Source: Sandaracinobacter neustonicus (GTDB lineage: Bacteria; Pseudomonadota; Alphaproteobacteria; Sphingomonadales; Sphingomonadaceae). From it: 64,000 nucleotides of DNA. Below are positions 1-64,000 of the stretch, piece by piece. How positions within the stretch are numbered: the first letter of the stretch is position 1; each line of letters starts with the position of its first letter. Made by a program: the position numbers and the translations under genes. The notes under the pieces are model-generated. The model was not told where the DNA came from and did no database searches. It saw only the letters and a list, made by a program, of their open reading frames with translations. Location: contig NZ_VFSU01000031.1 in assembly GCF_006385875.1 (NCBI RefSeq), forward strand, positions 1 through 64,000. The letters are read 5' to 3'.

Positions 1-765
1 GTAGAAGAATCGGGCTTCTTCCAGCCGCTCATAGATCGCGGGGATCGCGTAGGCGGCGTCAGCCCGGAAGAACCGGCCGCAAAGGTCGCGCTCCGCGTAG
101 CGGGCGATGACGGGGTCGAGAACGTCCCGCCAGCCATCGGCGCTGTGGACGTTGCCATGGCGCAAGGCGCAGCGCTCCAGCATGCCGAACTGGTTGAACA
201 AAAAGTTCGGGTGATAGCAGGTGCAGTCGAAATGCCCGTTCCAGGCCGCGCCCTCCTGATCGCCATGGGTGGGGCTGACCGAACTGTCCATGTCCAGAAC
301 GATGTACTTCAGCCCGTTACGGTCATGGAAACGGTCGATCCATTGGCCATTCAGGTCGGCCAGCGCGGCACGGTTCTCGGGCTGTGCCAGTGTCTCGGTC
401 TCGAACCGTCCCATCTGCGAGGCCGAGGCCGCTTGCGCATCGACAGCCCTTCCACCCACGACCTGGCGCATCACCGGATCGAGGGCCAGGCGGTCGGCGT
501 CGTTCACATCCTCGTATCCGGCCAGTCGCCCGAACACCGATTGCCGGAACAACCCGTCAAGCCGGTGGACCGTGTTCTTGCCGCGCCGGGTGTCGCGCAA
601 TGCTTTTGCCGCCAGATCGGACAGCCCGAGCGCGTCATCCAGCTCGCGCATCACCAGCAGGCCGCCGTCGGAACTGAGCTGCGCACCTCGGAACTCCACA
701 TGCACCCGGCGGTCGAACTCGACCCGATCTGCCCGCTTCGAACCCGCACCCTCTGGGTGATCCAT
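1..765 (-). CDS. IS1380-family transposase, N-terminal 255 residues
   Basis: This is a DDE-type transposase, open at the window edge, so the C-terminal part is missing. The ATG at 765 opens MDHPEGAGSKR. In the middle the protein has LDMDSSVSPTHGDQEGAAWN, followed by a Cys/His stretch (CTCYHP) and a NVHSADGW segment, all typical of IS1380 transposases; the Asp in LDMDSS is the likely first catalytic acid. Family members are usually about 450 residues, so a little over half is seen. No frameshift is visible, and the copy may be intact. Confidence 0.85.
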   Translation of the reverse strand, partial: MDHPEGAGSKRADRVEFDRRVHVEFRGAQLSSDGGLLVMRELDDALGLSDLAAKALRDTRRGKNTVHRLDGLFRQSVFGRLAGYEDVNDADRLALDPVMRQVVGGRAVDAQAASASQMGRFETETLAQPENRAALADLNGQWIDRFHDRNGLKYIVLDMDSSVSPTHGDQEGAAWNGHFDCTCYHPNFLFNQFGMLERCALRHGNVHSADGWRDVLDPVIARYAERDLCGRFFRADAAYAIPAIYERLEEARFFY

Positions 766-851
766 CAAACGCGCCCCTCACGGCCATCAACACCATGATT
801 TATATCGGAAATATTGAGATCCTGACAGCAAAATCAGCGATTTACTTGGGG
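1..851 (-). mobile_element. IS1380-family insertion sequence, 5' part only
   Basis: An insertion sequence enters the window from the left and is read leftwards. The only end visible is the transposase-upstream end. I place it near 851, where the coding frame of the neighbouring secreted-protein gene stops making sense and a sequence starting CCCCAAGTAAATCGCTG (minus strand) begins. The family is assigned from the transposase. The opposite terminal repeat and the target duplication lie outside the window, so the exact boundary is an inference that could be off by a few bases. Confidence 0.65.
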
Positions 852-1062
852 AATGTGGGGTCGACTCTGTTCCGGTTGCCGCCTCGTAGTCAATGACAGT
901 GTCGTTAGGGGTGCCGAGATCAAGTCGCTTGACGAGCGCCTGAGTCTCGAATGCCTCGGGAAACGACGTTCCGCTGGCGGCGTGGGTCCATCGTTCCTGC
1001 GCGTTCGCAGGCGTGATTGTCATTGCCAGCATCGCCAGCATGGCGGTGCAGATCCTTCTCAT
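852..1062 (-). pseudogene. Secreted protein gene truncated by IS insertion
   Basis: The ATG at 1062 follows a clear GGAGGAG ribosome site and begins MRRICTAMLAMLAMTITPANA, a good signal peptide with cleavage after PANA. About 50 mature residues (starting QERWTHAASG) follow before the frame runs into the insertion sequence at about 851 and ends in foreign sequence. The rest of the gene should lie beyond the element, outside the window. The mature part shows no recognisable domain. It is probably inactive, because a secreted protein of this start would be fused to a short IS-derived tail. Confidence 0.6.
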
Positions 1063-1283
1063 AGGTAGGCATCTCCTCCGCATAGAACCTAAGCCGTGAA
1101 CCTCGGTACTGGCAAGTATCTGGCGCGCAGGTGTCTATCAGACTGCGACGGGAAAGTACCACAACGAGGGGAATTCCGGGGACAGTATACTCAACTCCGC
1201 CCCACAGGCGGCGGCATATACGGTGCCAGCAGCACCCATTCAGCATCGGCCGAAGTCGACGCAGGAGAACGGGAAGGGCGAAA

Positions 1284-1958
1284 TTACACGATCATCAGCC
1301 GGTTCGGCAGTTCGTCCGGATTGTCTGGCGTGGGCGGGAAGTAGGTGGCCAGCACGCCGCCCACCAGCCCGATTGCGTTGATGAAGCCCTGCGTCGGGTC
1401 GCCGCTTTTCAGCCCGGCCAGCAGCACGGCTGCGGCGTCGCCCCAATGCTCCGGCTCCACCCGGCGATAGATGCCTTCGTCGGCGATCACTTCCACCACA
1501 TGATCTTCCACCGACACATGGATCAGCACGCCGGTGCGCGCCTCCGTCAGGTGGATGCCGCGGGTGAGGAACTGCTTCAGGGCGATTTCATGCACCCGCT
1601 CCCGCCGGATCGACAGCGGCGCATAGCGCTGCGCCAGCGGAGACCACCACAGCGCCAGCGTCGCCAGCGCCAGTGTGACGACCTGCATCAGCGCGAAGAT
1701 TTCCACCGTCTGCCAGTCCGTCAGCTGGTGCTCGCGCCACAGCCCGAACGCCGCCGCCCAGAAGCTGGGGCCATAGCCCGCCAGCGTCAGCAGCACGGGC
1801 AGCAGGAAGGCGATCAGCGCCGCCAGCGCCAGCACCCATTCCACATAGCGGTGCCGTTCCGTGGAGAGCGTGCAGACGATCTCGCCGGAGGTCATCGCCT
1901 CGGCTGTGGAAATGGCGGTTTCGATCCGGCCATGATCATGTTCGGTCAGGGCTACCAT
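1284..1958 (-). CDS. TPM-domain membrane protein
   Basis: A 224-residue protein whose start and end fit the TPM fold (also called TPM_phosphatase). The N-terminus contains the SGEIVCTL strand seen in such proteins. Two hydrophobic segments lie around residues 38-58 and 85-105. The C-terminal half (TEARTGVLIHVSVEDHVVEV) carries the second part of the domain, giving a TPM domain split by membrane segments. It overlaps the preceding TPM gene by 7 bases and is last in a lemA-TPM-TPM operon. The role of these trios is poorly known; envelope or stress functions are usually proposed. The domain assignment is good and the function is unknown. Confidence 0.8.
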   Translation of the reverse strand: MVALTEHDHGRIETAISTAEAMTSGEIVCTLSTERHRYVEWVLALAALIAFLLPVLLTLAGYGPSFWAAAFGLWREHQLTDWQTVEIFALMQVVTLALATLALWWSPLAQRYAPLSIRRERVHEIALKQFLTRGIHLTEARTGVLIHVSVEDHVVEVIADEGIYRRVEPEHWGDAAAVLLAGLKSGDPTQGFINAIGLVGGVLATYFPPTPDNPDELPNRLMIV

Positions 1959-2740
1959 CCGCCGCTGGCTCCCCCGCCGCCAAAGCTGCCGCCGCCGCCG
2001 CCGAAGCCGCCGCCTCCGCCGCCCCAGCCACCACCGCCGCCACCACCCCAGCCGCCGCCGGGGCCCCAGATCACGATCGGGCCGCCGCGGCGCGCCTGCC
2101 GCCCGCCCTTCGTCCGCCGTGAAGCCATCACGAACCAGATGAACAGGATGATGAGGAAGATGACGAGGCCTATGGGGAAGCCTTCCTCCCCCCCGGCCGC
2201 CGCCTGCTGCTCGGCATTGGCCACATTCTGCGCGGCCTGATCGGCCGGCAGTTCCACCTGTTTGGCGATGGCGTCAAAGCCCGCCAGCACCCCAGCCGGC
2301 ATGTCGCCCGCCTTGAATGCGGGGATGATCGCGCGCTGGATGATCACCGAAGACAGCGCATCCGTCAGCACCGGCTCCAGCCCGTAACCCACCTCGATCC
2401 GCACCCGGCGCTCGTTGGGGGCCACCAGCAGGATCACGCCATTGTCACCACTCGCCGGGCCGCTGGCGGAGGATTGCCGTTTCTGGCCAATCCCCCAGTG
2501 CCGCCCCAGCCGATAGCCATAATCCTCGATCTCCAGCCCATCGAGGCTGGGAACCGTGGCCACCACAAGCTGCGCGCCGGTCTGCTTCTCCACCGCTTCT
2601 GATCTGGCGCTGATCTGCGCCTCGATCTCGGGCGGCAGGATGTTCGCGGCATCCACCACCCGGCCGGACAGCGCCGGAAACTCCTGCGCCGCAAGGGGCG
2701 CGGCGAGGAGCAACAGCAGCAGCGCCAGCAGGCGCCGCAT
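1952..2740 (-). CDS. TPM-domain protein with glycine-rich tail (YgcG-like)
   Basis: A 262-residue exported protein. Residues 1-18 are a signal peptide (cleavage near AAPLAA-Q). The TPM domain follows at roughly 25-160, including SGRVVDAANILP and the GDNGVILLVAPNERRVRIEV core. A transmembrane helix lies near 185-205, then a basic stretch and a tail made almost only of Gly with Trp, Phe and Ser. This is the standard architecture of YgcG-type proteins anchored in the inner membrane with the TPM domain in the periplasm. It starts 2 bases after lemA ends and overlaps the next gene. The molecular role of the family is not settled. Confidence 0.85.
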   Translation of the reverse strand: MRRLLALLLLLLAAPLAAQEFPALSGRVVDAANILPPEIEAQISARSEAVEKQTGAQLVVATVPSLDGLEIEDYGYRLGRHWGIGQKRQSSASGPASGDNGVILLVAPNERRVRIEVGYGLEPVLTDALSSVIIQRAIIPAFKAGDMPAGVLAGFDAIAKQVELPADQAAQNVANAEQQAAAGGEEGFPIGLVIFLIILFIWFVMASRRTKGGRQARRGGPIVIWGPGGGWGGGGGGGWGGGGGGFGGGGGSFGGGGASGGW

Positions 2741-2742
2741 CG

Positions 2743-3327
2743 TCAGAACTTCACTTGCGGCGCGGTCTCTGCGTTCGCGGCGGTGGCCTTGAAGGGTTCC
2801 TTGGGTGACGCGCCATAGATGGTCTTGGCGGCGATGATCGCCGGGAAGGTGCGGATTTCCACATTATACACGCGCACCGCCTCGTTATAGTCGCGCCGGG
2901 CGACGGAAATGCGGTTTTCCGTGCCCTCCAGTTGCGATTGCAGCGCGAGGAAATTCTGGTCCGACTTCAACTCGGGGTATTTTTCCACCACCACCATCAG
3001 GCGGGACAGCGCGGAGGAGAGACCGTCCTGCGCCTGGCTGAAGGCGGCCACCTTGGCCGGATCGGAAAGGTCGCCGGGGTTCAGCTGCACCGAAGTCGCC
3101 TTGGCGCGCGCTTCCGTCACACCCACCAGCACTGCCTGCTCCTGCTTGGCATAGCCCTGCACGGTGGAAACGAGGTTCGGGATCAGGTCGGCCCGGCGCT
3201 GATACTGATTCTCCACTTCGCCCCAGGCGGCGTTCACGCCTTCTTCCTTGGTAGGAATGGAGTTGATGCCGCAGGCGCTGAGCGAGAGCGCGGCGAGCAG
3301 CGGCAGGGCAAGACGAACGACACGCAT
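2743..3327 (-). CDS. lemA: LemA family lipoprotein
   Basis: The start at 3327 gives MRVVRLALPLLAALSLSACG, a signal peptide with a lipobox and lipidated Cys19; an upstream in-frame start at 3432 would bury this signal and was rejected. A GGGGG-type ribosome site lies just ahead. The 194-residue product has the LemA signature: NQYQRRADLIPNLVSTVQG near residue 40, and long helices after it. LemA proteins have a periplasmic helical domain and are regularly encoded with TPM-domain proteins, as here. It is first gene of the operon and diverges from mscL. Family is certain; the physiological role is not known. Confidence 0.88.
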   Translation of the reverse strand: MRVVRLALPLLAALSLSACGINSIPTKEEGVNAAWGEVENQYQRRADLIPNLVSTVQGYAKQEQAVLVGVTEARAKATSVQLNPGDLSDPAKVAAFSQAQDGLSSALSRLMVVVEKYPELKSDQNFLALQSQLEGTENRISVARRDYNEAVRVYNVEIRTFPAIIAAKTIYGASPKEPFKATAANAETAPQVKF

Positions 3328-3482
3328 GATTTTGACCCCCGGGGGTTGGTTAATCCGGGCGCAGACTTGCCGCTGAAGCAGCGTTCGCGTCAAGAGCAAG
3401 TCGCCGGAATGCATGCGCTTTTGCGCTTGCACTCCGGCGCGCGCTGGGCTCTGTTGGCGCGCGTATTGAAAAGGGGGTCTCG

Positions 3483-3905
3483 ATGCTCAACGAATTCAAG
3501 GCATTCATCATGCGGGGCAATGTGCTCGACCTCGCAGTCGGTGTGATCATCGGCGGCGCGTTCGGCACCATCGTCAGCTCTCTCACGGGCGATGTGATCA
3601 TGCCCGTGCTCTCGCTGCTGACGGGCAGCGCGGACTTCACCGAAAATTATCTCCGCCTCGGCCCGATTCCCGCCGAACTTCAGGGCAAGGCCGTCGATTA
3701 TGCCGCGCTGAAGGCGGCCGGGGTGCCGATGCTGGGCTATGGGGCCTTCCTCACGGCGGTCATCAACTTCCTGATTCTGGCCTTCGCGGTGTTCCTGATC
3801 GTGAAGAATGCCAACCGCTTCTTCGCCAAGATGGAGCCGCCCGCGCCGCCGACGCCGGAAGATGTGCTGCTGCTGCGCGAAATCCGCGACAGCCTGAAGA
3901 AGTAA
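3483..3905 (+). CDS. mscL: Large-conductance mechanosensitive channel
   Basis: A 140-residue inner-membrane protein forming the tension-gated pore that releases solutes on osmotic downshock. The N-terminal helix and first transmembrane segment (FIMRGNVLDLAVGVIIGGAF) are the family signature. The periplasmic loop spans about residues 45-80. TM2 is near 85-108, and the C-terminal charged helix ends RDSLKK. Length matches the family (about 136-150). The ATG follows an AAAGGGGG-type ribosome site. It diverges from lemA and is followed 12 bases later by a GTG-initiated membrane protein gene. Confidence 0.97.
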   Translation: MLNEFKAFIMRGNVLDLAVGVIIGGAFGTIVSSLTGDVIMPVLSLLTGSADFTENYLRLGPIPAELQGKAVDYAALKAAGVPMLGYGAFLTAVINFLILAFAVFLIVKNANRFFAKMEPPAPPTPEDVLLLREIRDSLKK

Positions 3906-3917
3906 GGAACGGCCCCG

Positions 3918-4763
3918 GTGGAGTCGCTGTTCCGGGCGATGGAAGCCGCCCCGCTGTGGCTGCTGGGGCTGATTCTGATGCTGTTGTTCTGGTCGGCGGC
4001 CGCGCTTGGCCGCTGGCTTCGCGAACGGGCGGGCAAGGCAGCAACGCCCGAGGACAAGAGCGATCCGGCGTTCATCGTCTCGGCCTCGCTCGGCCTGCTG
4101 GCGCTGCTTTTGGGCTTCACCGTTTCCATGGCGGTCAGCCGCTATGACGGCCGCCGCGCCGCCACGCTGAACGAAGGCAATGCCATCGGCACCTTCGTTT
4201 ACCGCACAGATCTGATGCCGCCCGCGCTGCGCGCCACCACGCTGGACGAACTGGATCGCTATGTAGAGGCGCGACTCGCGGTGGGCCGCATGGGCGAAAC
4301 CAGCGAGGCGGTGCTGAAGGCGCATGCCGAAACCGGCAAGGTGGCCGAACGGGTGTGGAAGCATATGATGGCCGTGGGGCCGCAGGTGCCCGATACGGCG
4401 GTGCGCATGCTGCTGGTGGAAAGCGCGAACGCCATGTTCGATGCCGCGATGGTGCGCGACGCAGCGCTCGCCAACCGGCTGCCGCCCACGCTGGTGGCGC
4501 TGCTGATCCTGTTCCCCGTGGCGAGCCTGATCCTGATCGGCTATGTCAGCGGGCGGCTGATCGGGGCGCATTTCATGGCCTCCACCGAACTGATCCTGCT
4601 GCTCACATTGGTCCTGCTGCTGATCGCCGATCTGGACAGGCCGCGCTCCGGCACCATCGTCACGCCGCAGGCCGCGCTGCTGGAAGTGCAGGCGCAAATC
4701 CGTGCGGCAAAACTGGCTGTTCCCGCCGCGCCGCAGCCTATGCTATCAGGCGTAAACCCTTGA
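3918..4763 (+). CDS. DUF4239-like (bestrophin-like) membrane protein
   Basis: A 281-residue protein with four hydrophobic segments: near residues 12-32, 55-75, 190-212 and 220-242. The second segment ends in SMAVSRYDGRR, and EGNAIGT follows, the pattern of DUF4239 proteins, sometimes described as bestrophin-like. The central domain (about 85-185) is helical and soluble. A GTG start is used, 12 bases after mscL, so the two are probably cotranscribed. No biochemical function is established for this family. The assignment rests on the conserved pattern around the second segment and the overall topology. Confidence 0.7.
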   Translation: MESLFRAMEAAPLWLLGLILMLLFWSAAALGRWLRERAGKAATPEDKSDPAFIVSASLGLLALLLGFTVSMAVSRYDGRRAATLNEGNAIGTFVYRTDLMPPALRATTLDELDRYVEARLAVGRMGETSEAVLKAHAETGKVAERVWKHMMAVGPQVPDTAVRMLLVESANAMFDAAMVRDAALANRLPPTLVALLILFPVASLILIGYVSGRLIGAHFMASTELILLLTLVLLLIADLDRPRSGTIVTPQAALLEVQAQIRAAKLAVPAAPQPMLSGVNP

Positions 4764-4777
4764 GCGGAGAACAAAGC

Positions 4778-5221
4778 GTGCGCAACTTGTTGATCGGACT
4801 CGCCATGACAGCGGCAATCGGAAGCCTGGGCGCCTGCGCCTCCACCTCCACGCCGGAAACCAAGCCCGCAGCGGCCGCCCCCACAGGCGGCGCGGCGCTG
4901 CAGGGCGCGGAGTGGACGGTGTTTGAAATCGCCGGCAAGCCCATCGTTCCCGGCTCCACCCCCAGCATCAAGTTCGAGGATGGCCGGGTTTCGGGCGCGG
5001 GCAGCTGCAACCGCTTCATGGGCGGCTACACCATCGCCCCCGATGGCCTGAAGCTGACCTTCTCGCAAATGGCTTCCACCATGATGGCCTGCCCGGATCC
5101 GCTGATGCAGCAGGAAGGGCTGTTCCTGAAGTCGCTGGAAAGCGTCGCCAGCTACTCCGTGGCGGGCGGCGTGCTCAGCCTGTCGTCGGCTGACGGCGTG
5201 GTGGTGAAGGCGAAGCGCTGA
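4778..5221 (+). CDS. META-domain (HslJ-like) lipoprotein
   Basis: The GTG at 4778, preceded by GCGGAGA, gives a 147-residue protein with signal MRNLLIGLAMTAAIGSLGAC and lipidated Cys20. After an Ala/Thr-rich linker, residues about 45-145 form one META domain: WTVFEIAGKPI, then GSCNRFMGGY, then a MACPDPLMQQE segment. These match HslJ/META proteins, implicated elsewhere in envelope stress or heat-shock-induced resistance. It lies 14 bases after the preceding gene, so is probably the last gene of the mscL transcript, and is followed by a hairpin terminator. Confidence 0.87.
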   Translation: MRNLLIGLAMTAAIGSLGACASTSTPETKPAAAAPTGGAALQGAEWTVFEIAGKPIVPGSTPSIKFEDGRVSGAGSCNRFMGGYTIAPDGLKLTFSQMASTMMACPDPLMQQEGLFLKSLESVASYSVAGGVLSLSSADGVVVKAKR

Positions 5222-5224
5222 AAC

Positions 5225-5259
5225 GAAGGGGCCGGTGGCGCAAGCGCCCCGGCCCCTTC
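5225..5259. terminator. Bidirectional hairpin terminator
   Basis: An 11-bp stem (GAAGGGGCCGG pairing with CCGGCCCCTTC) encloses a second 4-bp stem with loop CAAG. It sits 3 bases after the META-lipoprotein stop and just before the stop of the opposing gene, so it can serve both strands. There is only a weak T-rich tail on the plus strand (GTTCCTTGCTT). Confidence 0.7.
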
Positions 5260-5269
5260 CGTTCCTTGC

Positions 5270-5665
5270 TTACCGTGCCTTTGATTGCCGGGCGCGGGCA
5301 AACACCCACTGCCCCAGCAGCAGCAGCGCGATCATCACCGCTTCCACCAGCATCGGCGGATAGGCGGTGGGGGCGGTTCCATCCAGAATCAGGCTCAGCG
5401 TGCGCCCGAACAGGGCGATCGCCAGCAGCAGCAGCGGCACCTTCAGCGGCGACGGGTCCGTGCGGATCGCGCCCAGCAGGGCAAACAGCCCGCCCACCAG
5501 AAAGAAGGCGGAAAAGTCCGCCCGCATGGTCGCCAGCCCCTGACTTCCCAGCGGAGACAGCGCGAATTCCGGCCCCATCCGGGCCGGGTTCAACAGAAAC
5601 ATCAGCCCCACGGCCACATTGAACAGCCCCACAAGGCCGATGATCAGGCGCACAATCAACGTCAT
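5270..5665 (-). CDS. DUF4345-like four-helix membrane protein
   Basis: A 131-residue integral membrane protein with four predicted helices, near residues 4-24, 52-67, 74-92 and 102-122. The pattern of a short loop ending RADFSAFFLVGGLFALLG after helix 1 resembles DUF4345 proteins. The ATG at 5665 follows GGGAGGAAA. It is a single gene converging on the META-lipoprotein and sharing its terminator. No function is known, and the family label is moderate because it rests on topology plus one motif. Confidence 0.65.
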   Translation of the reverse strand: MTLIVRLIIGLVGLFNVAVGLMFLLNPARMGPEFALSPLGSQGLATMRADFSAFFLVGGLFALLGAIRTDPSPLKVPLLLLAIALFGRTLSLILDGTAPTAYPPMLVEAVMIALLLLGQWVFARARQSKAR

Positions 5666-5746
5666 AGAATTTCCTCCCGTTTGGAAGGTTAGCAGGACGT
5701 GCCGATTATTCCAGCCCTTCGAGTGCCATAATCCCGCGGGGCAATC

Positions 5747-6532
5747 TCAGGCGGCGTAACCCAGATAGCCCAGCTGCGCCGCCTTGAAGATGGTCTGGCT
5801 GCGGTTCACCGCGTCCAGCTTCTCGCCCGCATTCTGGATATGGAAGCGCACCGTCGCATGGCTGCGGCCAAGGATCATGGAAATCTCCTTGTCCGTCTTG
5901 CCGATGGAGGCCCAGCGCAGGCACTCCACCTCGCGCTTGGTCAACTGGCTGTCCGCCGGCAGCCACTGGCGCTTGCGCAGCGCCTTCACGCAGCCCGCCA
6001 CGAAGCGGTGCGTCAGGATATACAGCTCGTCGGCATGCTCCTCGAACTCCGCCGTCAGGTCGCTGCGATCCGGGTCCGCCACGCCATAAGAGGCGATGCC
6101 GATCTGCCCGAAGGGCAGGTGCACGGGGATCACGATGGCCGATTTGGTGTTGGTGCGCTTTTCGAAGTTGGAAAGGTCGATTGCCTCAAGATAGCGATTG
6201 GGCTGGCTGGTGCGGAAGCCGTCCGCATTCACCCAGAAGGGCTCCGATTCATAACGGCAGGCACGCGGCAGCGGCGACGACAGCGCCAGCCTTGTATCGG
6301 CCCACCAGCGCTCGTCCGGGGCGTTCCAGCCGAACACCTCAGAGGCCAGAATGGCCCCGTCCTCGTCCATCAGCGGGTTCTTGCTGGCGATATTGTCCGT
6401 CAGTGCAACGCGCAGGTTCGCGCGATCCCAGGCGATGTCCCTGAGCGCCTCGGCGGCGGCACGGATATCCTTCACCGAGGTGACATTCACCCAGGCCAGT
6501 TGTTCCTTCAGGCTGGCGCTTTGCTCGCCCAT
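5747..6532 (-). CDS. LuxR-type transcriptional regulator (solo)
   Basis: The ATG at 6532, with GGGGAG 6 bases upstream, gives 261 residues. The C-terminal GerE/LuxR helix-turn-helix (about 195-255) reads LTKREVECLRWASIGKTDKE and continues with a recognition helix HATVRFHIQNAGEKL. The N-terminal 170 residues have the size and spacing of an autoinducer-binding domain, with Trp-rich stretches (DERWWADTR, SEPFWVN). No LuxI-type synthase is in the window, so it is a solo regulator. The ligand is unknown; acyl-homoserine lactones are only one possibility. Confidence 0.85.
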   Translation of the reverse strand: MGEQSASLKEQLAWVNVTSVKDIRAAAEALRDIAWDRANLRVALTDNIASKNPLMDEDGAILASEVFGWNAPDERWWADTRLALSSPLPRACRYESEPFWVNADGFRTSQPNRYLEAIDLSNFEKRTNTKSAIVIPVHLPFGQIGIASYGVADPDRSDLTAEFEEHADELYILTHRFVAGCVKALRKRQWLPADSQLTKREVECLRWASIGKTDKEISMILGRSHATVRFHIQNAGEKLDAVNRSQTIFKAAQLGYLGYAA

Positions 6533-6723
6533 TCCTGTCTCCCCAATCGCGACCTTCACTTGCCAGGCAGATGGTGTCTCCTCCACCATTCGCCAAGCAC
6601 TCCAGACGGGGCACCCCAGAGGGGGGCTTGTGATTTCAGTCGCCGCCTGCTTACGCCGCAGCAGCGAGATTGCAAGAGGCCCACGCCGTCGCACCCGTCC
6701 CGCCAGCCCATGGGAGCGCAACC

Positions 6724-7290
6724 ATGCCCAGCCTGCCTCAACCATTGCCGATCCTTTCCCACGGTGATGTCCGGCTGGAACCGCTCGCCCCGGCGCATGC
6801 CGATGAGCTTCGCCGCGCCACTGCGGAGGATCAGGAGATCTGGCAGATCTACAGTCATTCCATGTTGGGCGACGGCTTCGATCTCTGGTGGCAGGCCGCG
6901 ATGCTGGGTGCGAACGGCTGGCGTTACTGGGCAACACTGTGGAACGGCCGGGTGATGGGCTGCACCGGCGTCTGGCCGGAAGACCGCACGCCCGGAGTGG
7001 TCGAACTGGGCGGCACCTACCTCCGCCCCGCCGCGCGCGGCACCCATGTGAACGGCGTCGCCAAATGGCTGATGCTGGATTTCCTGTTTGGGCGAGGCTT
7101 CCACCGCGTGGAATTCCGCATCGACGCCCGCAACGAACGCTCTCAGGCGGCGGTGCTGAAGCTGGGCGCGACGCGGGACGGCGTGCTGCGCCACCACAAG
7201 ATCACCCATACCGGCCATGTCCGAGACACGCATGTGATGGCGATCCTCGATACGGACTGGCCGGAGATCGAGCGGCGGCTTCGCCCCTGA
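6724..7290 (+). CDS. GNAT family N-acetyltransferase
   Basis: A 188-residue protein starting at the ATG at 6724 with a GGGAGCG ribosome site; the upstream in-frame ATG at 6670 would add residues with no fold. It follows the RimJ-like subclass: DVRLEPLAPAHADELRRAT opens the fold; ELGGTYLRPAARGTHVN is the acetyl-CoA-binding segment; a FHRVEFRIDARNERSQAA strand-helix and LGATRDGVLRHHK follow. The substrate cannot be told; such proteins acetylate protein N-termini, small amines or antibiotics. It diverges from the LuxR gene across 191 bp. Confidence 0.88.
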   Translation: MPSLPQPLPILSHGDVRLEPLAPAHADELRRATAEDQEIWQIYSHSMLGDGFDLWWQAAMLGANGWRYWATLWNGRVMGCTGVWPEDRTPGVVELGGTYLRPAARGTHVNGVAKWLMLDFLFGRGFHRVEFRIDARNERSQAAVLKLGATRDGVLRHHKITHTGHVRDTHVMAILDTDWPEIERRLRP

Positions 7291-7343
7291 CCCTCGGGCC
7301 GCAGGCGCTGGCGCGAACCCCCGGCTTGTGTCAGCCTGTGGAA

Positions 7344-7979
7344 ATGCTGCGCACCCTCCTCATCCTGCTGTCGGCGCTTGCACTTGCGGCCGCCGGGCCT
7401 GCCCCGCTGGCTGGCGACTATGTCCTGACCGGTGTGCGAGAGGCAGCCGGCGGCCTCGAACTGCGGCCCGACGGGCGTTTCAGCTATGCCCTGACCTATG
7501 GTGCGCTGGACGAGACAGCGGAGGGCGTCTGGCGGCAAGAGGGCGACCGCGTCCTGCTGACGACGGAGCCGAAGCCCCGCCCGGCGAAATGGGAGATCGT
7601 GAATGCGGAGCCGGGCGAACCGAAAGTGTTCGCGCTGATTCTGGAAAATCCGCGCGGCCAGCCGATTCCCAACTTCACCGTCTATGTGAAGATGAACGAC
7701 GGCAGCGAAGAGCGCGGCCAGACCCTGAACGAATGGCTGGAAGCAGACCTCGATTCCCGCATACCCGTGTCCGTCCGCTTCGAAGTGCCGGTGTTCGATA
7801 TCGCCTCGCCGTCGTTCCCGGTCGATATCGCCACGGCCCGCCGCTATCGCTTCCGCTTCGATCCGGCGGATACCGGCGTGCGGGATTTTCAGGATTGGCC
7901 GCTGCTGATTCGGGGAAGCCTGCTCGCGCCCGTCGACGCGCCGGATGGGCAGGGCTTCCGCAAGGTCGATCCCCGCTAG
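7344..7979 (+). CDS. Secreted protein of unknown function
   Basis: The ATG at 7344 gives 211 residues with a signal peptide (MLRTLLILLSALALAAAGPA). The mature part is beta-rich and begins LAGDYVLTGVREAAGGLELR, followed by DGRFSYALTYGALDETAEGV and WRQEGDRVLLT. This is the pattern of a small lipocalin-like or copper-resistance-like barrel that measures residual variance in many exported proteins. I do not recognise a specific family. It sits 53 bp after the acetyltransferase and 33 bp before the helicase gene on the same strand. Confidence 0.75.
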   Translation: MLRTLLILLSALALAAAGPAPLAGDYVLTGVREAAGGLELRPDGRFSYALTYGALDETAEGVWRQEGDRVLLTTEPKPRPAKWEIVNAEPGEPKVFALILENPRGQPIPNFTVYVKMNDGSEERGQTLNEWLEADLDSRIPVSVRFEVPVFDIASPSFPVDIATARRYRFRFDPADTGVRDFQDWPLLIRGSLLAPVDAPDGQGFRKVDPR

Positions 7980-8012
7980 CAAACAGCCTTTGCGATCCCC
8001 ACTATCCTCACC

Positions 8013-10409
8013 GTGACAGGCGCTGACGATCTCCCGCCCCAGCTCGCCGGCTGGTTCGCCACGCGCGGCTGGCAGCCGCGCCGGCACCAGATGGAGATGC
8101 TGGCGGCGGCGCGGGCCGGGCGGCACACGCTGCTGGTGGCGGCCACCGGGGCCGGGAAAACGCTGTCGGGCTTCCTCCCGGTTCTGGCGGCAGCGGCGGA
8201 ACAGGGGCCACGTCCCGGTCTGAAGGCGCTTTATGTCTCCCCACTGAAAGCGCTGGCGGCTGACGTGGAGCGCAACCTGCTGCTCCCCATCCGCGAGGCG
8301 AAGCTGCCGCTGAAGGTGGAAACCCGCACCGGGGACACCGGATCAGACGCGAAGAAGCGGCAACGGGAAAACCCGCCCGACATCCTGCTCACAACGCCGG
8401 AAAGCCTCAGCCTGCTGCTCACATGGCCCGATGCCGAGCGGATGCTGGAAACGGTTGAGACGCTGATCGTCGACGAGATTCACGCCTTCGCCAACAGCAA
8501 GCGCGGCGATCTGCTGGCGCTTGCCGCCGCGCGGATGCGGCGGCTGAACCCGGCGCTGCGGCTGGTCGGCCTGTCTGCCACCGTGGCGGACCCGGCCGCG
8601 ATGGCGGACTGGCTGGCACCGGGTGGCGACGCGCTGATCGTTGAGGGCGAGGCGGCCGTGCCGCCGGATATCCGCATCCTCGTGCCCGATGGCCGCATCC
8701 CATGGTCCGGTCACAACGGCCGCCATGCCGCACGCGAGGTGGTGAAGCTGATCGAAGGCGCGCGGCAGGCGATCGTGTTCGTGAATACCCGCTCTTTGGC
8801 GGAGCTGATCTTCAACGATCTGTGGGCCGTGAACGACAACCAACTGCCCATCGGTATCCACCATGGCTCGCTGGAGATGGAGGCGCGGCTGAAGGTGGAG
8901 GCGGCGCTGGCGGCGGGCCGCTTACGTGCCGTGGTCGCCACCTCCAGCCTCGATCTGGGGATCGACTGGGGCGATGTCGATCTGGTGATCCAGATGGGCG
9001 CGCCCAAGGGCGCGGCGCGGCTGCTGCAACGGGTGGGCCGCGCCAATCACCGCATGGACGAAGCCAGCCGCGCCGTCATCGTGCCCGGCAACCGCTTCGA
9101 ATATCTGGAGGCGCTGGCCGCGCTGGACGCCGTGCACGCCGGGGAGCTGGATGCCGAGCCGATGCGCCCCGGCGGGCTGGACGTGCTGGCCCAGCATGTG
9201 ATGGGCGTGGCGATTTCCGGCCCGTTTCAGGCCGACGCGCTGTTCGCGGAAATCCGTGCCGCCGCCCCCTATCGCGACCTTCCGCGCGCCGAGTTTGATC
9301 GGCTTTTGCAGTTCGTCTCCACCGGCGGCTATGCCCTGCGCGCCTATGATCGCTACGCCCGGCTGGTGGAGGACAGCCCCGGCCACTGGCGGCTGCGCCA
9401 CCCCCGGCTGGCGCTGCAACACCGGCTGAACGCGGGCGTGATCGTGGAAGCGCCCACCATGACGGTCCGCCTCGGTCGCGGCCGGGCGCTGGGGCAGATC
9501 GAGGAATGGTTCGCCAGCCAGCTGCGCGTGGGGGACAGTTTCCTGTTCGCAGGCCAAGTGCTGCAAGTGATCGGCGCATCCGAATCCGATCTTTACACCC
9601 GGCTGGGGCGCGGCTCCGCCTCCATCCCCACCTATGCGGGCGGGCGGATGCCGCTGTCCACCAACCTCGCCCGGCGGGTGCGGACGATGCTGGCGGACCC
9701 GGCCGAATGGCAGCGCATGCCGGATGACGTGCAGGATTGGCTGCACCTGCAACAACAGCGCTCCATCCTCCCCCCGGCAGACCGGCTGCTGGCGGAAACC
9801 TTCATGCGGGACGAACATCATTATCTCATCCTCTATGGCTTCGAAGGCCGCAACGCCCACCAGTCACTGGGCATGCTGCTGACGCAGCGCATGGAAAAGC
9901 GCGGGCTGAAACCGCTGGGCTTCGTCGCCACCGATTATGTGCTGGGCCTGTGGGGGCTGGAACCGATTGCCGATCCGGCGGACCTGCTGTCCGGCGACAT
10001 CATCGCCGAGGAGCTGGAAAGCTGGATCGCCGCCACCCCCTTCCTGCGCCGCGCCTTCCGCGATGTCGCCATCGTTTCAGGGCTGGTGGAGCGGCAGCAG
10101 CCGGGCCAGCGCAAGAGCGGCCGCGCCATGACCGTCTCCACCGATCTGATCTATGATGTGCTGCAACGGCATGAACCGGGCCACCTGCTGCTGGATGCCG
10201 CATGGACAGAGGCCAGCGCCCGCCTCACCGATCTGGACCGGCTGCGCAGCCTGATCGACCGCGCCGAGTCGCAACTGATCGTGCGGCATCTGGAGGGGGT
10301 CAGCCCGCTTTCGGTTCCAGTGCTGATCGAAATTGGCAGGGAAGGTGTCTCTCACGGCACCGATGAAGCCTTGCTTGCGGAACTGGCAGGCTCGTCCGCC
10401 GTTGTGTGA
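8013..10409 (+). CDS. Lhr-type, ligase-associated DEXH-box helicase
   Basis: A 798-residue superfamily 2 helicase. An RRHQ Q-motif lies at 23-26. Walker A is AATGAGKT (Lys49), motif II is DEIH near residue 155, and motif III is SATVAD. The C-terminal RecA domain contains VNTRSLAELIF, ATSSLDLGIDWGDVDLVIQ and the QRVGRANH motif VI. The remaining roughly 400 residues form the winged-helix and Lhr-specific domains. Length and motif spacing match the short Lhr form found with a DNA ligase, an exonuclease and PdeM in DNA-damage-response clusters. None of those partners is within the window. The start is GTG at 8013. Confidence 0.93.
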   Translation: MTGADDLPPQLAGWFATRGWQPRRHQMEMLAAARAGRHTLLVAATGAGKTLSGFLPVLAAAAEQGPRPGLKALYVSPLKALAADVERNLLLPIREAKLPLKVETRTGDTGSDAKKRQRENPPDILLTTPESLSLLLTWPDAERMLETVETLIVDEIHAFANSKRGDLLALAAARMRRLNPALRLVGLSATVADPAAMADWLAPGGDALIVEGEAAVPPDIRILVPDGRIPWSGHNGRHAAREVVKLIEGARQAIVFVNTRSLAELIFNDLWAVNDNQLPIGIHHGSLEMEARLKVEAALAAGRLRAVVATSSLDLGIDWGDVDLVIQMGAPKGAARLLQRVGRANHRMDEASRAVIVPGNRFEYLEALAALDAVHAGELDAEPMRPGGLDVLAQHVMGVAISGPFQADALFAEIRAAAPYRDLPRAEFDRLLQFVSTGGYALRAYDRYARLVEDSPGHWRLRHPRLALQHRLNAGVIVEAPTMTVRLGRGRALGQIEEWFASQLRVGDSFLFAGQVLQVIGASESDLYTRLGRGSASIPTYAGGRMPLSTNLARRVRTMLADPAEWQRMPDDVQDWLHLQQQRSILPPADRLLAETFMRDEHHYLILYGFEGRNAHQSLGMLLTQRMEKRGLKPLGFVATDYVLGLWGLEPIADPADLLSGDIIAEELESWIAATPFLRRAFRDVAIVSGLVERQQPGQRKSGRAMTVSTDLIYDVLQRHEPGHLLLDAAWTEASARLTDLDRLRSLIDRAESQLIVRHLEGVSPLSVPVLIEIGREGVSHGTDEALLAELAGSSAVV

Positions 10410-10552
10410 CACGATTCTGCAACTTTTCCGAAACATGAATGAAACCCCTCCGAAATCCGACTGACATCAGCCCCGTTTAGAGGGGCGCCGTCCGCAGGGT
10501 CGTCACAGGGGCGGCCCCGCACCCGGAATTTACAATCCAAAAGGGGATTTCC

Positions 10553-12079
10553 ATGTCACAACTTCGTGCCCTGCTTCTGCTCGGGTCGGCCGTGGCGCTC
10601 GCCGCCTGCTCCGGCGCCACCGACGTGGCCTCCCCCGGCGACGGCGTCATCGTCGTCCCGCCGACGCCCACCCCGACTCCGACGCCCACCCCGACACCCA
10701 CGCCGACTCCCACCCCCACGCCCACCCCGACGGACTGCCCCACCGGCACCTCCAACGTCGGCACCATCAGCGTCGGCGGCACCGAAATGCGCAACTGCCA
10801 GCTCTCGGGCGTGATCACCGGCAACCTGCTGCTGCGCTACACGGCGAACCTCGTCTATTCACTGAACGGCGGCGTGCGCATCGGCCGCGACATCGGCGGC
10901 GCGGGCGACAAGCCGAACGGCGCGCAGGGCATCCTCACCATCGAACCGGGCGTCGTCATCTTCGGGGCCTCCGGCGCGGACTTCCTGCTGATCGAGCGCG
11001 GCTCGCAGATCTTCGCCGAAGGCACCGCCACCCGCCCGATCGTGTTCACCAGCCGCACCAACATGGAAGGCACGGCGGGCGACAATGCGATCGGCCAGTG
11101 GGGCGGTCTCGTCATCCTCGGCCGCGCACCGATCCACACCTGCATCGGTTCCGGTATCACCGGCGGCAGCGTGAACTGCGAAAGCCAGGTGGAAGGCGCG
11201 GGCGGCTTCTACGGCGGCGCGACGCCCACCGACAACTCCGGTCGTCTGCGCTATGTGCAGGTCCGCTATCCGGGCTTCGAAGTTTCCACCAACAACGAGC
11301 TGAACGGCATCACCTTTGCAGGCGTCGGCTCCGGCACCTTCGCGGAGAATATTCAGGTCCACAACAGCTCGGATGACGGCATCGAATGGTTCGGCGGCCG
11401 GGTGAACCACCGCTATGTCGTGATCACCGGCGCGGATGATGACAGCCTCGACACCGATTTCGGCTATCGCGGCAACATCCAGTTCGGCCTCGTCTATCAG
11501 CGCTCCGGCGGCGGGGACCGCATGATCGAGGCGGAAACCACCGGCTTCGATCTGCGCTCGCCGCGCTCGCGGCCCACCTTCGCCAACATCAGCTTCATCG
11601 GTCGCCGCGCGCCGAACGGCCTGCTGTTCCGCGGCGGCACGGACTTCAACGTCTGGAACTCGGTGATCCAGAAGGATCAGGGCGCCTGCGTGCAGTTCGC
11701 CGACGCCTTCACCATCACCACGGACTCCGCCAACGACAAGGTCGGCCCGCCGAACCTGCGCTCGGTGTTCATGGCCTGCGCCGGCGGTGCCGCCAACGGG
11801 TCGGGCGGCGTGACCACGCAGCAAGTCACGGATATCCTGTCTGAAACCGGCCGCAACAACGTGCTCACCGGCACCAGCACCCTGACGGGCACCTGGTTCC
11901 CCGGTGCGAACGAGCTGGCGGTCACGCCGTTCAACGCCAACGGCGCGAACAGCTTCTTCACCAACACGTCCTACATCGGCGCGTTCAGCGGCAGCAGCGA
12001 CACCTGGTACAACGGCTGGACATGCGGTCTGGGCGGCAGCACGCCTGCCTGCACCGTCGCCCCCACGCCGATCCAGTAA
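10553..12079 (+). CDS. Lipoprotein partner of the downstream TonB-dependent receptor
   Basis: A 508-residue protein with signal MSQLRALLLLGSAVALAAC and lipidated Cys19. A linker containing 12 consecutive Pro-Thr pairs (residues about 37-60) holds the functional domain away from the membrane. The domain looks like a repetitive parallel beta-helix: segments such as GILTIEPGVVIFG, RPIVFTS, GGLVILGRAPI, LNGITFAGVGSG and FAENIQVHNSSDDGIEWFGG repeat at about 25-residue intervals. This is the kind of exported protein often encoded directly before a TonB-dependent receptor. It is probably a surface-exposed substrate-binding protein; the substrate is unknown. Confidence 0.8.
   Translation: MSQLRALLLLGSAVALAACSGATDVASPGDGVIVVPPTPTPTPTPTPTPTPTPTPTPTPTDCPTGTSNVGTISVGGTEMRNCQLSGVITGNLLLRYTANLVYSLNGGVRIGRDIGGAGDKPNGAQGILTIEPGVVIFGASGADFLLIERGSQIFAEGTATRPIVFTSRTNMEGTAGDNAIGQWGGLVILGRAPIHTCIGSGITGGSVNCESQVEGAGGFYGGATPTDNSGRLRYVQVRYPGFEVSTNNELNGITFAGVGSGTFAENIQVHNSSDDGIEWFGGRVNHRYVVITGADDDSLDTDFGYRGNIQFGLVYQRSGGGDRMIEAETTGFDLRSPRSRPTFANISFIGRRAPNGLLFRGGTDFNVWNSVIQKDQGACVQFADAFTITTDSANDKVGPPNLRSVFMACAGGAANGSGGVTTQQVTDILSETGRNNVLTGTSTLTGTWFPGANELAVTPFNANGANSFFTNTSYIGAFSGSSDTWYNGWTCGLGGSTPACTVAPTPIQ
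10661..10732 (+). repeat. In-gene Pro-Thr codon repeat (12 pairs)
   Basis: Seventy-two bases encode 12 uninterrupted Pro-Thr dipeptides. The codons vary (CCG/CCC with ACG/ACC/ACT/ACA), so the DNA is only partly repetitive. This codon variety argues for selection on the linker and not for a recent slippage expansion, although length variation between strains is plausible. Confidence 0.85.
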
Positions 12080-12092
12080 GTCGAAAAAATAC

Positions 12093-12125
12093 GGATCCGG
12101 GGCGGCCTTCTGTCGCCCCGGGTCC
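12093..12125 (+). promoter_or_regulatory. Intercistronic hairpin between lipoprotein and receptor genes
   Basis: GGATCCGGGGCG (12093-12104) pairs with CGCCCCGGGTCC (12114-12125), 12 bp with one G-T pair and a 9-base loop, starting 13 bases after the lipoprotein stop. There is no T-tract, so it is more likely an mRNA stability or partial-termination element that sets the ratio of lipoprotein to receptor than a full terminator. The receptor gene has its own AGGGGG ribosome site at 12135-12140. Confidence 0.45.
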
Positions 12126-12148
12126 GGCCAATTCAGGGGGATACCCAG

Positions 12149-14833
12149 ATGACCACGTCGATCCTGGCCCGGCTGCTCCTCGCCACCTCGGCGCTCGGGA
12201 CTGTCGTTGCGGCCGCTCCGCTTCATGCGCAGGCCCAGCCCGCGCCAGCCCAGCCAACTCCGGCAGATGATGATCAGGATGTCGATGTGTCCGCACCGGG
12301 CGCAGGCGGGATGGACGCAGAGGATATCGTCGTCGTCGGCCGCTACATCCCGAACGTGATCCGCGCCACGCCGTCGGTCGTCTCGGTGCTGTCCGCCGCA
12401 GACATGGCTCGCACCGGCGAAGGCGATATCGCGGGCGCCCTGAAGCGCGTGACCGGCCTCTCCGTCGTCGGCGGCAAATATGTCTATGTGCGCGGCCTTG
12501 GCGAACGCTATTCGCTGGCGCTGCTGAACGGCCTGCCGATCCCCTCACCGGAACCGCTGAAGCGCGTCGTTCCGCTGGATATCTTCCCGACCGATCTGCT
12601 CGCCTCCACCATGGTGCAGAAGTCCTACTCCGCCAATTTCCCCGGCGAGTTCGGCGGCGGCGTCATCAACCTCACCACCAAGGCCATCCCGGACGAGCCG
12701 TTCCTGAACCTTTCCGGCTCGCTGTCGGGCGACACCGTCACCACCGGCCAGCTGGGCTACACCTATCGCGGTTCCCGGTCAGACTGGACGAGCTTCGACA
12801 GCGGCACCCGCAGCATCCCCACCCCGCTCAACGCGGCGCTCAACTCGGGCCGCGCACTCAGCCGTTCGAACTTCACGCTCGACGAGCTGAAGACGATCAC
12901 GATGAGCCTCAACAACGAGCAGACCAACCTCATCCAGTCGAACGACACCATCCCTGTCAACATGTCGCTGGGCGTTACCGGCGGCACCGCATGGGACATC
13001 GGCGAAGACAGGCTCGGCGTCATCGGCAGCGTCAGCTGGTCGAACAGCTGGCAGACGCGCGGCGGCCTGCAGCAGACCACCTTCGGCATTTCGGTGGATG
13101 GGTCTGGTAATCAGGTGATCAACCCCGATCAGGATTTCCGCTTCCTTTCCACGGAAAACCGCATCCAGCTGAACGGCCTGCTGGGCGTGGGCTATGAATT
13201 CGGCGAACACCGCATCCGCTTCACCAACGTCTATATCCGCGACGTGCTGAAGGAAGCCCGCATTCAGGACGGCATCGACGTCGGCATCGGCGAAGACCCG
13301 GTCAACAAGAACTACACCAGCTGGTTCGAGCGGCAGCTGTTCTCCACTTCGCTCGTGGGCGAGTTCAAATGGGACAGCTGGAAGCTCGGCCTGCGCGGCA
13401 CCTACGCCAAGTCGCGCCGCGACAGCCCCTATGAGCGGATGAACAGCTATCGCTACGATCCGGTGATCGACAGCTATTTCAACGATCTGCGCACCGGCGG
13501 CACCAGCTCCACCATCGCCTTCTCCAAGCTGGAGGATCAGGTGTGGGCCGGTGCGGCGGACGTGGGCTACACGCTGTCCACCGAACGCCCGATCACCCTG
13601 TCTGCGGGCTATGCCTATACCGACAACAGCCGCACCTCCACCCGCCGCGACTTCCGCTACCAGTCGGCCGACGTGCTGCCGGTGGGCGTCAGCCAGCAGC
13701 GGCCGGATTTCCTGCTCTCCCCGTTCAACATCCAGATGTTCGATATCTACCTCACCGAAGTCAGCGCGGCGGCAGGCGTGGCGAAATATGACGCCGGGCT
13801 GACGATCCACGCCGGGTACGGGCAGGTGGAAGCGGAACTGTTCGACGGTTTCCGGCTGACGGCCGGCGTCCGCTATGAAACGGCGAAGCAATATGTGACG
13901 CCGGTCGACCTGTTCGGCACCGGCGAAGTCAGCGGCAGCACCAATCTGGACAACAGCTACTGGCTGCCGGGCGTGACGCTCACATGGAATTTCGCGGAAG
14001 ACATGCAGGGGCGCTTCGCGATTTCGAAAACCATCGCCCGCCCGCAATTCCGCGAACTCGCGGCGCAAACCTACACCGACACCGACACGGACCGCACCAG
14101 CTTCGGCAACCCCTATCTGGTCGATTCCGAGCTGTTGAACGTGGAAGGCCGCTATGAATGGTATATCGGCCGCGACGAGCGGCTGACGCTGGGCGCGTTC
14201 TACAAGAAGATCGACAAGCCCATCGAAACCATCTCGTTCAACAACGGCGGCGCGCTGACGACCACCTTCGCCAACGCCCCCAAGGCCGAACTCTATGGCC
14301 TTGAAGCCGAAGTGCAGAAATATTTCGAACTGGGTGGAAGCGGTTTCTTCGCGGATCGCCGCATCTTTGCCAGCGCCAACTACACCTTCACGGATTCGAA
14401 GATCAAAGTGTCCGACGGCGACACCACCCGTCCGCCGGGCGGCGGCGGGGCAGACGCCCCGGCGTCGGATTATTTCCGCGACGGCGCGCCGCTGACAGGC
14501 CAGTCGGATCATGTCGCCAACCTGCAACTGGGCCTGCAAAATCAGGAAAAGCTGTCGGAACAGACGATCCTGCTGTCCTACGCCTCGGATCGCGTGACGC
14601 AGCGCGGCCTTGGCGACACGCCCGATCTCATCGAACGCCCCGGCGTCCGCCTCGATTTCGTCGCGCGGGAGGAAGTCTCCATCGGCAAGACGCCGCTGGA
14701 ACTGAAGCTCGAAGTCCGCAACATCCTCGGCACCGGCTACCGCGAAAGCCAGACGCTGGGCGACAGCACGGTCTACAACAACAAATATGACATCGGCCGC
14801 CTGATCTCCTTCGGGATCACCGCCAAATTCTGA
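12149..14833 (+). CDS. TonB-dependent outer-membrane receptor
   Basis: An 894-residue receptor. The signal peptide ends near AAAPLHA. The TonB-box-like segment EDIVVVGRY is near residue 60. The plug domain (about 70-190) contains [40 protein letters not shown] and an FGGGVINLTTK end. The remainder is a 22-strand type barrel ending in the aromatic C-terminal signature FGITAKF. It imports a substrate across the outer membrane using TonB energy. The preceding lipoprotein probably binds or processes the same substrate, which cannot be named from sequence. Confidence 0.93.
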   Translation: MTTSILARLLLATSALGTVVAAAPLHAQAQPAPAQPTPADDDQDVDVSAPGAGGMDAEDIVVVGRYIPNVIRATPSVVSVLSAADMARTGEGDIAGALKRVTGLSVVGGKYVYVRGLGERYSLALLNGLPIPSPEPLKRVVPLDIFPTDLLASTMVQKSYSANFPGEFGGGVINLTTKAIPDEPFLNLSGSLSGDTVTTGQLGYTYRGSRSDWTSFDSGTRSIPTPLNAALNSGRALSRSNFTLDELKTITMSLNNEQTNLIQSNDTIPVNMSLGVTGGTAWDIGEDRLGVIGSVSWSNSWQTRGGLQQTTFGISVDGSGNQVINPDQDFRFLSTENRIQLNGLLGVGYEFGEHRIRFTNVYIRDVLKEARIQDGIDVGIGEDPVNKNYTSWFERQLFSTSLVGEFKWDSWKLGLRGTYAKSRRDSPYERMNSYRYDPVIDSYFNDLRTGGTSSTIAFSKLEDQVWAGAADVGYTLSTERPITLSAGYAYTDNSRTSTRRDFRYQSADVLPVGVSQQRPDFLLSPFNIQMFDIYLTEVSAAAGVAKYDAGLTIHAGYGQVEAELFDGFRLTAGVRYETAKQYVTPVDLFGTGEVSGSTNLDNSYWLPGVTLTWNFAEDMQGRFAISKTIARPQFRELAAQTYTDTDTDRTSFGNPYLVDSELLNVEGRYEWYIGRDERLTLGAFYKKIDKPIETISFNNGGALTTTFANAPKAELYGLEAEVQKYFELGGSGFFADRRIFASANYTFTDSKIKVSDGDTTRPPGGGGADAPASDYFRDGAPLTGQSDHVANLQLGLQNQEKLSEQTILLSYASDRVTQRGLGDTPDLIERPGVRLDFVAREEVSIGKTPLELKLEVRNILGTGYRESQTLGDSTVYNNKYDIGRLISFGITAKF

Positions 14834-14838
14834 TCCGG

Positions 14839-14869
14839 TCGCGGGTTTCTGCACGGCAGAAACCCGCGA
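14839..14869. terminator. Hairpin terminator after the TonB receptor
   Basis: A perfect 14-bp stem, TCGCGGGTTTCTGC with GCAGAAACCCGCGA, and a 3-base loop begins 5 bases after the receptor stop codon. There is no strong T-tract on either side, but position and stem strength favour a terminator, possibly also blocking read-through from the opposing glycosyltransferase operon. Confidence 0.65.
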
Positions 14870-14960
14870 TCACAAAGGCCGGGCAGCCGCGGCAACCGCC
14901 ACGTCGGCCAGCCTTCATATCTTGCAAGTTCCTTCCTGAACCCTGGCCGGTTCGCGGGCG

Positions 14961-16043
14961 TCAGCCTGCGGCCGGCCCCATTTTTTGGGCAGGCCCCCGG
15001 CGCAGCAATCCGCGCTTCGGCCGCAGCGTTGCTTCAAGGCAATCCGCCACCGCCGCTTCGAACTGGCTCACGGCGGCATCCCAGCTGAAGCCCTGCGCAT
15101 GCAGGATGGCGGCCGCGCGCGGGATGCGCAGCGCCTGCGCGATTGCTGCACCCAGATCCTCGTTCAGCGCGCCTGCGCCGCTGTCACCCACCACATCCAG
15201 CGGGCCTGCCACCGGATAGGCGGCCACCGGCAACCCGGCGGCCATCGCCTCCACCAGCACCAGCCCGAAGGTGTCGGTGCGGCTGGGGAACACGAACAGG
15301 TCTGCGCCTGCATAGGCGCGCGCCAGTTCCTCGCCCGCCAAAGCCCCCATGAACAGGGCGTCGGGGAAGCGCGCCTTCAGGCCCGCCAGCGCCGGGCCGT
15401 CGCCCACCACCACCTTCGATCCCGGCGCATCGGCGGCCAGAAACGCCTCGATATTCTTCTCCACCGCCACCCGCCCCACGTTCAGCAGGATGGGGCGCGG
15501 CAACGCATGATAGGCCTCCGGCGCAGGCAAGTTCGGCCGGAAGCGGGACAGATCCACCCCGCGCGACCACAGCCGCGTCTGCGCAATACCATGCCCGTTC
15601 AGTTCCGCCGCCAGCCGGGGGGTCGCCACCAGCACCGCGCGCGCGGGGCCGTGGAACCAGCGCAGGTAACGCCAGCTCAGCGAAACCGGCAGGTGGAAGC
15701 GCGCGTTCAGATAATCGGGGAAACGGGTGTGAAAGCTGGTGGTGAAGGGCCGCCCCGTGCGCAGGCAATGCCGCCGCGCCGCCAGCCCCAGCGGGCCTTC
15801 AGTGGCGATATGCACCGCGCCCGCGCCGCTCGCCTCGATCATCCGCCCGACAGCACCGGGCCGCGTCATCGCCAGCCGGATTTCCTTGTAGGTGGGGCAA
15901 GGCATGGATCGGAACTTGTCCGGCGTGATCGCCGTCACCGCCCAGCCGCGCTCTGCCAGCATCCCGGCGGTGGTCTGCAACGTCCGCACCACGCCATTCA
16001 CCTGTGGCGACCATGCGTCGGATACCAGCGCGAGGCTGTTCAT
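14961..16043 (-). CDS. GT4-type glycosyltransferase
   Basis: The ATG at 16043 overlaps the stop of the upstream phosphoesterase gene (ATGA), giving 360 residues. It has two Rossmann-like halves. The N-terminal half opens MNSLALVSDAWSPQVNGVVR, with a FTTSFHTRFPDYL segment. The C-terminal half has ILLNVGRVAVEKNIEAFLAA and the donor-site motif FPSRTDTFGLVLVEAMAAG (an acidic residue, seven positions, then Glu), as in alpha-mannosyl or glucosyl transferases of the PimB/SqdX group. It probably adds a sugar to a lipid at the inner membrane; donor and acceptor are unknown. Confidence 0.85.
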   Translation of the reverse strand: MNSLALVSDAWSPQVNGVVRTLQTTAGMLAERGWAVTAITPDKFRSMPCPTYKEIRLAMTRPGAVGRMIEASGAGAVHIATEGPLGLAARRHCLRTGRPFTTSFHTRFPDYLNARFHLPVSLSWRYLRWFHGPARAVLVATPRLAAELNGHGIAQTRLWSRGVDLSRFRPNLPAPEAYHALPRPILLNVGRVAVEKNIEAFLAADAPGSKVVVGDGPALAGLKARFPDALFMGALAGEELARAYAGADLFVFPSRTDTFGLVLVEAMAAGLPVAAYPVAGPLDVVGDSGAGALNEDLGAAIAQALRIPRAAAILHAQGFSWDAAVSQFEAAVADCLEATLRPKRGLLRRGPAQKMGPAAG

Positions 16044-16954
16044 GCCACGGGCACCAGTTCGCCCTTCGATTTCCGCAGCTTCAGCGGCTGCCCGGCGTTC
16101 GCCTCGGCACGCACCCGCTCGGCCCAGTCGAGGATTTCCATATGCCCGTCGGCATGCTCCACCAGCGCCGTGCAGCTCTCCACCCAGTCGCCGTCGTTGT
16201 AATAGGTGATGTCGCCGAACTGGCGGATTTCGGCGGAATGGATATGCCCGCACACCACGCCATCGGCCCCCCGTTCCTTGGCGGCATGGGCCACGGCTTC
16301 CTCGTAACGGCAGATGAACTCCACCGCGTTCTTCACCCGCTTTTTCATGTGGGCCGAAAGGGACCAGTAAGGCAGGTTGAACTGCCGACGGCACCAGTTG
16401 AAGCCGATATTCAGCTTCAGCAGCGCGACATAGGCATGGTCGCCCGCGAAGGCGAGCCAGCGGTGATACAGCACCACCCCGTCGAACTCGTCGCCGTGCA
16501 GCACCAGCAGCTTGCGGCCATCGGCGGTGATGTGAACGGCCTCGGGCCGGATTTCGATATCGCCGAACCCAAGGCCGATGAAGTCGCGCAGCACCTCGTC
16601 ATGGTTGCCCGGCACATAGACGACGCGCGTGCCCTTCTTCGCCATCTTCAGCACCCGCCGCACCACGTCATTGTGACGCGTCGGCCAGAACCAGCCGCGC
16701 TTCAGCCGCCAGCCGTCGATGATGTCACCCACCAGATAGAGCGTCTCGCACTCGATGGATTTCAGGAAATCGAACAGCAGCTCGGCATTGCAGCCGGATG
16801 TGCCAAGGTGCGTGTCGGAAATGAACACGGTGCGGAACTTCAGCTTGCGCTTCGGTTCCTCCTCGTCGGGCGCATCCAGCCATGGTGGCGTCGGCAAAGA
16901 CGCCAGCCGGGGATACGCTCTCGAACCATCTTCCAGTCTGGCGATGCTGGCCAT
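16040..16954 (-). CDS. LpxH-like metallophosphoesterase
   Basis: A 304-residue calcineurin-type phosphoesterase with all metal-binding motifs in order: ISDTHLG near residue 45, GDIIDGW, GNHDE, HGDEFDG and GHIHS. This group (COG2908-like) resembles UDP-2,3-diacylglucosamine hydrolase but is longer, with an extra N-terminal 40 residues. It is commonly paired with a GT4 glycosyltransferase in alphaproteobacteria. Overlap of 4 bases with the downstream glycosyltransferase indicates coupled translation. Lipid phosphate hydrolysis feeding the glycosyltransferase is an inference. Confidence 0.85.
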   Translation of the reverse strand: MASIARLEDGSRAYPRLASLPTPPWLDAPDEEEPKRKLKFRTVFISDTHLGTSGCNAELLFDFLKSIECETLYLVGDIIDGWRLKRGWFWPTRHNDVVRRVLKMAKKGTRVVYVPGNHDEVLRDFIGLGFGDIEIRPEAVHITADGRKLLVLHGDEFDGVVLYHRWLAFAGDHAYVALLKLNIGFNWCRRQFNLPYWSLSAHMKKRVKNAVEFICRYEEAVAHAAKERGADGVVCGHIHSAEIRQFGDITYYNDGDWVESCTALVEHADGHMEILDWAERVRAEANAGQPLKLRKSKGELVPVA

Positions 16955-17044
16955 GCAATGCCCCTCAGGCTTGTGGGTGGGCGATTGCCTGCGCGCTATA
17001 TCTGGGGGCGATGACCTCAGGATGACAAATGAGTGGCGATCCCG

Positions 17045-17503
17045 TTACGGTGCCCCGGCAAGCCAGCCCTGAAGGCCGCGATCCATCCTGACCGCGATTG
17101 CCAATGTGCCGCCCGCATAAGCCATGATGATCGCCGCCCGCGCCGGGCCGGGCAGACGGGCGAAGTTCCAGCGCCGTGCCTCGCCCAGCAGCAGGATCAG
17201 CGCCATCAGCAGGAACCATGGCGTGAACAGCAGCGCGGGCTGGCCTCGAACGGCCATGATCACGGCATCATGGATCAGCCCGCTGACAAGGAAGGTAGCA
17301 ACGAGCGCGGCTGCAGGTGGCAGCCAGCCGTTGAGCGGCGTAAAAACGAAACGGGAGAGGCCATAGCTCCAGATCGGGTTCCAGTGCCGCCAGAAACCGG
17401 CGAAGCTGGTGGCCCCGAGCGACCGCTGCAGCATGTTCCGCATCGAGCCTCGCGCCCCCAGCGGAACCCCGTTCCGCCGGTGCACATAGGCCGCCAGCGT
17501 CAT
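17045..17503 (-). CDS. Small MBOAT-like membrane protein
   Basis: A 152-residue protein beginning at the ATG at 17503, 29 bases downstream of gpsA on the same strand. GATSFAGFWRHWNPIWSYGL is the amphipathic signature of membrane-bound O-acyltransferases, and SGLIHDAVIM carries the expected membrane His. Full MBOAT enzymes have about 400 residues and 10 or more helices, whereas this one has only four or five. It is either a minimal acyltransferase-like protein or the conserved core of a family specific to this group. No frameshift or flanking remnant suggests decay. Confidence 0.6.
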   Translation of the reverse strand: MTLAAYVHRRNGVPLGARGSMRNMLQRSLGATSFAGFWRHWNPIWSYGLSRFVFTPLNGWLPPAAALVATFLVSGLIHDAVIMAVRGQPALLFTPWFLLMALILLLGEARRWNFARLPGPARAAIIMAYAGGTLAIAVRMDRGLQGWLAGAP

Positions 17504-17532
17504 CCGGGCACCGCGCCGCCCGTGCTGCGCGT

Positions 17533-18510
17533 TCAGCGGACTTCCGCGCGCAGCGGCCGGTTCAGCAGCCGGTCCATCACCTCCGGCACGGTGGCCTGCC
17601 CGGCCAGCAGGCTGGCGACGGCGGCCGAAATGGGCATGTCCACGCCGGCCTTCGCGGCAGCCTCGGCAAGCACCGGAGCCGTCGCCGCGCCTTCCGCGAC
17701 AGACAGTTTTCCGGCCAGCGCCTGCTCGGCCGTCTGCCCTTCGCCAAGCGCCATCCCCAGCCGCATGTTGCGCGATTGCGTGCTGCCGCACGTCAGCACC
17801 AGATCGCCAAGGCCCGACAGCCCCGCAAGCGTTTCCGCCCGCGCCCCGCGCGCCACGCCGAAGCGGGTCATTTCCGCAAAGCCGCGCGCGATGATGGCGG
17901 CGCGGGCATTTTCGCCCAACCCCGCGCCGATCGCCACGCCGCAGGCAATCGCCAGCACATTCTTCACCGCGCCGCCGATCTCCGCGCCGACGATATCGTC
18001 AGAGGCGTAAGGCCGGAAGGTCGGCCGCGCGATCCGCTCGGCAAGAGCAGCCGCCTGTCCCTCGCTCGCCGCCGCCAGCGTCACCGCCGTCGGCAGCCCG
18101 CGTGCGGTTTCCGCCGCGAAACTGGGGCCGGAAAGCACCGCCAGCGGCGCACCCGGCGCAGCTTCGGCCGCCACCTCCGCCATCAGCCGGTGCGACCCCG
18201 CCTCGATCCCCTTGGCGCACAAGACCAGCGTCGGCTTGGCCTCCAGCGGAGCCGAGCCCAGCACCCGCCCCAGAAACTGCGCAGGCGGCACCACCAGCCA
18301 CAGATCGATCCCGGCCAGATCCCTCAGATCGGTGGTCGCCCGCACCCGCGCGCTCAACTCAACACCCGGCAGAAACAGCGGATTGCTATGATCGCTGTTG
18401 ATGGACGCCACCACATCCGGCTCGCGCGCCCAGATCAGCACATCCTCACCCTGCGCCATGGCATTGGCAAGCGCCGTGCCCCATGCACCCGCACCGATAA
18501 CTGCGATCAT
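17533..18510 (-). CDS. gpsA: NAD(P)-dependent glycerol-3-phosphate dehydrogenase
   Basis: A 325-residue cytoplasmic enzyme reducing dihydroxyacetone phosphate to sn-glycerol 3-phosphate, the backbone of phospholipids. The N-terminal nucleotide-binding motif is [30 protein letters not shown] is the GpsA signature, and [17 protein letters not shown] contains the catalytic Lys. The C-terminal helical domain has [12 protein letters not shown]. The ATG overlaps the tsaD stop by 4 bases. It is in the gyrA-tsaD-gpsA-MBOAT-like transcription unit. Confidence 0.97.
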
Positions 18511-19541
18511 GCCTTAACCCCTGCTCCTCGAACGGGTTCTGCCGAAAGATCGAGCGGCCAGCGCGGACGGGCCTGTGGGTCCGGCTCCGGCGCGAGTCCG
18601 GCGGCAATTCGTTCCTGCGCGGCCCATGCGATCATCGCGGCGTTGTCCGTGCACAGCTTCAACGGCGGGGCGATGAAGGGCAGGCCATGTTGCACGGCAA
18701 CCGCCTCCAGCGCGGCGCGCACCGCCTTGTTGGCAGCCACCCCGCCAGCCACCACCAGCGCCGTTGCATCCGGCATCGCCCGGACCGCGCGGGTCGTGCG
18801 ATCCGCCAGACAATCGGTCACTGCCGCCTGAAAGCTGGCGGCGATATCGGGCACCGCATATCGCCCGCTGTCCACCGCGCGCAGCACCGCGGTCTTCAGC
18901 CCGGCAAAGCTGAAATGCGGCTCGCCGGACCCCAGCAGCGGGCGCGGCAGCGGAACCGATTTCGGGTCGCCATGCTGGGCCGCAATTTCCACCGCCGGGC
19001 CGCCGGGAAAGCCCAGCCCCAGCATCTTCGCCACCTTGTCGAACGCTTCGCCTGCGGCATCGTCGATGGTGGTCGCCAGCCGCCGGTAAGCCCCCACGCC
19101 CTCCACCGCGATCAACTGGCAATGCCCGCCGGAGACCAGCAGCAGCAGATAGGGAAACTGCAATTCGGGCGCGACCAGCCGGGGCGACAGCGCGTGCCCC
19201 TCCAGATGATTCACCCCCCACAAGGGCTTATCAGCAGCGAAAGCCAGCGCCTTGCCCGTCACCAGCCCCACCATCACGCCGCCGACCAGCCCCGGCCCCG
19301 CCGTCGCCGCCACGGCGTCCACATCGCTCAGCGCCAGCCCGGCGTCCGCCAGCACGGCCTGCACCATCGGCCCCACCCGTTCGGCATGCGCCCGCGCCGC
19401 CAGTTCCGGCACCACACCGCCAAATGGCCGATGCTCGGCCTCCTGACTGGCGATGCGCTCCGCCAGTACCCGCCCGTCCGCCGTCACCAGCGCAACAGCG
19501 GTTTCGTCGCAGCTCGACTCAATGCCCAGAACCAACGTCAT
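18507..19541 (-). CDS. tsaD: tRNA N6-adenosine threonylcarbamoyltransferase
   Basis: A 344-residue ASKHA-fold enzyme that transfers threonylcarbamoyl to A37 of ANN-decoding tRNAs, acting with TsaB, TsaC and TsaE. The start is [18 protein letters not shown] at 19541, because further upstream in-frame codons run into gyrA. The metal-binding HLEGHALSP motif and [10 protein letters not shown] nucleotide loop are present, as is a C-terminal DNAAMIAWA segment. Length fits the family. It begins 13 bases after gyrA and overlaps gpsA by 4. Confidence 0.96.
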
Positions 19542-19554
19542 TCGGGCACCAGCA

Positions 19555-22290
19555 TCATTCGGGCGCAGCCTCCGCTTCGGGTGCGCCGGACTCGTCCGCC
19601 GGGCCTTCGCCCTCATCCTCATCATCGCTCTCGCGAATCCGCGCGGCGGAAACGACATGTTCGGCATCCGCCACCTTGAACAAGGTCACACCCTGCGTCG
19701 CCCGCCCGGCGATGCGGATGTCACGCACCGGCATACGGATCAGCTTGCCCTGATCCGTCACCAGCATCAGCTGCTCGGCCGGCTCCACCGGGAAGCTCGC
19801 CACCACTTCGCCATTCCGCGCAGAAGTGTCGATGTTCACGATCCCCTTGCCGCCCCGGTTGGTGCGCCGATACTCATAGGCCGAACTGCGCTTGCCATAG
19901 CCGTTGGCGGTGATGGTCAGGATGAACTGCTCGTTCGCCGCCATCTGCTCGAACTGCGCCAGTTCCAGCCCTTCCAGCGTCGCCGGTTCGGATTTCCACG
20001 CAGCCGAGCGCAGATATTGCTCCCGCGCCTCGGTGCTGTTGCCGCCCCGCCGCAACACAGACAGCGAGATCACCTCGTCGCCATCTTCCAGATCCATGCC
20101 GCGCACGCCGGTTGCGGTGCGGCTCTGGAATTCGCGCACCGCCGTCACTTCGAAGCGCACCGCCTTGCCGCTGCGCGCGGCCAGCAGGATATCCTCGCTT
20201 TCGTGGCACAAGGTCACGCCGATCAGCCGGTCGTCCGAGCCTTCGTCGAAGCGCATCGCGATCTTGCCGTTGGACGGAACATTGGCAAACGCATCCATGC
20301 TGTTCCGCCGCACCAACCCCTTGGCGGTTGCGAACATCACGTGCAGCTGGCTCCACTCCGCTTCATCCTCGGGCAGCGGCAGCACGGTGCGGATCGTCTC
20401 GCCCGGCTCCAGCGGCAGCAGGTTCGCCATCGCCCGGCCCTTGGATTGCGGCGTGCCTTCGGGCAGCTTCCACACCTTCATGCGGTAAACCTTGCCGAAG
20501 GTGGAGAAGAACAGCACCGGCGCGTGGGTCATCGCCACGAACAGCTCGGTGATGACATCCTCTTCCTTGGTCGCCATCCCCTGACGGCCCTTGCCGCCGC
20601 GCTTCTGCGCCCGGTAACTGTCCAGCGAAACGCGCTTGATCCAGCCCGAATGCGTCACCGTCACAACCATGTCCTCGCGGGCGATCAGATCCTCATCGTC
20701 CACATCGTCGGCCTGCACCACTTCGGAACGGCGCGGCGTGGCGAACTGGTCGCGCACGGCGGTCAGTTCCTCGCGCATCACCTGCTCCAGCCGCGCCCGG
20801 CTGGAGAGAATCTCCAGCAGGTCGGCGATGGTCGCCGCCAGTTCCTTCAACTCCTCGCCGATCTCGTCGCGGCCCAGCGCCGTCAGCCGGTGCAGCCGCA
20901 AGTCCAGAATGGCGCGCACCTGCGCGTCAGACAGCCGGTAGCTGCCCGACGTCAGGTCCTCGCCCTCCAGCTCCAGCTCGGCATCATCCACCAGCTTCAG
21001 ATAGGGGGCGATTTCTGCCACCGGCCATTGCCGCGCCAGCAGCCTCTCCCGCGCCTCCGCCGGAGACGCAGAGCCGCGAATGATCGCCACCACCTCGTCC
21101 AGATTCGAAACCGCGATCACAAGGCCCAGCAACAGATGCGCCCGGTCCCGCGCCTTCTGCAGCAGGAAGCGCGAACGCCGCCCGATCACTTCCTCGCGGA
21201 AGGCGATGAAGGCCTCGATCACGTCGCGCAGGTTCAGCTGCTCCGGCCGCCCGCCGCGCAACGCCAGCATGTTCGCCGGAAAGCTGGATTGCGCCGGAGT
21301 ATAGCGCCACAGCTGGTTCAGCACGACATCCGCCACCGCGTCGCGCTTCAGTTCCAGCACGATGCGCACGCCCTCGCGGTTGCTCTCGTCGCGCAGGTCG
21401 GACACGCCCTCGATGCGCTTGTCCTTCACGGCCTCGGCGATCTTCTCCACCAGCCCGGCCTTGCCCACCTGATAGGGAATTTCCGTCAGCACGATCTGCT
21501 GACCGGTGCCGCGCCGCTCCTCGATCACATGGCGGCTGCGCATCAGGATCGATCCGCGCCCCGTGGTCATGGCGCTGGCGATGCCGTTGGTGCGCAGGAT
21601 CAGCGCGCCCGTCGGGAAATCCGGCGCGGGCACATACTCCATCAGCGCTTCCGCCGTGATCGCCCGATCGTCCAGATAGGCAAGGCAGCCGTTCACCACT
21701 TCGCCCAGATTGTGCGGGGCGATGTTCGTCGCCATGCCCACCGCGATGCCGCCCGCCCCGTTCACCAGCAAATTGGGGAAGCGCGCGGGCAGCACGCTCG
21801 GCTCCTGCTCCTGCCCGTCATAGTTGGGGACGAAGTCGACGGTGTCCTTGTCCAGATCGTCCAGCAGCGCTTCCGCCGCCTTGCTCAGCCGCGCCTCGGT
21901 GTAACGCATGGCGGCCGGCGGATCCGGGTCCATCGATCCGAAATTGCCCTGCCCGTCGATCAGCGTCAGCCGCATCGACCAGTCCTGCGCCATCCGCGCC
22001 AACGCATCGTAAATCGCGCTGTCGCCGTGCGGGTGATATTTCCCCATCACGTCACCGACGATCCGCGCGGATTTGCGGAACGGCTTGCCCGAACCAAAGC
22101 CATTTTCATGGCTGCCGAACAGGATGCGCCGGTGCACCGGCTTCAACCCGTCGCGCACATCGGGCAACGCCCGCGCGACAATCACCGACATCGCATAGTC
22201 GAGATAAGAGGTGCGCATCTCCTCCACGAGGCTCACGGGCGCAATATCGTCCCCGGGCAGGGGCGCGGTCGGTTCAATCGTGTCGGACAT
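19555..22290 (-). CDS. gyrA: DNA gyrase subunit A
   Basis: A 911-residue type II topoisomerase subunit that breaks and rejoins DNA to introduce negative supercoils together with GyrB. The catalytic Tyr130 is in MRYTEARLS. The quinolone-determining region reads [19 protein letters not shown]; Ser91 and Asp95 (equivalent to E. coli Ser83 and Asp87) are the susceptible-type residues. The GyrA box QKRGGKG separates gyrase from topoisomerase IV. The C-terminal beta-pinwheel is followed by an acidic tail rich in Asp, Glu and Ala. It is first in the operon with tsaD and gpsA. Confidence 0.98.
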
Positions 22291-22378
22291 GGGAAATCGC
22301 CTACAGCCCCGCGCCGCTCTTGGAAAGCACCCAGAGACAGGTCATGAAGCCTCAACCGAGCATATGGAGAATCACGCA

Positions 22379-23005
22379 ATGCGCCTGTTCATCGCCACCG
22401 CCCTCCTCGCCACGCTGGCCGCCCCCGTGGCCGCGCAGAACAGCCATTGCGCAGCCCTCCCCGCCACCGCCCGCGTCGAAGTGCGGGGGCCCGATAACGT
22501 GATCCCCGCCCAGCTGACCCCGCGCGGCTTCACCTGCCCGCGCGGCTTCGTCACCGAAACCGTCGGACCCGTCACCCGCTGCCGCCAGCCCGGGCCGGTG
22601 CGCGTGGAAACCGCCGAACCCCGGCGCGACTGCTACGCCAGCCTGCCGCTCGGCCCCGTGCGCGGCGTGCCCGGACAAGCCCGCCCCACCATGCAATGCC
22701 CCACCAACCCCACCATCGACAATATCATCGCCGTCCGCGGCGCCAACGTCGGCTGGCAGGACGTCACCCTGACAGCCCCCACCTCGGCCGCCGTCACCAT
22801 CACCCACCTGCGCTCCACCGCCGCCAACGTGCCCGCCGCGCAAAACCCCAACACGCAGGATTGCTTCCCACACAATTGCCGCCTGATCCGCCTCACCACC
22901 CGCGCCAGCACCCCGGGCCGCATCGACCTCACACTGGCCACCCCCAACAACGCCTCCACCTCCAGCTTCAGCGTCAACGCCGAAGCGCAGTGCCCCGGGC
23001 GTTGA
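22379..23005 (+). CDS. Secreted cysteine-containing protein of unknown function
   Basis: The ATG at 22379, with GGAG 8 bases ahead, gives 208 residues. MRLFIATALLATLAAPVAAQ is a signal peptide. The mature part has an even number of Cys in short pairs (FTCPRGFVTETVGPVTRC, then RRDC and TMQC, then DCFPHNC and a C-terminal Cys), so disulfides in the periplasm are likely. A beta-rich second half begins IDNIIAVRGANVGWQDVTLT. I do not recognise the family. It is a single gene diverging from gyrA, and it ends 10 bp before a long inverted repeat. Confidence 0.75.
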   Translation: MRLFIATALLATLAAPVAAQNSHCAALPATARVEVRGPDNVIPAQLTPRGFTCPRGFVTETVGPVTRCRQPGPVRVETAEPRRDCYASLPLGPVRGVPGQARPTMQCPTNPTIDNIIAVRGANVGWQDVTLTAPTSAAVTITHLRSTAANVPAAQNPNTQDCFPHNCRLIRLTTRASTPGRIDLTLATPNNASTSSFSVNAEAQCPGR

Positions 23006-23015
23006 GCCTGATGCG

Positions 23016-23215
23016 GTGAGGGGAGGAGGCAGGGGCTCTGCCCCTGCACCCCGGCAGGAGGGTGACCCTCCTGCACCTCCAAAGTTTTTGAAAAGGCCCC
23101 CCGGCAGATGTTGGCTCCCAGCCAGCGCTTGCCGGGGGGCCTTTTCAAAAACTTCGGGGGTCAAGGGGCGTCACGCCCCTTGTGGGGGGTGCGGGGGGCA
23201 AAGCCCCCTGCCTCC
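23016..23215. repeat. Long inverted repeat at a convergent gene junction
   Basis: A perfect 25-bp inverted repeat (23082-23106 with 23130-23154) containing TTTTTGAAAAGGCCCCCCGG is separated by 23 bases. Outside it, each side carries G-type palindromes: GCAGGGGCTCTGCCCCTGC on the left, and GGGGCGTCACGCCCC plus GGGGGCAAAGCCCCC on the right. The whole 200 bp can fold into one cruciform. It sits exactly between two converging genes, so it can terminate both transcripts, but it is much larger than a terminator needs to be. Confidence 0.85.
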
Positions 23216-23220
23216 AACGC

Positions 23221-24117
23221 TCAACGCGGCAGATACAACACCGGATCCAATGTGCGTCGGCCTTGTCGCAGCTGGAAGTGGAGTTGCGGTTCGTTGGCGG
23301 AGCCGCTGGTGCCGGCGCGGGCGATGGGTTGGCCGCGTTGGACTTTGGTGCCGCGGTCCACGAGGGCGTCTTCGAGGTGGCCGTAGGCGCTGACGGTGCC
23401 GCCGGGGTGCCGGATCAGGATCATCAGGCCGAAGCCGGTGATGGCATCGCCGACATAGACGACTTCGCCGTCTGCGGCGGCGCGCACGGTCGCGCCTTTG
23501 GTGGTTTTGATGTTGATGCCGTCGTTGAAGCGCCCCCCGGCCTTGGGTCCATAGCGGGAGAGGATGACGCGCCCGTCCACCGGCCATGAGAGTTGCGGCA
23601 CGGTGGCGGCGGCTTGCGTGGGCGGCACTTGCGGGCGGGCGGCCCCGGCTTCGGCGGCGGGGGCGGAGCCGCTGATGGCGTCGTCCACGTCCAGCGCGAA
23701 GCCGCCCGAGGGAGCGGTTCGGGGCGGTGTGGGGCGCGACTGGCCTGTCGTGGGCTGGCCGGGCTGGGTGCGGCTGGCCTGTTGCGGCGGCGCGCCGATG
23801 GGAATGAACAGCGCCTGCCCCACCTGAATCACCGAATCGCGATCCAGCTTGTTGGCGGCGGTGATTCGCCCCCATGGCACGCCATAGGCCTTGGCGATGG
23901 CGAGGCCGGTTTCCCCGCGCTTCACGATGTGGCGGCGGCCGCCGGGCACGGCAGCGCCATCTGCCTTCACGGCGGCGGGCTGCCAGCCGGATTGCGGCGG
24001 CTTGGGCGGCGGGGCGGGCGGCTGCACGGTGATGCGGCTGGCGGACCGCTTGGGCGGCTGCGGGGTGGCGCAGGCGCTGATCAACGCGAGTGTCAGAAGG
24101 GGGGAAAGGCGTCGCAC
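23221..24117 (-). CDS. LysM and degenerate LytM (M23) lipoprotein, NlpD-like
   Basis: A 298-residue lipoprotein with signal MRRLSPLLTLALISAC and lipidated Cys16. A LysM peptidoglycan-binding domain lies near 60-108 (IVKRGETGLAIAKAYGVPWG). After a Pro/Ala-rich linker, an M23/LytM domain occupies 175-298 (WPVDGRVILSRYGPKAGGRF). The usual zinc-binding HxGxD is NDGIN here, and the HxH before the last strand is QLH, so the metal ligands are lost. Such proteins activate amidases at division, as NlpD does for AmiC. The sequence therefore predicts a regulator and not a hydrolase. Confidence 0.87.
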   Translation of the reverse strand: MRRLSPLLTLALISACATPQPPKRSASRITVQPPAPPPKPPQSGWQPAAVKADGAAVPGGRRHIVKRGETGLAIAKAYGVPWGRITAANKLDRDSVIQVGQALFIPIGAPPQQASRTQPGQPTTGQSRPTPPRTAPSGGFALDVDDAISGSAPAAEAGAARPQVPPTQAAATVPQLSWPVDGRVILSRYGPKAGGRFNDGINIKTTKGATVRAAADGEVVYVGDAITGFGLMILIRHPGGTVSAYGHLEDALVDRGTKVQRGQPIARAGTSGSANEPQLHFQLRQGRRTLDPVLYLPR

Positions 24118-24274
24118 GCTGTCAGCCTTAGAGGATCGGAAGCCGTCGGGGAATCCCGCTTGACCATACCGCAGCGCCGAAAAGAGTCGGAAATTTTTAC
24201 AGCGTGGCAGGGAGTGGGTGTCGGGATGGAGATTTAATATATTGAAATATAATGATAATTTTTAGTCTCGATGG

Positions 24275-24291
24275 TTGGCATACCATGTGCA
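24275..24291 (+). promoter_or_regulatory. Candidate sigma-54 promoter
   Basis: TTGGCATACCATGTGCA matches the sigma-54 consensus TTGGCAC-N5-TTGCA at nearly every informative position: GG at 24277-24278 and GC at 24289-24290 separated by exactly 10 bases. An A+T-rich tract, unusual in this genome, lies immediately upstream (24229-24268) and could bind an activator or integration host factor. No coding sequence starts downstream on this strand, but a terminator hairpin does follow. Confidence 0.45.
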
Positions 24292-24301
24292 TGTGCGAAG
24301 G

Positions 24302-24412
24302 GGCCGGTGGGGGCAATCTCCGGCACGAGACAGGTTCGTCACCAGCAACAGGGGTGGGCGATCAGGATCGTCACGGTGAGGCGGCAGCGCGGGGGCGCTG
24401 CCGCCTCCCTTC
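24302..24412 (+). ncRNA. Candidate sigma-54-dependent small RNA
   Basis: The interval from the expected start (12 bases after the GC element) to the terminator is about 110 bases, contains no plausible gene and ends in a perfect 11-bp hairpin (GGCGGCAGCGC at 24380-24390, loop GGGG, GCGCTGCCGCC at 24395-24405) followed by TCCCTTCGTTT. Promoter, short untranslated interval and terminator are the layout of a small RNA gene. There is no direct evidence of expression. Confidence 0.3.
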
Positions 24413-24429
24413 GTTTCAGGCCCCTGTTC

Positions 24430-24670
24430 GGGCGATTATAACCTTTGCAAACGTGCATCGCTCGCCCGTCCTCTGTCCCGCGCCCACCCTCTCTCCCCCG
24501 CTCAGGCTGAGCTTGTCGAAGCCCCGGACGTGAAAGCGCGACGGCTGAGCAGGGGGGCCTGCGCTACGGGCTTCGACAAGCTCAGCCTGAGCGGGACAGG
24601 GTAGCCTGAGAGGAAGGGAGGGGCGGCAAGCGCCGAAAAGCCGACGGGTTTGCAAAGACTGCAATCGCCC
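24430..24670. repeat. MITE-like element, copy 1 (241 bp)
   Basis: The left end GGCGATTATAACCTTTGCAAAC (24431-24452) and right end, read on the other strand, GGCGATTGCAGTCTTTGCAAAC, form terminal inverted repeats of about 23 bp. Inside is a pair of inverted D modules, GCTCAGGCTGAGCTTGTCGA (from 24501) and its complement near 24574-24597. The second copy is at 53468. The short direct repeat CCTTCGTTTCAGG lies outside both ends (24408-24420 and 24669-24681). There is no coding capacity, so if mobile it depends on a transposase elsewhere. Confidence 0.7.
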
Positions 24671-24713
24671 TTCGTTTCAGGATCAGGCCCGCGTTCGGGC
24701 CGGGTCCGCCGCG

Positions 24714-25472
24714 TCAGCCTTCCAGCTTCGCTGTCAGCGCCGCCATCGTCTGCCGGTGCGTCAGGTCCAGATGCAGCGGCGTGACAGATACGAAGCCGTC
24801 GCGGACCGCTTCCAGATCGCTGCGGTGGGCGGGCGTCTCCACTTCGCGGCCATAGCCGAACCAGTAATAGGGAAAGCCGCGCGGATCGGTGCGGGCGTCG
24901 ATCTTGATATGCCCGTAATCGCGGAAGCCCTGCTCCGTCACGCGCACGCCATGGGGCACGGCGAGCGGCGGAAAGTTGATATTCACCAGCACGCCGTCGC
25001 CCCATTCGGCTTCAGCCACCTTGCGGATGATGTCCGCGCCTGTCGCTTCGGCGGCGGCGAAGCTTTCCTTGCCGAAGCTGTAATCCGCCATCGCCTGAGA
25101 CAGCGCGATGGAGCGGATGCCCGCCAGCGTGCCCTCCATCGCGGCGGAAACCGTGCCGGAATAGGTGAGGTCCTCGGCCATGTTCGGCCCCCGGTTCACG
25201 CCTGACAGGATCAGGTCCGGCTTCAGCCCGCCCATCAGCTGCCCCAGCGCCATCATCACGCTGTCGGTCGGGGTGCCCGCCACCGCGAAGCGGCGTGGCC
25301 CCAGTTCGCGCACGCGGATCGGCTTCGTCAGCGTCAGCGAATGGCCCGCGCCCGATTGCTCCTCGGCCGGGGCGACAAACCACAGATCGTCGGAGACCTG
25401 CCGCGCGATCCGCTCCAGCGCGGCAAAGCCCGGCGCGTGAATGCCGTCGTCGTTGGTCAGAAGAATGCGCAT
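24714..25472 (-). CDS. surE: 5'/3'-nucleotidase SurE
   Basis: A 252-residue metal-dependent phosphatase acting on nucleoside monophosphates and polyphosphate under stress. The N-terminal [15 protein letters not shown] holds Asp8 and Asp9. Ser40 lies in EEQSGAGHSLT, and the Asn loop is SGVNRGPNMAEDLTYSGTVS. All metal-binding residues are present. The ATG overlaps the serS stop by one base (TGATG), so the two are translationally coupled. Length is normal for the family. Confidence 0.96.
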   Translation of the reverse strand: MRILLTNDDGIHAPGFAALERIARQVSDDLWFVAPAEEQSGAGHSLTLTKPIRVRELGPRRFAVAGTPTDSVMMALGQLMGGLKPDLILSGVNRGPNMAEDLTYSGTVSAAMEGTLAGIRSIALSQAMADYSFGKESFAAAEATGADIIRKVAEAEWGDGVLVNINFPPLAVPHGVRVTEQGFRDYGHIKIDARTDPRGFPYYWFGYGREVETPAHRSDLEAVRDGFVSVTPLHLDLTHRQTMAALTAKLEG

Positions 25473-26740
25473 CAGGCCCCCGGAATCAATGTGTCGATGC
25501 CGCCCATATAGGGCTTCAGCACGTCGGGAACCCTCACGCTTCCGTCCGGCTGCTGGTGGTTTTCCAGCACCGCAACCAAAGTCCGCCCCACGGCGAGGCC
25601 CGATCCGTTCAGCGTGTGAACGAAATTCGTGCCCTTGTCGCCGCGCACCTTCCAGCGCGCATCCATCCGCCGGGCCTGAAAATCCCCGCAGTTGGAAACC
25701 GAGCTGATCTCCCGATAGGCCCCGGCGCCCGGCAGCCACACTTCCAGATCGAAGGTCTTGCGCGCCGAAAAGCCCATGTCGCCCGCGCACAGCAGCATCC
25801 GCCGATAGGGCAGCTCCAGCGCCTCAAGGATCGCCTCGGCGGCCAGCAGCATCCGCTCATGCTCGGCGTCGGACTCGTCCGGCTTGCAGATCGTCACCAG
25901 TTCCACCTTCTCGAACTGGTGCTGGCGGATCAGCCCGCGCGTGTCCTTGCCGGCCGCACCCGCCTCGCTGCGGAAACAGGGCGTCAACGCCGTCAGCTTC
26001 AGCGGCAGCACATCGGCATCCAGAATCTGCTCGCGCACAAGGTTGGTCAGGCTCACTTCCGCCGTGGGGATCAGCCAGCGCCCGTCCGTCGTCCGGAACA
26101 GATCCTCGGCGAACTTCGGCAGCTGCCCGGTGCCATACATGGCGTCGTCGCGCACCAGCAGCGGCACCACCGTCTCGCGCCAGCCGGCTTCCACCTGCCG
26201 GTCAAGCATAAACTGCCCCAGCGCCCGGTGCAGCCGCGCCAGCTGCCCGCCCAGCACCATGAAGCGCGCGCCGGACAGCTTCGCCGCCCCTTCCGGGTTC
26301 CAGCCCAGCGCCTCGGCCAGCGCGTCATGCTCGGCCCCGCCATTGCGCGGCGTGCCCCAGCGCTTCGTTTCCACATTGCCATGCTCGTCCGTGCCGTCGG
26401 GCACATCGTCTGCGGGCAGGTTGGGAATGGAGGCGACCAGCGCTTCCACCGCCGCCGCCCGCTCGCGCTCCTCAGCTTCGGCCCCGGCGATCTCCGCCTT
26501 CAGCACCGACACCTCCGCCATCAGCGCGTTGGCCTTGTCCTCATCCTTCTGCGCCTTGGCCGCGCCGATCGCCTTCGAAGCCTCGTTGCGCCGCGCCAGC
26601 GCCGTCTGCAACGCCGTCTGCACGGCGCGCAACGCAGCATCCGCCGCCAATATCGGGGCAGAGGCATTCACCACCCCCCGGCGGGCCAAGGCGGCATCAA
26701 AAGCGGCGGCATCGCTGCGGATCAGTTTCAGGTCATGCAT
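25472..26740 (-). CDS. serS: Seryl-tRNA synthetase
   Basis: A 422-residue class II synthetase charging tRNA-Ser and tRNA-Sec. The N-terminal 110 residues form the coiled-coil arm that contacts the long variable arm ([20 protein letters not shown]). The catalytic core includes motif 2, [20 protein letters not shown], with [10 protein letters not shown] after it, and motif 3, [19 protein letters not shown]. The length equals the usual bacterial enzyme. It is first in the serS-surE pair and diverges from the SDR gene over 108 bp. Confidence 0.98.
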
Positions 26741-26848
26741 GGCCAGCGCCTATGGCCCCACCGCCCGCGCGCGGCAAGCCACCACCCTCCCGTCCCCGCC
26801 AGTTGCGCCCCGCCCGCCACAGGTGCACCCACCAGCGGAGGGAGACAG

Positions 26849-27607
26849 ATGATGACCAGCAGCAACCTTCAGGGCGCAATCGCCCTCGTCACCGGCGCCG
26901 CCAGCGGCATGGGCGCGGCCACCGCCCGCCTGCTCGCCGCGCAAGGCGCGCGAGTCGCAGTCACAGACGTAAACTTCGCCGGTGCCGAAGCCGTCGCCCA
27001 CCAATGCGGCCCGGAAGCCCGCGCCTTCGCGCTGGATGTCGGAGACCCGGCCAGCATCGCCGACACGCTCGCGACAATCGAAAACTGGGCAGGCCGCCTC
27101 GACGCGCTGGTGAACAACGCCGGAATCGCAGGCTTCGCCCCCATAGATCACCCCGATTATGAGGAACTTTGGGATCGCATCCTGCGCGTGAACGCCAGCG
27201 GCGAAATGCGCGTCATCCGCGCCGCGCTCCCGCTACTCCGCCGCTCGGAACACCCGCGAATCGTCAACATCGCCAGCACCGAAGCGCTGGGCGCGACAGC
27301 ACAAGACAGCGCCTATTGCGCCGCCAAAGCCGCCGTCACCGGCCTCACCCGCGCCCTCGCCGTCGAACTCGGCAAGGAAGGCATCACCGTCAACTGCATC
27401 TGCCCCGGCCCCATCGACACCGGCATGACAGCGAACGTGCCAGACACCGACAAAGACACCTACGCCCGCCGCCGAACCGCACTCCGCCGCTATGGCCGCC
27501 CGGAAGAAGTCGCCCACATCACGGTGGCCCTGTGCCAACCCGGCGCCAGCTACATCACCGGCGCGACAATCCCGGTGGACGGAGGGTTGATGGCGCGGAA
27601 CGCGTGA
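26849..27607 (+). CDS. Short-chain dehydrogenase/reductase
   Basis: The ATG at 26849, preceded by GGAGGGAGACAG, gives 252 residues of a classical SDR. The cofactor loop is TGAASGMGAA, and NNAG is present in LDALVNNAGIAG. The catalytic Ser is in NIASTEALG, and Tyr and Lys are in YCAAK. The C-terminal CPGPIDTGMT and YITGATIPVDGGLMA are standard. An Asp at the end of strand 2 (VTDVNFAG) suggests NAD preference. The substrate is not predictable. It is a single gene with a strong terminator right after the stop. Confidence 0.93.
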   Translation: MMTSSNLQGAIALVTGAASGMGAATARLLAAQGARVAVTDVNFAGAEAVAHQCGPEARAFALDVGDPASIADTLATIENWAGRLDALVNNAGIAGFAPIDHPDYEELWDRILRVNASGEMRVIRAALPLLRRSEHPRIVNIASTEALGATAQDSAYCAAKAAVTGLTRALAVELGKEGITVNCICPGPIDTGMTANVPDTDKDTYARRRTALRRYGRPEEVAHITVALCQPGASYITGATIPVDGGLMARNA

Positions 27608-27647
27608 CCGGAGGGCGTTGGGCAGGAACCCGGCCTCCGGTTTTTTT
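27608..27647 (+). terminator. Rho-independent terminator after the SDR gene
   Basis: CCGGAGG (from 27608) pairs with CCTCCGG (ending 27640) and is followed directly by seven T residues. The loop is long (about 19 bases), with a possible small inner stem. It is the best canonical terminator in the window and marks the left border of the first composite repeat island. Confidence 0.75.
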
Positions 27648-28200
27648 GCCTCCGGCGGGCAGGGAAATGATTTCCCTGCACCCTCTAAGTTTGCGTTGTG
27701 CCTGAATTCCAGCGTCGTGGACGTGATCAGATTCGATTGCCTGCGGCGCTACGTGGCTCTCTCCCCCTGCAAGGGGGAGAGTTGGAGAGGGGGTGTCCCC
27801 GCCGGGACTGATCCACTGACATCACAACAAACCAACAACCTCCCCACCCGCTCAGCCTGAGCTTGTCGAAGGCCCCTGAGGAACCCACCAACCTCTCCAC
27901 CAACCACAACCGTCACCCCGGACTTGATCCGGGGTCCAGTTGTTCTTCGGCAAGGTTGGAGATGAAAGCTGGACCCCGGATCAAGTCCGGGGTGACGGGT
28001 GGAGAGGTGGGTGAGATACGCTCCAAAGCGCCGCAGGCTATAAATCCCAACCTCGCGCCAAGCGGATGGCCCCCACCCCAACCCCTCCCCTCGAAGCGAA
28101 GCTGACGCGAAGCGTCAACGGGAGGGGCTCAGAAAAAGTCCGTGGGTGCAGGGGCGTCACGCCCCTGCCGGGGTGAAGGGGCAGAGCCCCTTCGTTTCAA
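27648..28200. repeat. Composite repeat island 1 (modules A-B-C-D-E-F-G)
   Basis: An intergenic array at the convergent SDR/folC junction. A, 27646-27695: GGGAAATGATTTCCC palindrome with a CCTGCACCCTC tail. B, 27722-27749: GATCAGATTCGATTGCCTGC. C, 27757-27797: CTCCCCCTGCAAGGGGGAG palindrome and GAGAGGGGGTG. D, 27846-27880: CTCAGCCTGAGCTTGTCGA. E, 27912-27997: GTCACCCCGGACTTGATCCG and an inverted copy forming one long hairpin. F, 28026-28091: CGCGCCAAGCGGATGGCCCC and a polypyrimidine run. G, 28145-28199: GGGGCGTCACGCCCC and GAAGGGGCAGAGCCCCTTC. No gene is evident inside it. Confidence 0.9.
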
Positions 28201-28209
28201 ACGCCCAAC

Positions 28210-29535
28210 CTAAACCGGCAAAGGCCCGTTCACCCGCAGCACCTCACCCGCCAGATGCAGCGATCCGCAGATCAGCACCCGTCCGGCCCCGTTCACCCCC
28301 GCCAGCGCCGCCTCCACATCCCCGGCCGTATCGGCCTTCATCCCATGCGTGTTGGCGAGCGCCGCCAGTTCGGCGGGCGGCACATGCGGGTGGCCGGGAA
28401 TCGGCACCATCGTCATCCGGGTGCCGCGCGGGAAGCTGCGGATGAAGCCGGCGAAATCCTTGGAGGGCAGCAGCCCCATCACCAGATGCGCGGGCAGGGC
28501 GCTCCCTTGCGCCAAATGCGCGGCCAACACCTTCCCGGCGGCGGGGTTGTGCCCACCATCCAGCCACAGTTCGGAACCAGCGGGCAGCATTGCGGCCAGC
28601 GGCCCGCTCGTCAGCCGTTGCAGCCGCGCGGGCCATTGCGCCCAGCCCATGGCGCTGCGCAGCGCGCTGTCGGGCACGCTCAGCGCGTCCTGCGCGCGGA
28701 TCATCGCCACGGACAGCGCGGCATTGTCCAGTTGGTGCGCGCCGGGCAGTTTGGGGATGGGCAGCTTCAGCGGCTCGGCGTCGGCCACGTTCAGCAGGCG
28801 GAAGCCCAGCGCGCCTTCATAGGCCGCTGCGTCCCATGCTTCGCCGCGCGCCATCAGCTTCGCGCCGCGCGGGATCGCCACTTCGGCGACGGCACCGGCG
28901 ATCTGCGCCGGATATTTCTGCGTCACCAGCGGCACGCCGCGCTTGGCGATTCCGGCCTTTTCCGCCGCGATGTGGCGCAGCGTGGGGCCAAGGATGGCGA
29001 CATGATCGAGGCTGAGGCTGGCGATTCCCGTGACCAGCGGTTTCGGCACCACGTTGGTGGAATCCAGCCGCCCGCCCAGCCCCACTTCAAGGATCGTGGC
29101 GTCGGCGGGGGTGGCGGCGAACAGCAGGAAGGCCGCTGCGGTGATCGCCTCGAAGAAGCTCAGCGGCTGGCTGGCGTTGTATTTCAGCACTTCGGCCAGC
29201 GCCTCGGCGAAATCCTCGTCAGACACCAGCGTTCCGGCCACGCGGATGCGCTCGTTCACCCGCACCAGATGCGGCGAGGTGAACATGTGCACCCGATGCC
29301 CCGAGGCCTCCAGCCCGGCGCGGAGGAAGGCGGTGGTGGAGCCTTTGCCGTTGGTGCCCGCCACATGGAACACCGGCGGCAGCTTCAGATGCGGGCTGGC
29401 CATGCGCTTCAGCAGCCGCTCGATGCGGTCCAGCGTCAGGTCCACGCCTTGCACGCGCTGCTGCCCGGCCGCCTTCAGCAGCCGGTCCAGCACGGGATGG
29501 TCAGAGCGGGCGAAATCCGCCGGCTGCAGGCTCAT
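28210..29535 (-). CDS. folC: Folylpolyglutamate synthase / dihydrofolate synthase
   Basis: A 441-residue Mur-ligase-like enzyme adding glutamate to dihydropteroate and to folates. The P-loop is [20 protein letters not shown] near residue 55, and [14 protein letters not shown] is the folate-site signature that follows. [18 protein letters not shown] is the central-domain motif, and [14 protein letters not shown] is near residue 325. The ATG overlaps the accD stop by 4 bases. It is the last gene of the eight-gene pyrF-trp operon, the standard accD-folC order in alphaproteobacteria. Confidence 0.96.
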
Positions 29536-30377
29536 GCGCGCATCAGCAAACCGATGAGGCGGCCCAGCGTGTCGGCCAGATCGTGGCGCTTCACCACGAT
29601 ATCCACCATGCCATGCTCCAGCAGATATTCCGCCCGCTGGAAGCCTTCGGGCAGCTTCTGCCGGATGGTGGATTCGATCACCCGCGCGCCCGCGAAGCCG
29701 ATCAGCGCATTGGGTTCGGAGATATGCACATCGCCCAGCATGGCATAGCTGGCCGTCACCCCGCCGGTCGTCGGGTCCGTCAGCACCACAATATAGGGCA
29801 GCCGCGCGTCCTTCAGCTCCTGAATGGCAACCGTGGTGGCGGGCATCTGCATCAGGGACAAAATGCCCTCCTGCATCCGCGCCCCGCCTGCGGCGGTGAA
29901 CAGCACGAAGGGGCAGTGCGCCGCAATCGCCGCGCGCGCGCCGGTGACGAAGGCGTTGCCGACCGCGATCCCCATGGAGCCGCCCATGAAGGCGAAATCC
30001 TGCACCCCCACCACGGCCTGATGGCCGCGGATATGCCCCTTGGCCAGCAGCATGGCGTCCGGCTCTCCGGTGGCGGCGCGGGCGGCCTTCAGCCTGTCCG
30101 GATAGCGCTTCTGGTCTTTGAAGTTCAGCGGATCGTCGGACGGGCTGGCGACGGCAATCGGCGTCCAGCCCTCGTCCAGCACCTGCCCGAACCGCTCGGC
30201 GGCGCGGATGCGCTCATGATGGCCGCATTCGGGGCAGACGCTGAGGTTCGCCTCGAACTCTTTGGTATAGAGCATCGCCCCGCAGGATTTGCACTTGGTC
30301 CACAGATTGTCGGGCGTCTCGCGCCGGGCGATGAAGCCCGTCAGGCGCTGCCGGGATCGGGTCAGCCAACTGGTCAT
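29532..30377 (-). CDS. accD: Acetyl-CoA carboxylase carboxyltransferase subunit beta
   Basis: A 281-residue subunit of the enzyme making malonyl-CoA for fatty-acid synthesis. The four-Cys zinc ribbon is complete: Cys29, Cys32, Cys48 and Cys51 (KCKSCG and VCPECGH). The carboxyltransferase core includes [20 protein letters not shown] and [38 protein letters not shown] forms the carboxybiotin/CoA cleft. It overlaps trpA and folC by 4 bases each. The AccA partner is not in the window. Confidence 0.97.
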
Positions 30378-31183
30378 GCCGCACTCTCCAGCCGGGCCGA
30401 ACGCACGGCGGCCGCCAGAGACGACACGAACGCCTGCACTTCGCCGGGAATATCATTGGATTGCCGCGCCGCCGCAGCCCCCACCAGATCGACGATGGCG
30501 GAGCCGACCACCACGGCATCGGCGTGGGCCGCGATGGCCGCCGCCTGCGCGGGCGTTTTTACGCCGAAGCCCACCGCCACGGGGAGGTCTGTCGCCGCCT
30601 TCAGCCGGGCCACGGCCGCCGCCACATCGGCGGCGTCGGCGCTGTTCTGCCCTGTCACCCCCGCCACCGCGACATAATAGAGGAAGCCCGAAGCGCCCGT
30701 CAGCACGGTGGGCAGCCGGGCGTCGTCTGTGGTGGGTGTCGCCAGCCGGATCAGGTGCAGCGCGCCGAGATCGAGTTCGCCGGATTCCTCGGGCGGCAGG
30801 TCCACCAATATCACCCCGTCCAGCCCCGCGGCGACCGCATCGGCGGCAAAGCCCGGCCCATAGGCCAGCACAGGGTTGGCATAGCCCATCAGGATCAGCG
30901 GCGTCGCGGCGTCCTTGGCGCGAAATTCCCGCACGATCCCCAGCAGTTTCTTCAGCGAAATGCCCGCCTCCAGCGCGCGGATATTGCCCGCCTGAATGGC
31001 CGGCCCGTCCGCCATCGGATCGGTGAAGGGCATGCCGATCTCGATGATGTCGGCCCCGCCCGCCACCAGCGCATGCAGGATCGGCGCGGTCAGCTCCGGC
31101 GAGGGATCGCCCCCGCACACGAAGGTCACCAGCCCGGCGCGGCCGTTCAGGCTCGCGAAACGTGCAGCCAGCCGGTCCCTCAC
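30374..31183 (-). CDS. trpA: Tryptophan synthase alpha subunit
   Basis: The GTG at 31183 overlaps the trpB stop (GTGA) and gives 269 residues, the normal length; a longer frame to 31297 only runs through trpB. The TIM-barrel enzyme splits indole-3-glycerol phosphate to indole. Catalytic residues are visible as Glu in [20 protein letters not shown] and Asp in [11 protein letters not shown]. The phosphate-binding end reads [14 protein letters not shown] and VVVGSAIVD. It forms the alpha2-beta2 complex with TrpB. Confidence 0.96.
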
Positions 31184-32406
31184 AGCTTCACCCCCAGCGC
31201 ATCGGCCACGGTGAAAATATCCTTGTCCCCCCGGCCGGAGAGGTTGACCAATATGATCTTGTCCTTCGGCATCGCGGGCGCGGCCTTCACCACCCACGCC
31301 AGCGCATGCGCGGATTCCAGCGCCGGGATGATCCCCTCCACCTGCGCCAGCAACTGGAACGCCGCCAGCGCCTCGTCATCGGTGATGCCTTCGTAGCGCA
31401 CCCGGCCGATCTCATGCAGCCAGGCATGCTCCGGCCCGATGCCGGGATAATCCAGCCCCGCCGAAATCGAATGCGCTTCGGTGATCTGCCCGTCCGCGTC
31501 TTGCAACAGATAGGTCTTGTTGCCATGCAGGATGCCCGGCCTGCCGCCCGCAAGGCTGGCGGCATGCTGGTCGGTTTGCAGCCCATGCCCGGCCGCCTCG
31601 ATTCCCACCAGTTCCACGGGATCGTCGAGGAAGGGGTGGAACAGCCCGATGGCGTTCGAACCGCCGCCCACGGCAGCCACCGCCACGTCTGGCAAACGCC
31701 CCTCGGCTTCGAACAGCTGCGCCCTGGCTTCCGTGCCGATCACGCTCTGGAAGTCGCGCACCAGCTCCGGATAGGGGTGCGGCCCCGCCACCGTGCCGAT
31801 GATGTAGAAAGTGTCGTGCACGTTGGTCACCCAGTCGCGCAGCGCTTCGTTCATCGCATCCTTCAGCGTCTGCGCTCCCGCCGTCACCGGGCGCACTTCC
31901 GCCCCCAGCAGCTTCATGCGGAACACGTTGGGGGCCTGCCGCGCGATGTCGCGCGCGCCCATGAAGATGGTGCAGGGCAGGCCGAAGCGCGCCGCCACCG
32001 TGGCGGTCGCCACGCCGTGCTGCCCCGCGCCGGTCTCCGCGATGATCCGCGTTTTCCCCATGCGCAGCGCCAGCAGGATCTGGCCGATGCAATTGTTGAT
32101 CTTGTGCGCGCCGGTGTGGTTCAGTTCCTCGCGCTTCAGATAAATCTTTGCGCCACCCAGATGTTTCGTCAGCGGCTCCGCATAATAGAGCGCGCTCGGC
32201 CGCCCCACATAATGCGTCATCAGATCGTCGAACTGGGCCTTGAAGGCCGGATCGGCCTTTGCCGCGCGATATTCGCGTTCAAGGTCCAGAATCAGCGGCA
32301 TCAGCGTTTCGGCGACATAACGGCCGCCGAACTGGCCGAAATGGCCGCGCGTGTCCGGTCCTGCCTTCAGGCTGGCCGGTTCTGCGAGGGAGATTTGCTC
32401 AGGCAC
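31180..32406 (-). CDS. trpB: Tryptophan synthase beta subunit
   Basis: A 408-residue PLP enzyme condensing indole with serine. The GTG at 32406 is favoured because it overlaps the trpF end by 8 bases and gives the usual N-terminus before [17 protein letters not shown]. An upstream ATG at 32445 would deepen the overlap. The PLP Lys is in [14 protein letters not shown], the phosphate loop is VGGGSNAIG, and the catalytic Glu is in [14 protein letters not shown]. The gene order trpF-trpB-trpA with accD-folC is typical of the alphaproteobacterial operon. Confidence 0.96.
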
Positions 32407-33043
32407 GGCGCGCCGCTTCCACGAAAGCGCCGATCTTTGCAACATCCTTCACGCCCGGCGCACTCTCCACCCCGGATGACACATCCACCAAAGGCGCCCC
32501 CGTCAGCCGGATTGCCTCGCCCACCGTCTCCACCGTCAGCCCCCCCGCCAGTCCCCATGGCATCGCGGGCTTGGCCTCGTTCAAAATCCGCCAGTCAAAG
32601 CGCAACCCGTTCCCACCGGGCAGCGTCACCCCCTCCGGCGGCTTCGCATCCAGCAGCAGCAGATCGGCCCCGGCAAAGCTGCGCGCGGCGGTGGCCACAT
32701 CGGCCGCCGTCTTTACCCCCACCGCCTTCCACACCGGCAGGCCGAACCGCGCCTGCAATTCCGCCACCCGCGCCGGGCCTTCCGCGCCCTGCAACTGCAA
32801 CGCCCCCAAGGCACCCGCCGCCACCGCCGCGCCGATCAGCGCATCGTCCGCATCCACGAATACGCCCACCTTCAACAGATGCGGCCCCCGCGCCGCCAGC
32901 GGCCGCGCGGCTTCCGGCGTTAAGGCGCGCGGGCTGGGCGGATAGAACATGAAGCCGCAGGCATCCGCCCCGGCGTTCAGCACCGCCACCAGCGTGTCCG
33001 GCGTGGTGATGCCGCAAATCTTGATTCGCGTGCGCACCGTCAC
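32399..33043 (-). CDS. trpF: Phosphoribosylanthranilate isomerase
   Basis: A 214-residue TIM-barrel enzyme carrying out the Amadori step of tryptophan synthesis. The catalytic Cys is in [13 protein letters not shown], and the general acid Asp in [22 protein letters not shown] and [15 protein letters not shown] bind phosphate. The start is GTG at 33043, 7 bases after the pyrF stop. The overlap with trpB suggests coupled translation. The remaining trp genes (trpE, G, D, C) are not in the window, as is usual for split trp operons in this class. Confidence 0.95.
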
Positions 33044-33050
33044 AGCCCCG

Positions 33051-33728
33051 TCACAGAGTCGCGGCGATGGCCTCGGCCGCCGCAGCCGGGTCTGCCGCTG
33101 CCGTGATCGGCCGCCCGATCACCAGCACGCCCGCACCCGCATCCAGCGCCTCGCGCGGCGTCATTATTCGCTTCTGGTCGCCGATGTCCGCGCCTGCCGG
33201 GCGAATGCCGGGCACCACGAACAGCCCGGCGGGCCACTCGCCGCTCAGCCGCGCCACCTCGTGCGCGGAACAGACCACGCCATCCAGCCCGGCCTCGCGC
33301 GTCAGCACCGCCAGCCGGTGTACCTGCGCGGCGGGGTCGCCGAACACCCCCATGGTGCACAGATCGGCTTCGTCCAGACTGGTCAGCACCGTCACCGCGA
33401 TCAGCTTGGTGCCCGGCCGGCACGCCGCGCGCGCCGCCTGCATCATCGCCAGCCCGCCGCCCGCATGCACATTCACAATCGCCACATCCAGCACAGAGAG
33501 GGACTTCAAAGCCCCCGCCACCGTGTTCGGAATGTCGTGCAGCTTCAGGTCCAGGAACAGCGGCAGCCCCACATCGGCCATCCGCCGGACTCCCTCCGGC
33601 CCGTTGGCCATGAAGAATTCCATCCCCAGCTTCAGCCCGCCGACATGGGGCGCAACCGCCCGCCCCAGCGCCTGCGCGCGGGCAAGGTCGGGCGTATCCA
33701 GCCCCACATAGATCGGATTGGCGGCCAA
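33051..33728 (-). CDS. pyrF: Orotidine-5'-phosphate decarboxylase
   Basis: I choose the TTG at 33728 as the start. It lies one base after the LapA-like stop with GGGGACGTAAG ahead, and gives LAANPIYVGLDTPDLARAQA and a normal length of 225 residues. Longer in-frame starts (33830) lie inside the upstream gene and encode an Arg-rich stretch with no homology. The active site motif FLDLKLHDIPNTV and the phosphate loop VPGIRPAGADIGDQKR are intact. It makes UMP. A rare start codon in an essential pyrimidine gene may keep expression low. Confidence 0.93.
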   Translation of the reverse strand: MAANPIYVGLDTPDLARAQALGRAVAPHVGGLKLGMEFFMANGPEGVRRMADVGLPLFLDLKLHDIPNTVAGALKSLSVLDVAIVNVHAGGGLAMMQAARAACRPGTKLIAVTVLTSLDEADLCTMGVFGDPAAQVHRLAVLTREAGLDGVVCSAHEVARLSGEWPAGLFVVPGIRPAGADIGDQKRIMTPREALDAGAGVLVIGRPITAAADPAAAAEAIAATL

Positions 33729-33729
33729 C

Positions 33730-34059
33730 TTACGTCCCCGGCGGCGGCGCGGGCGTCGGCACAGCCTGCGCGGCGGGCGGCCGCAGCAGCTCCACCTTGG
33801 CTTGCGCCAGCTCGCTCTCCGTCTTGCCAAGGCTGGCTTCCAGCTTCGCCACCTTGCGCTTCAGCATCATCTTGTCGGTGGAAAGCCACGCCCACACGGG
33901 CAACAGCCCCAGCGCGAAGCTGCCCAGCACCAGCAGCGGCAACCACACGTCAAACTGCTGGAAGCCCAGGTTCACCGCCACGAAGCTGTTGTTCACAACA
34001 GAGAACAACGTCAGCCCCACCAGCAGCAGCACCACCAGCGCCGTCCGTATCTGGCTCAT
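33730..34059 (-). CDS. LapA-domain (DUF1049) membrane protein
   Basis: A 109-residue protein with two membrane helices (about 6-24 and 42-60), then a cytoplasmic coiled coil near 64-90 (KMMLKRKVAKLEASLGKTES) and a Pro/Ala-rich tail. This is the LapA/YciS architecture. LapA-like proteins act with LapB in control of lipopolysaccharide synthesis in enterobacteria, but alphaproteobacterial members lack the LapB neighbour and their role is not proven. It overlaps the CinA-like gene by 4 bases and touches pyrF. Confidence 0.82.
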   Translation of the reverse strand: MSQIRTALVVLLLVGLTLFSVVNNSFVAVNLGFQQFDVWLPLLVLGSFALGLLPVWAWLSTDKMMLKRKVAKLEASLGKTESELAQAKVELLRPPAAQAVPTPAPPPGT

Positions 34060-34832
34060 ATCTCACCCTCCTGTGCGTCGATTCCCTTGGCCGTCAGCGC
34101 CGTTTTCAGCGCTTCCACCGCAAGCCCCAGCTGCGCCTCGTCCACCGAACGAAGCACGAAATTCGCCCCGCCCTTCCCCTCGCGCCAGAAGGGATAGGAA
34201 CCCACCTGCACGCCATCATGATCGGCCTGCACCTTCGCCAGCAGGTCTGCCACGGCGCTTTCCTGCGCCCATGCCCCCACCGCGCGGGATAACACCGGCC
34301 GACCGCCCGCCAGCTGGCCGTCCAGCCCGCGCAGCATGCCCTGCGTGATCTTCGGCACCCCGGCCAGAATGAACAGCCGCCCCAGCCTGATGCCCGGCGC
34401 GCCGGTTTCCGGGTTCGGCACCAGCTCCGCGCCTTCGGGCACCCGCGCCATGCGCAGCCGCGCCTCTGTCACCTTATCCCCGTAATAACGCGTCAGGATG
34501 GCGACCGCGTCCGGGTGATGCACCACCGGCACGCCCAGCGCGGCGGCGATGGCGTCCACGGTGATGTCGTCATGCGTGGGGCCGATGCCGCCCGTGGTGA
34601 ACACATAATCATGCGCGGCAAGGCAGGCGTTCACCGCTTCGCCGATGGCGGCCGTATCGTCCGCCACCACCCGCGCCTCTTTCAAACGGATGCCCTGAAT
34701 GTTCAGCCAGCGCGCCAGATAGGCAAGGTTCGCATCCTGCGTCCGGCCAGACAATATCTCGTCGCCAATGATGACGAGAGCCGCCGTCCAGATCTTTTCC
34801 TGTTCGCTCGCGCGGGCGTCAACATCCACCAT
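34056..34832 (-). CDS. CinA N-terminal / molybdopterin-binding-like protein
   Basis: A 258-residue protein of the CinA-N/MoaB-like fold. AALVIIGDEILSGRTQDANL opens the domain, and the signature VFTTGGIGPTHDDITVDAIA is near residue 80. The usual C-terminal NMN deamidase domain of full CinA is absent; the C-terminal 80 residues form a small domain ending in a helix (LGLAVEALKTALTAKGIDAQ). Proteins like this are often labelled competence/damage-inducible A. The real substrate is unknown. It is first gene of the eight-gene operon and diverges from map. Confidence 0.85.
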   Translation of the reverse strand: MVDVDARASEQEKIWTAALVIIGDEILSGRTQDANLAYLARWLNIQGIRLKEARVVADDTAAIGEAVNACLAAHDYVFTTGGIGPTHDDITVDAIAAALGVPVVHHPDAVAILTRYYGDKVTEARLRMARVPEGAELVPNPETGAPGIRLGRLFILAGVPKITQGMLRGLDGQLAGGRPVLSRAVGAWAQESAVADLLAKVQADHDGVQVGSYPFWREGKGGANFVLRSVDEAQLGLAVEALKTALTAKGIDAQEGEI

Positions 34833-34891
34833 GGCATTGCCCTAACGCAGCCCACGCCCTAAATCCATGGGTCAGAAAGCCAGAGACACGC

Positions 34892-35698
34892 ATGACAGAC
34901 ATCGACACAGACGAACGCACCATCGTGATTCACGATGCAGACGGTTTCGCAGGCATGCGCGCCGCGGGCCGCCTTGCGGCCGAAGTGCTGGATATGCTGG
35001 TGCCGCACGTCCGCCCCGGCGTCTCCACGCTGGCGCTGGACCAACTCGCTTATGAGTATGTCGTATCGCACGGCGGGGTTTCGGCCACCATCTTCTATCG
35101 CGGCTATGCCCATGCGCTGTGCACCAGCATCAACCATGTGATCTGCCACGGCATTCCCAACGCCAAGCCGCTGCAGGCAGGCGACATCATGAACATCGAT
35201 GTCACCGTCGTGCTGGACGGCTGGCATGGCGACACCAGCCGCATGTATCTGGTGGGCGATCCGCCGCTGAAGGCGCGCCGCCTCGTCGATGTCACCTATG
35301 AATGCCTGCTGATCGGCATCGAACAGGCGAAGCCCGGCAACACCGTCGGCGACATCGGTGCCGCCATCCAGAAACATGCGGAAAAGCACCGCTATTCCGT
35401 GGTGCGCGATTTCTGCGGCCATGGCCTCGGCCGCCGCTTCCACATGGCCCCCAACATCGTCCACGCAGGCCGCCCCGGCGAAGGCCCGGAACTGCGCCCC
35501 GGCATGTTCTTCACCATCGAACCGATGCTGAACCTCGGCCGCCCGGACGCGAAAATCCTCGACGACGGCTGGACGGCCGTCACCCGCGACCGCTCGCTGT
35601 CCGCGCAGTTCGAACATTCCATCGGCATCACCGAAACGGGGCACGAGATTTTCACCGCCTCCCCCGCCGGGCTCAGCCACCCGCCCTACGCCATCTGA
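34892..35698 (+). CDS. map: Methionine aminopeptidase, type I
   Basis: A 268-residue enzyme removing initiator Met. All five metal ligands are seen: Asp in IMNIDVTVVLDGWHGDTSRM (two Asp), His in RDFCGHGLGRRFHMAP, Glu in GMFFTIEPMLN, and Glu in SLSAQFEHSIGIT. The substrate His is in SINHVICHGIPN. The N-terminus has about 15 extra residues before the usual start. It begins 60 bp from the divergent operon and is followed 4 bases later by radC. Confidence 0.97.
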   Translation: MTDIDTDERTIVIHDADGFAGMRAAGRLAAEVLDMLVPHVRPGVSTLALDQLAYEYVVSHGGVSATIFYRGYAHALCTSINHVICHGIPNAKPLQAGDIMNIDVTVVLDGWHGDTSRMYLVGDPPLKARRLVDVTYECLLIGIEQAKPGNTVGDIGAAIQKHAEKHRYSVVRDFCGHGLGRRFHMAPNIVHAGRPGEGPELRPGMFFTIEPMLNLGRPDAKILDDGWTAVTRDRSLSAQFEHSIGITETGHEIFTASPAGLSHPPYAI

Positions 35699-35702
35699 TC
35701 CG

Positions 35703-36428
35703 ATGCCGCCCCGGCACGTCCGCGAAGAGCCGGGGCTGTTCGGCGAAGCCGAGGATCCCGCCCGCAAGGCAGGCCACCGTGATCGTATGCGCCAGCGCCT
35801 GCTCGAAGGCGGCGCAGACGGCTTCCACGATTATGAGCTGCTGGAATATCTGCTCGCGCTCGCCATCCCCCGGCAGGATGTGAAGCCGCTCGCCAAGGAA
35901 CTGCTCATCCAGTTCGGCGATCTGCCCACCCTGCTCGCCGCCTCGCCCGGCGAACTCACCCGGCTGAAAGGCGTGGGGGAGTCCGTCGCCGCCGCGCTGA
36001 AATTCGTGGAGGCCGTCTCCATCCGCCAGCTGCAACGCAAGGCGCTGGAAAAGCCGCTGCTCTCCAACTTCGACAGCGTCACCGATTATCTGCACGCCCG
36101 CCTCGCCCACGAACTCACCGAGGAATTCCGCGTGCTGTTCCTCGACAACAAGAATCGCCTGATCCGCGACGAGAAATTCGGCGAAGGCACCGTCAATCAG
36201 GCCCCCGCCTACCCGCGCGAAATCGTCAAACGCGCCATCGAACTGCAAGCCAGCGCCGTCATCCTCGTCCACAACCACCCCTCAGGCGATCCAACCCCCA
36301 GCCGCGACGACATCCAGCTCACGCGAGCGATCACAGACGCCGCCAAACCGCTGGGCATCGCCGTCCATGATCACCTCATCATCGCCCGAACCGGCCACCG
36401 CAGCCTCCGCGCGGATGGGCTGATCTGA
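35703..36428 (+). CDS. radC: RadC/YeeS-type JAB-domain protein
   Basis: A 241-residue protein. An N-terminal helix-hairpin-helix-like part (LTRLKGVGESVAAALKFVEA) precedes a JAB/MPN metallo-domain whose metal motif is complete: Glu in LTEEFRVLFLDNKN, and VHNHPSGDPTPSRDD. The name radC comes from an old DNA-repair assignment that was later withdrawn; the family may be nucleases or proteases. It sits 4 bases after map, so is likely coexpressed, and ends at repeat island 2. Confidence 0.93.
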   Translation: MPPRHVREEPGLFGEAEDPARKAGHRDRMRQRLLEGGADGFHDYELLEYLLALAIPRQDVKPLAKELLIQFGDLPTLLAASPGELTRLKGVGESVAAALKFVEAVSIRQLQRKALEKPLLSNFDSVTDYLHARLAHELTEEFRVLFLDNKNRLIRDEKFGEGTVNQAPAYPREIVKRAIELQASAVILVHNHPSGDPTPSRDDIQLTRAITDAAKPLGIAVHDHLIIARTGHRSLRADGLI

Positions 36429-36461
36429 GGGGGGCCTGCCCCCGGCCCGGGCAGGTCATTT

Positions 36462-36863
36462 TTTGCCTCCGGCGGGCAGGGAAATGATTTCCCTGCACCC
36501 TCAAACTTTGCGTTGCGCCTGAACTTCAGCGCTGTGTGAGTGATCAGATTCGATTGCCTGCGGCGCTGCGGAGCACTCTCTCCCTGCAAGGGGGAGAGAT
36601 GGAGAGGGGGTGTCACCGGTTGGCCTGATCCGCTGACATCCCAACAGCCACACGTCACCCCGGACTTGATCCGGGGTGACGTGTGGAGAGGTGGGTGGGA
36701 CATGCTCCAATGCGCCGCAGGTCACAAACCCCTAACCTCGCGCCAAGCGGTTGGCCCCCACCCCAACCCCTCCCCTAAAGGAGGAGGGGCTAAAAGCGTT
36801 GGGGGTGCGAGCGGCGTCACGCCCCTGCCGGGTGCCGGGCAGAGCCCGGCCCGCCGGAGGCAC
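36462..36863. repeat. Composite repeat island 2 (modules A-B-C-E-F-G)
   Basis: The convergent radC/msrB junction repeats the order of island 1 without D. A is 36464-36504, B 36537-36566, C 36575-36616, E 36653-36680, F 36713-36790 and G 36805-36861. E is present as a single perfect palindrome, GTCACCCCGGA-CTTGA-TCCGGGGTGAC. The bridge CTGACATCCCAACA after C matches island 1 as well, so the unit was copied as a block. No gene is seen in this 457-bp gap. Confidence 0.88.
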
Positions 36864-36885
36864 ACCGGGAACACTCCCCGCCCAA

Positions 36886-37287
36886 TCACCCTTCGGCTGA
36901 AGGCTCAAACTCCAGCGCCACGCCGTTGATGCAGTAACGCAAGCCTGTCGGCGGCGGGCCATCGGGGAACACATGCCCCATGTGGCTGCCGCAATTGGCG
37001 CAATGCACTTCCACGCGGATCATGCCGTGGCTGGTGTCGCGCGTGGTTTCCAGCGCGCCTTCCACCGGCGTGTCGAAGCTGGGCCAGCCGGTGCCGCTTT
37101 CGAACTTGGTCGCGCCTTCGAACAGCGCCGCGCCGCAACCGGCGCAGCGGAACACGCCGGGGCGCTTTTCCCGCAATAGCCCGCAGCTGCCCGGCGCTTC
37201 GGTGCCATGCTGGCGCATGATGCGATATTGCTCGGGCGTCAGCTTTGCCCGCCATTCGGCGTCTGTCAGTTCAAAGGGAGTGCTCAT
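36886..37287 (-). CDS. msrB: Peptide-methionine (R)-S-oxide reductase
   Basis: A 133-residue enzyme repairing the R-epimer of methionine sulfoxide. The structural zinc is held by two CxxC pairs, CAGC and CANC. FESGTGWPSFDTPVEGA and SHMGHVF are signature elements, and the catalytic Cys is in LRYCINGVALEF. The conserved resolving Cys near the middle of some MsrB is replaced, so recycling may use the other type. The ATG overlaps the aroB stop by 4 bases, making it the third gene of aroK-aroB-msrB. Confidence 0.96.
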   Translation of the reverse strand: MSTPFELTDAEWRAKLTPEQYRIMRQHGTEAPGSCGLLREKRPGVFRCAGCGAALFEGATKFESGTGWPSFDTPVEGALETTRDTSHGMIRVEVHCANCGSHMGHVFPDGPPPTGLRYCINGVALEFEPSAEG

Positions 37288-38414
37288 GCCGCTTTCCTCG
37301 CCGCCGGTTGCACCGAAAGGTCCGCCGCCAGAAACGCTTCCACGCTTTGCAGCGACACATCCTTGGCCAAAAAGCTGTCGCCCGGCCCGCGCGCCAGAAT
37401 GAAGGGCAGCCCCTCTGCCGTGCGCTTTTTATCCTGCCGCATGTGCGCGATCAGGCGCGGCGCGGCATCTGCGGCGATGCCCGGTTCGCGCGGCCATGCC
37501 ATCATCCCCAGCGATTGCAGATGGCGGGTGAAGCGATCCGCATCCGCCTTTCTCATCAGCTTCGCGGCGGCGGAAAAGCGCAGCGCCTGCGCCATGCCGA
37601 TACCCACGGCCTCGCCGTGCAGCAGGCGGCTGGAAAAGCCCGTCTCCGCCTCCAGCGCATGGCCGAAGGTGTGGCCCAGGTTCAGCAGCGCGCGGATATC
37701 GTTGGTCTCGCGCTCGTCTGCGGCGACGATGGCCGCCTTGGCGCGGCAGCTTTGCGCCACCGCATGCGCCAGCACCTGCGCATCCTTGGCCAGCAGCCGT
37801 TCCGCATTGGCAAGGCACCATTCGTAAAAGGCCGGGTCTGAAATCAGCCCATATTTCACGATTTCGGCATAGCCCGCCTTCATCTCGCGCTCCGGCAGGC
37901 TTTGCAGGCAATCGAGATCGGCCCACACCGCCAGCGGCTGGTGGAACGCGCCCACCAGATTCTTCCCCGCCTTCGTGTTGATCCCGGTTTTCCCGCCGAC
38001 AGATGAATCGACCATCGCCAGCAGCGTCGTCGGCACCTGCACAAAGCCCATGCCGCGCTTCACGATAGAGGCCGCGAATCCCGTCAGGTCTCCGATCACG
38101 CCACCGCCCAGCGCGATCACCGCGTCTGACCGGGTCACTTCCAGTTCCAGCAGCCGGTCCACCAGCGCTTCCAGCGCGGCGAATCCCTTGGTCGTTTCCC
38201 CGGCAGGCAGGATGATGGGGATCACCTCGAACCCGCTCAGCCCGGCGGTCAGCCGCTCAAGATGCAGCTTTGCCACCGTCTCGTCCGTCACCACTGCCAC
38301 CCGGCGGCTTTTCACCAGCGCGGACAGCCGCGCCCCGGCGGAGGCCAGCACGCCGGGGCCGATGGCGATCCGGTAGCTTCGGTCGTTTAACGCAACGGGG
38401 ACTTCGATCATCAA
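37284..38414 (-). CDS. aroB: 3-dehydroquinate synthase
   Basis: A 376-residue NAD- and metal-dependent enzyme closing the first ring of the shikimate pathway. VIALGGGVIGDLTGFAAS binds NAD, and LLAMVDSSVGGKTGIN is the substrate loop. Metal ligands lie in the Glu of MKAGYAEIVKYGLI, NLGHTFGHALE, and LLHGEAVGIGM. Two consecutive ATG codons are possible at the start; the first overlaps the aroK stop. Coupled expression with aroK is standard. Confidence 0.97.
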   Translation of the reverse strand: MMIEVPVALNDRSYRIAIGPGVLASAGARLSALVKSRRVAVVTDETVAKLHLERLTAGLSGFEVIPIILPAGETTKGFAALEALVDRLLELEVTRSDAVIALGGGVIGDLTGFAASIVKRGMGFVQVPTTLLAMVDSSVGGKTGINTKAGKNLVGAFHQPLAVWADLDCLQSLPEREMKAGYAEIVKYGLISDPAFYEWCLANAERLLAKDAQVLAHAVAQSCRAKAAIVAADERETNDIRALLNLGHTFGHALEAETGFSSRLLHGEAVGIGMAQALRFSAAAKLMRKADADRFTRHLQSLGMMAWPREPGIAADAAPRLIAHMRQDKKRTAEGLPFILARGPGDSFLAKDVSLQSVEAFLAADLSVQPAARKAA

Positions 38415-38998
38415 ACTGCCTTCGAATCCCGGCCAATCAGCGCATGAAGGATGGCATTTACCGTCTCTTCATGCGGTCCGTCGGCCGAAATGATGTGAAT
38501 TGGCGCCTGCCTGTAGCAGGGCGCACGCAACTCCATCAACTCGCCAAGCACCTGTTTCGGGTCTTTTCCGATCAGCAAAGGGCGATGATTGCGCTTGGAA
38601 ACCCGTGCCGCCAGCGTTTCGATGGCCGCATCCAGCCAGATCGCGGTGCCTTCGTTCAGAATCAGCGCCCGCGTCTCAGCGTCCACGAAGGCACCGCCGC
38701 CGGTGGCGATGATCTTGTGTCCGCCCTCCATCAGCCGGCCGATCACCCGCCGCTCGCCGTCGCGGAAATGCGATTCGCCAAAGCGCGCGAAGATTTCGGA
38801 GATCGGCATTTGCGCCGCCACCTCGATCTCGGCGTCTGCGTCCACGAAGGGCCAGCGCAGTTTCGCCGCCAGCCGCTTGCCCACAGTCGTCTTGCCGCTG
38901 CCCATCAGCCCCACCAGAACGATGGGCCGCCGCCGCCAATCCGCGCGCACGCCGTCCACCCGGCGCACGCCGCGATGCCCCCGCGCGCTCGGCGGCAT
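38411..38998 (-). CDS. aroK: Shikimate kinase
   Basis: A 195-residue P-loop kinase phosphorylating shikimate. Walker A is VGLMGSGKTTVGKRL with Lys36. DADAEIE binds shikimate and magnesium, IATGGGAFVD is the second loop, and RPLL in NHRPLLIG closes the lid. About 20 extra residues precede the fold. The ATG at 38998 is used; a GTG 27 bases upstream is also possible. It is first in the aroK-aroB-msrB operon and diverges from the 604-residue exported protein, 48 bp away. Confidence 0.93.
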   Translation of the reverse strand: MPPSARGHRGVRRVDGVRADWRRRPIVLVGLMGSGKTTVGKRLAAKLRWPFVDADAEIEVAAQMPISEIFARFGESHFRDGERRVIGRLMEGGHKIIATGGGAFVDAETRALILNEGTAIWLDAAIETLAARVSKRNHRPLLIGKDPKQVLGELMELRAPCYRQAPIHIISADGPHEETVNAILHALIGRDSKAV

Positions 38999-39046
38999 GT
39001 CAGAGGGGGCTTCCACTGGCTTCACAGGCCCCGCTATAGGGGCCAG

Positions 39047-40861
39047 ATGCCAGCTTGCGCAAACGCCCCGATTGCCCGTGATACAGCCCCCCGCGTGACG
39101 GCACCGGCCACCGGATCGCGCCGCTGGATTCTGCTTCTGGCCGCAGCCCTGCTGCCAACAGCGCCGCTCGCCGCGCAGGCCCAGCCCGCGGGCGCGCCGA
39201 AATCGCTGCTGCCCGATGATATCGCGGAACCCGCCGCCCCCCAGCCGGGCACGGTGGAAGGCGCCGTGCAGATGGCCCCTTCCGCCCCAACGCCGCTGCC
39301 GGGGTTCGAGCCGCTGCCCACGGTCGCGCCGCCGCCACCCCCGCCGCCGGAGCCTGAACCCACCGACCCGCTGGCGGAACTGGCAGGCCCCACCGCGCAG
39401 CCGGAACGCGCCGGGCCGCTCAGCATCGGCAACGGCGGCTATCGCGCCGATCTGTTCACCGGCTCCGATGCGCGCTTCCTCACCGCGCTGCTCGCCCGGC
39501 TTGATCGCCCGCTCGCCAGCCGCTGGGGGCAGATTCTGCTGCAACGCGCGCTGCTGACGGCGGCGGATGCCCCCGGCCCGATCAACCCGGCGGACTGGGT
39601 TTCGGCCCGCGCCCGCGCCCTCGTCGCCATCGGCTCGGCGGCGGATGCGCACCGCCTCGTCTCGTCCATCGCGGTGGATCGCTACACCGTGCCGCTCTAT
39701 CATGCGGCGCTGCTCAGCTCTGCGGCGGCGGGCGACCCGATGGCGATGTGCCCGCTGTCGCCGCTCGCCCGCGTCCTCACCGAAAGCCCGGACTGGGCGC
39801 TGGCAGACGCCATGTGCCTGGCGATTCTGGGCGACGATGTGGGGGCCGCCTCGCAGTTCGATCAGCTGCGCCGCAAGCAGCAGATCACCGCGTTCGATAT
39901 CGGCCTCGCCGAACGCGTCGCCTCTGCCACCGGCGCGGGCCGTCGCGGCGCGAACCCGGAGTGGGACGAAGCCGCCTCCGGCCTCACGGCATGGCGCATT
40001 GGTCTTGCCAGCGCCGCCGGGCTTGAAATCCCCGCAAATCTGCTGACCGCTGCCTCGCCGCAGATGAAGGCCTGGTATGTCCGCCTGCCCGGCCCCGCGC
40101 TGGAAAGCCGCGCCGGCTTCGCCGCAGATGCCGCCGCCACCGGTGCGATCAGCACGGCGGAAATCAACCGCATCCTCGCCGCCGAAGCAGACGGTCTGAA
40201 CCCCGCCGCCGTCGGCCAAAGTCCCGGCGGCCGCCTGCGCAGCGCCAATGTCGCCGCCGCGCTGCCTGATCGCATCGCCGCGATGAAGGCGCTGTGGGGC
40301 CTCGCGCCCGCCAACTCGGCCGCCGCTTATGGCTGGAAAGTCGCCACCGCGCCCGCGGCCGCCCGCATCAGCCCCGACGCTGCCTTGTCGGCCGACGCGC
40401 CCGCGCTCGTCTCCAGCCTGCTCGCGGCCGGAATCGTTCCCATCGCCGAACGCTGGTGGCCCGTCCTCGCCAGCGCCGACAGCGATGACCGCGCCGCCGC
40501 ATGGGGGCCGCTCGCCGCCGCCTCGCCGCGCGTGCCGGTGGAAGGCGGCCTCTACAACGATTGGGCGAAAACCGTGCCCGCCCATCGCGCGCAACTGCTC
40601 GCCGCCGGGCTGGAAGGGCTGGGGCGCGGCAAGGTCGGCCCCGAACTCGCCCCGCTGGACAATGACTGGACCCGCGCGCTGGACCGCGCCGTCGCCGCCC
40701 GCCACCCCGGCGAAGTCATCGTGATCGCCACCAACGCCCTGCGCGGCAGCTGGGCCGAAGTCCACCCGGACCAACTCCGCCGCATCGCCCGCGCATTGGT
40801 CGCCATCGGCCACGCGCCCGAAGCGCGGCTGATCGTGGCGGAGGCCGCGACGCGGGGGTAG
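39047..40861 (+). CDS. Large exported protein of unknown function
   Basis: The ATG at 39047 gives 604 residues; a GTG at 39095 (588 residues) would give a tighter signal peptide. The signal is WILLLAAALLPTAPLAAQAQ. A Pro-rich linker follows (TVAPPPPPPPEPEPTDPLAE). Residues about 130-600 are almost wholly Ala/Leu-rich helices in short pairs, a solenoid-like pattern resembling tetratrico-type repeats without a clear consensus. I do not recognise the family. It is in the place next to aroK, divergently transcribed, and ends at repeat island 3. Confidence 0.75.
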   Translation: MPACANAPIARDTAPRVTAPATGSRRWILLLAAALLPTAPLAAQAQPAGAPKSLLPDDIAEPAAPQPGTVEGAVQMAPSAPTPLPGFEPLPTVAPPPPPPPEPEPTDPLAELAGPTAQPERAGPLSIGNGGYRADLFTGSDARFLTALLARLDRPLASRWGQILLQRALLTAADAPGPINPADWVSARARALVAIGSAADAHRLVSSIAVDRYTVPLYHAALLSSAAAGDPMAMCPLSPLARVLTESPDWALADAMCLAILGDDVGAASQFDQLRRKQQITAFDIGLAERVASATGAGRRGANPEWDEAASGLTAWRIGLASAAGLEIPANLLTAASPQMKAWYVRLPGPALESRAGFAADAAATGAISTAEINRILAAEADGLNPAAVGQSPGGRLRSANVAAALPDRIAAMKALWGLAPANSAAAYGWKVATAPAAARISPDAALSADAPALVSSLLAAGIVPIAERWWPVLASADSDDRAAAWGPLAAASPRVPVEGGLYNDWAKTVPAHRAQLLAAGLEGLGRGKVGPELAPLDNDWTRALDRAVAARHPGEVIVIATNALRGSWAEVHPDQLRRIARALVAIGHAPEARLIVAEAATRG

Positions 40862-40877
40862 GGCGGGGCGGGTTTTG

Positions 40878-41270
40878 TGCCTCCGGCGGCCAAGGGCTTT
40901 GCCCTTGGAACCCGTGCCAAGGAAATGATTTCCCTGCACCCTCTAAGTTGGCGTTGCGCCCCAACCCCAACGCCGTTCGAGTGATCAGATTCGATTGCCT
41001 GCGGCGCACCGCAACTCTCCCCTCCTGTAAGGGGGAGAGTTGGAGAGGGGGTGTCACCGCCGGGCCTGACCAACCAACCTCATCCCACCCCCAACCTCGC
41101 CACCCGCTCAGCCTGAGTCCTGAGCTTGTCGAAGGGTCGAAGGCCCCTGAGAGACTCCCCAACCTTCCCACGCCCACAACCGTCACCCCGGACTTGATCC
41201 GGGGTCCAGCTGTTCTTCGGCAAGGCTGGAGTTGAAAAGCCAGACCCCGGATCAAGTCCGGGGTGACGGT
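40878..41270. repeat. Composite repeat island 3 (modules A-B-C-D-E)
   Basis: Same order as island 1, at the convergent junction with rplI. A (40879-40958) has an extra CCAAGGGCTTTGCCCTTGG palindrome. B is 40981-41007 and C 41014-41056. D (41102-41150) contains internal duplications of TCCTGAG and GTCGAAGG. E (41181-41267) is again paired: two inverted copies of GTCACCCCGGACTTGATCCG flank TTGTTCTTCGGCAAGG-like spacer sequence, and the whole folds as one hairpin. F and G are absent. No gene is visible. Confidence 0.88.
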
Positions 41271-41330
41271 GAAAAACCACCGCGGATAAAACAGAAACGC
41301 CCCACCCGAACCCACAGCCCCCCAACGAGA

Positions 41331-41359
41331 AAGGGCCCCCGGTTTCCCGGAAGCCCCTT
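41331..41359 (-). terminator. Terminator of the rpsF-rpsR-rplI operon
   Basis: Read on the minus strand, AAGGGGCTTCCGG, loop GAAA, and CCGGGGGCCCTT form a 12-bp stem with two G-T pairs, 26 bases after the rplI stop. The stem is followed by TCTCGTT. The GAAA tetraloop is a stabilising type. Position and form support termination of the ribosomal protein operon. Confidence 0.6.
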
Positions 41360-41384
41360 CTCAAACCTCGCAAGGGCAGAACCC

Positions 41385-41981
41385 TTAGGCTTCGGTCGTT
41401 TCCTCGGCCGTGGCGTCGTCCTCGGGCAGGGTGCCCGGTTCGGCGCTGGCGTCGAATTCTTCCGTGAAGCCGGCTTCTTCCCGTTCGAACAGGTCGGCCG
41501 TCACGTCGACGCCCTTGGCCTGCAGTTCGGCTTCTTCCGGCGAACGGGCGACGTTCACCTTGGCGGAAACCGTCACTTCCGGGTGCAGCACCAGCTTCAC
41601 CGTGGTGATGCCCAGCGTCTTGATCGGCTTGTCCAGCACCACGGCGCTCTTCAGCACCTTGTGGCCGGATTCGGTCACGGCATCCGCCACGTCGCGGGCG
41701 GAAACCGAACCATACAGCGCACCGGCGTTCGAAGCCTGGCGGATCAGCACGACCGAAACCTCGGTCATGGTGGCGGCCTGCGCTTCGGCCGCTTCACGGC
41801 GCTTGGCGTTGTCGGCTTCGATCGTTGCGCGCTGCGCTTCGAACTTCGCCTTGTTGGCGTCTGTGGCGCGAAGCGCCTTGCCGCGCGGCAGCAGGAAGTT
41901 GCGCGCGAAGCCGGGCTTCACAGACACAACATCACCAATGCGGCCGAGCTTTTCGACGCGCTCAAGAAGGATCACATCCAT
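41385..41981 (-). CDS. rplI: 50S ribosomal protein bL9
   Basis: A 198-residue ribosomal protein, longer than the usual 148. The N-terminal domain is complete: MDVILLERVEKLGRIGDVVS, then VKPGFARNFLLPRGKA. The long central helix (residues 42-75) and the C-terminal domain (SVSARDVADAV, IKTLGITTVKLVLHPEV) follow. The extra 45 residues form an acidic C-terminal tail (DDATAEETTEA at the end). Such tails are common in sphingomonad bL9. It is the last gene of the operon. Confidence 0.96.
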   Translation of the reverse strand: MDVILLERVEKLGRIGDVVSVKPGFARNFLLPRGKALRATDANKAKFEAQRATIEADNAKRREAAEAQAATMTEVSVVLIRQASNAGALYGSVSARDVADAVTESGHKVLKSAVVLDKPIKTLGITTVKLVLHPEVTVSAKVNVARSPEEAELQAKGVDVTADLFEREEAGFTEEFDASAEPGTLPEDDATAEETTEA

Positions 41982-41993
41982 CGAATATGCTCC

Positions 41994-42218
41994 TTACTTC
42001 ACGAGATAGGGCAGCAGGCCGAGATGGCGTGCGCGCTTGATGGCTTGCGAAAGTTCGCGCTGCTTCTTGGCGGAAACCGCCGTGATGCGCGAAGGGACGA
42101 TCTTGCCGCGTTCAGAGACGAAGCCCTGCAGCAGGCGGATATCCTTGTAATCGATCTTCGGCGCATTGTTGCCCGAAAAGGGGCAGCTCTTGCGGCGACG
42201 GAAAAACGGGCGTGCCAT
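41994..42218 (-). CDS. rpsR: 30S ribosomal protein bS18
   Basis: A 74-residue protein that binds next to bS6 on the 30S platform. [15 protein letters not shown] opens it, followed by [20 protein letters not shown] and [20 protein letters not shown], all standard. The Cys in KSCPF is the remaining one of an ancestral zinc motif. It lies 3 bases after rpsF and 12 before rplI. Confidence 0.97.
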
Positions 42219-42221
42219 GGC

Positions 42222-42677
42222 TTACCAGGCTCCTTCTTCAACCCGGGGGGCACGGTCCGGGCGGGGGCCGCGATCGCCGCGATCTCCACGCGGGCCACGA
42301 TCACCACGATCGCCCCTGTCACCACGCTCACCACGTTCGCCGCGCTCGGCACGGTCAGACTTCTTCATCATCGCGGACGGGCCGGTTTCCAGCGCGTCGA
42401 CACGGATGGTCTGATAGCGGATCACGTCTTCGTTCAGCGAAACCTGACGCTCCAGCTCCTGAATCGCAGGCGCCGGGGCCTCGATGTTCAGCAGCACATA
42501 ATGCGCCTTGCGGTTCTTCGCGATGCGATAGGCAATGGTGCGCAGGCCCCAATATTCGGTGCCCTTCACCTCACCACCCATGTCGGTGACAACCTTGGTA
42601 AACGCCTCTGTGAGGCTCTCCACCTGCGCAGGCGCCAGATCCTGACGCGCGAGGTAGACATGCTCGTAAAACGGCAT
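42222..42677 (-). CDS. rpsF: 30S ribosomal protein bS6 with charged repeat tail
   Basis: A 151-residue protein. The first 95 residues are the bS6 fold: [20 protein letters not shown], then [19 protein letters not shown] and the strand around YQTIRVD. Residues about 110-151 are a low-complexity tail built from repeated ERG, DRG and PRGDRG units. Many alphaproteobacterial bS6 carry such tails. In other bacteria bS6 tails are modified by RimK with glutamates, though that needs a terminal Glu-Glu, which is not at the end here. It is first gene of the operon. Confidence 0.95.
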
Positions 42678-42808
42678 GCGTGTCTCTCTTCCTCTGCCGA
42701 TCGCTGACCTCGCGGCGAATTCCGCGCATGGCCCCTCCGGCTATCTTGAAGCGGCGGGCCATAGGGGAAAGTCGGCGGCGAGGCAAGGGCGGGGGCTGAG
42801 CGTGGGGC

Positions 42809-42870
42809 TTTTTTGCCTCCGGCGGGCAGGGAAATGATTTCCCTGCACCCTCAACATTGGCGTTGTGCGC
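42809..42870. repeat. Free-standing A module
   Basis: TTTTTTGCCTCCGGCGGGCAG followed by the GGGAAATGATTTCCC palindrome and CCTGCACCCTC, then TTGGCGTTGTGCGCC, as at the left end of islands 1, 2 and 5. Here it stands alone, between rpsF and a codirectional A+T-richer gene. It shows that module A can exist, and perhaps move or be left behind, separately from the full array. The rest of the 293-bp gap holds the rpsF promoter region and no gene. Confidence 0.8.
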
Positions 42871-42970
42871 CATCCGGTCAAATGTACCATTGAACAGTGT
42901 TGATAGCCTGCAACGCTGACGGCTTGCCCTGATATTGATGTGACGAGAGCAAGGCGGACACTTTCAAACC

Positions 42971-43435
42971 TTATTTAAGAGAGTGTGTGATGTCCTCAAC
43001 ACGCTTGCAATGGTAAAGCGCTGTATGCGGCTCAGCAAATGCTGCGCTTTGAATGACTGCGTCCAGTGATTGCGCATGTATGCTGACCATGCGCCCGCTA
43101 TCTAAAAATAGAATTACAGTTCCTCTGTATTCTTCTGGAGGATACCATAGGAGATTGAGAATTTTGCCGGAAGTTGGCTCACTTGATGCGGGTATTCCTT
43201 GAAATTCTGAGCTATGGATGAATGTGTTTTTGTCAAAGTCGATCAAAATATTTCCTGTTATCCCTTCCGAAGTATCCGATTTCGTGCAGGAATTCCCGCG
43301 TTCGTTGCAATGCGTGGAGCTTCTGAAAGAGCATTTTAGTTTGAGATGATCTGTCCATTTCGCATCGGAAGATGCCAAGGTCGGCATGCCTGCCATAATT
43401 GCGACACTCGTGAATAGGATGTGGTCTGTCCGCAT
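42971..43435 (-). CDS. Small exported protein in an A+T-richer patch
   Basis: A 154-residue protein whose start follows AAGGAG. The N-terminus (MRTDHILFTSVAIMAGMPTLA) is a signal peptide. The mature part has several Cys (LKCSFRSSTHCNERGNSC and YHCKRVED) and a beta-rich centre (YRGTVILFLDSGRMVSIHAQ). I do not recognise the family. Codon use and base composition are clearly more A+T-rich than in the flanks, which points to recent acquisition. It lies beside a toxin-antitoxin pair. Confidence 0.65.
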   Translation of the reverse strand: MRTDHILFTSVAIMAGMPTLASSDAKWTDHLKLKCSFRSSTHCNERGNSCTKSDTSEGITGNILIDFDKNTFIHSSEFQGIPASSEPTSGKILNLLWYPPEEYRGTVILFLDSGRMVSIHAQSLDAVIQSAAFAEPHTALYHCKRVEDITHSLK

Positions 43436-43499
43436 TGTCAGATGACTCCTTGTTACTCAAAAGCCTATCGTTTCAGCGCGATACTCATATGATCAGAGT

Positions 43500-43796
43500 T
43501 CAGAAGGGGAACAGAATCGCGCTGTAGTTCCGCGCGCCGTGCAGGATGTGCAGAATCACGATCTTTCCGGGTTCGACGCGATAGAAAATCAGATAATCGC
43601 CATGGATACGCCGCCGTACGCCGGATGCCTCATAGCGTGCAACGAGCGGGAATCGCTCGGGCATATCCGCCAGTTCCGTGCATTTAATCCGGAGGTCGTG
43701 CAGGAAGCTCAACGCGCGCTGCGGGTTGTCCTGCGCGATATAGTCTCCGATCGCCTCAAGATCATATTCGGCTTCGGCCGACAGATGGACGATCAT
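43500..43796 (-). CDS. parE: ParE/RelE-type toxin
   Basis: A 98-residue protein of the ParE subgroup: LSAEAEYDLEAIGDYIAQDN opens the fold, with helices ending in RCTEL-like KCTELADMPERFP, then VRRRIHGDYLIFYRVEPGKI and VILHILHGARNY, the typical final strands. ParE toxins poison DNA gyrase; RelE relatives cut mRNA. The YRV and H-ARN pattern favours ParE. The ATG overlaps the antitoxin stop by 4 bases. Confidence 0.9.
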   Translation of the reverse strand: MIVHLSAEAEYDLEAIGDYIAQDNPQRALSFLHDLRIKCTELADMPERFPLVARYEASGVRRRIHGDYLIFYRVEPGKIVILHILHGARNYSAILFPF

Positions 43797-44050
43797 CTGT
43801 CAGGGGCGGCCATCGCACGATATTTTGCCTCCAGCCGATCAAACACGGTGTCCGCGGCGGCAGTTCGCCCGGCGTCGGCATCGGCCAGACCGCGCGTGAT
43901 CGAGGCATCAAGCGCCGCCAAACGCGTTTCCCGATCCTGAATCAGTCGCACCCCTTCGCGGAGAACCTCGCTTTTCGAGTTGTAGCGGCCGGTCGACACA
44001 AGGCTGGCCACGAACTGCTCAAGCTGCTGCCCCAGATCTGCGCTAATCAT
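43793..44050 (-). CDS. parD: ParD/CC2985-type antitoxin
   Basis: An 85-residue antitoxin. The ATG at 44050 has AGGAG 7 bases upstream; a TTG 6 bases earlier lies too close to that site. The N-terminal ribbon-helix-helix (MISADLGQQLEQFVASLVST, then GRYNSKSEVLREGVRLIQ) binds the operon promoter, and the C-terminal flexible part binds the toxin. It represses its own operon with ParE in known systems. It is directly upstream of parE. Confidence 0.9.
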   Translation of the reverse strand: MISADLGQQLEQFVASLVSTGRYNSKSEVLREGVRLIQDRETRLAALDASITRGLADADAGRTAAADTVFDRLEAKYRAMAAPDR

Positions 44051-44177
44051 CAGCAATCTCCTGCTGCCGCGACGGATAGTGCATTATCAACAGTTGATAA
44101 AGACTGTCGCGCAAGTTCGCGACATCATGCGGGCACGCAGCAGGCCGAAAGTCAGGGAAACCGGAGGAAATAGGGTG

Positions 44178-44222
44178 CAGGGAGCACGGCTCCCTGCCGG
44201 GGTGAAGGGGCAGAGCCCCTTC
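44178..44222 (-). terminator. Tandem hairpins after the NAD-GDH gene
   Basis: Two hairpins, GAAGGGGC-TCTG-CCCCTTC (44204-44222) and CAGGGAGC-CGT-GCTCCCTG (44178-44196), lie 20-65 bases after the NAD-glutamate dehydrogenase stop, read on the minus strand. Both match the G-type palindromes found in the composite islands and in the 23016 repeat. They probably end the long dehydrogenase transcript before the antitoxin promoter. Confidence 0.6.
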
Positions 44223-44242
44223 ATTTACTCCCCCCAAACCCG

Positions 44243-47200
44243 TCAACCGATCAGCGCAGCCCTTGCCACTGTTGCCAGATGCGCCAGCATCGCCAGCGTC
44301 GGCGCGCCGGTGATGCGGGCGGCTTGTATGGTGCGGGCGATGGCGTCGGCCTGTGCTGCATGGGCTTTCAGCCAGCTGTTGGTTTCCGCCAGCGGGTCTC
44401 CGCCTTTGGGCGTCAGGCGGCCGATCAGGTCCAGTCGCATGGTTTCGAAGGCGCGGGCGGCTGTGGCTGCCAGCAGCCGTTCCCAGCTGTCGGCGGGGTG
44501 CAGGGCGCGGGTGGCACCGTGCGCCCAGTCGATCCCCAGCGCTTCGCCCAGCCTTGTGTAGGCTTCGGCCGTCTTGCCTTCGTCCAGTTCTAGGTCTGAG
44601 GCCAGCGCCACCACGCCTGCTGCGCCGGACAGCGCATTCAGCGTGGCGATCCAGTCCACCACATTCGCCGGGGCACCGGCCAGCGTGAGGCGCTGGCGCA
44701 CGGCTTCCACCTGCGCGCGCGGTTCCGGGCGCAGCAGCTTGTCCAGCCGGGGCAGCAGTCGCTTCAGGCCGGGGGCGAGGCGGGCGGAGAGCCGCTCGGG
44801 GTTTTCCGCGCCGGTGCGCACGGCCAGATCGCCCACCAGCGCGCGGGTGAGGCCGGCGGCTTCGCCATGGAAGATCAGCGCTTGCGCTGCCGGCACCTCT
44901 GCGGCGTCGATGGCGGCCCACAGGCTTTCCAGATCGAACAGGGTCCGCGCGGAGACGAAAGCGGCGGCGATGGTGGACAGCGGCAGCCCCAGTTCAGCCG
45001 ACAGGTCATGCGCCAGCGTCAGCCCGCCGCGATTCACCAGCAAGTTGGCGAGCTTGGTGGCGATGATCTGGCGGCGCAGCTGGTGGCCGCGGATTTCGGC
45101 CTCGTAAGGGCCGCGCATCATCGGCGGGAAGGCGCGGAACAGATCCTCTTCCAGCAGCAGGTCGGTCACCAGATCGGATTCGACCAGCGCGTCTTTCAGC
45201 TCCATCTTGGTGTAAGACAGCAGCACGGCCAGTTCCGGCCGCGTCAGGCCCCGGCCCAGCCGCTTGCGCTCTTCGATGTCGCGCGGGCCGGGCAGACCTT
45301 CCACCTGCCGGTCCAGCCGGCCGGAGGCTTCCAGCATTTCCATCAGCCGCACATGCGCCTGCAGCCGCTCGCGGGCGTTGGCTTCCACCACGGAGAGGAT
45401 CAGCGTCTGCGCCGAATTGTTGGAGAGCACGAGGGCCGCCACTTCGTCCGTCATCTCGGCCAGCAGCGTGTCGCGCGCGTCCTCCGTCAGCCGCCCGGCG
45501 CGGGTGGCCGCGCCCAGCGCGATCTTGATGTTCACTTCATGGTCGGAAGTGTCGACGCCCGCCGAATTGTCGATGAAGTCGGTGTTCAGACGCCCGCCAT
45601 GGCTGGCGAACTCGATGCGCCCGGCCTGTGTGACGCCAAGGTTCGCACCTTCGCCGATCACCTTCGCGCGCACATCCTGCCCGTTCACCCGCTGCGCGTC
45701 GTTGGCGCGGTCCCCAACGTCGCCGTTCGATTCAGACGTCGCCTTGATATAGGTGCCGATGCCGCCGAACCACATCAGGTCCACCGGGGCCTTCAGGATC
45801 GCCGTCATCAGTTCGGCCGGGGCCAGCGCTTCGGCGTCGATATTCAGCAGCGCGCGCACTTCGGCCGACAGCGGGATCGATTTCTGGCTGCGCGGGAACA
45901 CCCCGCCGCCATTGGAAATCAGCTTCGCGTCATAATCGGCCCAGCTGGAGCGCGGCAGCGCGAACAGCCGGGCGCGTTCGGCCCAGCTGGCGGCAGGGTC
46001 CGGCGCGGGATCAAGGAAGATGTGGCGGTGATCGAACGCCGCCACCAATTTCAGGCTTTTCGACAGCAGCATGCCGTTGCCGAACACGTCGCCGGACATA
46101 TCGCCCACGCCCGCCACGGTGACGGGATCGGCCTGCACGTCCACGCCCATTTCGGCGAAGTGGCGGGTCACGGAAACCCATGCCCCGCGCGCGGTGATGC
46201 CCATCGCCTTGTGATCGTAACCGACGGAGCCGCCGCTGGCGAAGGCGTCGCCCAGCCAGAAGCCCGCCTCCAGCGCGAGGCCGTTGGCGGTGTCTGAGAA
46301 GGTGGCCGTGCCCTTGTCTGCCGCGACCACCAGATAGGGGTCGTCCGCATCCAGTCGCTTCACATGATGCGGCGGTACCACCTTGCCTTCGGCATCCAGA
46401 TTGTCGGTGATGGAGAGCAGGGTGCGGATGAACAGCTTATAGGCTTCAAGGCCCTCCGCCGCCCATGCGTCGCGGTTGGCGGCGGGATCGGGCAGCTGCT
46501 TGGGGAAGAAACCGCCCTTCGCGCCGGTGGGCACGATCACGCTGTTCTTCACCATCTGCGCCTTCACAAGGCCCAGCACTTCGGTGCGGAAATCGTCGCG
46601 CCGGTCAGACCAGCGGAGCCCGCCTCGCGCGATAGGGCCGCCGCGCAGGTGGATGCCTTCCACGCGCGGGCTATACACCCAGATTTCGCGCCAGGGCAGC
46701 GGCTTGGGCAGGCCCGGCACGCGCGCCGATTCCAGCTTGAAGGCCAGCGCGGCAGGCCCGCCGGGGACGAAGGCATTGGTGCGCAGCATCGCCTGCACCA
46801 GCCCCAGGAACAGCCGCAGGATGCGGTCGTCGTCGATCGCCTGCACGGCGTCCAGCGTTTCGCGGAAGCGTTCGCTCGCGGCTTCGGCGGCCTTTTTCGT
46901 GCCGTCCGGCGCGTGGTGCGCGCGGAACAGCGCGATCAGCGCCAGCGTGGCGGGCTTGTTGCGCTTCAGCACGTCCACCACGGTCTGCAACGAATAGGCG
47001 CTGCCCGTCTGCCGCAGGTAACGGAACCATGCGCGCAACCAGTTGGCCTCCTCCGCCGTCAGCCCGCAGGCCGGGATCAGCGCGTTGAAGCCGTCATTTT
47101 CCTGCGTGCCTGTCAGCACCGCGTCGAGCGCCGGGTTCACTACCTGACAGAAGGGCGGCAGTTCGGCGGCGGGCACATTGGCTTCCAGCGTGAAATCGTG

Positions 47201-48898
47201 GATCCAGCCCAGCTCGCCCCCGGCGAGGTCGTAGGGGACTTCCTCGATCACCCGGAAGCCGAAATTCTCCAGCATCGGCACCGAATCGGACAGCGGGATG
47301 ATCTCCCCCAGCCGGTAGATTTTCAGCCGGATGATGCTGTCCGGGTCTCCGGCGCGGCGATAGAGCGCCACATGCCGATCATCCGGGGTGGAGAGTTCCG
47401 TGAGCCGCAGGATGTCGGCCGCCGCTTCGGCGGGGGTGAATTCGGATCGGTAGCCGGGCGAGAAGGCGCGTCCGTGGGAGAGTGCCAGCCGCGCCGCGCG
47501 GATTGCGCCTGCGCGGTCGCGCAGGGCGAGCTCCAGCTCGTCGTCCCAGCCGCGCGTCAGCTGCACGAGCTTCTGGTTCAGCGATGCGGCGTCGGGCGCG
47601 GTCGCCACGCCGTCCACCACATAATGCACCCGCGCGAGGCCCTCGGCGCGCAGTTCCGCGTCGAATTTGTCCAGCTTGCCGCCGGTTTCGCCTTCCAGCA
47701 TGCGGCCGATGCGGGCGCGCAAATCCGCCGAATAGGTTTCGCGCGGGATGTAAACGAGGAAGGAGGCCTTGGCAGAGCGCGAATCATGCCGCGCAAACAA
47801 CTGCGGGCGGGGGCGGTCCAGCAGGCTCAGCAGCCCGCGCGCCATCTCCAGCAGTTCGTCGGTGTCGATCTGGAACATTTCCTCGCGCGGGAAAGTCTCG
47901 ATCACATGCGTCAGCGCGCGGCCCGCGTGGCTGCGCGGGGTGAAGCCCAGCTGCTCGGCCACTTCGGCCACCTTGCGCCGCACCAGCGGCACCCGGCGCG
48001 GGCTTTCGCGCAGCGCGGCGCTGGCGAACAGGCCCAGGAAATGCACCGCCCCCACCACGCTGCCCTTGGCATCGAAGCGGCGCACGCTGATCACGTCCAG
48101 CGGCACGATGCGGTGCACGGTGGAGCGCAGCGGCGATTTGTGGATGCTCAGCGGCTCGCTCGCCCCGGCCTCATCCTGCGGCGCGGGCCAGCGCTCGCGG
48201 TCGCGCATCAGCCCCAGCCGCGTTTCGCCATCGGCAAAGCCCAGCAGGGTGAAATTGTCGGAGGCCAGCCATTCAAGGAAGGCGATGGTTTCGGCCAGCA
48301 CATGCGGGGCAATCGGCGGCGGCCGGTCGTTCAGCTCCCGCGCGGCGGCGCGCAGTTCGCGCAGCATCAGCTGCCAGTCCGTCACGGCGCGGCGCACATC
48401 GCCATAGACAAGCCCCAGCTGCTGCGCGAGGTCGGCGCGGCGCTTGGCGGGCGCGCGCTCCACGTCCATCAGGATCAGGCTTTCGCGCGGCGCATCCGGC
48501 TCGCCCAGCGCCACCACCCGGCCGTCACCGTCGCGTCGCACCCCCATGATGGGGTGGAACAGCCGCTGAATCTCCAGCCCGAAACTGCCCATCACGGCAG
48601 TCGCCGAATCGACGAGGAAGGGCATATCATCGGTGGAGAGCGCGACCGCCATGTGGCGGTTGCCCGCGTCGCCCTCGCCGGAACCGACTTCCACATTGTG
48701 CGCGCCCGGCAGCCGCACCGCGAAGGTGCGGAAGGCGAAATCCGCCAGCCGGTCCAGATCGGGGTCCGAAAGCCCCTCGATCTCGGACAGCGCCGCGCTG
48801 CCGAACAGCAGGTCGCGGAACTGGCGCTTCAGCGCGGTTGGAAACCTCTGCAGATCCGTAGGCGGGGCCGCCGTTTTCGCCGTGCTGGGCATTCGCAT
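44243..48898 (-). CDS. NAD-specific glutamate dehydrogenase, large (GDH180) class
   Basis: A 1551-residue enzyme converting glutamate to 2-oxoglutarate and ammonium, mainly for catabolism. The N-terminal roughly 700 residues carry ACT-like regulatory domains (DDMPFLVDSATAVMGSFGLE). The catalytic core is near 730-1200: GGPIARGGLRWSDRRDDFRT, LGLVKAQMVKNSVIVPTGAK and the NAD domain with GDMSGDVFGNGMLLSK. The C-terminal 350 residues are helical. Length fits the class. Two ATG are possible at the start (48898 or 48892). It is a single gene diverging from nothing close; the next gene upstream is codirectional. Confidence 0.96.
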   Translation of the reverse strand: MRMPSTAKTAAPPTDLQRFPTALKRQFRDLLFGSAALSEIEGLSDPDLDRLADFAFRTFAVRLPGAHNVEVGSGEGDAGNRHMAVALSTDDMPFLVDSATAVMGSFGLEIQRLFHPIMGVRRDGDGRVVALGEPDAPRESLILMDVERAPAKRRADLAQQLGLVYGDVRRAVTDWQLMLRELRAAARELNDRPPPIAPHVLAETIAFLEWLASDNFTLLGFADGETRLGLMRDRERWPAPQDEAGASEPLSIHKSPLRSTVHRIVPLDVISVRRFDAKGSVVGAVHFLGLFASAALRESPRRVPLVRRKVAEVAEQLGFTPRSHAGRALTHVIETFPREEMFQIDTDELLEMARGLLSLLDRPRPQLFARHDSRSAKASFLVYIPRETYSADLRARIGRMLEGETGGKLDKFDAELRAEGLARVHYVVDGVATAPDAASLNQKLVQLTRGWDDELELALRDRAGAIRAARLALSHGRAFSPGYRSEFTPAEAAADILRLTELSTPDDRHVALYRRAGDPDSIIRLKIYRLGEIIPLSDSVPMLENFGFRVIEEVPYDLAGGELGWIHDFTLEANVPAAELPPFCQVVNPALDAVLTGTQENDGFNALIPACGLTAEEANWLRAWFRYLRQTGSAYSLQTVVDVLKRNKPATLALIALFRAHHAPDGTKKAAEAASERFRETLDAVQAIDDDRILRLFLGLVQAMLRTNAFVPGGPAALAFKLESARVPGLPKPLPWREIWVYSPRVEGIHLRGGPIARGGLRWSDRRDDFRTEVLGLVKAQMVKNSVIVPTGAKGGFFPKQLPDPAANRDAWAAEGLEAYKLFIRTLLSITDNLDAEGKVVPPHHVKRLDADDPYLVVAADKGTATFSDTANGLALEAGFWLGDAFASGGSVGYDHKAMGITARGAWVSVTRHFAEMGVDVQADPVTVAGVGDMSGDVFGNGMLLSKSLKLVAAFDHRHIFLDPAPDPAASWAERARLFALPRSSWADYDAKLISNGGGVFPRSQKSIPLSAEVRALLNIDAEALAPAELMTAILKAPVDLMWFGGIGTYIKATSESNGDVGDRANDAQRVNGQDVRAKVIGEGANLGVTQAGRIEFASHGGRLNTDFIDNSAGVDTSDHEVNIKIALGAATRAGRLTEDARDTLLAEMTDEVAALVLSNNSAQTLILSVVEANARERLQAHVRLMEMLEASGRLDRQVEGLPGPRDIEERKRLGRGLTRPELAVLLSYTKMELKDALVESDLVTDLLLEEDLFRAFPPMMRGPYEAEIRGHQLRRQIIATKLANLLVNRGGLTLAHDLSAELGLPLSTIAAAFVSARTLFDLESLWAAIDAAEVPAAQALIFHGEAAGLTRALVGDLAVRTGAENPERLSARLAPGLKRLLPRLDKLLRPEPRAQVEAVRQRLTLAGAPANVVDWIATLNALSGAAGVVALASDLELDEGKTAEAYTRLGEALGIDWAHGATRALHPADSWERLLAATAARAFETMRLDLIGRLTPKGGDPLAETNSWLKAHAAQADAIARTIQAARITGAPTLAMLAHLATVARAALIG

Positions 48899-49033
48899 CG
48901 TCTCTCTGTCACCTCGGCGGCATCAAATGCCCAACCGTGTCGGAGCTATGCGCCTCCCTTTACAGGGCTTCAAGCAGCGAGGGCGTCGGAATCTTGCGGC
49001 GGCTTCCGAATTTTCTGCGGCAATCCATGGGCT

Positions 49034-49717
49034 TCATCGCGAGTTGTTCGCCAGCCAGGCGATGGCCGCGCCCAGTTCCCGGTGCAGATCGTCCGTTTCC
49101 GCCTGCGAGAGCAGGGTGCGCCAGGAAATCAGCGCCACCGCGACGCCGGTCAACCCCTGCCCGGCCTCCGGTGCGAAGGGCAGGGCCACTGCTCGGAACA
49201 GGATGGCCGGGCGCGGCCCGCCGATGTCGGGGTCGAAATCGCTGTCCAGATGCAGCGGCTGCCCGGCGGCGATCGCTTCCAGCGCCAGCGCCACGGCGCG
49301 CTCGCCCACGCCCAGCGTCGCATTGGCGGACGAGGCCGCCATGTTCATGGCGGTGCCCTCATGTGCGAACTGCATCCGCAGCAACTCTGCACCCACCTCG
49401 CGGATCGTCACCAGCCCGCCCCGGCTGCGCTCCACCCGCATCGCCTGCGCGGCAAACGGCGGTGCCAGCAGCGCGGTCGCGCCATCGGCCGATGGCAGCC
49501 GCCGCTCCCCGCGCAGCCGCATCCACAGCGCCTGCGCCCTGTTGGACAGCCGTCGCTCGATCCCGGACGGCGGGGCCTCCCCCGCCAGCGCGGTGGCAGA
49601 GGCGGCGTCGAACGGCTGCAACGCGCCGCGCCGCCGCCGGGCGGTCGCCCATGGATTCTGGGTTGGATTCGGGGGGTGCAGGCCCTTCTCCGGGCCCAGC
49701 ACGGGGGTGTCGGCCAT
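49034..49717 (-). CDS. Cytoplasmic protein of unknown function, possible PAS-like
   Basis: About 227 residues from the ATG at 49717, which has AAAGGG 6 bases upstream; an ATG at 49735 is the longer alternative. ALWMRLRGERRLPSADG and ILFRAVALPFAPEAG with VALISWRTLLS weakly recall PAS_5 proteins of alphaproteobacteria, which sense small ligands in the cytoplasm. There is no signal peptide or membrane segment. It is 135 bp upstream of the NAD-glutamate dehydrogenase gene on the same strand and diverges from sseA over 198 bp. The domain label is tentative. Confidence 0.6.
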   Translation of the reverse strand: MADTPVLGPEKGLHPPNPTQNPWATARRRRGALQPFDAASATALAGEAPPSGIERRLSNRAQALWMRLRGERRLPSADGATALLAPPFAAQAMRVERSRGGLVTIREVGAELLRMQFAHEGTAMNMAASSANATLGVGERAVALALEAIAAGQPLHLDSDFDPDIGGPRPAILFRAVALPFAPEAGQGLTGVAVALISWRTLLSQAETDDLHRELGAAIAWLANNSR

Positions 49718-49915
49718 CTCCATCCCTTTCGGCATCGGCTGAGATCACGGCCCGCCGCGCCGAAAGTTGCGTGCCTGCTATCAGGTGAGCGCATCATAGC
49801 TGACTTGTCCCCGCTACCGGGGGCCGGTAAGAGCCGCAGGGAGAGCTGGCCAAGGCCAGCGCGGCAGAAACAGATGGCCGGAATTTCGACTGGCCAATGG
49901 TGACCGGGGGACTTG

Positions 49916-50755
49916 ATGGACGCGATTGTCAGCGCCGAATGGCTGAAGGCCGAGATTTCCAAGAGCGACGTGCGCGTGGTGGATGCCACCCTGTTCCTGC
50001 CCGATCATGGCCGCGACGCCCGCGTCGAATTCGAAGCCGCGCACATTCCGGGCGCGGTGTTCTTCGATATCGAGGAAATCGCTGACACGTCGTCCGGCCT
50101 GCCGTTCATGCTGCCCAAGCCGGAAAAATTCGCCTCCCGCGCGCAGGCGCTGGGGCTGGGCGATGGCTCGCGCATCGTCGTTTACGATAACTCGCCGCTG
50201 CGCACGGCCGCGCGGGCGTGGTGGATGTTCCATTTGTTCGGCGCGCATCAGGTGGCCGTGCTGGATGGCGGGCTGGAGGCGTGGAAGGCAGCCGGCGGCG
50301 GGCTGGAAAGCGGCAAGCCGGTGGTGCGCCACCGCCACTTCACGGTGTGGGCGGATATGTCCTCCGTGCGCGATCTGGCCGCCGTGCGCGACAATCTGAA
50401 AACCGGCGCGGCGCAACTGGTCGATGCCCGATCGCCCTCGCGCTTTGCCGGTGCGGAGCCGGAAAGCCGCCCCGGCGTGCGCCCCGGCCATATTCCGGGC
50501 GCGAAGAACCTTCCCTACAGCGAGCTGTATAATGCAGACGGCACCATCAAGGACGCAGAGGGGCTGAATGCCGCCTTCGCCGCTGCCGGAGTCGATCCGG
50601 CGAAGCCGCTGATCGCCACTTGCGGTTCGGGCATCACCGCTTCCAGCATCGTGCTGGCCGCCACCCTGCTGGGTGCGAAAAGCCCGGCGCTGTATGATGG
50701 CAGCTGGGCCGAATGGGGCGCGCAGGCGGATACGCCGGTCGTCACGGGGGCCTGA
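49916..50755 (+). CDS. sseA: 3-mercaptopyruvate sulfurtransferase
   Basis: A 279-residue protein of two rhodanese domains. The N-terminal inactive domain has FEAAHIPGAVFFDIEEIADT and VVYDNSPLRTAARAWWMFHL. The C-terminal active domain has the catalytic loop CGSGITAS with Cys236; the CG[SG]GxTA pattern marks mercaptopyruvate specificity over thiosulfate. HIPGAKNLPYSELYNADGTI precedes it. The ATG at 49916 has GGGGGAC ahead. It is first in sseA-metC-amidase, 7 bases from metC. Confidence 0.95.
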   Translation: MDAIVSAEWLKAEISKSDVRVVDATLFLPDHGRDARVEFEAAHIPGAVFFDIEEIADTSSGLPFMLPKPEKFASRAQALGLGDGSRIVVYDNSPLRTAARAWWMFHLFGAHQVAVLDGGLEAWKAAGGGLESGKPVVRHRHFTVWADMSSVRDLAAVRDNLKTGAAQLVDARSPSRFAGAEPESRPGVRPGHIPGAKNLPYSELYNADGTIKDAEGLNAAFAAAGVDPAKPLIATCGSGITASSIVLAATLLGAKSPALYDGSWAEWGAQADTPVVTGA

Positions 50756-50762
50756 GAGGGGC

Positions 50763-51956
50763 TTGGCGGAAAAACCCGATAGTTGGGCGGCGCACGCAGG
50801 CCGCCGGCCGGAGTGGACACAGAATCGCGAAGGCACCGGCGGGATCGTGAACCCGCCGGTGTGGCGCGCCTCCACCATTCTTTACCCGGACATCGCCTCG
50901 ATGGACGCTGCCAACGGCCTACAGGACGAAACCCTGTTCTATGGCCGCAAGGGCACCCCCACCACATGGGCGTTGCGCGAAGCGCTGACGGGGCTGGAAC
51001 CGGGCGCGGCGGGCACCATGCTCTACCCCTCCGGCGTGGCGGCGATTGCCGGGGCCATCCTGTCGGTGGTGAAGCCCGGCGATCATATCCTGCTGCCGGA
51101 CAGCGCCTATGATCCCACCAGCCTGTTCGGGCAGGGAATGCTGAAACGGCTGAACGTGGAAGCGCAGCCCTATGATCCGCTGATCGGGGCCGGAATCACG
51201 CAACTGTTCCGCCCGGAAACCGCGCTGGTGCTGCTGGAATCGCCCGGCTCCCTCACCTTCGAAGTGCAGGATGTGCCCGCCATCGCGGCGGCGGCGAAGG
51301 CGGCGGGCATCCCCACCCTGCTGGACAACACATGGGCCGCCAGCCACTTCTTCAAGGGAATCGCGGCGGGTTGCGACATGGTGGTGCAGGCGCTCACCAA
51401 ATATGTCGGCGGCCATTCGGACCTGATAATGGGCAGTGTGTCCGCCACGGCCGCCTATTTCCCGCGTCTACGCAACACCGCATGGCAGCTGGGGCAGTGC
51501 GTTTCGGGCGATGAAGCGGCGCTGGCGTTGCGCGGCTTCCGCACCCTGCCCATGCGCATGGCCCGGCATCAGCAATCCGCGCTCACCGTCGCCCACTGGC
51601 TGAAGGCGCACCCTTTGGTGGACCGCGTGCTGCATCCGGCTTTCCCGGATTGCCCGGGGCACGAGATCTGGAAACGTGATTTCTCGGGCAGCTCCGGCCT
51701 GTTCGGGGTGGTGCTGAACATCGGCTCGCGCGCGGATGCGCCGCGCTTCTTCGATCAGCTGCAACAGTTCGGAATCGGCTTTAGCTGGGGCGGCTTCGAA
51801 AGCATCGCCATTCCCACCAGCCCGGAAAAGATCCGCAGGCTGAACAGCTTCACCCCGTCCGGCCTGAGCCTCAGGCTGTCCATCGGGCTGGAAGACCCGG
51901 ACGATCTCATCGCAGATTTGTCCGCCGCACTGGACAGGCTGAGGAGCATGGAATGA
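50763..51956 (+). CDS. metC: Cystathionine beta-lyase
   Basis: A 397-residue PLP enzyme of trans-sulfuration. The TTG at 50763, with GAGAGGGG upstream and 7 bases after sseA, starts the conserved N-terminus (LAEKPDSWAAHAGRRPE). FYGRKGTPTTWALREALTGL, the PLP-stacking region, and the PLP Lys213 in ALTKYVGGHSDLIMG identify the family. The end SLRLSIGLEDPDDLIADL is typical. It makes homocysteine, pyruvate and ammonia. Coexpression with the sulfurtransferase is logical, because cysteine sulfur metabolism is shared. The last 4 bases overlap the amidase gene. Confidence 0.93.
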   Translation: MAEKPDSWAAHAGRRPEWTQNREGTGGIVNPPVWRASTILYPDIASMDAANGLQDETLFYGRKGTPTTWALREALTGLEPGAAGTMLYPSGVAAIAGAILSVVKPGDHILLPDSAYDPTSLFGQGMLKRLNVEAQPYDPLIGAGITQLFRPETALVLLESPGSLTFEVQDVPAIAAAAKAAGIPTLLDNTWAASHFFKGIAAGCDMVVQALTKYVGGHSDLIMGSVSATAAYFPRLRNTAWQLGQCVSGDEAALALRGFRTLPMRMARHQQSALTVAHWLKAHPLVDRVLHPAFPDCPGHEIWKRDFSGSSGLFGVVLNIGSRADAPRFFDQLQQFGIGFSWGGFESIAIPTSPEKIRRLNSFTPSGLSLRLSIGLEDPDDLIADLSAALDRLRSME

Positions 51957-53380
51957 CCGACATCGCATCCCTCTATCGCGACACTGATGCAACGGGCCTG
52001 GCCCGGCTGGTGAAGAAGGGGGATGTGACGCGGGAGGAGCTTCTGGAAGCCGCCGTGGAGCGCGTCCGCGCGACGGACCCGCTGCTGGATTATATGGCGC
52101 AGGATTGTCTGGATCGCGCGCAGGCGCAGGCGGCCGCGCCGCTGCCGGAATCGCCGCTGGCCGGGGTGCCCTTCCTGGTGAAGGATCTGGGCATCAATAT
52201 CGCGGGCGTCCGCACCGGGTCCGGCAGCCGCTATCTGGAGCATCTGCCCGTCACCAATTCGCTGTTCGTCGATCGCGCCGACGCCGCCGGGCTGCTCACC
52301 TTCGGCAAGACGGCGACGCCGGAACTGGGCCTGACCGTCACCACCGAATCGATCGCCAATGGCCTCACCCGCAATCCGTGGAACAGTGGCAGAACCGCAG
52401 GCGGCTCGTCTGGCGGGGCCGCCGTGGCCGTGGCGGTGGGAACCGTGCCGCTGGCGCAGGCGTCAGACGGCGGCGGCTCGGTGCGGGTGCCCGCCAGCTG
52501 CTGCGGCCTTCTGGGCCTGAAAACCTCGCGCGGGCGAATCCCGCTCGGCCCGGGCAAGGTGGAGGACTGGAACGGCCTGTCCGGCATCGGCCCGATCAGC
52601 CGCACCGTCCGCGACGCTGCCGCCTTTCTGGACGTGTTCGCCCACCCTGCGCCCGGCGATCGCGTGCGCCCCGCCGCCCCCGAGGGCGGCTGGCTGGAAG
52701 CGATCCGGCATAAGGCCCCGCGCCTTGATGTCGGCCTGATGCTCACCCCCTATAGCGGCGATCACCTCGATCCAGACGTGCATGGCGTGGTGCATGACAC
52801 GGCCCTGCTGCTGGGCCGCCTTGGCCACAGCGTGCGTGAAGCCCGCCCCGATGTGGACTGGGCCGCGATGATGGATGCCAACGTCACCAACATCGCCATC
52901 TGCACCGCCCGCACGCTGGCCACCCACGCCGAACTGGTCGGCCATGAAGCCGCGCCGGAGTCGATCGAGAAAATCACCGCCATGTGGCGGCACATCGCCG
53001 CCAGCCGCAGCGGCGAACAGCTGCAAGCCGCCATCGCCAGCTTCGAAGCCGCCGCCATCGCCGTGGACAGCTTCTTCGAAAGCCACGACCTGCTGCTCAG
53101 CCCCACGCTTGCCAAACCTCCGGTGGAACTGGGCGTGCTGCATCTGGATCAGGACGATCCCTCCCGCTTCGGTGCGGAATTCTCCGCCTTTTCACCCTTC
53201 GCCTCACTGGCCAACATCAGCGGCTGCCCCGCCATCAACCTGCCGCTGGGCACCAGCCACGACGGCCTGCCCATCGGCGTGATGCTGATGGCCCCCTTTG
53301 GCCGCGAAGACCTGCTGCTGCAAATCGCCGCCGAGCTGGAAACGGAAGTGCCGTGGGCAGGGCGGCGGCCGCATATTTGA
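51953..53380 (+). CDS. Amidase signature family amidase
   Basis: A 475-residue amidase. The triad is visible as Lys in GVPFLVKDLGI, cis-Ser in the glycine-serine loop GGSSGGAAVAVAVG, and nucleophile Ser in ASDGGGSVRVPASCCGLLG. C-terminal ISGCPAINLPLGTSHDGLPI and GVMLMAPFGREDLLL close the fold. Substrate unknown; members hydrolyse aliphatic, aryl or lactam amides. It overlaps metC by 4 bases and is the last gene before a 750-bp repeat zone. The gene order suggests processing of a sulfur or nitrogen compound, but this is inference. Confidence 0.92.
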   Translation: MTDIASLYRDTDATGLARLVKKGDVTREELLEAAVERVRATDPLLDYMAQDCLDRAQAQAAAPLPESPLAGVPFLVKDLGINIAGVRTGSGSRYLEHLPVTNSLFVDRADAAGLLTFGKTATPELGLTVTTESIANGLTRNPWNSGRTAGGSSGGAAVAVAVGTVPLAQASDGGGSVRVPASCCGLLGLKTSRGRIPLGPGKVEDWNGLSGIGPISRTVRDAAAFLDVFAHPAPGDRVRPAAPEGGWLEAIRHKAPRLDVGLMLTPYSGDHLDPDVHGVVHDTALLLGRLGHSVREARPDVDWAAMMDANVTNIAICTARTLATHAELVGHEAAPESIEKITAMWRHIAASRSGEQLQAAIASFEAAAIAVDSFFESHDLLLSPTLAKPPVELGVLHLDQDDPSRFGAEFSAFSPFASLANISGCPAINLPLGTSHDGLPIGVMLMAPFGREDLLLQIAAELETEVPWAGRRPHI

Positions 53381-53467
53381 GGGGGGGCGCTGGGGGCCTC
53401 CGGCGGCCCGGGCGCTGCCCGGGACCCGGCAGGGGCGTGACGCCGCTCGCGCGCCCCCAGTTTTTTT

Positions 53468-53673
53468 GGCGATTGTATCTTTTGCAAACCGAAATCGCCT
53501 GCCTGTCTTCCGTTCCGCTCAGGCTGAGCTTGTCGAAGCCCCGGACGTGAATGCTCAACGGCTGAGCAGGTCGGGGGTCGCCCCATGGGGCTTCGACAAG
53601 CTCAGCCTGAGCGGGGGAAGAGGGTAGCAGCAAAAGCCGAAAAGTCGGCGGGTTTGCAAAGGATAGAATCGCC
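53468..53673. repeat. MITE-like element, copy 2 (206 bp)
   Basis: Ends GGCGATTGTATCTTTTGCAA (left) and GGCGATTCTATCCTTTGCAA (right, complement), about 21 of 23 bases identical, are the terminal inverted repeats of the copy at 24430. The two inner D modules in opposite orientation and the core CCCCGGACGTGAA-GC-ACGGCTGAGCAGG are also shared. It lies right after the amidase gene, next to composite island 4. There is no coding capacity. Confidence 0.75.
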
Positions 53674-53675
53674 GT

Positions 53676-54117
53676 TTTTTAGCCCCTCCCCTGCAGGGGA
53701 GGGGTTGGGGTGGGGGCCATCCGCTTGGCGCGAGGTTGGGGATTTAGTGCCTGCGGCGTTTCAGGGCGTGCACCACCTACCCCTCCACCCGTCGCCCCGG
53801 ACTTGATCCGGGGGTGGCGGTTGTGGGTGTGGGGAGCGTGGTGGGTTCCTCAGGGGGCCTTCGACCCTTCGACAAGCTCAGGACTCAGGCTGAGCGGGTG
53901 GGGCGGTTGGTGGATCAGGCCCGGCGTGGACACCCCCTCTCCAACTCTCCCCCTTGCAGGGGGAGAGAGCCGCGTTGCGCCGCAGGCAATCAAAGTTGAT
54001 CACTCACACGGCGTTGGAATTAGGCCACCCCGCCAACTTAGAGGGTGCAGGGAAATCATTTCCCTGCCGGGTGCAGGGCAGAGCCCTGCTTGGCCTGTCC
54101 CGGACCCGGAGGCAAAC
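53676..54117. repeat. Composite repeat island 4, inverted (F-E-D-C-B-A)
   Basis: The same modules as islands 1-3 but in reverse order and opposite strand: F 53681-53765, E 53791-53815, D 53850-53905 (with the same internal duplications as in island 3), C 53930-53970, B 53972-54016, A 54040-54116. So the block moved or inverted as a unit. It is at the convergent amidase/scpA junction. Together with the MITE-like copy and a G-like palindrome at 53395-53450, it fills the 755-bp gap; no gene is seen. Confidence 0.88.
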
Positions 54118-54135
54118 TTTCCCGCCAGCCCGCCC

Positions 54136-54909
54136 CTACCCTGCGCTCCGCATCCGCAGCATCAGCGGCCCGAATGCGCCGCTCTGTGTGAGTTCCGCTT
54201 GCCCGGTGCGGGTGAGTTCCAGCGCCGCCACGAACGAGGACGCCAGTGTGGAGCGCGCGAGTTGCCGGTCTTCGGTGGTGGGCAGGAATTTCGCCAGTTC
54301 CGTCCAGTCCAGCGCGGTGCCGATCAGGCTGGAGAGGCGTTGCAGCGCGTCTTCCAGCGTGCAGATGGCGCCGCGATTGTGGGGGGTCCATGGGCCGGGC
54401 TTGGGCCGCTGGTTCAGCGCGCCATAGGCTTGCAGCAGGTCATAGAGCGTGGCGTCCCATTGCGACTGGCGCACGGTGCGCAGCCCTTCGGGCTTGCCGC
54501 GCGCGAACACGTCGCGGCCCAGCAGGTCTCGCTGCATCAGCCTGTCCGCCGCATCGCGCATGGCTTCCAGCCGTTGCAGCCGCCAGCGCAGCCGTTCGGC
54601 CAGCAGGTTCGGATCGGGATCGGGCTGTTCTTCGCGCGGCAGCAGCAGGGCGGATTTCAGATAGGCGAGCCATGCCGCCATCACCAGATAATCGGCTGCG
54701 ATCTCCAGCTTCAGCGCGCGGGCCTTCTGGATGAAGGCCAGATATTGCTCCACCAGCGGCAGGATGGGGATTTTCGCCAGATCGATCTTCTGGTGCCGCG
54801 CAAGGTTCAGCAGAAGGTCCAGCGGGCCTTCCCAGCTTTCGAACGAGACGATCAGGGTTTCGGGCAGCGGCGGGGTCCGCGGCGGGTCTTCCGCGAACGG
54901 CTGGTTCAT
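54136..54909 (-). CDS. scpA: Segregation and condensation protein A
   Basis: A 257-residue kleisin that bridges SMC heads for chromosome condensation. FESWEGPLDLLLNLARHQKI is the N-terminal kleisin signature. Helices continue through AADYLVMAAWLAYLKSALLL, with a C-terminal winged helix near 190-250 (FLPTTEDRQLARSTLASSFV). The ATG at 54909 overlaps the nagZ stop by 4 bases. scpB, normally the next gene, is missing: repeat island 4 begins 19 bases after the stop. Confidence 0.93.
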   Translation of the reverse strand: MNQPFAEDPPRTPPLPETLIVSFESWEGPLDLLLNLARHQKIDLAKIPILPLVEQYLAFIQKARALKLEIAADYLVMAAWLAYLKSALLLPREEQPDPDPNLLAERLRWRLQRLEAMRDAADRLMQRDLLGRDVFARGKPEGLRTVRQSQWDATLYDLLQAYGALNQRPKPGPWTPHNRGAICTLEDALQRLSSLIGTALDWTELAKFLPTTEDRQLARSTLASSFVAALELTRTGQAELTQSGAFGPLMLRMRSAG

Positions 54910-55922
54910 GCCGCCGCCAGCAAGGCGTCTCGCCGCTCTGCCAGTTTGGTGACGGTTCCGGCCGGGGCGACCGGCCACGCCATCGCCCGCGCCAGCCGTT
55001 CGGCCGCCGTGGCGGAAATCGGCCCCAGCGCATCCGCCACTTCGCGCATTTCTGCGAAATCGCCGGAACAGTGCAGTGCGATGTCGCAGCCCGCCTCGAT
55101 CACCCCGGTGGCGCGGCCGCCCATCGTGTTGCCGCCCGGCTGCAACCCCAGCGCCTGCATGCCCAGATCGTCTGACATCAGCAAATTATCAAAGCCGATG
55201 GAGCCACGGATGATGTCGCGGATGATCGTGGGGGAGAGGGAGGCGCAGAAGGTCTCGTCCCACGCGGTGTAGAGGATATGCGCCGTCATCGCCATCGGCG
55301 CATCGGCGAGGCGACGGAACGGGATCAGGTCCGTTTCCAGTTCCTCGGCGCTCGCCGTGACGGTGGGCAGCGCCAGATGCGAATCGAGCGTGCCGCGCCC
55401 ATGGCCGGGAATATGCTTCACCACCCCAACGCAGCCGCCCAACTTCAGCCCGTCCAGCGTGGCGCGGCCCAGCGAGGCGACCATCGCCGGATCGGTGCCA
55501 TAGCTGCGGTCGCCGATCACCTCGTGCATGCCTTCGGCTTTTACGTCCAGCAGCGGCAGGCAATCGACGTTCACGCCCAGTTCTGCCAGCATCACGCCCA
55601 GCGCCTGCGCATTGGCTCGCGCGGCGGCCATCGCCGTCAGCGGGGCCTTGGCGAATGCTTCGCCGAACATAGCGGGCGGCGGGAATTCCGGCCAGTGCGG
55701 CGGCCGCAGCCGCGCCACCCGGCCGCCTTCCTGATCGATCAGGATCGGAACCTGCGCGTTGCCAGACAGCGCGCGCAGCGAATCGGTGAGCGCCCGCACC
55801 TGATCGGGCGTGTCGATGTTGCGCTTGAACAGGATGTAACCGGCGGGATCGCAGGCGCGGAACAGCGCACGCTCGTCATCGGTGATATGGGTGCCGGCAA
55901 GGCCGAAGAAGGCGGGAATCAT
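54906..55922 (-). CDS. nagZ: Beta-N-acetylhexosaminidase (peptidoglycan recycling)
   Basis: A 338-residue GH3 enzyme that removes N-acetylglucosamine from anhydro-muropeptides in the cytoplasm. The mobile catalytic loop is VVKHIPGHGRGTLDSHLALP with the His-Asp dyad, and the nucleophile Asp is in LLMSDDLGMQALG. VPILIDQEGGRVARL and YGTDPAMVASLGRATL are other family motifs. No signal peptide is present. It overlaps scpA by 4 bases and begins 19 bases after the MAPEG gene. Confidence 0.96.
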   Translation of the reverse strand: MIPAFFGLAGTHITDDERALFRACDPAGYILFKRNIDTPDQVRALTDSLRALSGNAQVPILIDQEGGRVARLRPPHWPEFPPPAMFGEAFAKAPLTAMAAARANAQALGVMLAELGVNVDCLPLLDVKAEGMHEVIGDRSYGTDPAMVASLGRATLDGLKLGGCVGVVKHIPGHGRGTLDSHLALPTVTASAEELETDLIPFRRLADAPMAMTAHILYTAWDETFCASLSPTIIRDIIRGSIGFDNLLMSDDLGMQALGLQPGGNTMGGRATGVIEAGCDIALHCSGDFAEMREVADALGPISATAAERLARAMAWPVAPAGTVTKLAERRDALLAAA

Positions 55923-55941
55923 CGACCGTCCATGCCTCTCC

Positions 55942-56346
55942 TCATGCCGCGCCGCAAGACGCGCAGGGCGGGAATCCCCGCGCGATCACCAGCAGGGCCA
56001 GCGCGGCGACGGCCAGATAGGTCAGCACCGCCCCCAGAAAGCGCGGCGCGTTCGGGGCAGGGCGGCTCATCCCCAGCGGGTGCAGCAGCCGCGCGCCCAC
56101 CAGCAGCGCCGCCAGCGCGATGACAATCGGGGTGGCTCCCGCGCTGCGCTCCGCCAGCGCCAGCAGTATCAGGCCGATGGGCACCCACTCCGCGCAGTTG
56201 GCGTGCGCCCGCACCCGGGCCAGCAACTCCGCGTCTCCGCCATCGCCCAGCGATATGCCCGCCGCGCGCCGACGGATGGAAATGCGCAGCGCCAGAGCCA
56301 CAAGCAACAGGCCCAATATCCCCGCCGAAATCATCGTCACCGGCAT
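55942..56346 (-). CDS. MAPEG family membrane protein
   Basis: The ATG at 56346, with GGGAGAG ahead, gives 134 residues with four hydrophobic helices. RVRAHANCAEWVPIGLILLA is the MAPEG signature (Arg/His/Asn/Glu pattern), followed by GARLLHPLGMSR. The group includes glutathione-dependent and eicosanoid-type enzymes; bacterial members are mostly uncharacterised. The unusual Cys-Ala-Ser-Cys at the C-terminus (FPPCASCGAA) could bind metal or form a disulfide. Probably cotranscribed with nagZ-scpA. Confidence 0.85.
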   Translation of the reverse strand: MPVTMISAGILGLLLVALALRISIRRRAAGISLGDGGDAELLARVRAHANCAEWVPIGLILLALAERSAGATPIVIALAALLVGARLLHPLGMSRPAPNAPRFLGAVLTYLAVAALALLVIARGFPPCASCGAA

Positions 56347-56485
56347 GTTTCCGCTCTCCCCTTCGCGCTTGCCACTTGCCTTTTTCCGGATTCTGGCTAA
56401 GACCGCGCGCTCGATTCCCAACTGTCCGGGCGGTTCGGGCGCGTCTGTCGCGCTTCCCGCCCTTTTGATTTGAAGAAGGTGCCTC

Positions 56486-56665
56486 ATGGCCGTCCCCAAG
56501 CGCAAGACCTCGCCTTCCCGGCGCAACATGCGGCGCAGCCACCACGCGCTGGTCGCGGTGCAACCGCAAGAATGCACCAACTGTGGCGAGCTGAAGCTGA
56601 ACCATCACATCTGCCCGGCCTGCGGCTTTTACGACGGCCGCGAAGTGATCGCGTCGGAAGACTGA
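56486..56665 (+). CDS. rpmF: 50S ribosomal protein bL32
   Basis: A 59-residue protein: [20 protein letters not shown] at the start, then [20 protein letters not shown] with both CxxC zinc pairs intact (C+ type), ending [18 protein letters not shown] ribosome site precedes the ATG. It is followed 69 bp later by plsX and fabH, the conserved rpmF-plsX-fabH order linking translation and lipid synthesis. Confidence 0.97.
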
Positions 56666-56734
56666 TCGAAGGGGGAGGGGTGGCCACGCGAAACCGCGCT
56701 TGATACCCCGCCCGGCCATGGCTAGTCACGCCGC

Positions 56735-57817
56735 GTGACTGCTGACAAAACCCTGAAACGCCCGCTCATTGCCCTGGACGCAATGGGCGGAGACGTCGGC
56801 CCCGAAGTCGTGATCGGCGGGGCCGAACTCGCGCGAGAGCGCTATCCGGAGCTTCGCTTCCGCCTGTATGGGCAGGAACCGCTGATTCGCGCCGCGCTCG
56901 CCGCCGCTCCGCGCATCGCGGCGGAGGCGGAAATCGTCCATGTAGAGGGCGTGGTGCTGGGCACGGACAAGCCCGGTCAGGCCATCCGCCGCGCCAAATC
57001 CACCTCCATGGGCCTTGCGATCGAGGCGGTGAAGGCAGGGGAGGCGCAGGCCGCCGTGTCCGCCGGGAACACCGGCGCGCTGATGGCGATGGCGAAGCTG
57101 GCGCTGCGCACCATGCAGGGGATCGACCGCCCCGCGCTCGTCGCGCTGATGCCCACGCTGAAAAGCGATTCGGTGGTGCTCGATCTGGGCGCGAACACCG
57201 AATGCGATGCGGAAAATCTCGTGCAGTTCGCGGTGATGGGCGCGGCCTTCGCCCGCACCGTGCTGGGGCTGGACAAGCCCAAGGTCGCTTTCCTGAACAT
57301 CGGCGAGGAAGATATGAAGGGTACGGAAGCGATCCGCGACGCCGCTGCCCTGATCCGCACGGCGGCCGTGGACCTGCCGCTGGAATTCCTCGGCAATGTC
57401 GAAGGCAATGGCATCGCGCAGGGCAACACCGACGTGATCGTGACGGACGGCTTTTCCGGCAACATCGCGCTGAAAACGGCGGAAGGCACGGCCAAGCTCG
57501 TCACCGGGCTGCTGGCGAACGCCTATCGCGCCTCCTTGCTCACGAAGATCGGCTATCTGTTCTCGAGGCCCGCGCTGCGCGCGCTGCGTGATCAGCTGGA
57601 CCCGAACAACCACAATGGCGCGGTGTTCCTGGGCCTGAACGGGGTGGTGGTGAAAAGCCATGGCGCGGCCAATATCAAGGGCTTCGCCAATGCCATCGGC
57701 GTCGCGCACGATCTGGTGACGCAGGATATCAACAGCCGCATCCAGCTGGATCTGAAGAATTTCGCCGCGCACCGCCCGGCCCCGCCATCGCCGGAACCGG
57801 CGGTGGGAGCAGCCTGA
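56735..57817 (+). CDS. plsX: Phosphate acyltransferase PlsX
   Basis: A 360-residue peripheral enzyme making acyl-phosphate from acyl-ACP, the first step of phospholipid synthesis in the PlsX-PlsY route. The start is GTG at 56735. [20 protein letters not shown] is the N-terminal signature, [20 protein letters not shown] the central loop, and [20 protein letters not shown] the catalytic region. The C-terminal 15 residues are Pro/Ala-rich. fabH follows after 5 bases. Confidence 0.97.
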
Positions 57818-57822
57818 ACCCC

Positions 57823-58785
57823 ATGGCCCGCCGCAGCGTCATCATCGGCACCGGCAGCGCGCTGCCGCCCGAAATCGTCACCAACGCCGATCTGGCGGAC
57901 CGGCTGGACACGTCTGACGAGTGGATCGTCGAGCGCACCGGCATCCGCGAACGCCATGTCGCTGCGCCGGGGGTGAAAACCTCCGATCTTGCCGTGCAGG
58001 CGGCGGAGGCGGCGATGCAGGCGGCGAACGTCGGCGCGGCGGACATCGATCTGGTGATCGTCGCCACCGCCACCCCGGATCAGACCTTCCCGGCCACCGC
58101 CACCACCGTGCAGGCGCGGCTGGGCATCCGGCAGGGCGCGGCGTTCGACGTCGCCGCCGTCTGCTCGGGCTTCGTCTATGCGCTGACGGTGGCGGACGCG
58201 ATGCTGAAAACCGGCGCGCACCGCCGGGCGCTGGTGATCGGCGCGGAACTGTTCAGCCGCATCCTCGATTGGGAGGATCGCACCACCGCCGTGCTGTTCG
58301 GGGATGGCGCGGGGGCTGTCGTGTTGGAAGCGCAGGAGACGGATTCGCGCGGTATTCTCTCTGCCCGCCTGCATGCGGATGGGCGGCACAACGATCTACT
58401 CTATGTGGATGGCGGCCCGGGCAGCACCGGCACCGTCGGCAAGTTGCGCATGAAGGGGCGGGAGGTGTTCCGCCACGCGGTTGCCAACCTCGCCTCTGTT
58501 ACCTTCGAAGTCCTTGAAGACGCCGGGCTTTCCGCCAGCGAGATCGACTGGATCGTGCCACATCAGGCCAACGCCCGCATATTGGAGGCCACCGCGAAAA
58601 AGCTGGGCCTGCCGATGGAGCGGGTGATCATGACGGTGTCCGGCCATGCCAACACTTCGGCCGCATCCGTGCCGCTGGCGCTGGATGCGGCCGTGCGTAG
58701 CGGCCGGATCAAGCCGGGGGACCTCTGCCTGCTGGAAGCGATGGGTGGTGGCTTCACATGGGGCGCGGTGCTGCTCAGGGCCTGA
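57823..58785 (+). CDS. fabH: 3-oxoacyl-ACP synthase III
   Basis: A 320-residue condensing enzyme starting fatty-acid synthesis from acetyl-CoA and malonyl-ACP. The triad is complete: Cys114 in [12 protein letters not shown], His247 in [11 protein letters not shown] and Asn277 in [27 protein letters not shown] is the N-terminal signature and ends [13 protein letters not shown] as expected. It is cotranscribed with plsX. AccD, which supplies its malonyl-CoA, is encoded 28 kb away in the same window. Confidence 0.97.
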
Positions 58786-59069
58786 TTCGCCGGTTTCGGG
58801 GGCGCTCTGCCGCGCGCATGCGGCGGCCAAGCGTAAAATCCTTTCGGATTAAGCATTTCCCTGCTGTTAAGGGCTTCCGCCAAGCCACGCTTTTGATTAG
58901 CCTTCCCGTTCATAAAGCTTGTGTCCGAGTCGCGCGCTTCCCATGTGTGATTCGGTTGGCCGCCAACTGGTGCGCAGTTGGCTGGTTTGCAGGTGGCAGA
59001 AATGCAGATGGCAACAAGGGCTGCAGGCCGAATTGGCGGCAGGCTGAATTGCCAGTTTCGGGGGGCTGA

Positions 59070-59375
59070 ATGGTTCAAACCCAGAAATCGGTGCCGACGC
59101 TCACACGAGCGGATCTGGCGGACGAATTGCACCGGACCATCGGCCTGTCCCGCGCGGAATCGGCGGATCTGGTCGAACAGGTGCTGGACACCATCACAGA
59201 GGCGCTGCTGGACGGCGGCAATGTGAAGCTCTCCTCCTTCGGCAGCTTCATGCTGCGCAAGAAGGGGCTGCGCGTGGGCCGCAATCCGAAAACCGGCGTG
59301 GAAGTGCCGATCCAGCCGCGCACCGTGCTCACCTTCCGCCCGAGCCAGCTGCTCCGGCAGAAGCTGAACGACTGA
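59070..59375 (+). CDS. ihfA: Integration host factor subunit alpha
   Basis: A 101-residue DNA-bending protein acting as a heterodimer with Ihf[21 protein letters not shown] begins the dimer helices. [16 protein letters not shown] and [20 protein letters not shown] form the beta arms with the intercalating Pro of the NPKTG turn. The 284 bp upstream contain no gene but two A+T-rich spots (near 58847 and 58888) that may hold the promoter. merR begins 1 base after its stop. Confidence 0.96.
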
Positions 59376-59376
59376 G

Positions 59377-59850
59377 ATGGCGCTCCCCCCGGAAGCAGAC
59401 GCCGACGGCAAGGATCCGGCGGCCTTTCGCACCATTCGCGAAGTCTCCGAACTTCTCGACGTGCCGCAACATGTGCTGCGCTTCTGGGAAACCCGCTTTC
59501 CGGAGCTGAAGCCGCTGCAACGCGGCGGCAACCGTCGCTATTACCGCCCCGGCGATGTCGCCTTCGCCTCCGCGCTGCACAAGCTGCTCCACAAGGACGG
59601 CTACACCGTGAAGGGCGTGCGCAAGCTCATCACGGATCATGGCGCGGGCAATCTCGTCGCCATCGCCAATGGCGAATCCGTCGCGGCCAAAGGCCGGGGC
59701 CGTCCTGCGGCCATCGCGCCGGTTACCCCGATCGCCTCCGAACCCGCTCCGGCACCGATCCCGCTGCCCACGGCTGCCGCTACGTCGCACAGCCTGCTCA
59801 CCGAACTGCTGGTGTTGCGGGACCGTCTCGCTTCCGCTCTGGCGGCCTAA
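59377..59850 (+). CDS. MerR family transcriptional regulator
   Basis: A 157-residue regulator. The winged-helix domain (about 18-85) reads [20 protein letters not shown], continues [20 protein letters not shown], then the coiled-coil start. The ligand domain is short and Ala/Pro-rich, ending with a helix [19 protein letters not shown]. No Cys for metal sensing is seen, so it is not a mercury or copper sensor. This gene directly follows ihfA in many alphaproteobacteria; its target is unknown. Confidence 0.92.
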
Positions 59851-59898
59851 AACCCTTCCACGCTTGCGGCTGACATATCCCGCCCGCATACTCCGGGC

Positions 59899-60627
59899 GT
59901 GAAATCCATCGCTGTCTTTTCGATCAAGGGGGGCGTCGGCAAATCCGCCTGCGCCGTGAACCTTGCCCATGCAGCCGCCACCACCGGCGGCCGCCGAACC
60001 CTGCTGTGGGATCTCGATTCGCAAGGCGCGGCCACATGGCTGCTGCAACGCGAACCTACCCCCGGCCAGAAAGCCCGCGCCGCGCTCGCCGGAGAGGAGG
60101 CGTTGCCCGGCCTCGTCCTCCACACGGATTTCCCGAACCTCGACATCCTCCCCGCAGACCGCTCGCTGCGTCGGCTGGAAGGCGACCTCGCCCAGTCAGA
60201 CAAGGCGAAGCAGCTGAAAAAACAGCTGAAAAGCTTCACCGAAAGCTATGATCGCATCCTGATCGATTGCCCGCCCGGCCTCTCCGAACTGGCCGAGCGC
60301 ATCTTCCGCGCCGCAGACCTGATCGTGCTGCCCACCATCCCCTCCCCGCTCAGCGAACGCGCCGCCGGCCAGCTGCGACAGGAACTGGCCCGCGGCGGCA
60401 TCAACCGCCCGGCCCTCCTCCCCGTCTGGAGCATGGTGGACGCCCGCCGCAAACTGCACCGCGAAACCGTCAGCACCCACCCGGACTGGCCCGCCATCCC
60501 CTATTCCACCGCCGTCGAACAAATGGCCGTCCACCGCGCCCCCGTCGCCCAGTTCCAACCCAACAGCCCCGCCGCCCGCGCCTTCGCCGGGCTGTGGGCG
60601 CAGGTGGAAGCGGCGCTGTTGCGATAG
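59899..60627 (+). CDS. Orphan ParA-family ATPase
   Basis: A 242-residue deviant Walker ATPase. Walker A is FSIKGGVGKSACAVNLA with signature Lys10 and Lys15; LLWDLDSQGAATWLL is the switch region, and RILIDCPPGLSELAERIFRA Walker B. C-terminal VWSMVDARRKLHRETV and YSTAVEQMAVHRAPV follow. There is no ParB or DNA-binding centromere gene beside it, so it probably positions a cellular cargo or acts in a regulatory role. The start is GTG at 59899, 48 bp after merR. Confidence 0.9.
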   Translation: MKSIAVFSIKGGVGKSACAVNLAHAAATTGGRRTLLWDLDSQGAATWLLQREPTPGQKARAALAGEEALPGLVLHTDFPNLDILPADRSLRRLEGDLAQSDKAKQLKKQLKSFTESYDRILIDCPPGLSELAERIFRAADLIVLPTIPSPLSERAAGQLRQELARGGINRPALLPVWSMVDARRKLHRETVSTHPDWPAIPYSTAVEQMAVHRAPVAQFQPNSPAARAFAGLWAQVEAALLR

Positions 60628-60641
60628 GGGCGACGGAGGGG

Positions 60642-61068
60642 TTTTGGCCTCCGGCGGCCGGGCTCTGCCCGGACCCGGCAGGGAAATGATTTCCCTGCAC
60701 CCTCAACATTTGCGTTGTGCGCAAACACCAACGCCGTGCGGGTCATCAGATTCCATTGCCTGCGGCGCAACATGACTCTCTCTCCCCGTTGGGGAGAGAG
60801 CTGGAGAGAGGGGAGCAACGCCGGGTATGGCCCACCAGCCTCCCCACCCGCTCAGCCTGAGCTTGTCGAAGGCCCCGGAAAACCCGCACCCTCCCCCCAC
60901 CCGCAACCGTCTCACCCCGAACTTGATCCGGGGCAACGTGTAGAGAAGCGGGTGGACCACTCCCCGAAAGGCGCCGCAGGCAATCAAACCACCCGCCATC
61001 CCAACCCATCCGATGAACCTATTAATGTGGGTGCAGGGAGCACGGCTCCCTGCCCGCCGGAGGCAAAA
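60642..61068. repeat. Composite repeat island 5 (modules A-B-C-D-E-F-G)
   Basis: Located at the convergent ParA/histidine kinase junction in the same orientation as islands 1-3. A is 60643-60700 (with an extra GGGCTCTGCCC palindrome), B 60742-60770, C 60776-60812 (variant CTCTCCCCGTTGGGGAGAG), D 60845-60880, E 60912-60940 (one decayed copy, GAACTTGATCCGGGGCAAC), F partial near 60965-61000, and G 61029-61065. It is the most diverged copy. The 480-bp gap contains no gene. Confidence 0.85.
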
Positions 61069-61107
61069 AACCTCATCGCTTCAACCCCACGCTCCCCACC
61101 CCCAAAC

Positions 61108-62448
61108 TCACCGCGCCAGAGGAATCGTCACCCGCGCCCGCAACCCGCGTTTGTCACGGTTGCTCAGCACCACGTCGCCACCGTGGGCGCGGGCGATGGA
61201 GCGGGCGACGGAGAGGCCGAGGCCTGTGCCGCCGGTTTCGCGGCTGCGCGAGCGTTCGAGGCGGTAGAAGGGTTCGAACACCCGTTCGGCTTCGGACACC
61301 GGGATTCCGGGGCCTTCATCGTCCACGTCGATCACGGCTGATCCGCCGTCTCTCCATGCGCGGGCGTGGGCTTTTTTGCCGTAGATTTCGCCGTTTTCCA
61401 GCAGGTTGGTGAGCAGGCGTTTCAGTTCGACGGGATCGCCTTCGACGATAAGGGGTTCGTCTGCCTCGGCGGAGACCTTGCGGCCCGTCAGCGCCAGATC
61501 GTCTGCAGCCTGTTCCAGCAGCGAGCCGAGTTCCAGCCGCTGGCGGTTCAGCGGCTCGCTGTCTGTGCGGGCGAGGCTGAGGGTGGAGCGGACCATGGCT
61601 TCCATTTCCGCGACGTCGGCGGACATGCGGGCGCGGTCTGCTTCGGGCAGCGATTCCATGCGGAAGGCAAGGCGGGTGAGCGGGGTGCGCAGATCGTGCG
61701 CGATGGCGCCCAGCATCTGCGTGCGATCTGTCACATAGGCTTTCAGCCGTTGTTGCATCTGCTGGAAGGCTTGCGCGGCGCGTTCGATTTCGGCGGGGCC
61801 GTCCACGTTGGGCGGGGTGGCGCGCGGATCGCGGCCCAGCGCCTCGGCGGCGTCTGCGAAGCGCTCGAACGGTTCGGACAGGCGGCGGGCGAAAATCCAG
61901 GCGATGGGCAGCATGGCGAGTGCGGAGAGGAGGAAGAGCAGCAGGAACTGGCGCTCGCGGGTGGCGAACAGCTGCTGGTTGCGTGGTTCGATCAGCAGCC
62001 AGCCGTCGCGTTCGCGCAGCAGCAGGCGGAAATGGCCTTGCAGGGCGGTGACGGGCGGGCCGCCGGCGCGCGGGTAAAGCTCCACGAACTTGCGGCCTTG
62101 CGCGTCTGTCATGTCCAGCGCGACGTCTCCGGGCATGCGGCCCAGCCGGTTGGCCAGTTCGATTTCGGCGCGGGCGGCGGCGGGGCCGGCGGTTTCCGGG
62201 CGGAAGGGGGCGGCGGGGACGGGGCGGAAGGTGAGCGCGCGTTCGTTGCGTTCAAGAATCGCTTCGGCGAGCGTGGCGACCGGCACCGTTTGCGGCGGAT
62301 CGGGCGGCAGCAGAGCGAGCAGCGCCAGATTGATCAGCTGGGCGATGGCAACGGTGGCCAGCACCAGCGCGAAAATCTGCGTGAACAGGCTGCTGGGAAC
62401 CTCCCGCCGGGCGGGCGGCGCGCCTTCCTGTTTGCCGGACTCGCTCAG
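61108..62448 (-). CDS. EnvZ-type sensor histidine kinase
   Basis: The frame is open from a CTG at 62448 that overlaps the stop of the response regulator (CTGA); this would give 446 residues. No ATG, GTG or TTG exists before the GTG at 62364, which lies inside the first membrane helix (FTQIFALVLATVAIAQLINL) and would damage it. A periplasmic domain spans about residues 50-150, a second membrane helix is near 160-180, then HAMP. The phosphorylated His251 is in GAIAHDLRTPLTRL, with LLTNLLENGEIYG, VDDEGPGIP and GGTGLGLSV in the ATPase domain. It partners the adjacent regulator. Confidence 0.9.
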   Translation of the reverse strand: MSESGKQEGAPPARREVPSSLFTQIFALVLATVAIAQLINLALLALLPPDPPQTVPVATLAEAILERNERALTFRPVPAAPFRPETAGPAAARAEIELANRLGRMPGDVALDMTDAQGRKFVELYPRAGGPPVTALQGHFRLLLRERDGWLLIEPRNQQLFATRERQFLLLFLLSALAMLPIAWIFARRLSEPFERFADAAEALGRDPRATPPNVDGPAEIERAAQAFQQMQQRLKAYVTDRTQMLGAIAHDLRTPLTRLAFRMESLPEADRARMSADVAEMEAMVRSTLSLARTDSEPLNRQRLELGSLLEQAADDLALTGRKVSAEADEPLIVEGDPVELKRLLTNLLENGEIYGKKAHARAWRDGGSAVIDVDDEGPGIPVSEAERVFEPFYRLERSRSRETGGTGLGLSVARSIARAHGGDVVLSNRDKRGLRARVTIPLAR

Positions 62449-63155
62449 CGGCGAATGACCTTCGGCGTGAACATATAACCTTCGTTGCGCACGGTGCGGA
62501 TCAGTTCCTCGCGATTTTTCACGGCGCCGTCCAGCTTGCGGCGCAGGCGGCTGATCTGCACGTCTATGGAGCGATCATAGCTGTCTGCATCGCGGCCGCG
62601 GGCCAGTTCCAGCAGTTCCTCGCGGCCCAGCGGCTGTTGCGGGCGTTCCACGAATACGCGCAGCAGGGAGAATTCGCCATCTGACAGGGCGATCAGCACA
62701 CCATCGGGCGAGGTGAGTTCGCGGCGGACGAGATCGAGCTTCCAGCCATCGAATTCGGCGATGACGCCGCCGGCTTCGGGGTTGCTGCCCTGCCTGCGGC
62801 GGAGCACGGCGCGAATGCGGGCCAGCAGTTCGCGCGGGTTGCAGGGCTTGGGCAGATAATCATCTGCGCCGACTTCGAGGCCGACGATCCTATCGCTGTC
62901 TTCCCCCATGGCCGAGAGCATGATGATGCCGGGGCCGCCGGGGGTGGAGATGCGGCGGGCGATTTCCAGCCCATGTTCGCCGGGCATCATCAGATCGAGC
63001 ACGACGAGATCGAAGGGCGAAGGGGCAGCGGAAATGGCGCGGTCCATGGTGATGCCGTCTTCGGCTGTCGTCACGGAATAGCCGTGGCGGCCCAGAAAAT
63101 CGGAGACCAGATCGCGGATTCCGGGGTCATCATCCACCAGCAGGATATTCGGCAT
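62445..63155 (-). CDS. OmpR-type response regulator
   Basis: A 236-residue regulator. The receiver has acidic pocket residues in LLVDDDPGIRD, phosphoacceptor Asp54 in VVLDLMMPGEHGLE and Lys in DDYLPKPCNP. The C-terminal winged helix (about 140-232) reads LSDGEFSLLRVFVERPQQPL and SYDRSIDVQISRLRRKLDG. It matches OmpR/RstA-type regulators of envelope response. It is first in the pair and overlaps the kinase gene. The stimulus is unknown. Confidence 0.93.
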   Translation of the reverse strand: MPNILLVDDDPGIRDLVSDFLGRHGYSVTTAEDGITMDRAISAAPSPFDLVVLDLMMPGEHGLEIARRISTPGGPGIIMLSAMGEDSDRIVGLEVGADDYLPKPCNPRELLARIRAVLRRRQGSNPEAGGVIAEFDGWKLDLVRRELTSPDGVLIALSDGEFSLLRVFVERPQQPLGREELLELARGRDADSYDRSIDVQISRLRRKLDGAVKNREELIRTVRNEGYMFTPKVIRR

Positions 63156-63451
63156 GGGTTTGGCCTTGTTGGTCCTTACAGTGCCATAACCCCTAGCGTG
63201 GCGGGTGCTGCTGTAAAGCTTTCCTTTTCGGCGGCGGGTGGGCCGCGAAAGGTCATGAAAGTCATGCCCGTGCGGGGTTGCATGGGTGGCGTTGTGGCCA
63301 GTGGGGGCGAGATGCGGGGTTCAAAGAGCGGGCGGGAGGCTGGCAATTGGTTGCGGTGTAGTGAAGGGGGGACTCAAGGCTGCGGTGTGTCATTCCCGGA
63401 ATTCGAAATATGCATTGTGTCCCCTGATTTTCGAAATTTCTATTCTAATGC

Positions 63452-64000
63452 TTAGGGTTTGACAGGAGTGGGCGTGAGTTTTTTTTCCACCTTATCAATA
63501 ACGTCTTTCTTAATCATTATTTCTTTTCCTATGGATTGATTGTTGGCTTTCCAGGCGGATTCAAGTTTCTTTATCGAGTTGTAATACTCTAGATTTGCTG
63601 CATTGACAGCAGCGTTCTTCTCGTCGAGTTCTTCGCTGTAGCGCTTTAGCCGCTGCCTGTCCGCAGCATCAGAATACTCATTATAGGGTGAGGTGCGGTA
63701 GTCCTCTAGCCGATCTTTCACAAAATCTAGGTGACTAGAAAAATCCAGGCTCTTCTGATACTTGCTTCTCATCGCCCGCAGAGCGTCCTGTGATGCCGTT
63801 AGATAGGCAATGGCGCTCTTCTTCCATCCATCGTCTATCTCTGAGCTGCTAACGAATATGATGGCCTTGTCTGCTTCTTTGACGGCCTCATCCACCTTAT
63901 CAAAAAGCTCATTGAAGGTAATATTGCTATCTTCGTATTCTACGCGAAGGACATTTTCAGCATTAGCAGAAGCAGATGAAACTAATTTCTTCCCGTCTTT
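63452..64000 (-). CDS. Partial A+T-rich helical protein, cut by window edge
   Basis: The frame continues uninterrupted to the last base of the window, so the N-terminus is missing; at least 182 residues are present. The region is strongly A+T-rich compared with everything to its left. The product is Lys/Glu/Asp-rich and helical, with probable coiled coils (DRQRLKRYSEELDEKNAAVN and IKKLESAWKANNQSIGKEIM), and ends KLTPTPVKP. No catalytic motif is recognised. Composition suggests horizontally acquired DNA such as a genomic island starting here. Confidence 0.65.
   Translation of the reverse strand, partial: KDGKKLVSSASANAENVLRVEYEDSNITFNELFDKVDEAVKEADKAIIFVSSSEIDDGWKKSAIAYLTASQDALRAMRSKYQKSLDFSSHLDFVKDRLEDYRTSPYNEYSDAADRQRLKRYSEELDEKNAAVNAANLEYYNSIKKLESAWKANNQSIGKEIMIKKDVIDKVEKKLTPTPVKP

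Follow-up and report, generated by a model that had tools for sequence, protein, structure and literature searches.

A predicted PrsR- and sigma-54-dependent small RNA gene behind a PEP-CTERM box in Sandaracinobacter neustonicus

The PEP-CTERM/exosortase programme is familiar from protein sorting and floc formation, and the sigma-54-dependent small RNAs, which include CrcZ and NrsZ as well as the Qrr RNAs and GlmY, are served by the regulators LuxO, CbrB, and NtrC. The PEP-CTERM box, as set out by Haft et al. 2006 (PMC1569441), comprises (i) a 17-nt motif 1 with a TTTACA end, (ii) a spacer 32 to 92 long (mean 62.8), and (iii) a sigma-54 motif 2; it was assigned there to the response regulator PrsR via its phylogenetic profile, and the stimulus of PrsK/PrsR was called obscure. 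Transcription of a PEP-CTERM gene is reported in PMC9850573 to depend on RpoN. Among small RNAs, quorum regulatory RNA is treated in PMC10162802 and the QseF/GlmY pair in PMC6075780. In Desulfovibrio vulgaris, the accessible portion of PMC3333781 reports that the response regulator DVU0679 targets Dv_sRNA2, and that DVUA0057, a PEP-CTERM response regulator, is bound at PEP-CTERM genes.

In the 64,000-nt stretch of S. neustonicus DNA analysed here (the window), the interval 24186-24416 carries what we read, with a probability of roughly 0.78, as a self-contained, PrsR- and sigma-54-dependent small RNA gene of the PEP-CTERM/exosortase regulon, a reading drawn from sequence comparison (Table 1). 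An earlier note on this DNA had proposed a small RNA behind a sigma-54 promoter whose GG and GC lie 10 bases apart, and the sequence checks out as described: TTGGCATACCATGTGCA has N10 between the GG and the GC and fits the TGGCAY-N6-TGCW consensus. Standing alone, the promoter match is weak evidence, since 20 of 100 shuffled windows contain at least one TTGGCAYN6TGCW match (the window itself has one, against 0.21 expected), which takes most of the force from the note's argument that a rare sigma-54 promoter before nothing is notable. The genome has an RpoN gene (PF04552 above cut-off). This rpoN is spread over two contig ends, namely the end of G000:C16 and the start of G000:C6 (L009 and L010), whose longest exact common stretch is 287 bases; these may be a single gene broken during assembly, or the genome may have the gene twice.

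Upstream of the promoter, in the region that the note had proposed to search for an activator site (24180-24268), lies GTCGGAAATTTTTACA, which its author had overlooked. This exact match to GTCGGN5TTTACA is the only one in the window, and the pattern is absent from 100 shuffled windows. The locus fits the published PEP-CTERM box in its TTTACA end and its spacer of 73 bp, the first bases of motif 1 having been compared with boxes of the genus only. The A+T-rich tract that the note had called out of character for this genome is real, the 45 spacer bases nearest the promoter being 80% A+T versus 33.5% across the window, but it is usual for a PEP-CTERM box, since 30 other boxes of this type average 55% A+T. 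The A+T-rich spacer is presumably a DNA-bending region.

Table 1. Features of the predicted RNA unit and of the genes flanking it, in window coordinates.
Feature	Position	Strand	Remark
LysM/M23 peptidase gene, divergent from the RNA, outside the unit	23221-24117	-	PF01476 and PF01551
Motif 1 of PEP-CTERM box, GTCGGAAATTTTTACA	24186-24201	+	Predicted PrsR enhancer site
73-bp spacer, A+T-rich towards the promoter	24202-24274	+	Presumed bending role
Sigma-54 promoter, TTGGCATACCATGTGCA	24275-24291	+	GG at 24277-78 (-24), GC at 24289-90 (-12)
Small non-coding RNA, ~115 nt	24302-24416	+	Predicted +1 to end of terminator tail
5' hairpin with G-rich loop, conserved GGGGGCAA	24303-24324	+	Energy and conservation
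First UCGUCAC, in linker, candidate seed	24336-24342	+	UCGUCAC in 6/6 members
Second UCGUCAC, context UCGUCACGG	24368-24374	+	UCGUCAC double in 3/6 members
Intrinsic terminator, 13-bp stem, GGGG loop, T-containing tail	24378-24416	+	Stem 24378-24407
surE, convergent with the RNA, outside the unit	24714-25472	-	NCBIfam SurE above cut-off

Because the -12 element lies at 24290, the transcript would start near 24302; both transcription of the unit and the position of +1 are predictions at this stage. The hairpin that the note had placed some 90 bp past the start, with 11 bp and a GGGG loop, is present, and is in fact a stem of 13 uninterrupted pairs (11 of them G-C) that begins 76 nt past the predicted +1 and is followed by CCTTCGTTT, a poor T-tract. 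None of 200 dinucleotide shuffles folded as well as the RNA (z -3.4). In the window, no Rfam family matched at its gathering score, and sub-threshold matches were limited to symR, on the terminator (E 0.067 and 0.2).

The unit was found in five relatives from Sandaracinobacteroides and allied Sphingomonadales, namely S. hominis, S. sayramensis, a Sphingomonadales MAG (D8), and two Sandarakinorhabdus MAGs (L107 and L108). In each of them, as at the window locus, motif 1 scores 11/11, the distance from motif 1 to the promoter is 73-75 bp, and GG-N10-GC is present. The note had made its proposal depend on this GG/GC spacing persisting in relatives that keep the interval; it is kept in all five, a comparison that is fair for the four found independently of the promoter, three through a DNA search and one (L072, on the same contig as L108) through a covariance model built from nothing but the RNA. 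The pattern that brought up L107 demands parts of the promoter and of the 5' loop, and only its motif 1 and the remainder of its RNA are independent. Run over the named genomes, this pattern gave 18 matches, of which the five relatives, L107 being the new one, have motif 1 at 11/11 and a 73-75 spacer; the other 13 score no more than 8/11 for motif 1. L107 is also matched by the covariance model of the RNA, and L072, which stood outside model building, has TTGGCACGACTCATGCA and GTCGGGAAACTTTACA at the expected places. The RNA-only model matches five of the six genomes of the genus at E 4.1e-9 or better; in the sixth, G199, which is 81% complete, it found no match. Across 397 genomes of the family, 37 reach E 0.01, and the five strong ones all belong to the same genus, counts to be read with four of these five having served for model building and with strict scan filters that lose weak matches. 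For 25 loci among the weaker matches, the 250 bp upstream contain no exact motif 1 in either orientation (0/25), and three of these loci have a sigma-54-like site. The predicted RNA represents a conserved family that is itself new, although of a kind already described; it has six known sequences, with lengths of 115, 105, 101, 89, 84, and 84 nt; UCGUCAC occurs in all six, singly in three and doubly in three.

Mean pairwise identity across the six members (15 pairs) is 0.33 upstream of the box, 0.39 in the spacer, 0.77 in the promoter, 0.45 from -11 to -1, 0.82 from +1 to the first UCGUCAC, 0.66 in the terminator, and 0.30 downstream, the promoter and 5'-loop values being inflated by the scan pattern for L107 only. 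That conservation sets in at +1 is what, in the sequence, argues best for the predicted transcript as a functional unit. Further, the terminator helix shows compensatory, both-side changes in eight of 14 pairs with 100% of cells paired, the alignment used for scoring having been fitted to the model and so biased towards it. The conservation that the note had proposed to look for, of interval and hairpin, is therefore present in five other genomes, with a covarying terminator stem. The 5' hairpin has 93.8% of cells paired and is supported by energy and conservation rather than by covariation, since its changes fall on one side only, with no compensatory pair. For the structure as a whole, the observed value was reached by none of 500 shuffles on four of five measures and by 45 of 500 on the fifth. 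A middle helix in the RNAalifold structure was unsupported and was set aside, as three of its five pairs vary only by breaking. It is conceivable in principle that the interval yields no functional RNA and is a decayed box whose PEP-CTERM gene has been deleted, the hairpin being a product of chance, given that a PEP-CTERM gene stands at this place in related genomes and that the sigma-54 match by itself is within chance; we regard this as very improbable in the face of 82% identity from +1 between flanks that are unconserved on both sides, of the compensatory terminator changes, and of a 73-75 bp spacing fixed in six genomes.

Coding potential was also examined. Open frames do cross the interval (mechanical ORFs 24252-24533 and 24271-24441), and a GTG 5-6 nt past +1 is common to the window locus and L107, as a gene for a short peptide would allow. 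Both ORFs begin upstream of +1, however, the peptides from the shared GTG differ, and the differences in RNA length are mostly not divisible by three. The six homologues have no shared start codon in the first 70 nt past +1, and five of them lack an ATG there. A small protein gene is thus the least credible of the alternatives, and the note's statement that no coding frame fits holds, in that no frame is shared by all six. Taken together, the promoter, the conserved block from +1, the covarying terminator, the absence of a shared ORF, and the presence of rpoN make a sigma-54-driven small RNA gene the best-supported reading of the interval, as the note had suspected from the promoter and hairpin.

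With respect to the genomic neighbourhood, all six loci have the divergent LysM/M23 gene upstream of the RNA, and four of six have surE downstream, a count in which surE is absent from the S. sayramensis stretch examined and the L108 contig ends before that point. Between the RNA and surE, window positions 24501-24597 hold an inverted pair, CTCAGGCTGAGCTTGTCGAAGCCC / GGGCTTCGACAAGCTCAGCCTGAG, with the look of a REP-type repeat. A PEP-CTERM gene adjoins the RNA in three loci (L107, D8, and L108), and their arrangements bear on whether the RNA might be a 5' leader in which the hairpin, as an attenuator, governs read-through into such a gene. In L108, a same-strand PEP-CTERM gene, 41% identical to its counterpart in L107, follows the RNA by ~30 nt without a box of its own, as a leader would predict. 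In L107, however, the RNA and the gene after it each have a complete box, which sets the RNA of that locus apart as a unit of its own; the adjoining gene of D8 is convergent and has its own box; and the RNA is conserved in S. neustonicus, S. hominis, and S. sayramensis, in whose loci no PEP-CTERM gene was seen past it. These arrangements make a purely attenuating role unlikely, and we hold out little prospect for it, although read-through into the PEP-CTERM gene may occur in L108.

The assignment to the regulon was examined across the six genomes of the genus, which hold 40 exact motif-1 sites against four for a reversed-pattern control. A sigma-54 site (score of at least 11.5 of 15, 25-105 bp past motif 1) follows 35 of the 40, with spacers of 40-81, and none was found past the exact motif 1 of L039, L118, L124, L129, and L139; the same criterion is satisfied at 214 of 2556 arbitrary window places. 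Only exact motif-1 sites are informative, since those with one mismatch have a sigma-54 site in one of 25 cases and show no enrichment in the S. neustonicus genome (43 versus 50 for the reversed pattern). Among the 35 complete boxes, 23 precede PEP-CTERM genes, five precede RNAs of the window type, four precede a small membrane protein (three by pattern, L038 by eye), two precede a second RNA candidate, and one, L131, is of unclear type. S. neustonicus itself has five exact GTCGGN5TTTACA sites, four of them with a strong sigma-54 site 40-75 bp on; besides the window locus, L040 precedes a gene for a PEP-CTERM protein (PEPxxWA-CTERM), L038 a small membrane protein, and L041 an apparently non-coding unit. 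PrsR (TIGR02915) exceeds its cut-off in all six genomes and in no control (n = 14), with matches under the cut-off in 12 of the controls, and the S. neustonicus protein scores 658.7 bits against a cut-off of 502.6. An exosortase was detected in four of the six genomes, that of S. neustonicus being XrtV, and was not detected in the other two. From the match of motif 1 to the published box, we infer that PrsR is the activator of the RNA promoter.

Two further kinds of unit were seen behind these boxes. The apparently non-coding unit of L041 (G000:C28:59088, minus strand) recurs behind a complete PEP-CTERM box in L154 (G163:C40:33735), with a hairpin GAGCUCUUCC..AGGGUUGGAAGAG followed by an CCCCGGGG...CCCCGGGG terminator, and a strict pattern finds it in two of the 397 family genomes. 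L038, L116, L132, and L161 encode a conserved small membrane protein of ~55 aa (..VWIIGLTLGVAAGAATAMLLMP..) behind PEP-CTERM boxes; in L038, its gene adjoins a TIGR03099 exosortase-associated decarboxylase, and the protein from this locus matches no NCBIfam model and, in Pfam, only YtxH below threshold.

In the mechanism that we propose for the small RNA gene, PrsR, as PrsR-P (partner kinase PrsK), would bind motif 1 and contact sigma-54 polymerase at 24275-24291 over the bendable, A+T-rich spacer. Transcription would yield an RNA of ~115 nt ending at the GGGG-loop terminator and produced alongside the PEP-CTERM surface proteins. This RNA would pair in trans with mRNAs, making contact through the UCGUCAC element(s), which are unpaired, and through the G-rich loop near its 5' end. 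Trans-acting pairing is the weaker part of the proposal, and we put it at about even odds. Slightly better than even, in our estimate, is the chance that PrsR boxes in the genus drive at least two RNA families, that of the window and the second, two-hairpin RNA of L041 and L154, and that commitment to PEP-CTERM surface protein and matrix production is thereby coupled to the post-transcriptional control of other genes.

Candidate targets were sought in several ways. CCGTGACGAWC occurs at 50 sites in the six genomes, some of them the RNA genes themselves; among the 48 examined (the other two being RNA genes), no site in a 5' UTR was common to orthologues, and the sites shared between genomes fell inside coding sequence, dnaK for example (by eye; L184 and L198). 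Pairing of the linker with the mRNA 5' regions of 24 of the 35 complete boxes gave a mean z of 0.08, the test leaving out eight RNA or unclear units and three boxes of the RNA-less genome; one of the 24, the PEP-CTERM 5' region of L138 (G200:C61), is an outlier that pairs with the linker of its own genome at a z of -4.96. The linker also has a 19-nt perfect antisense match to a cpaE/tadZ-like gene of its own genome (by eye; L024/L210, G000:C21:134521-134553), which was rejected as a conserved target, GTGACGAACC being absent from three orthologous loci. Across the prsR, exosortase, and small-membrane-protein loci, no common position of GTGACGA at start sites was seen. GTGACGA does lie inside prsR at the same position in three of six genomes (L142:2413, L143:2413 on the minus strand, and L146:2413), the genome of L146 having no detected RNA, and in L149 and L150 it lies opposite the exosortase gene, in antisense orientation. 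The recurrences in prsR probably reflect codon conservation, and those in the exosortase gene are read likewise; a feedback site in prsR is conceivable. At L142:2907, a repeat-like stretch, GTCACCCCGGATCAAGTCCGGGGTGACGA, also carries GTGACGA, the complement of UCGUCAC in the RNA.

That no pairing target emerged from these searches, and that both hairpins have G-rich loops, would suit an RNA that titrates an RNA-binding protein in the style of a CsrA sponge, which is the main rival to the small RNA gene read as a pairing RNA. The motif of CsrA is GGA in hairpin loops, and no conserved GGA is found in those of the RNA: the 5' loop has GGGGGCAA, the terminator loops are G-rich and variable (GGGG in the window, UGGG in D8), and a GGA occurs in the linker of some members only. 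Moreover, UCGUCAC is the most constant stretch outside the hairpins, as expected for a seed. We therefore consider a protein sponge improbable, if less so than the other alternatives, and retain the PrsR-dependent small RNA gene.

If this reading is true, the PEP-CTERM/exosortase programme has an RNA output, which would offer a handle on the cell changes that accompany surface-layer production, and PrsK/PrsR activity could be followed with the RNA as a compact reporter. Other exosortase bacteria may likewise have overlooked RNA genes, marked by motif-1 sites with no gene behind them. Within the literature searched, seen in part and with most subscription papers outside it, we found no description of a non-coding RNA under PrsR.

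Compared with known systems, the locus is closest to the PrsK-PrsR-sigma-54 regulon of PEP-CTERM boxes as given in the available part of PMC1569441, which it resembles in its TTTACA motif 1, spacer range, motif 2, and PrsR, and in the company of genus boxes most of which precede PEP-CTERM genes. The boxes described there lie upstream of protein genes, whereas the window box would drive a predicted non-coding RNA. In D. vulgaris, as far as PMC3333781 is available, the regulator that targets a small RNA differs from the PEP-CTERM one, whereas the window RNA is predicted to be under the PEP-CTERM regulator itself. With the Qrr and GlmY small RNAs, it shares a short non-coding unit, a -24/-12 promoter, an upstream activator site, an intrinsic terminator, and a regulator of the NtrC family, as well as the promoter and terminator of its own that make such an RNA an independent unit, L108 with its boxless gene being the exception; the activator of those RNAs is another one. 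The proposed non-coding arm of PrsR may accordingly be likened to the Qrr RNAs, which couple LuxO to the quorum-sensing genes.
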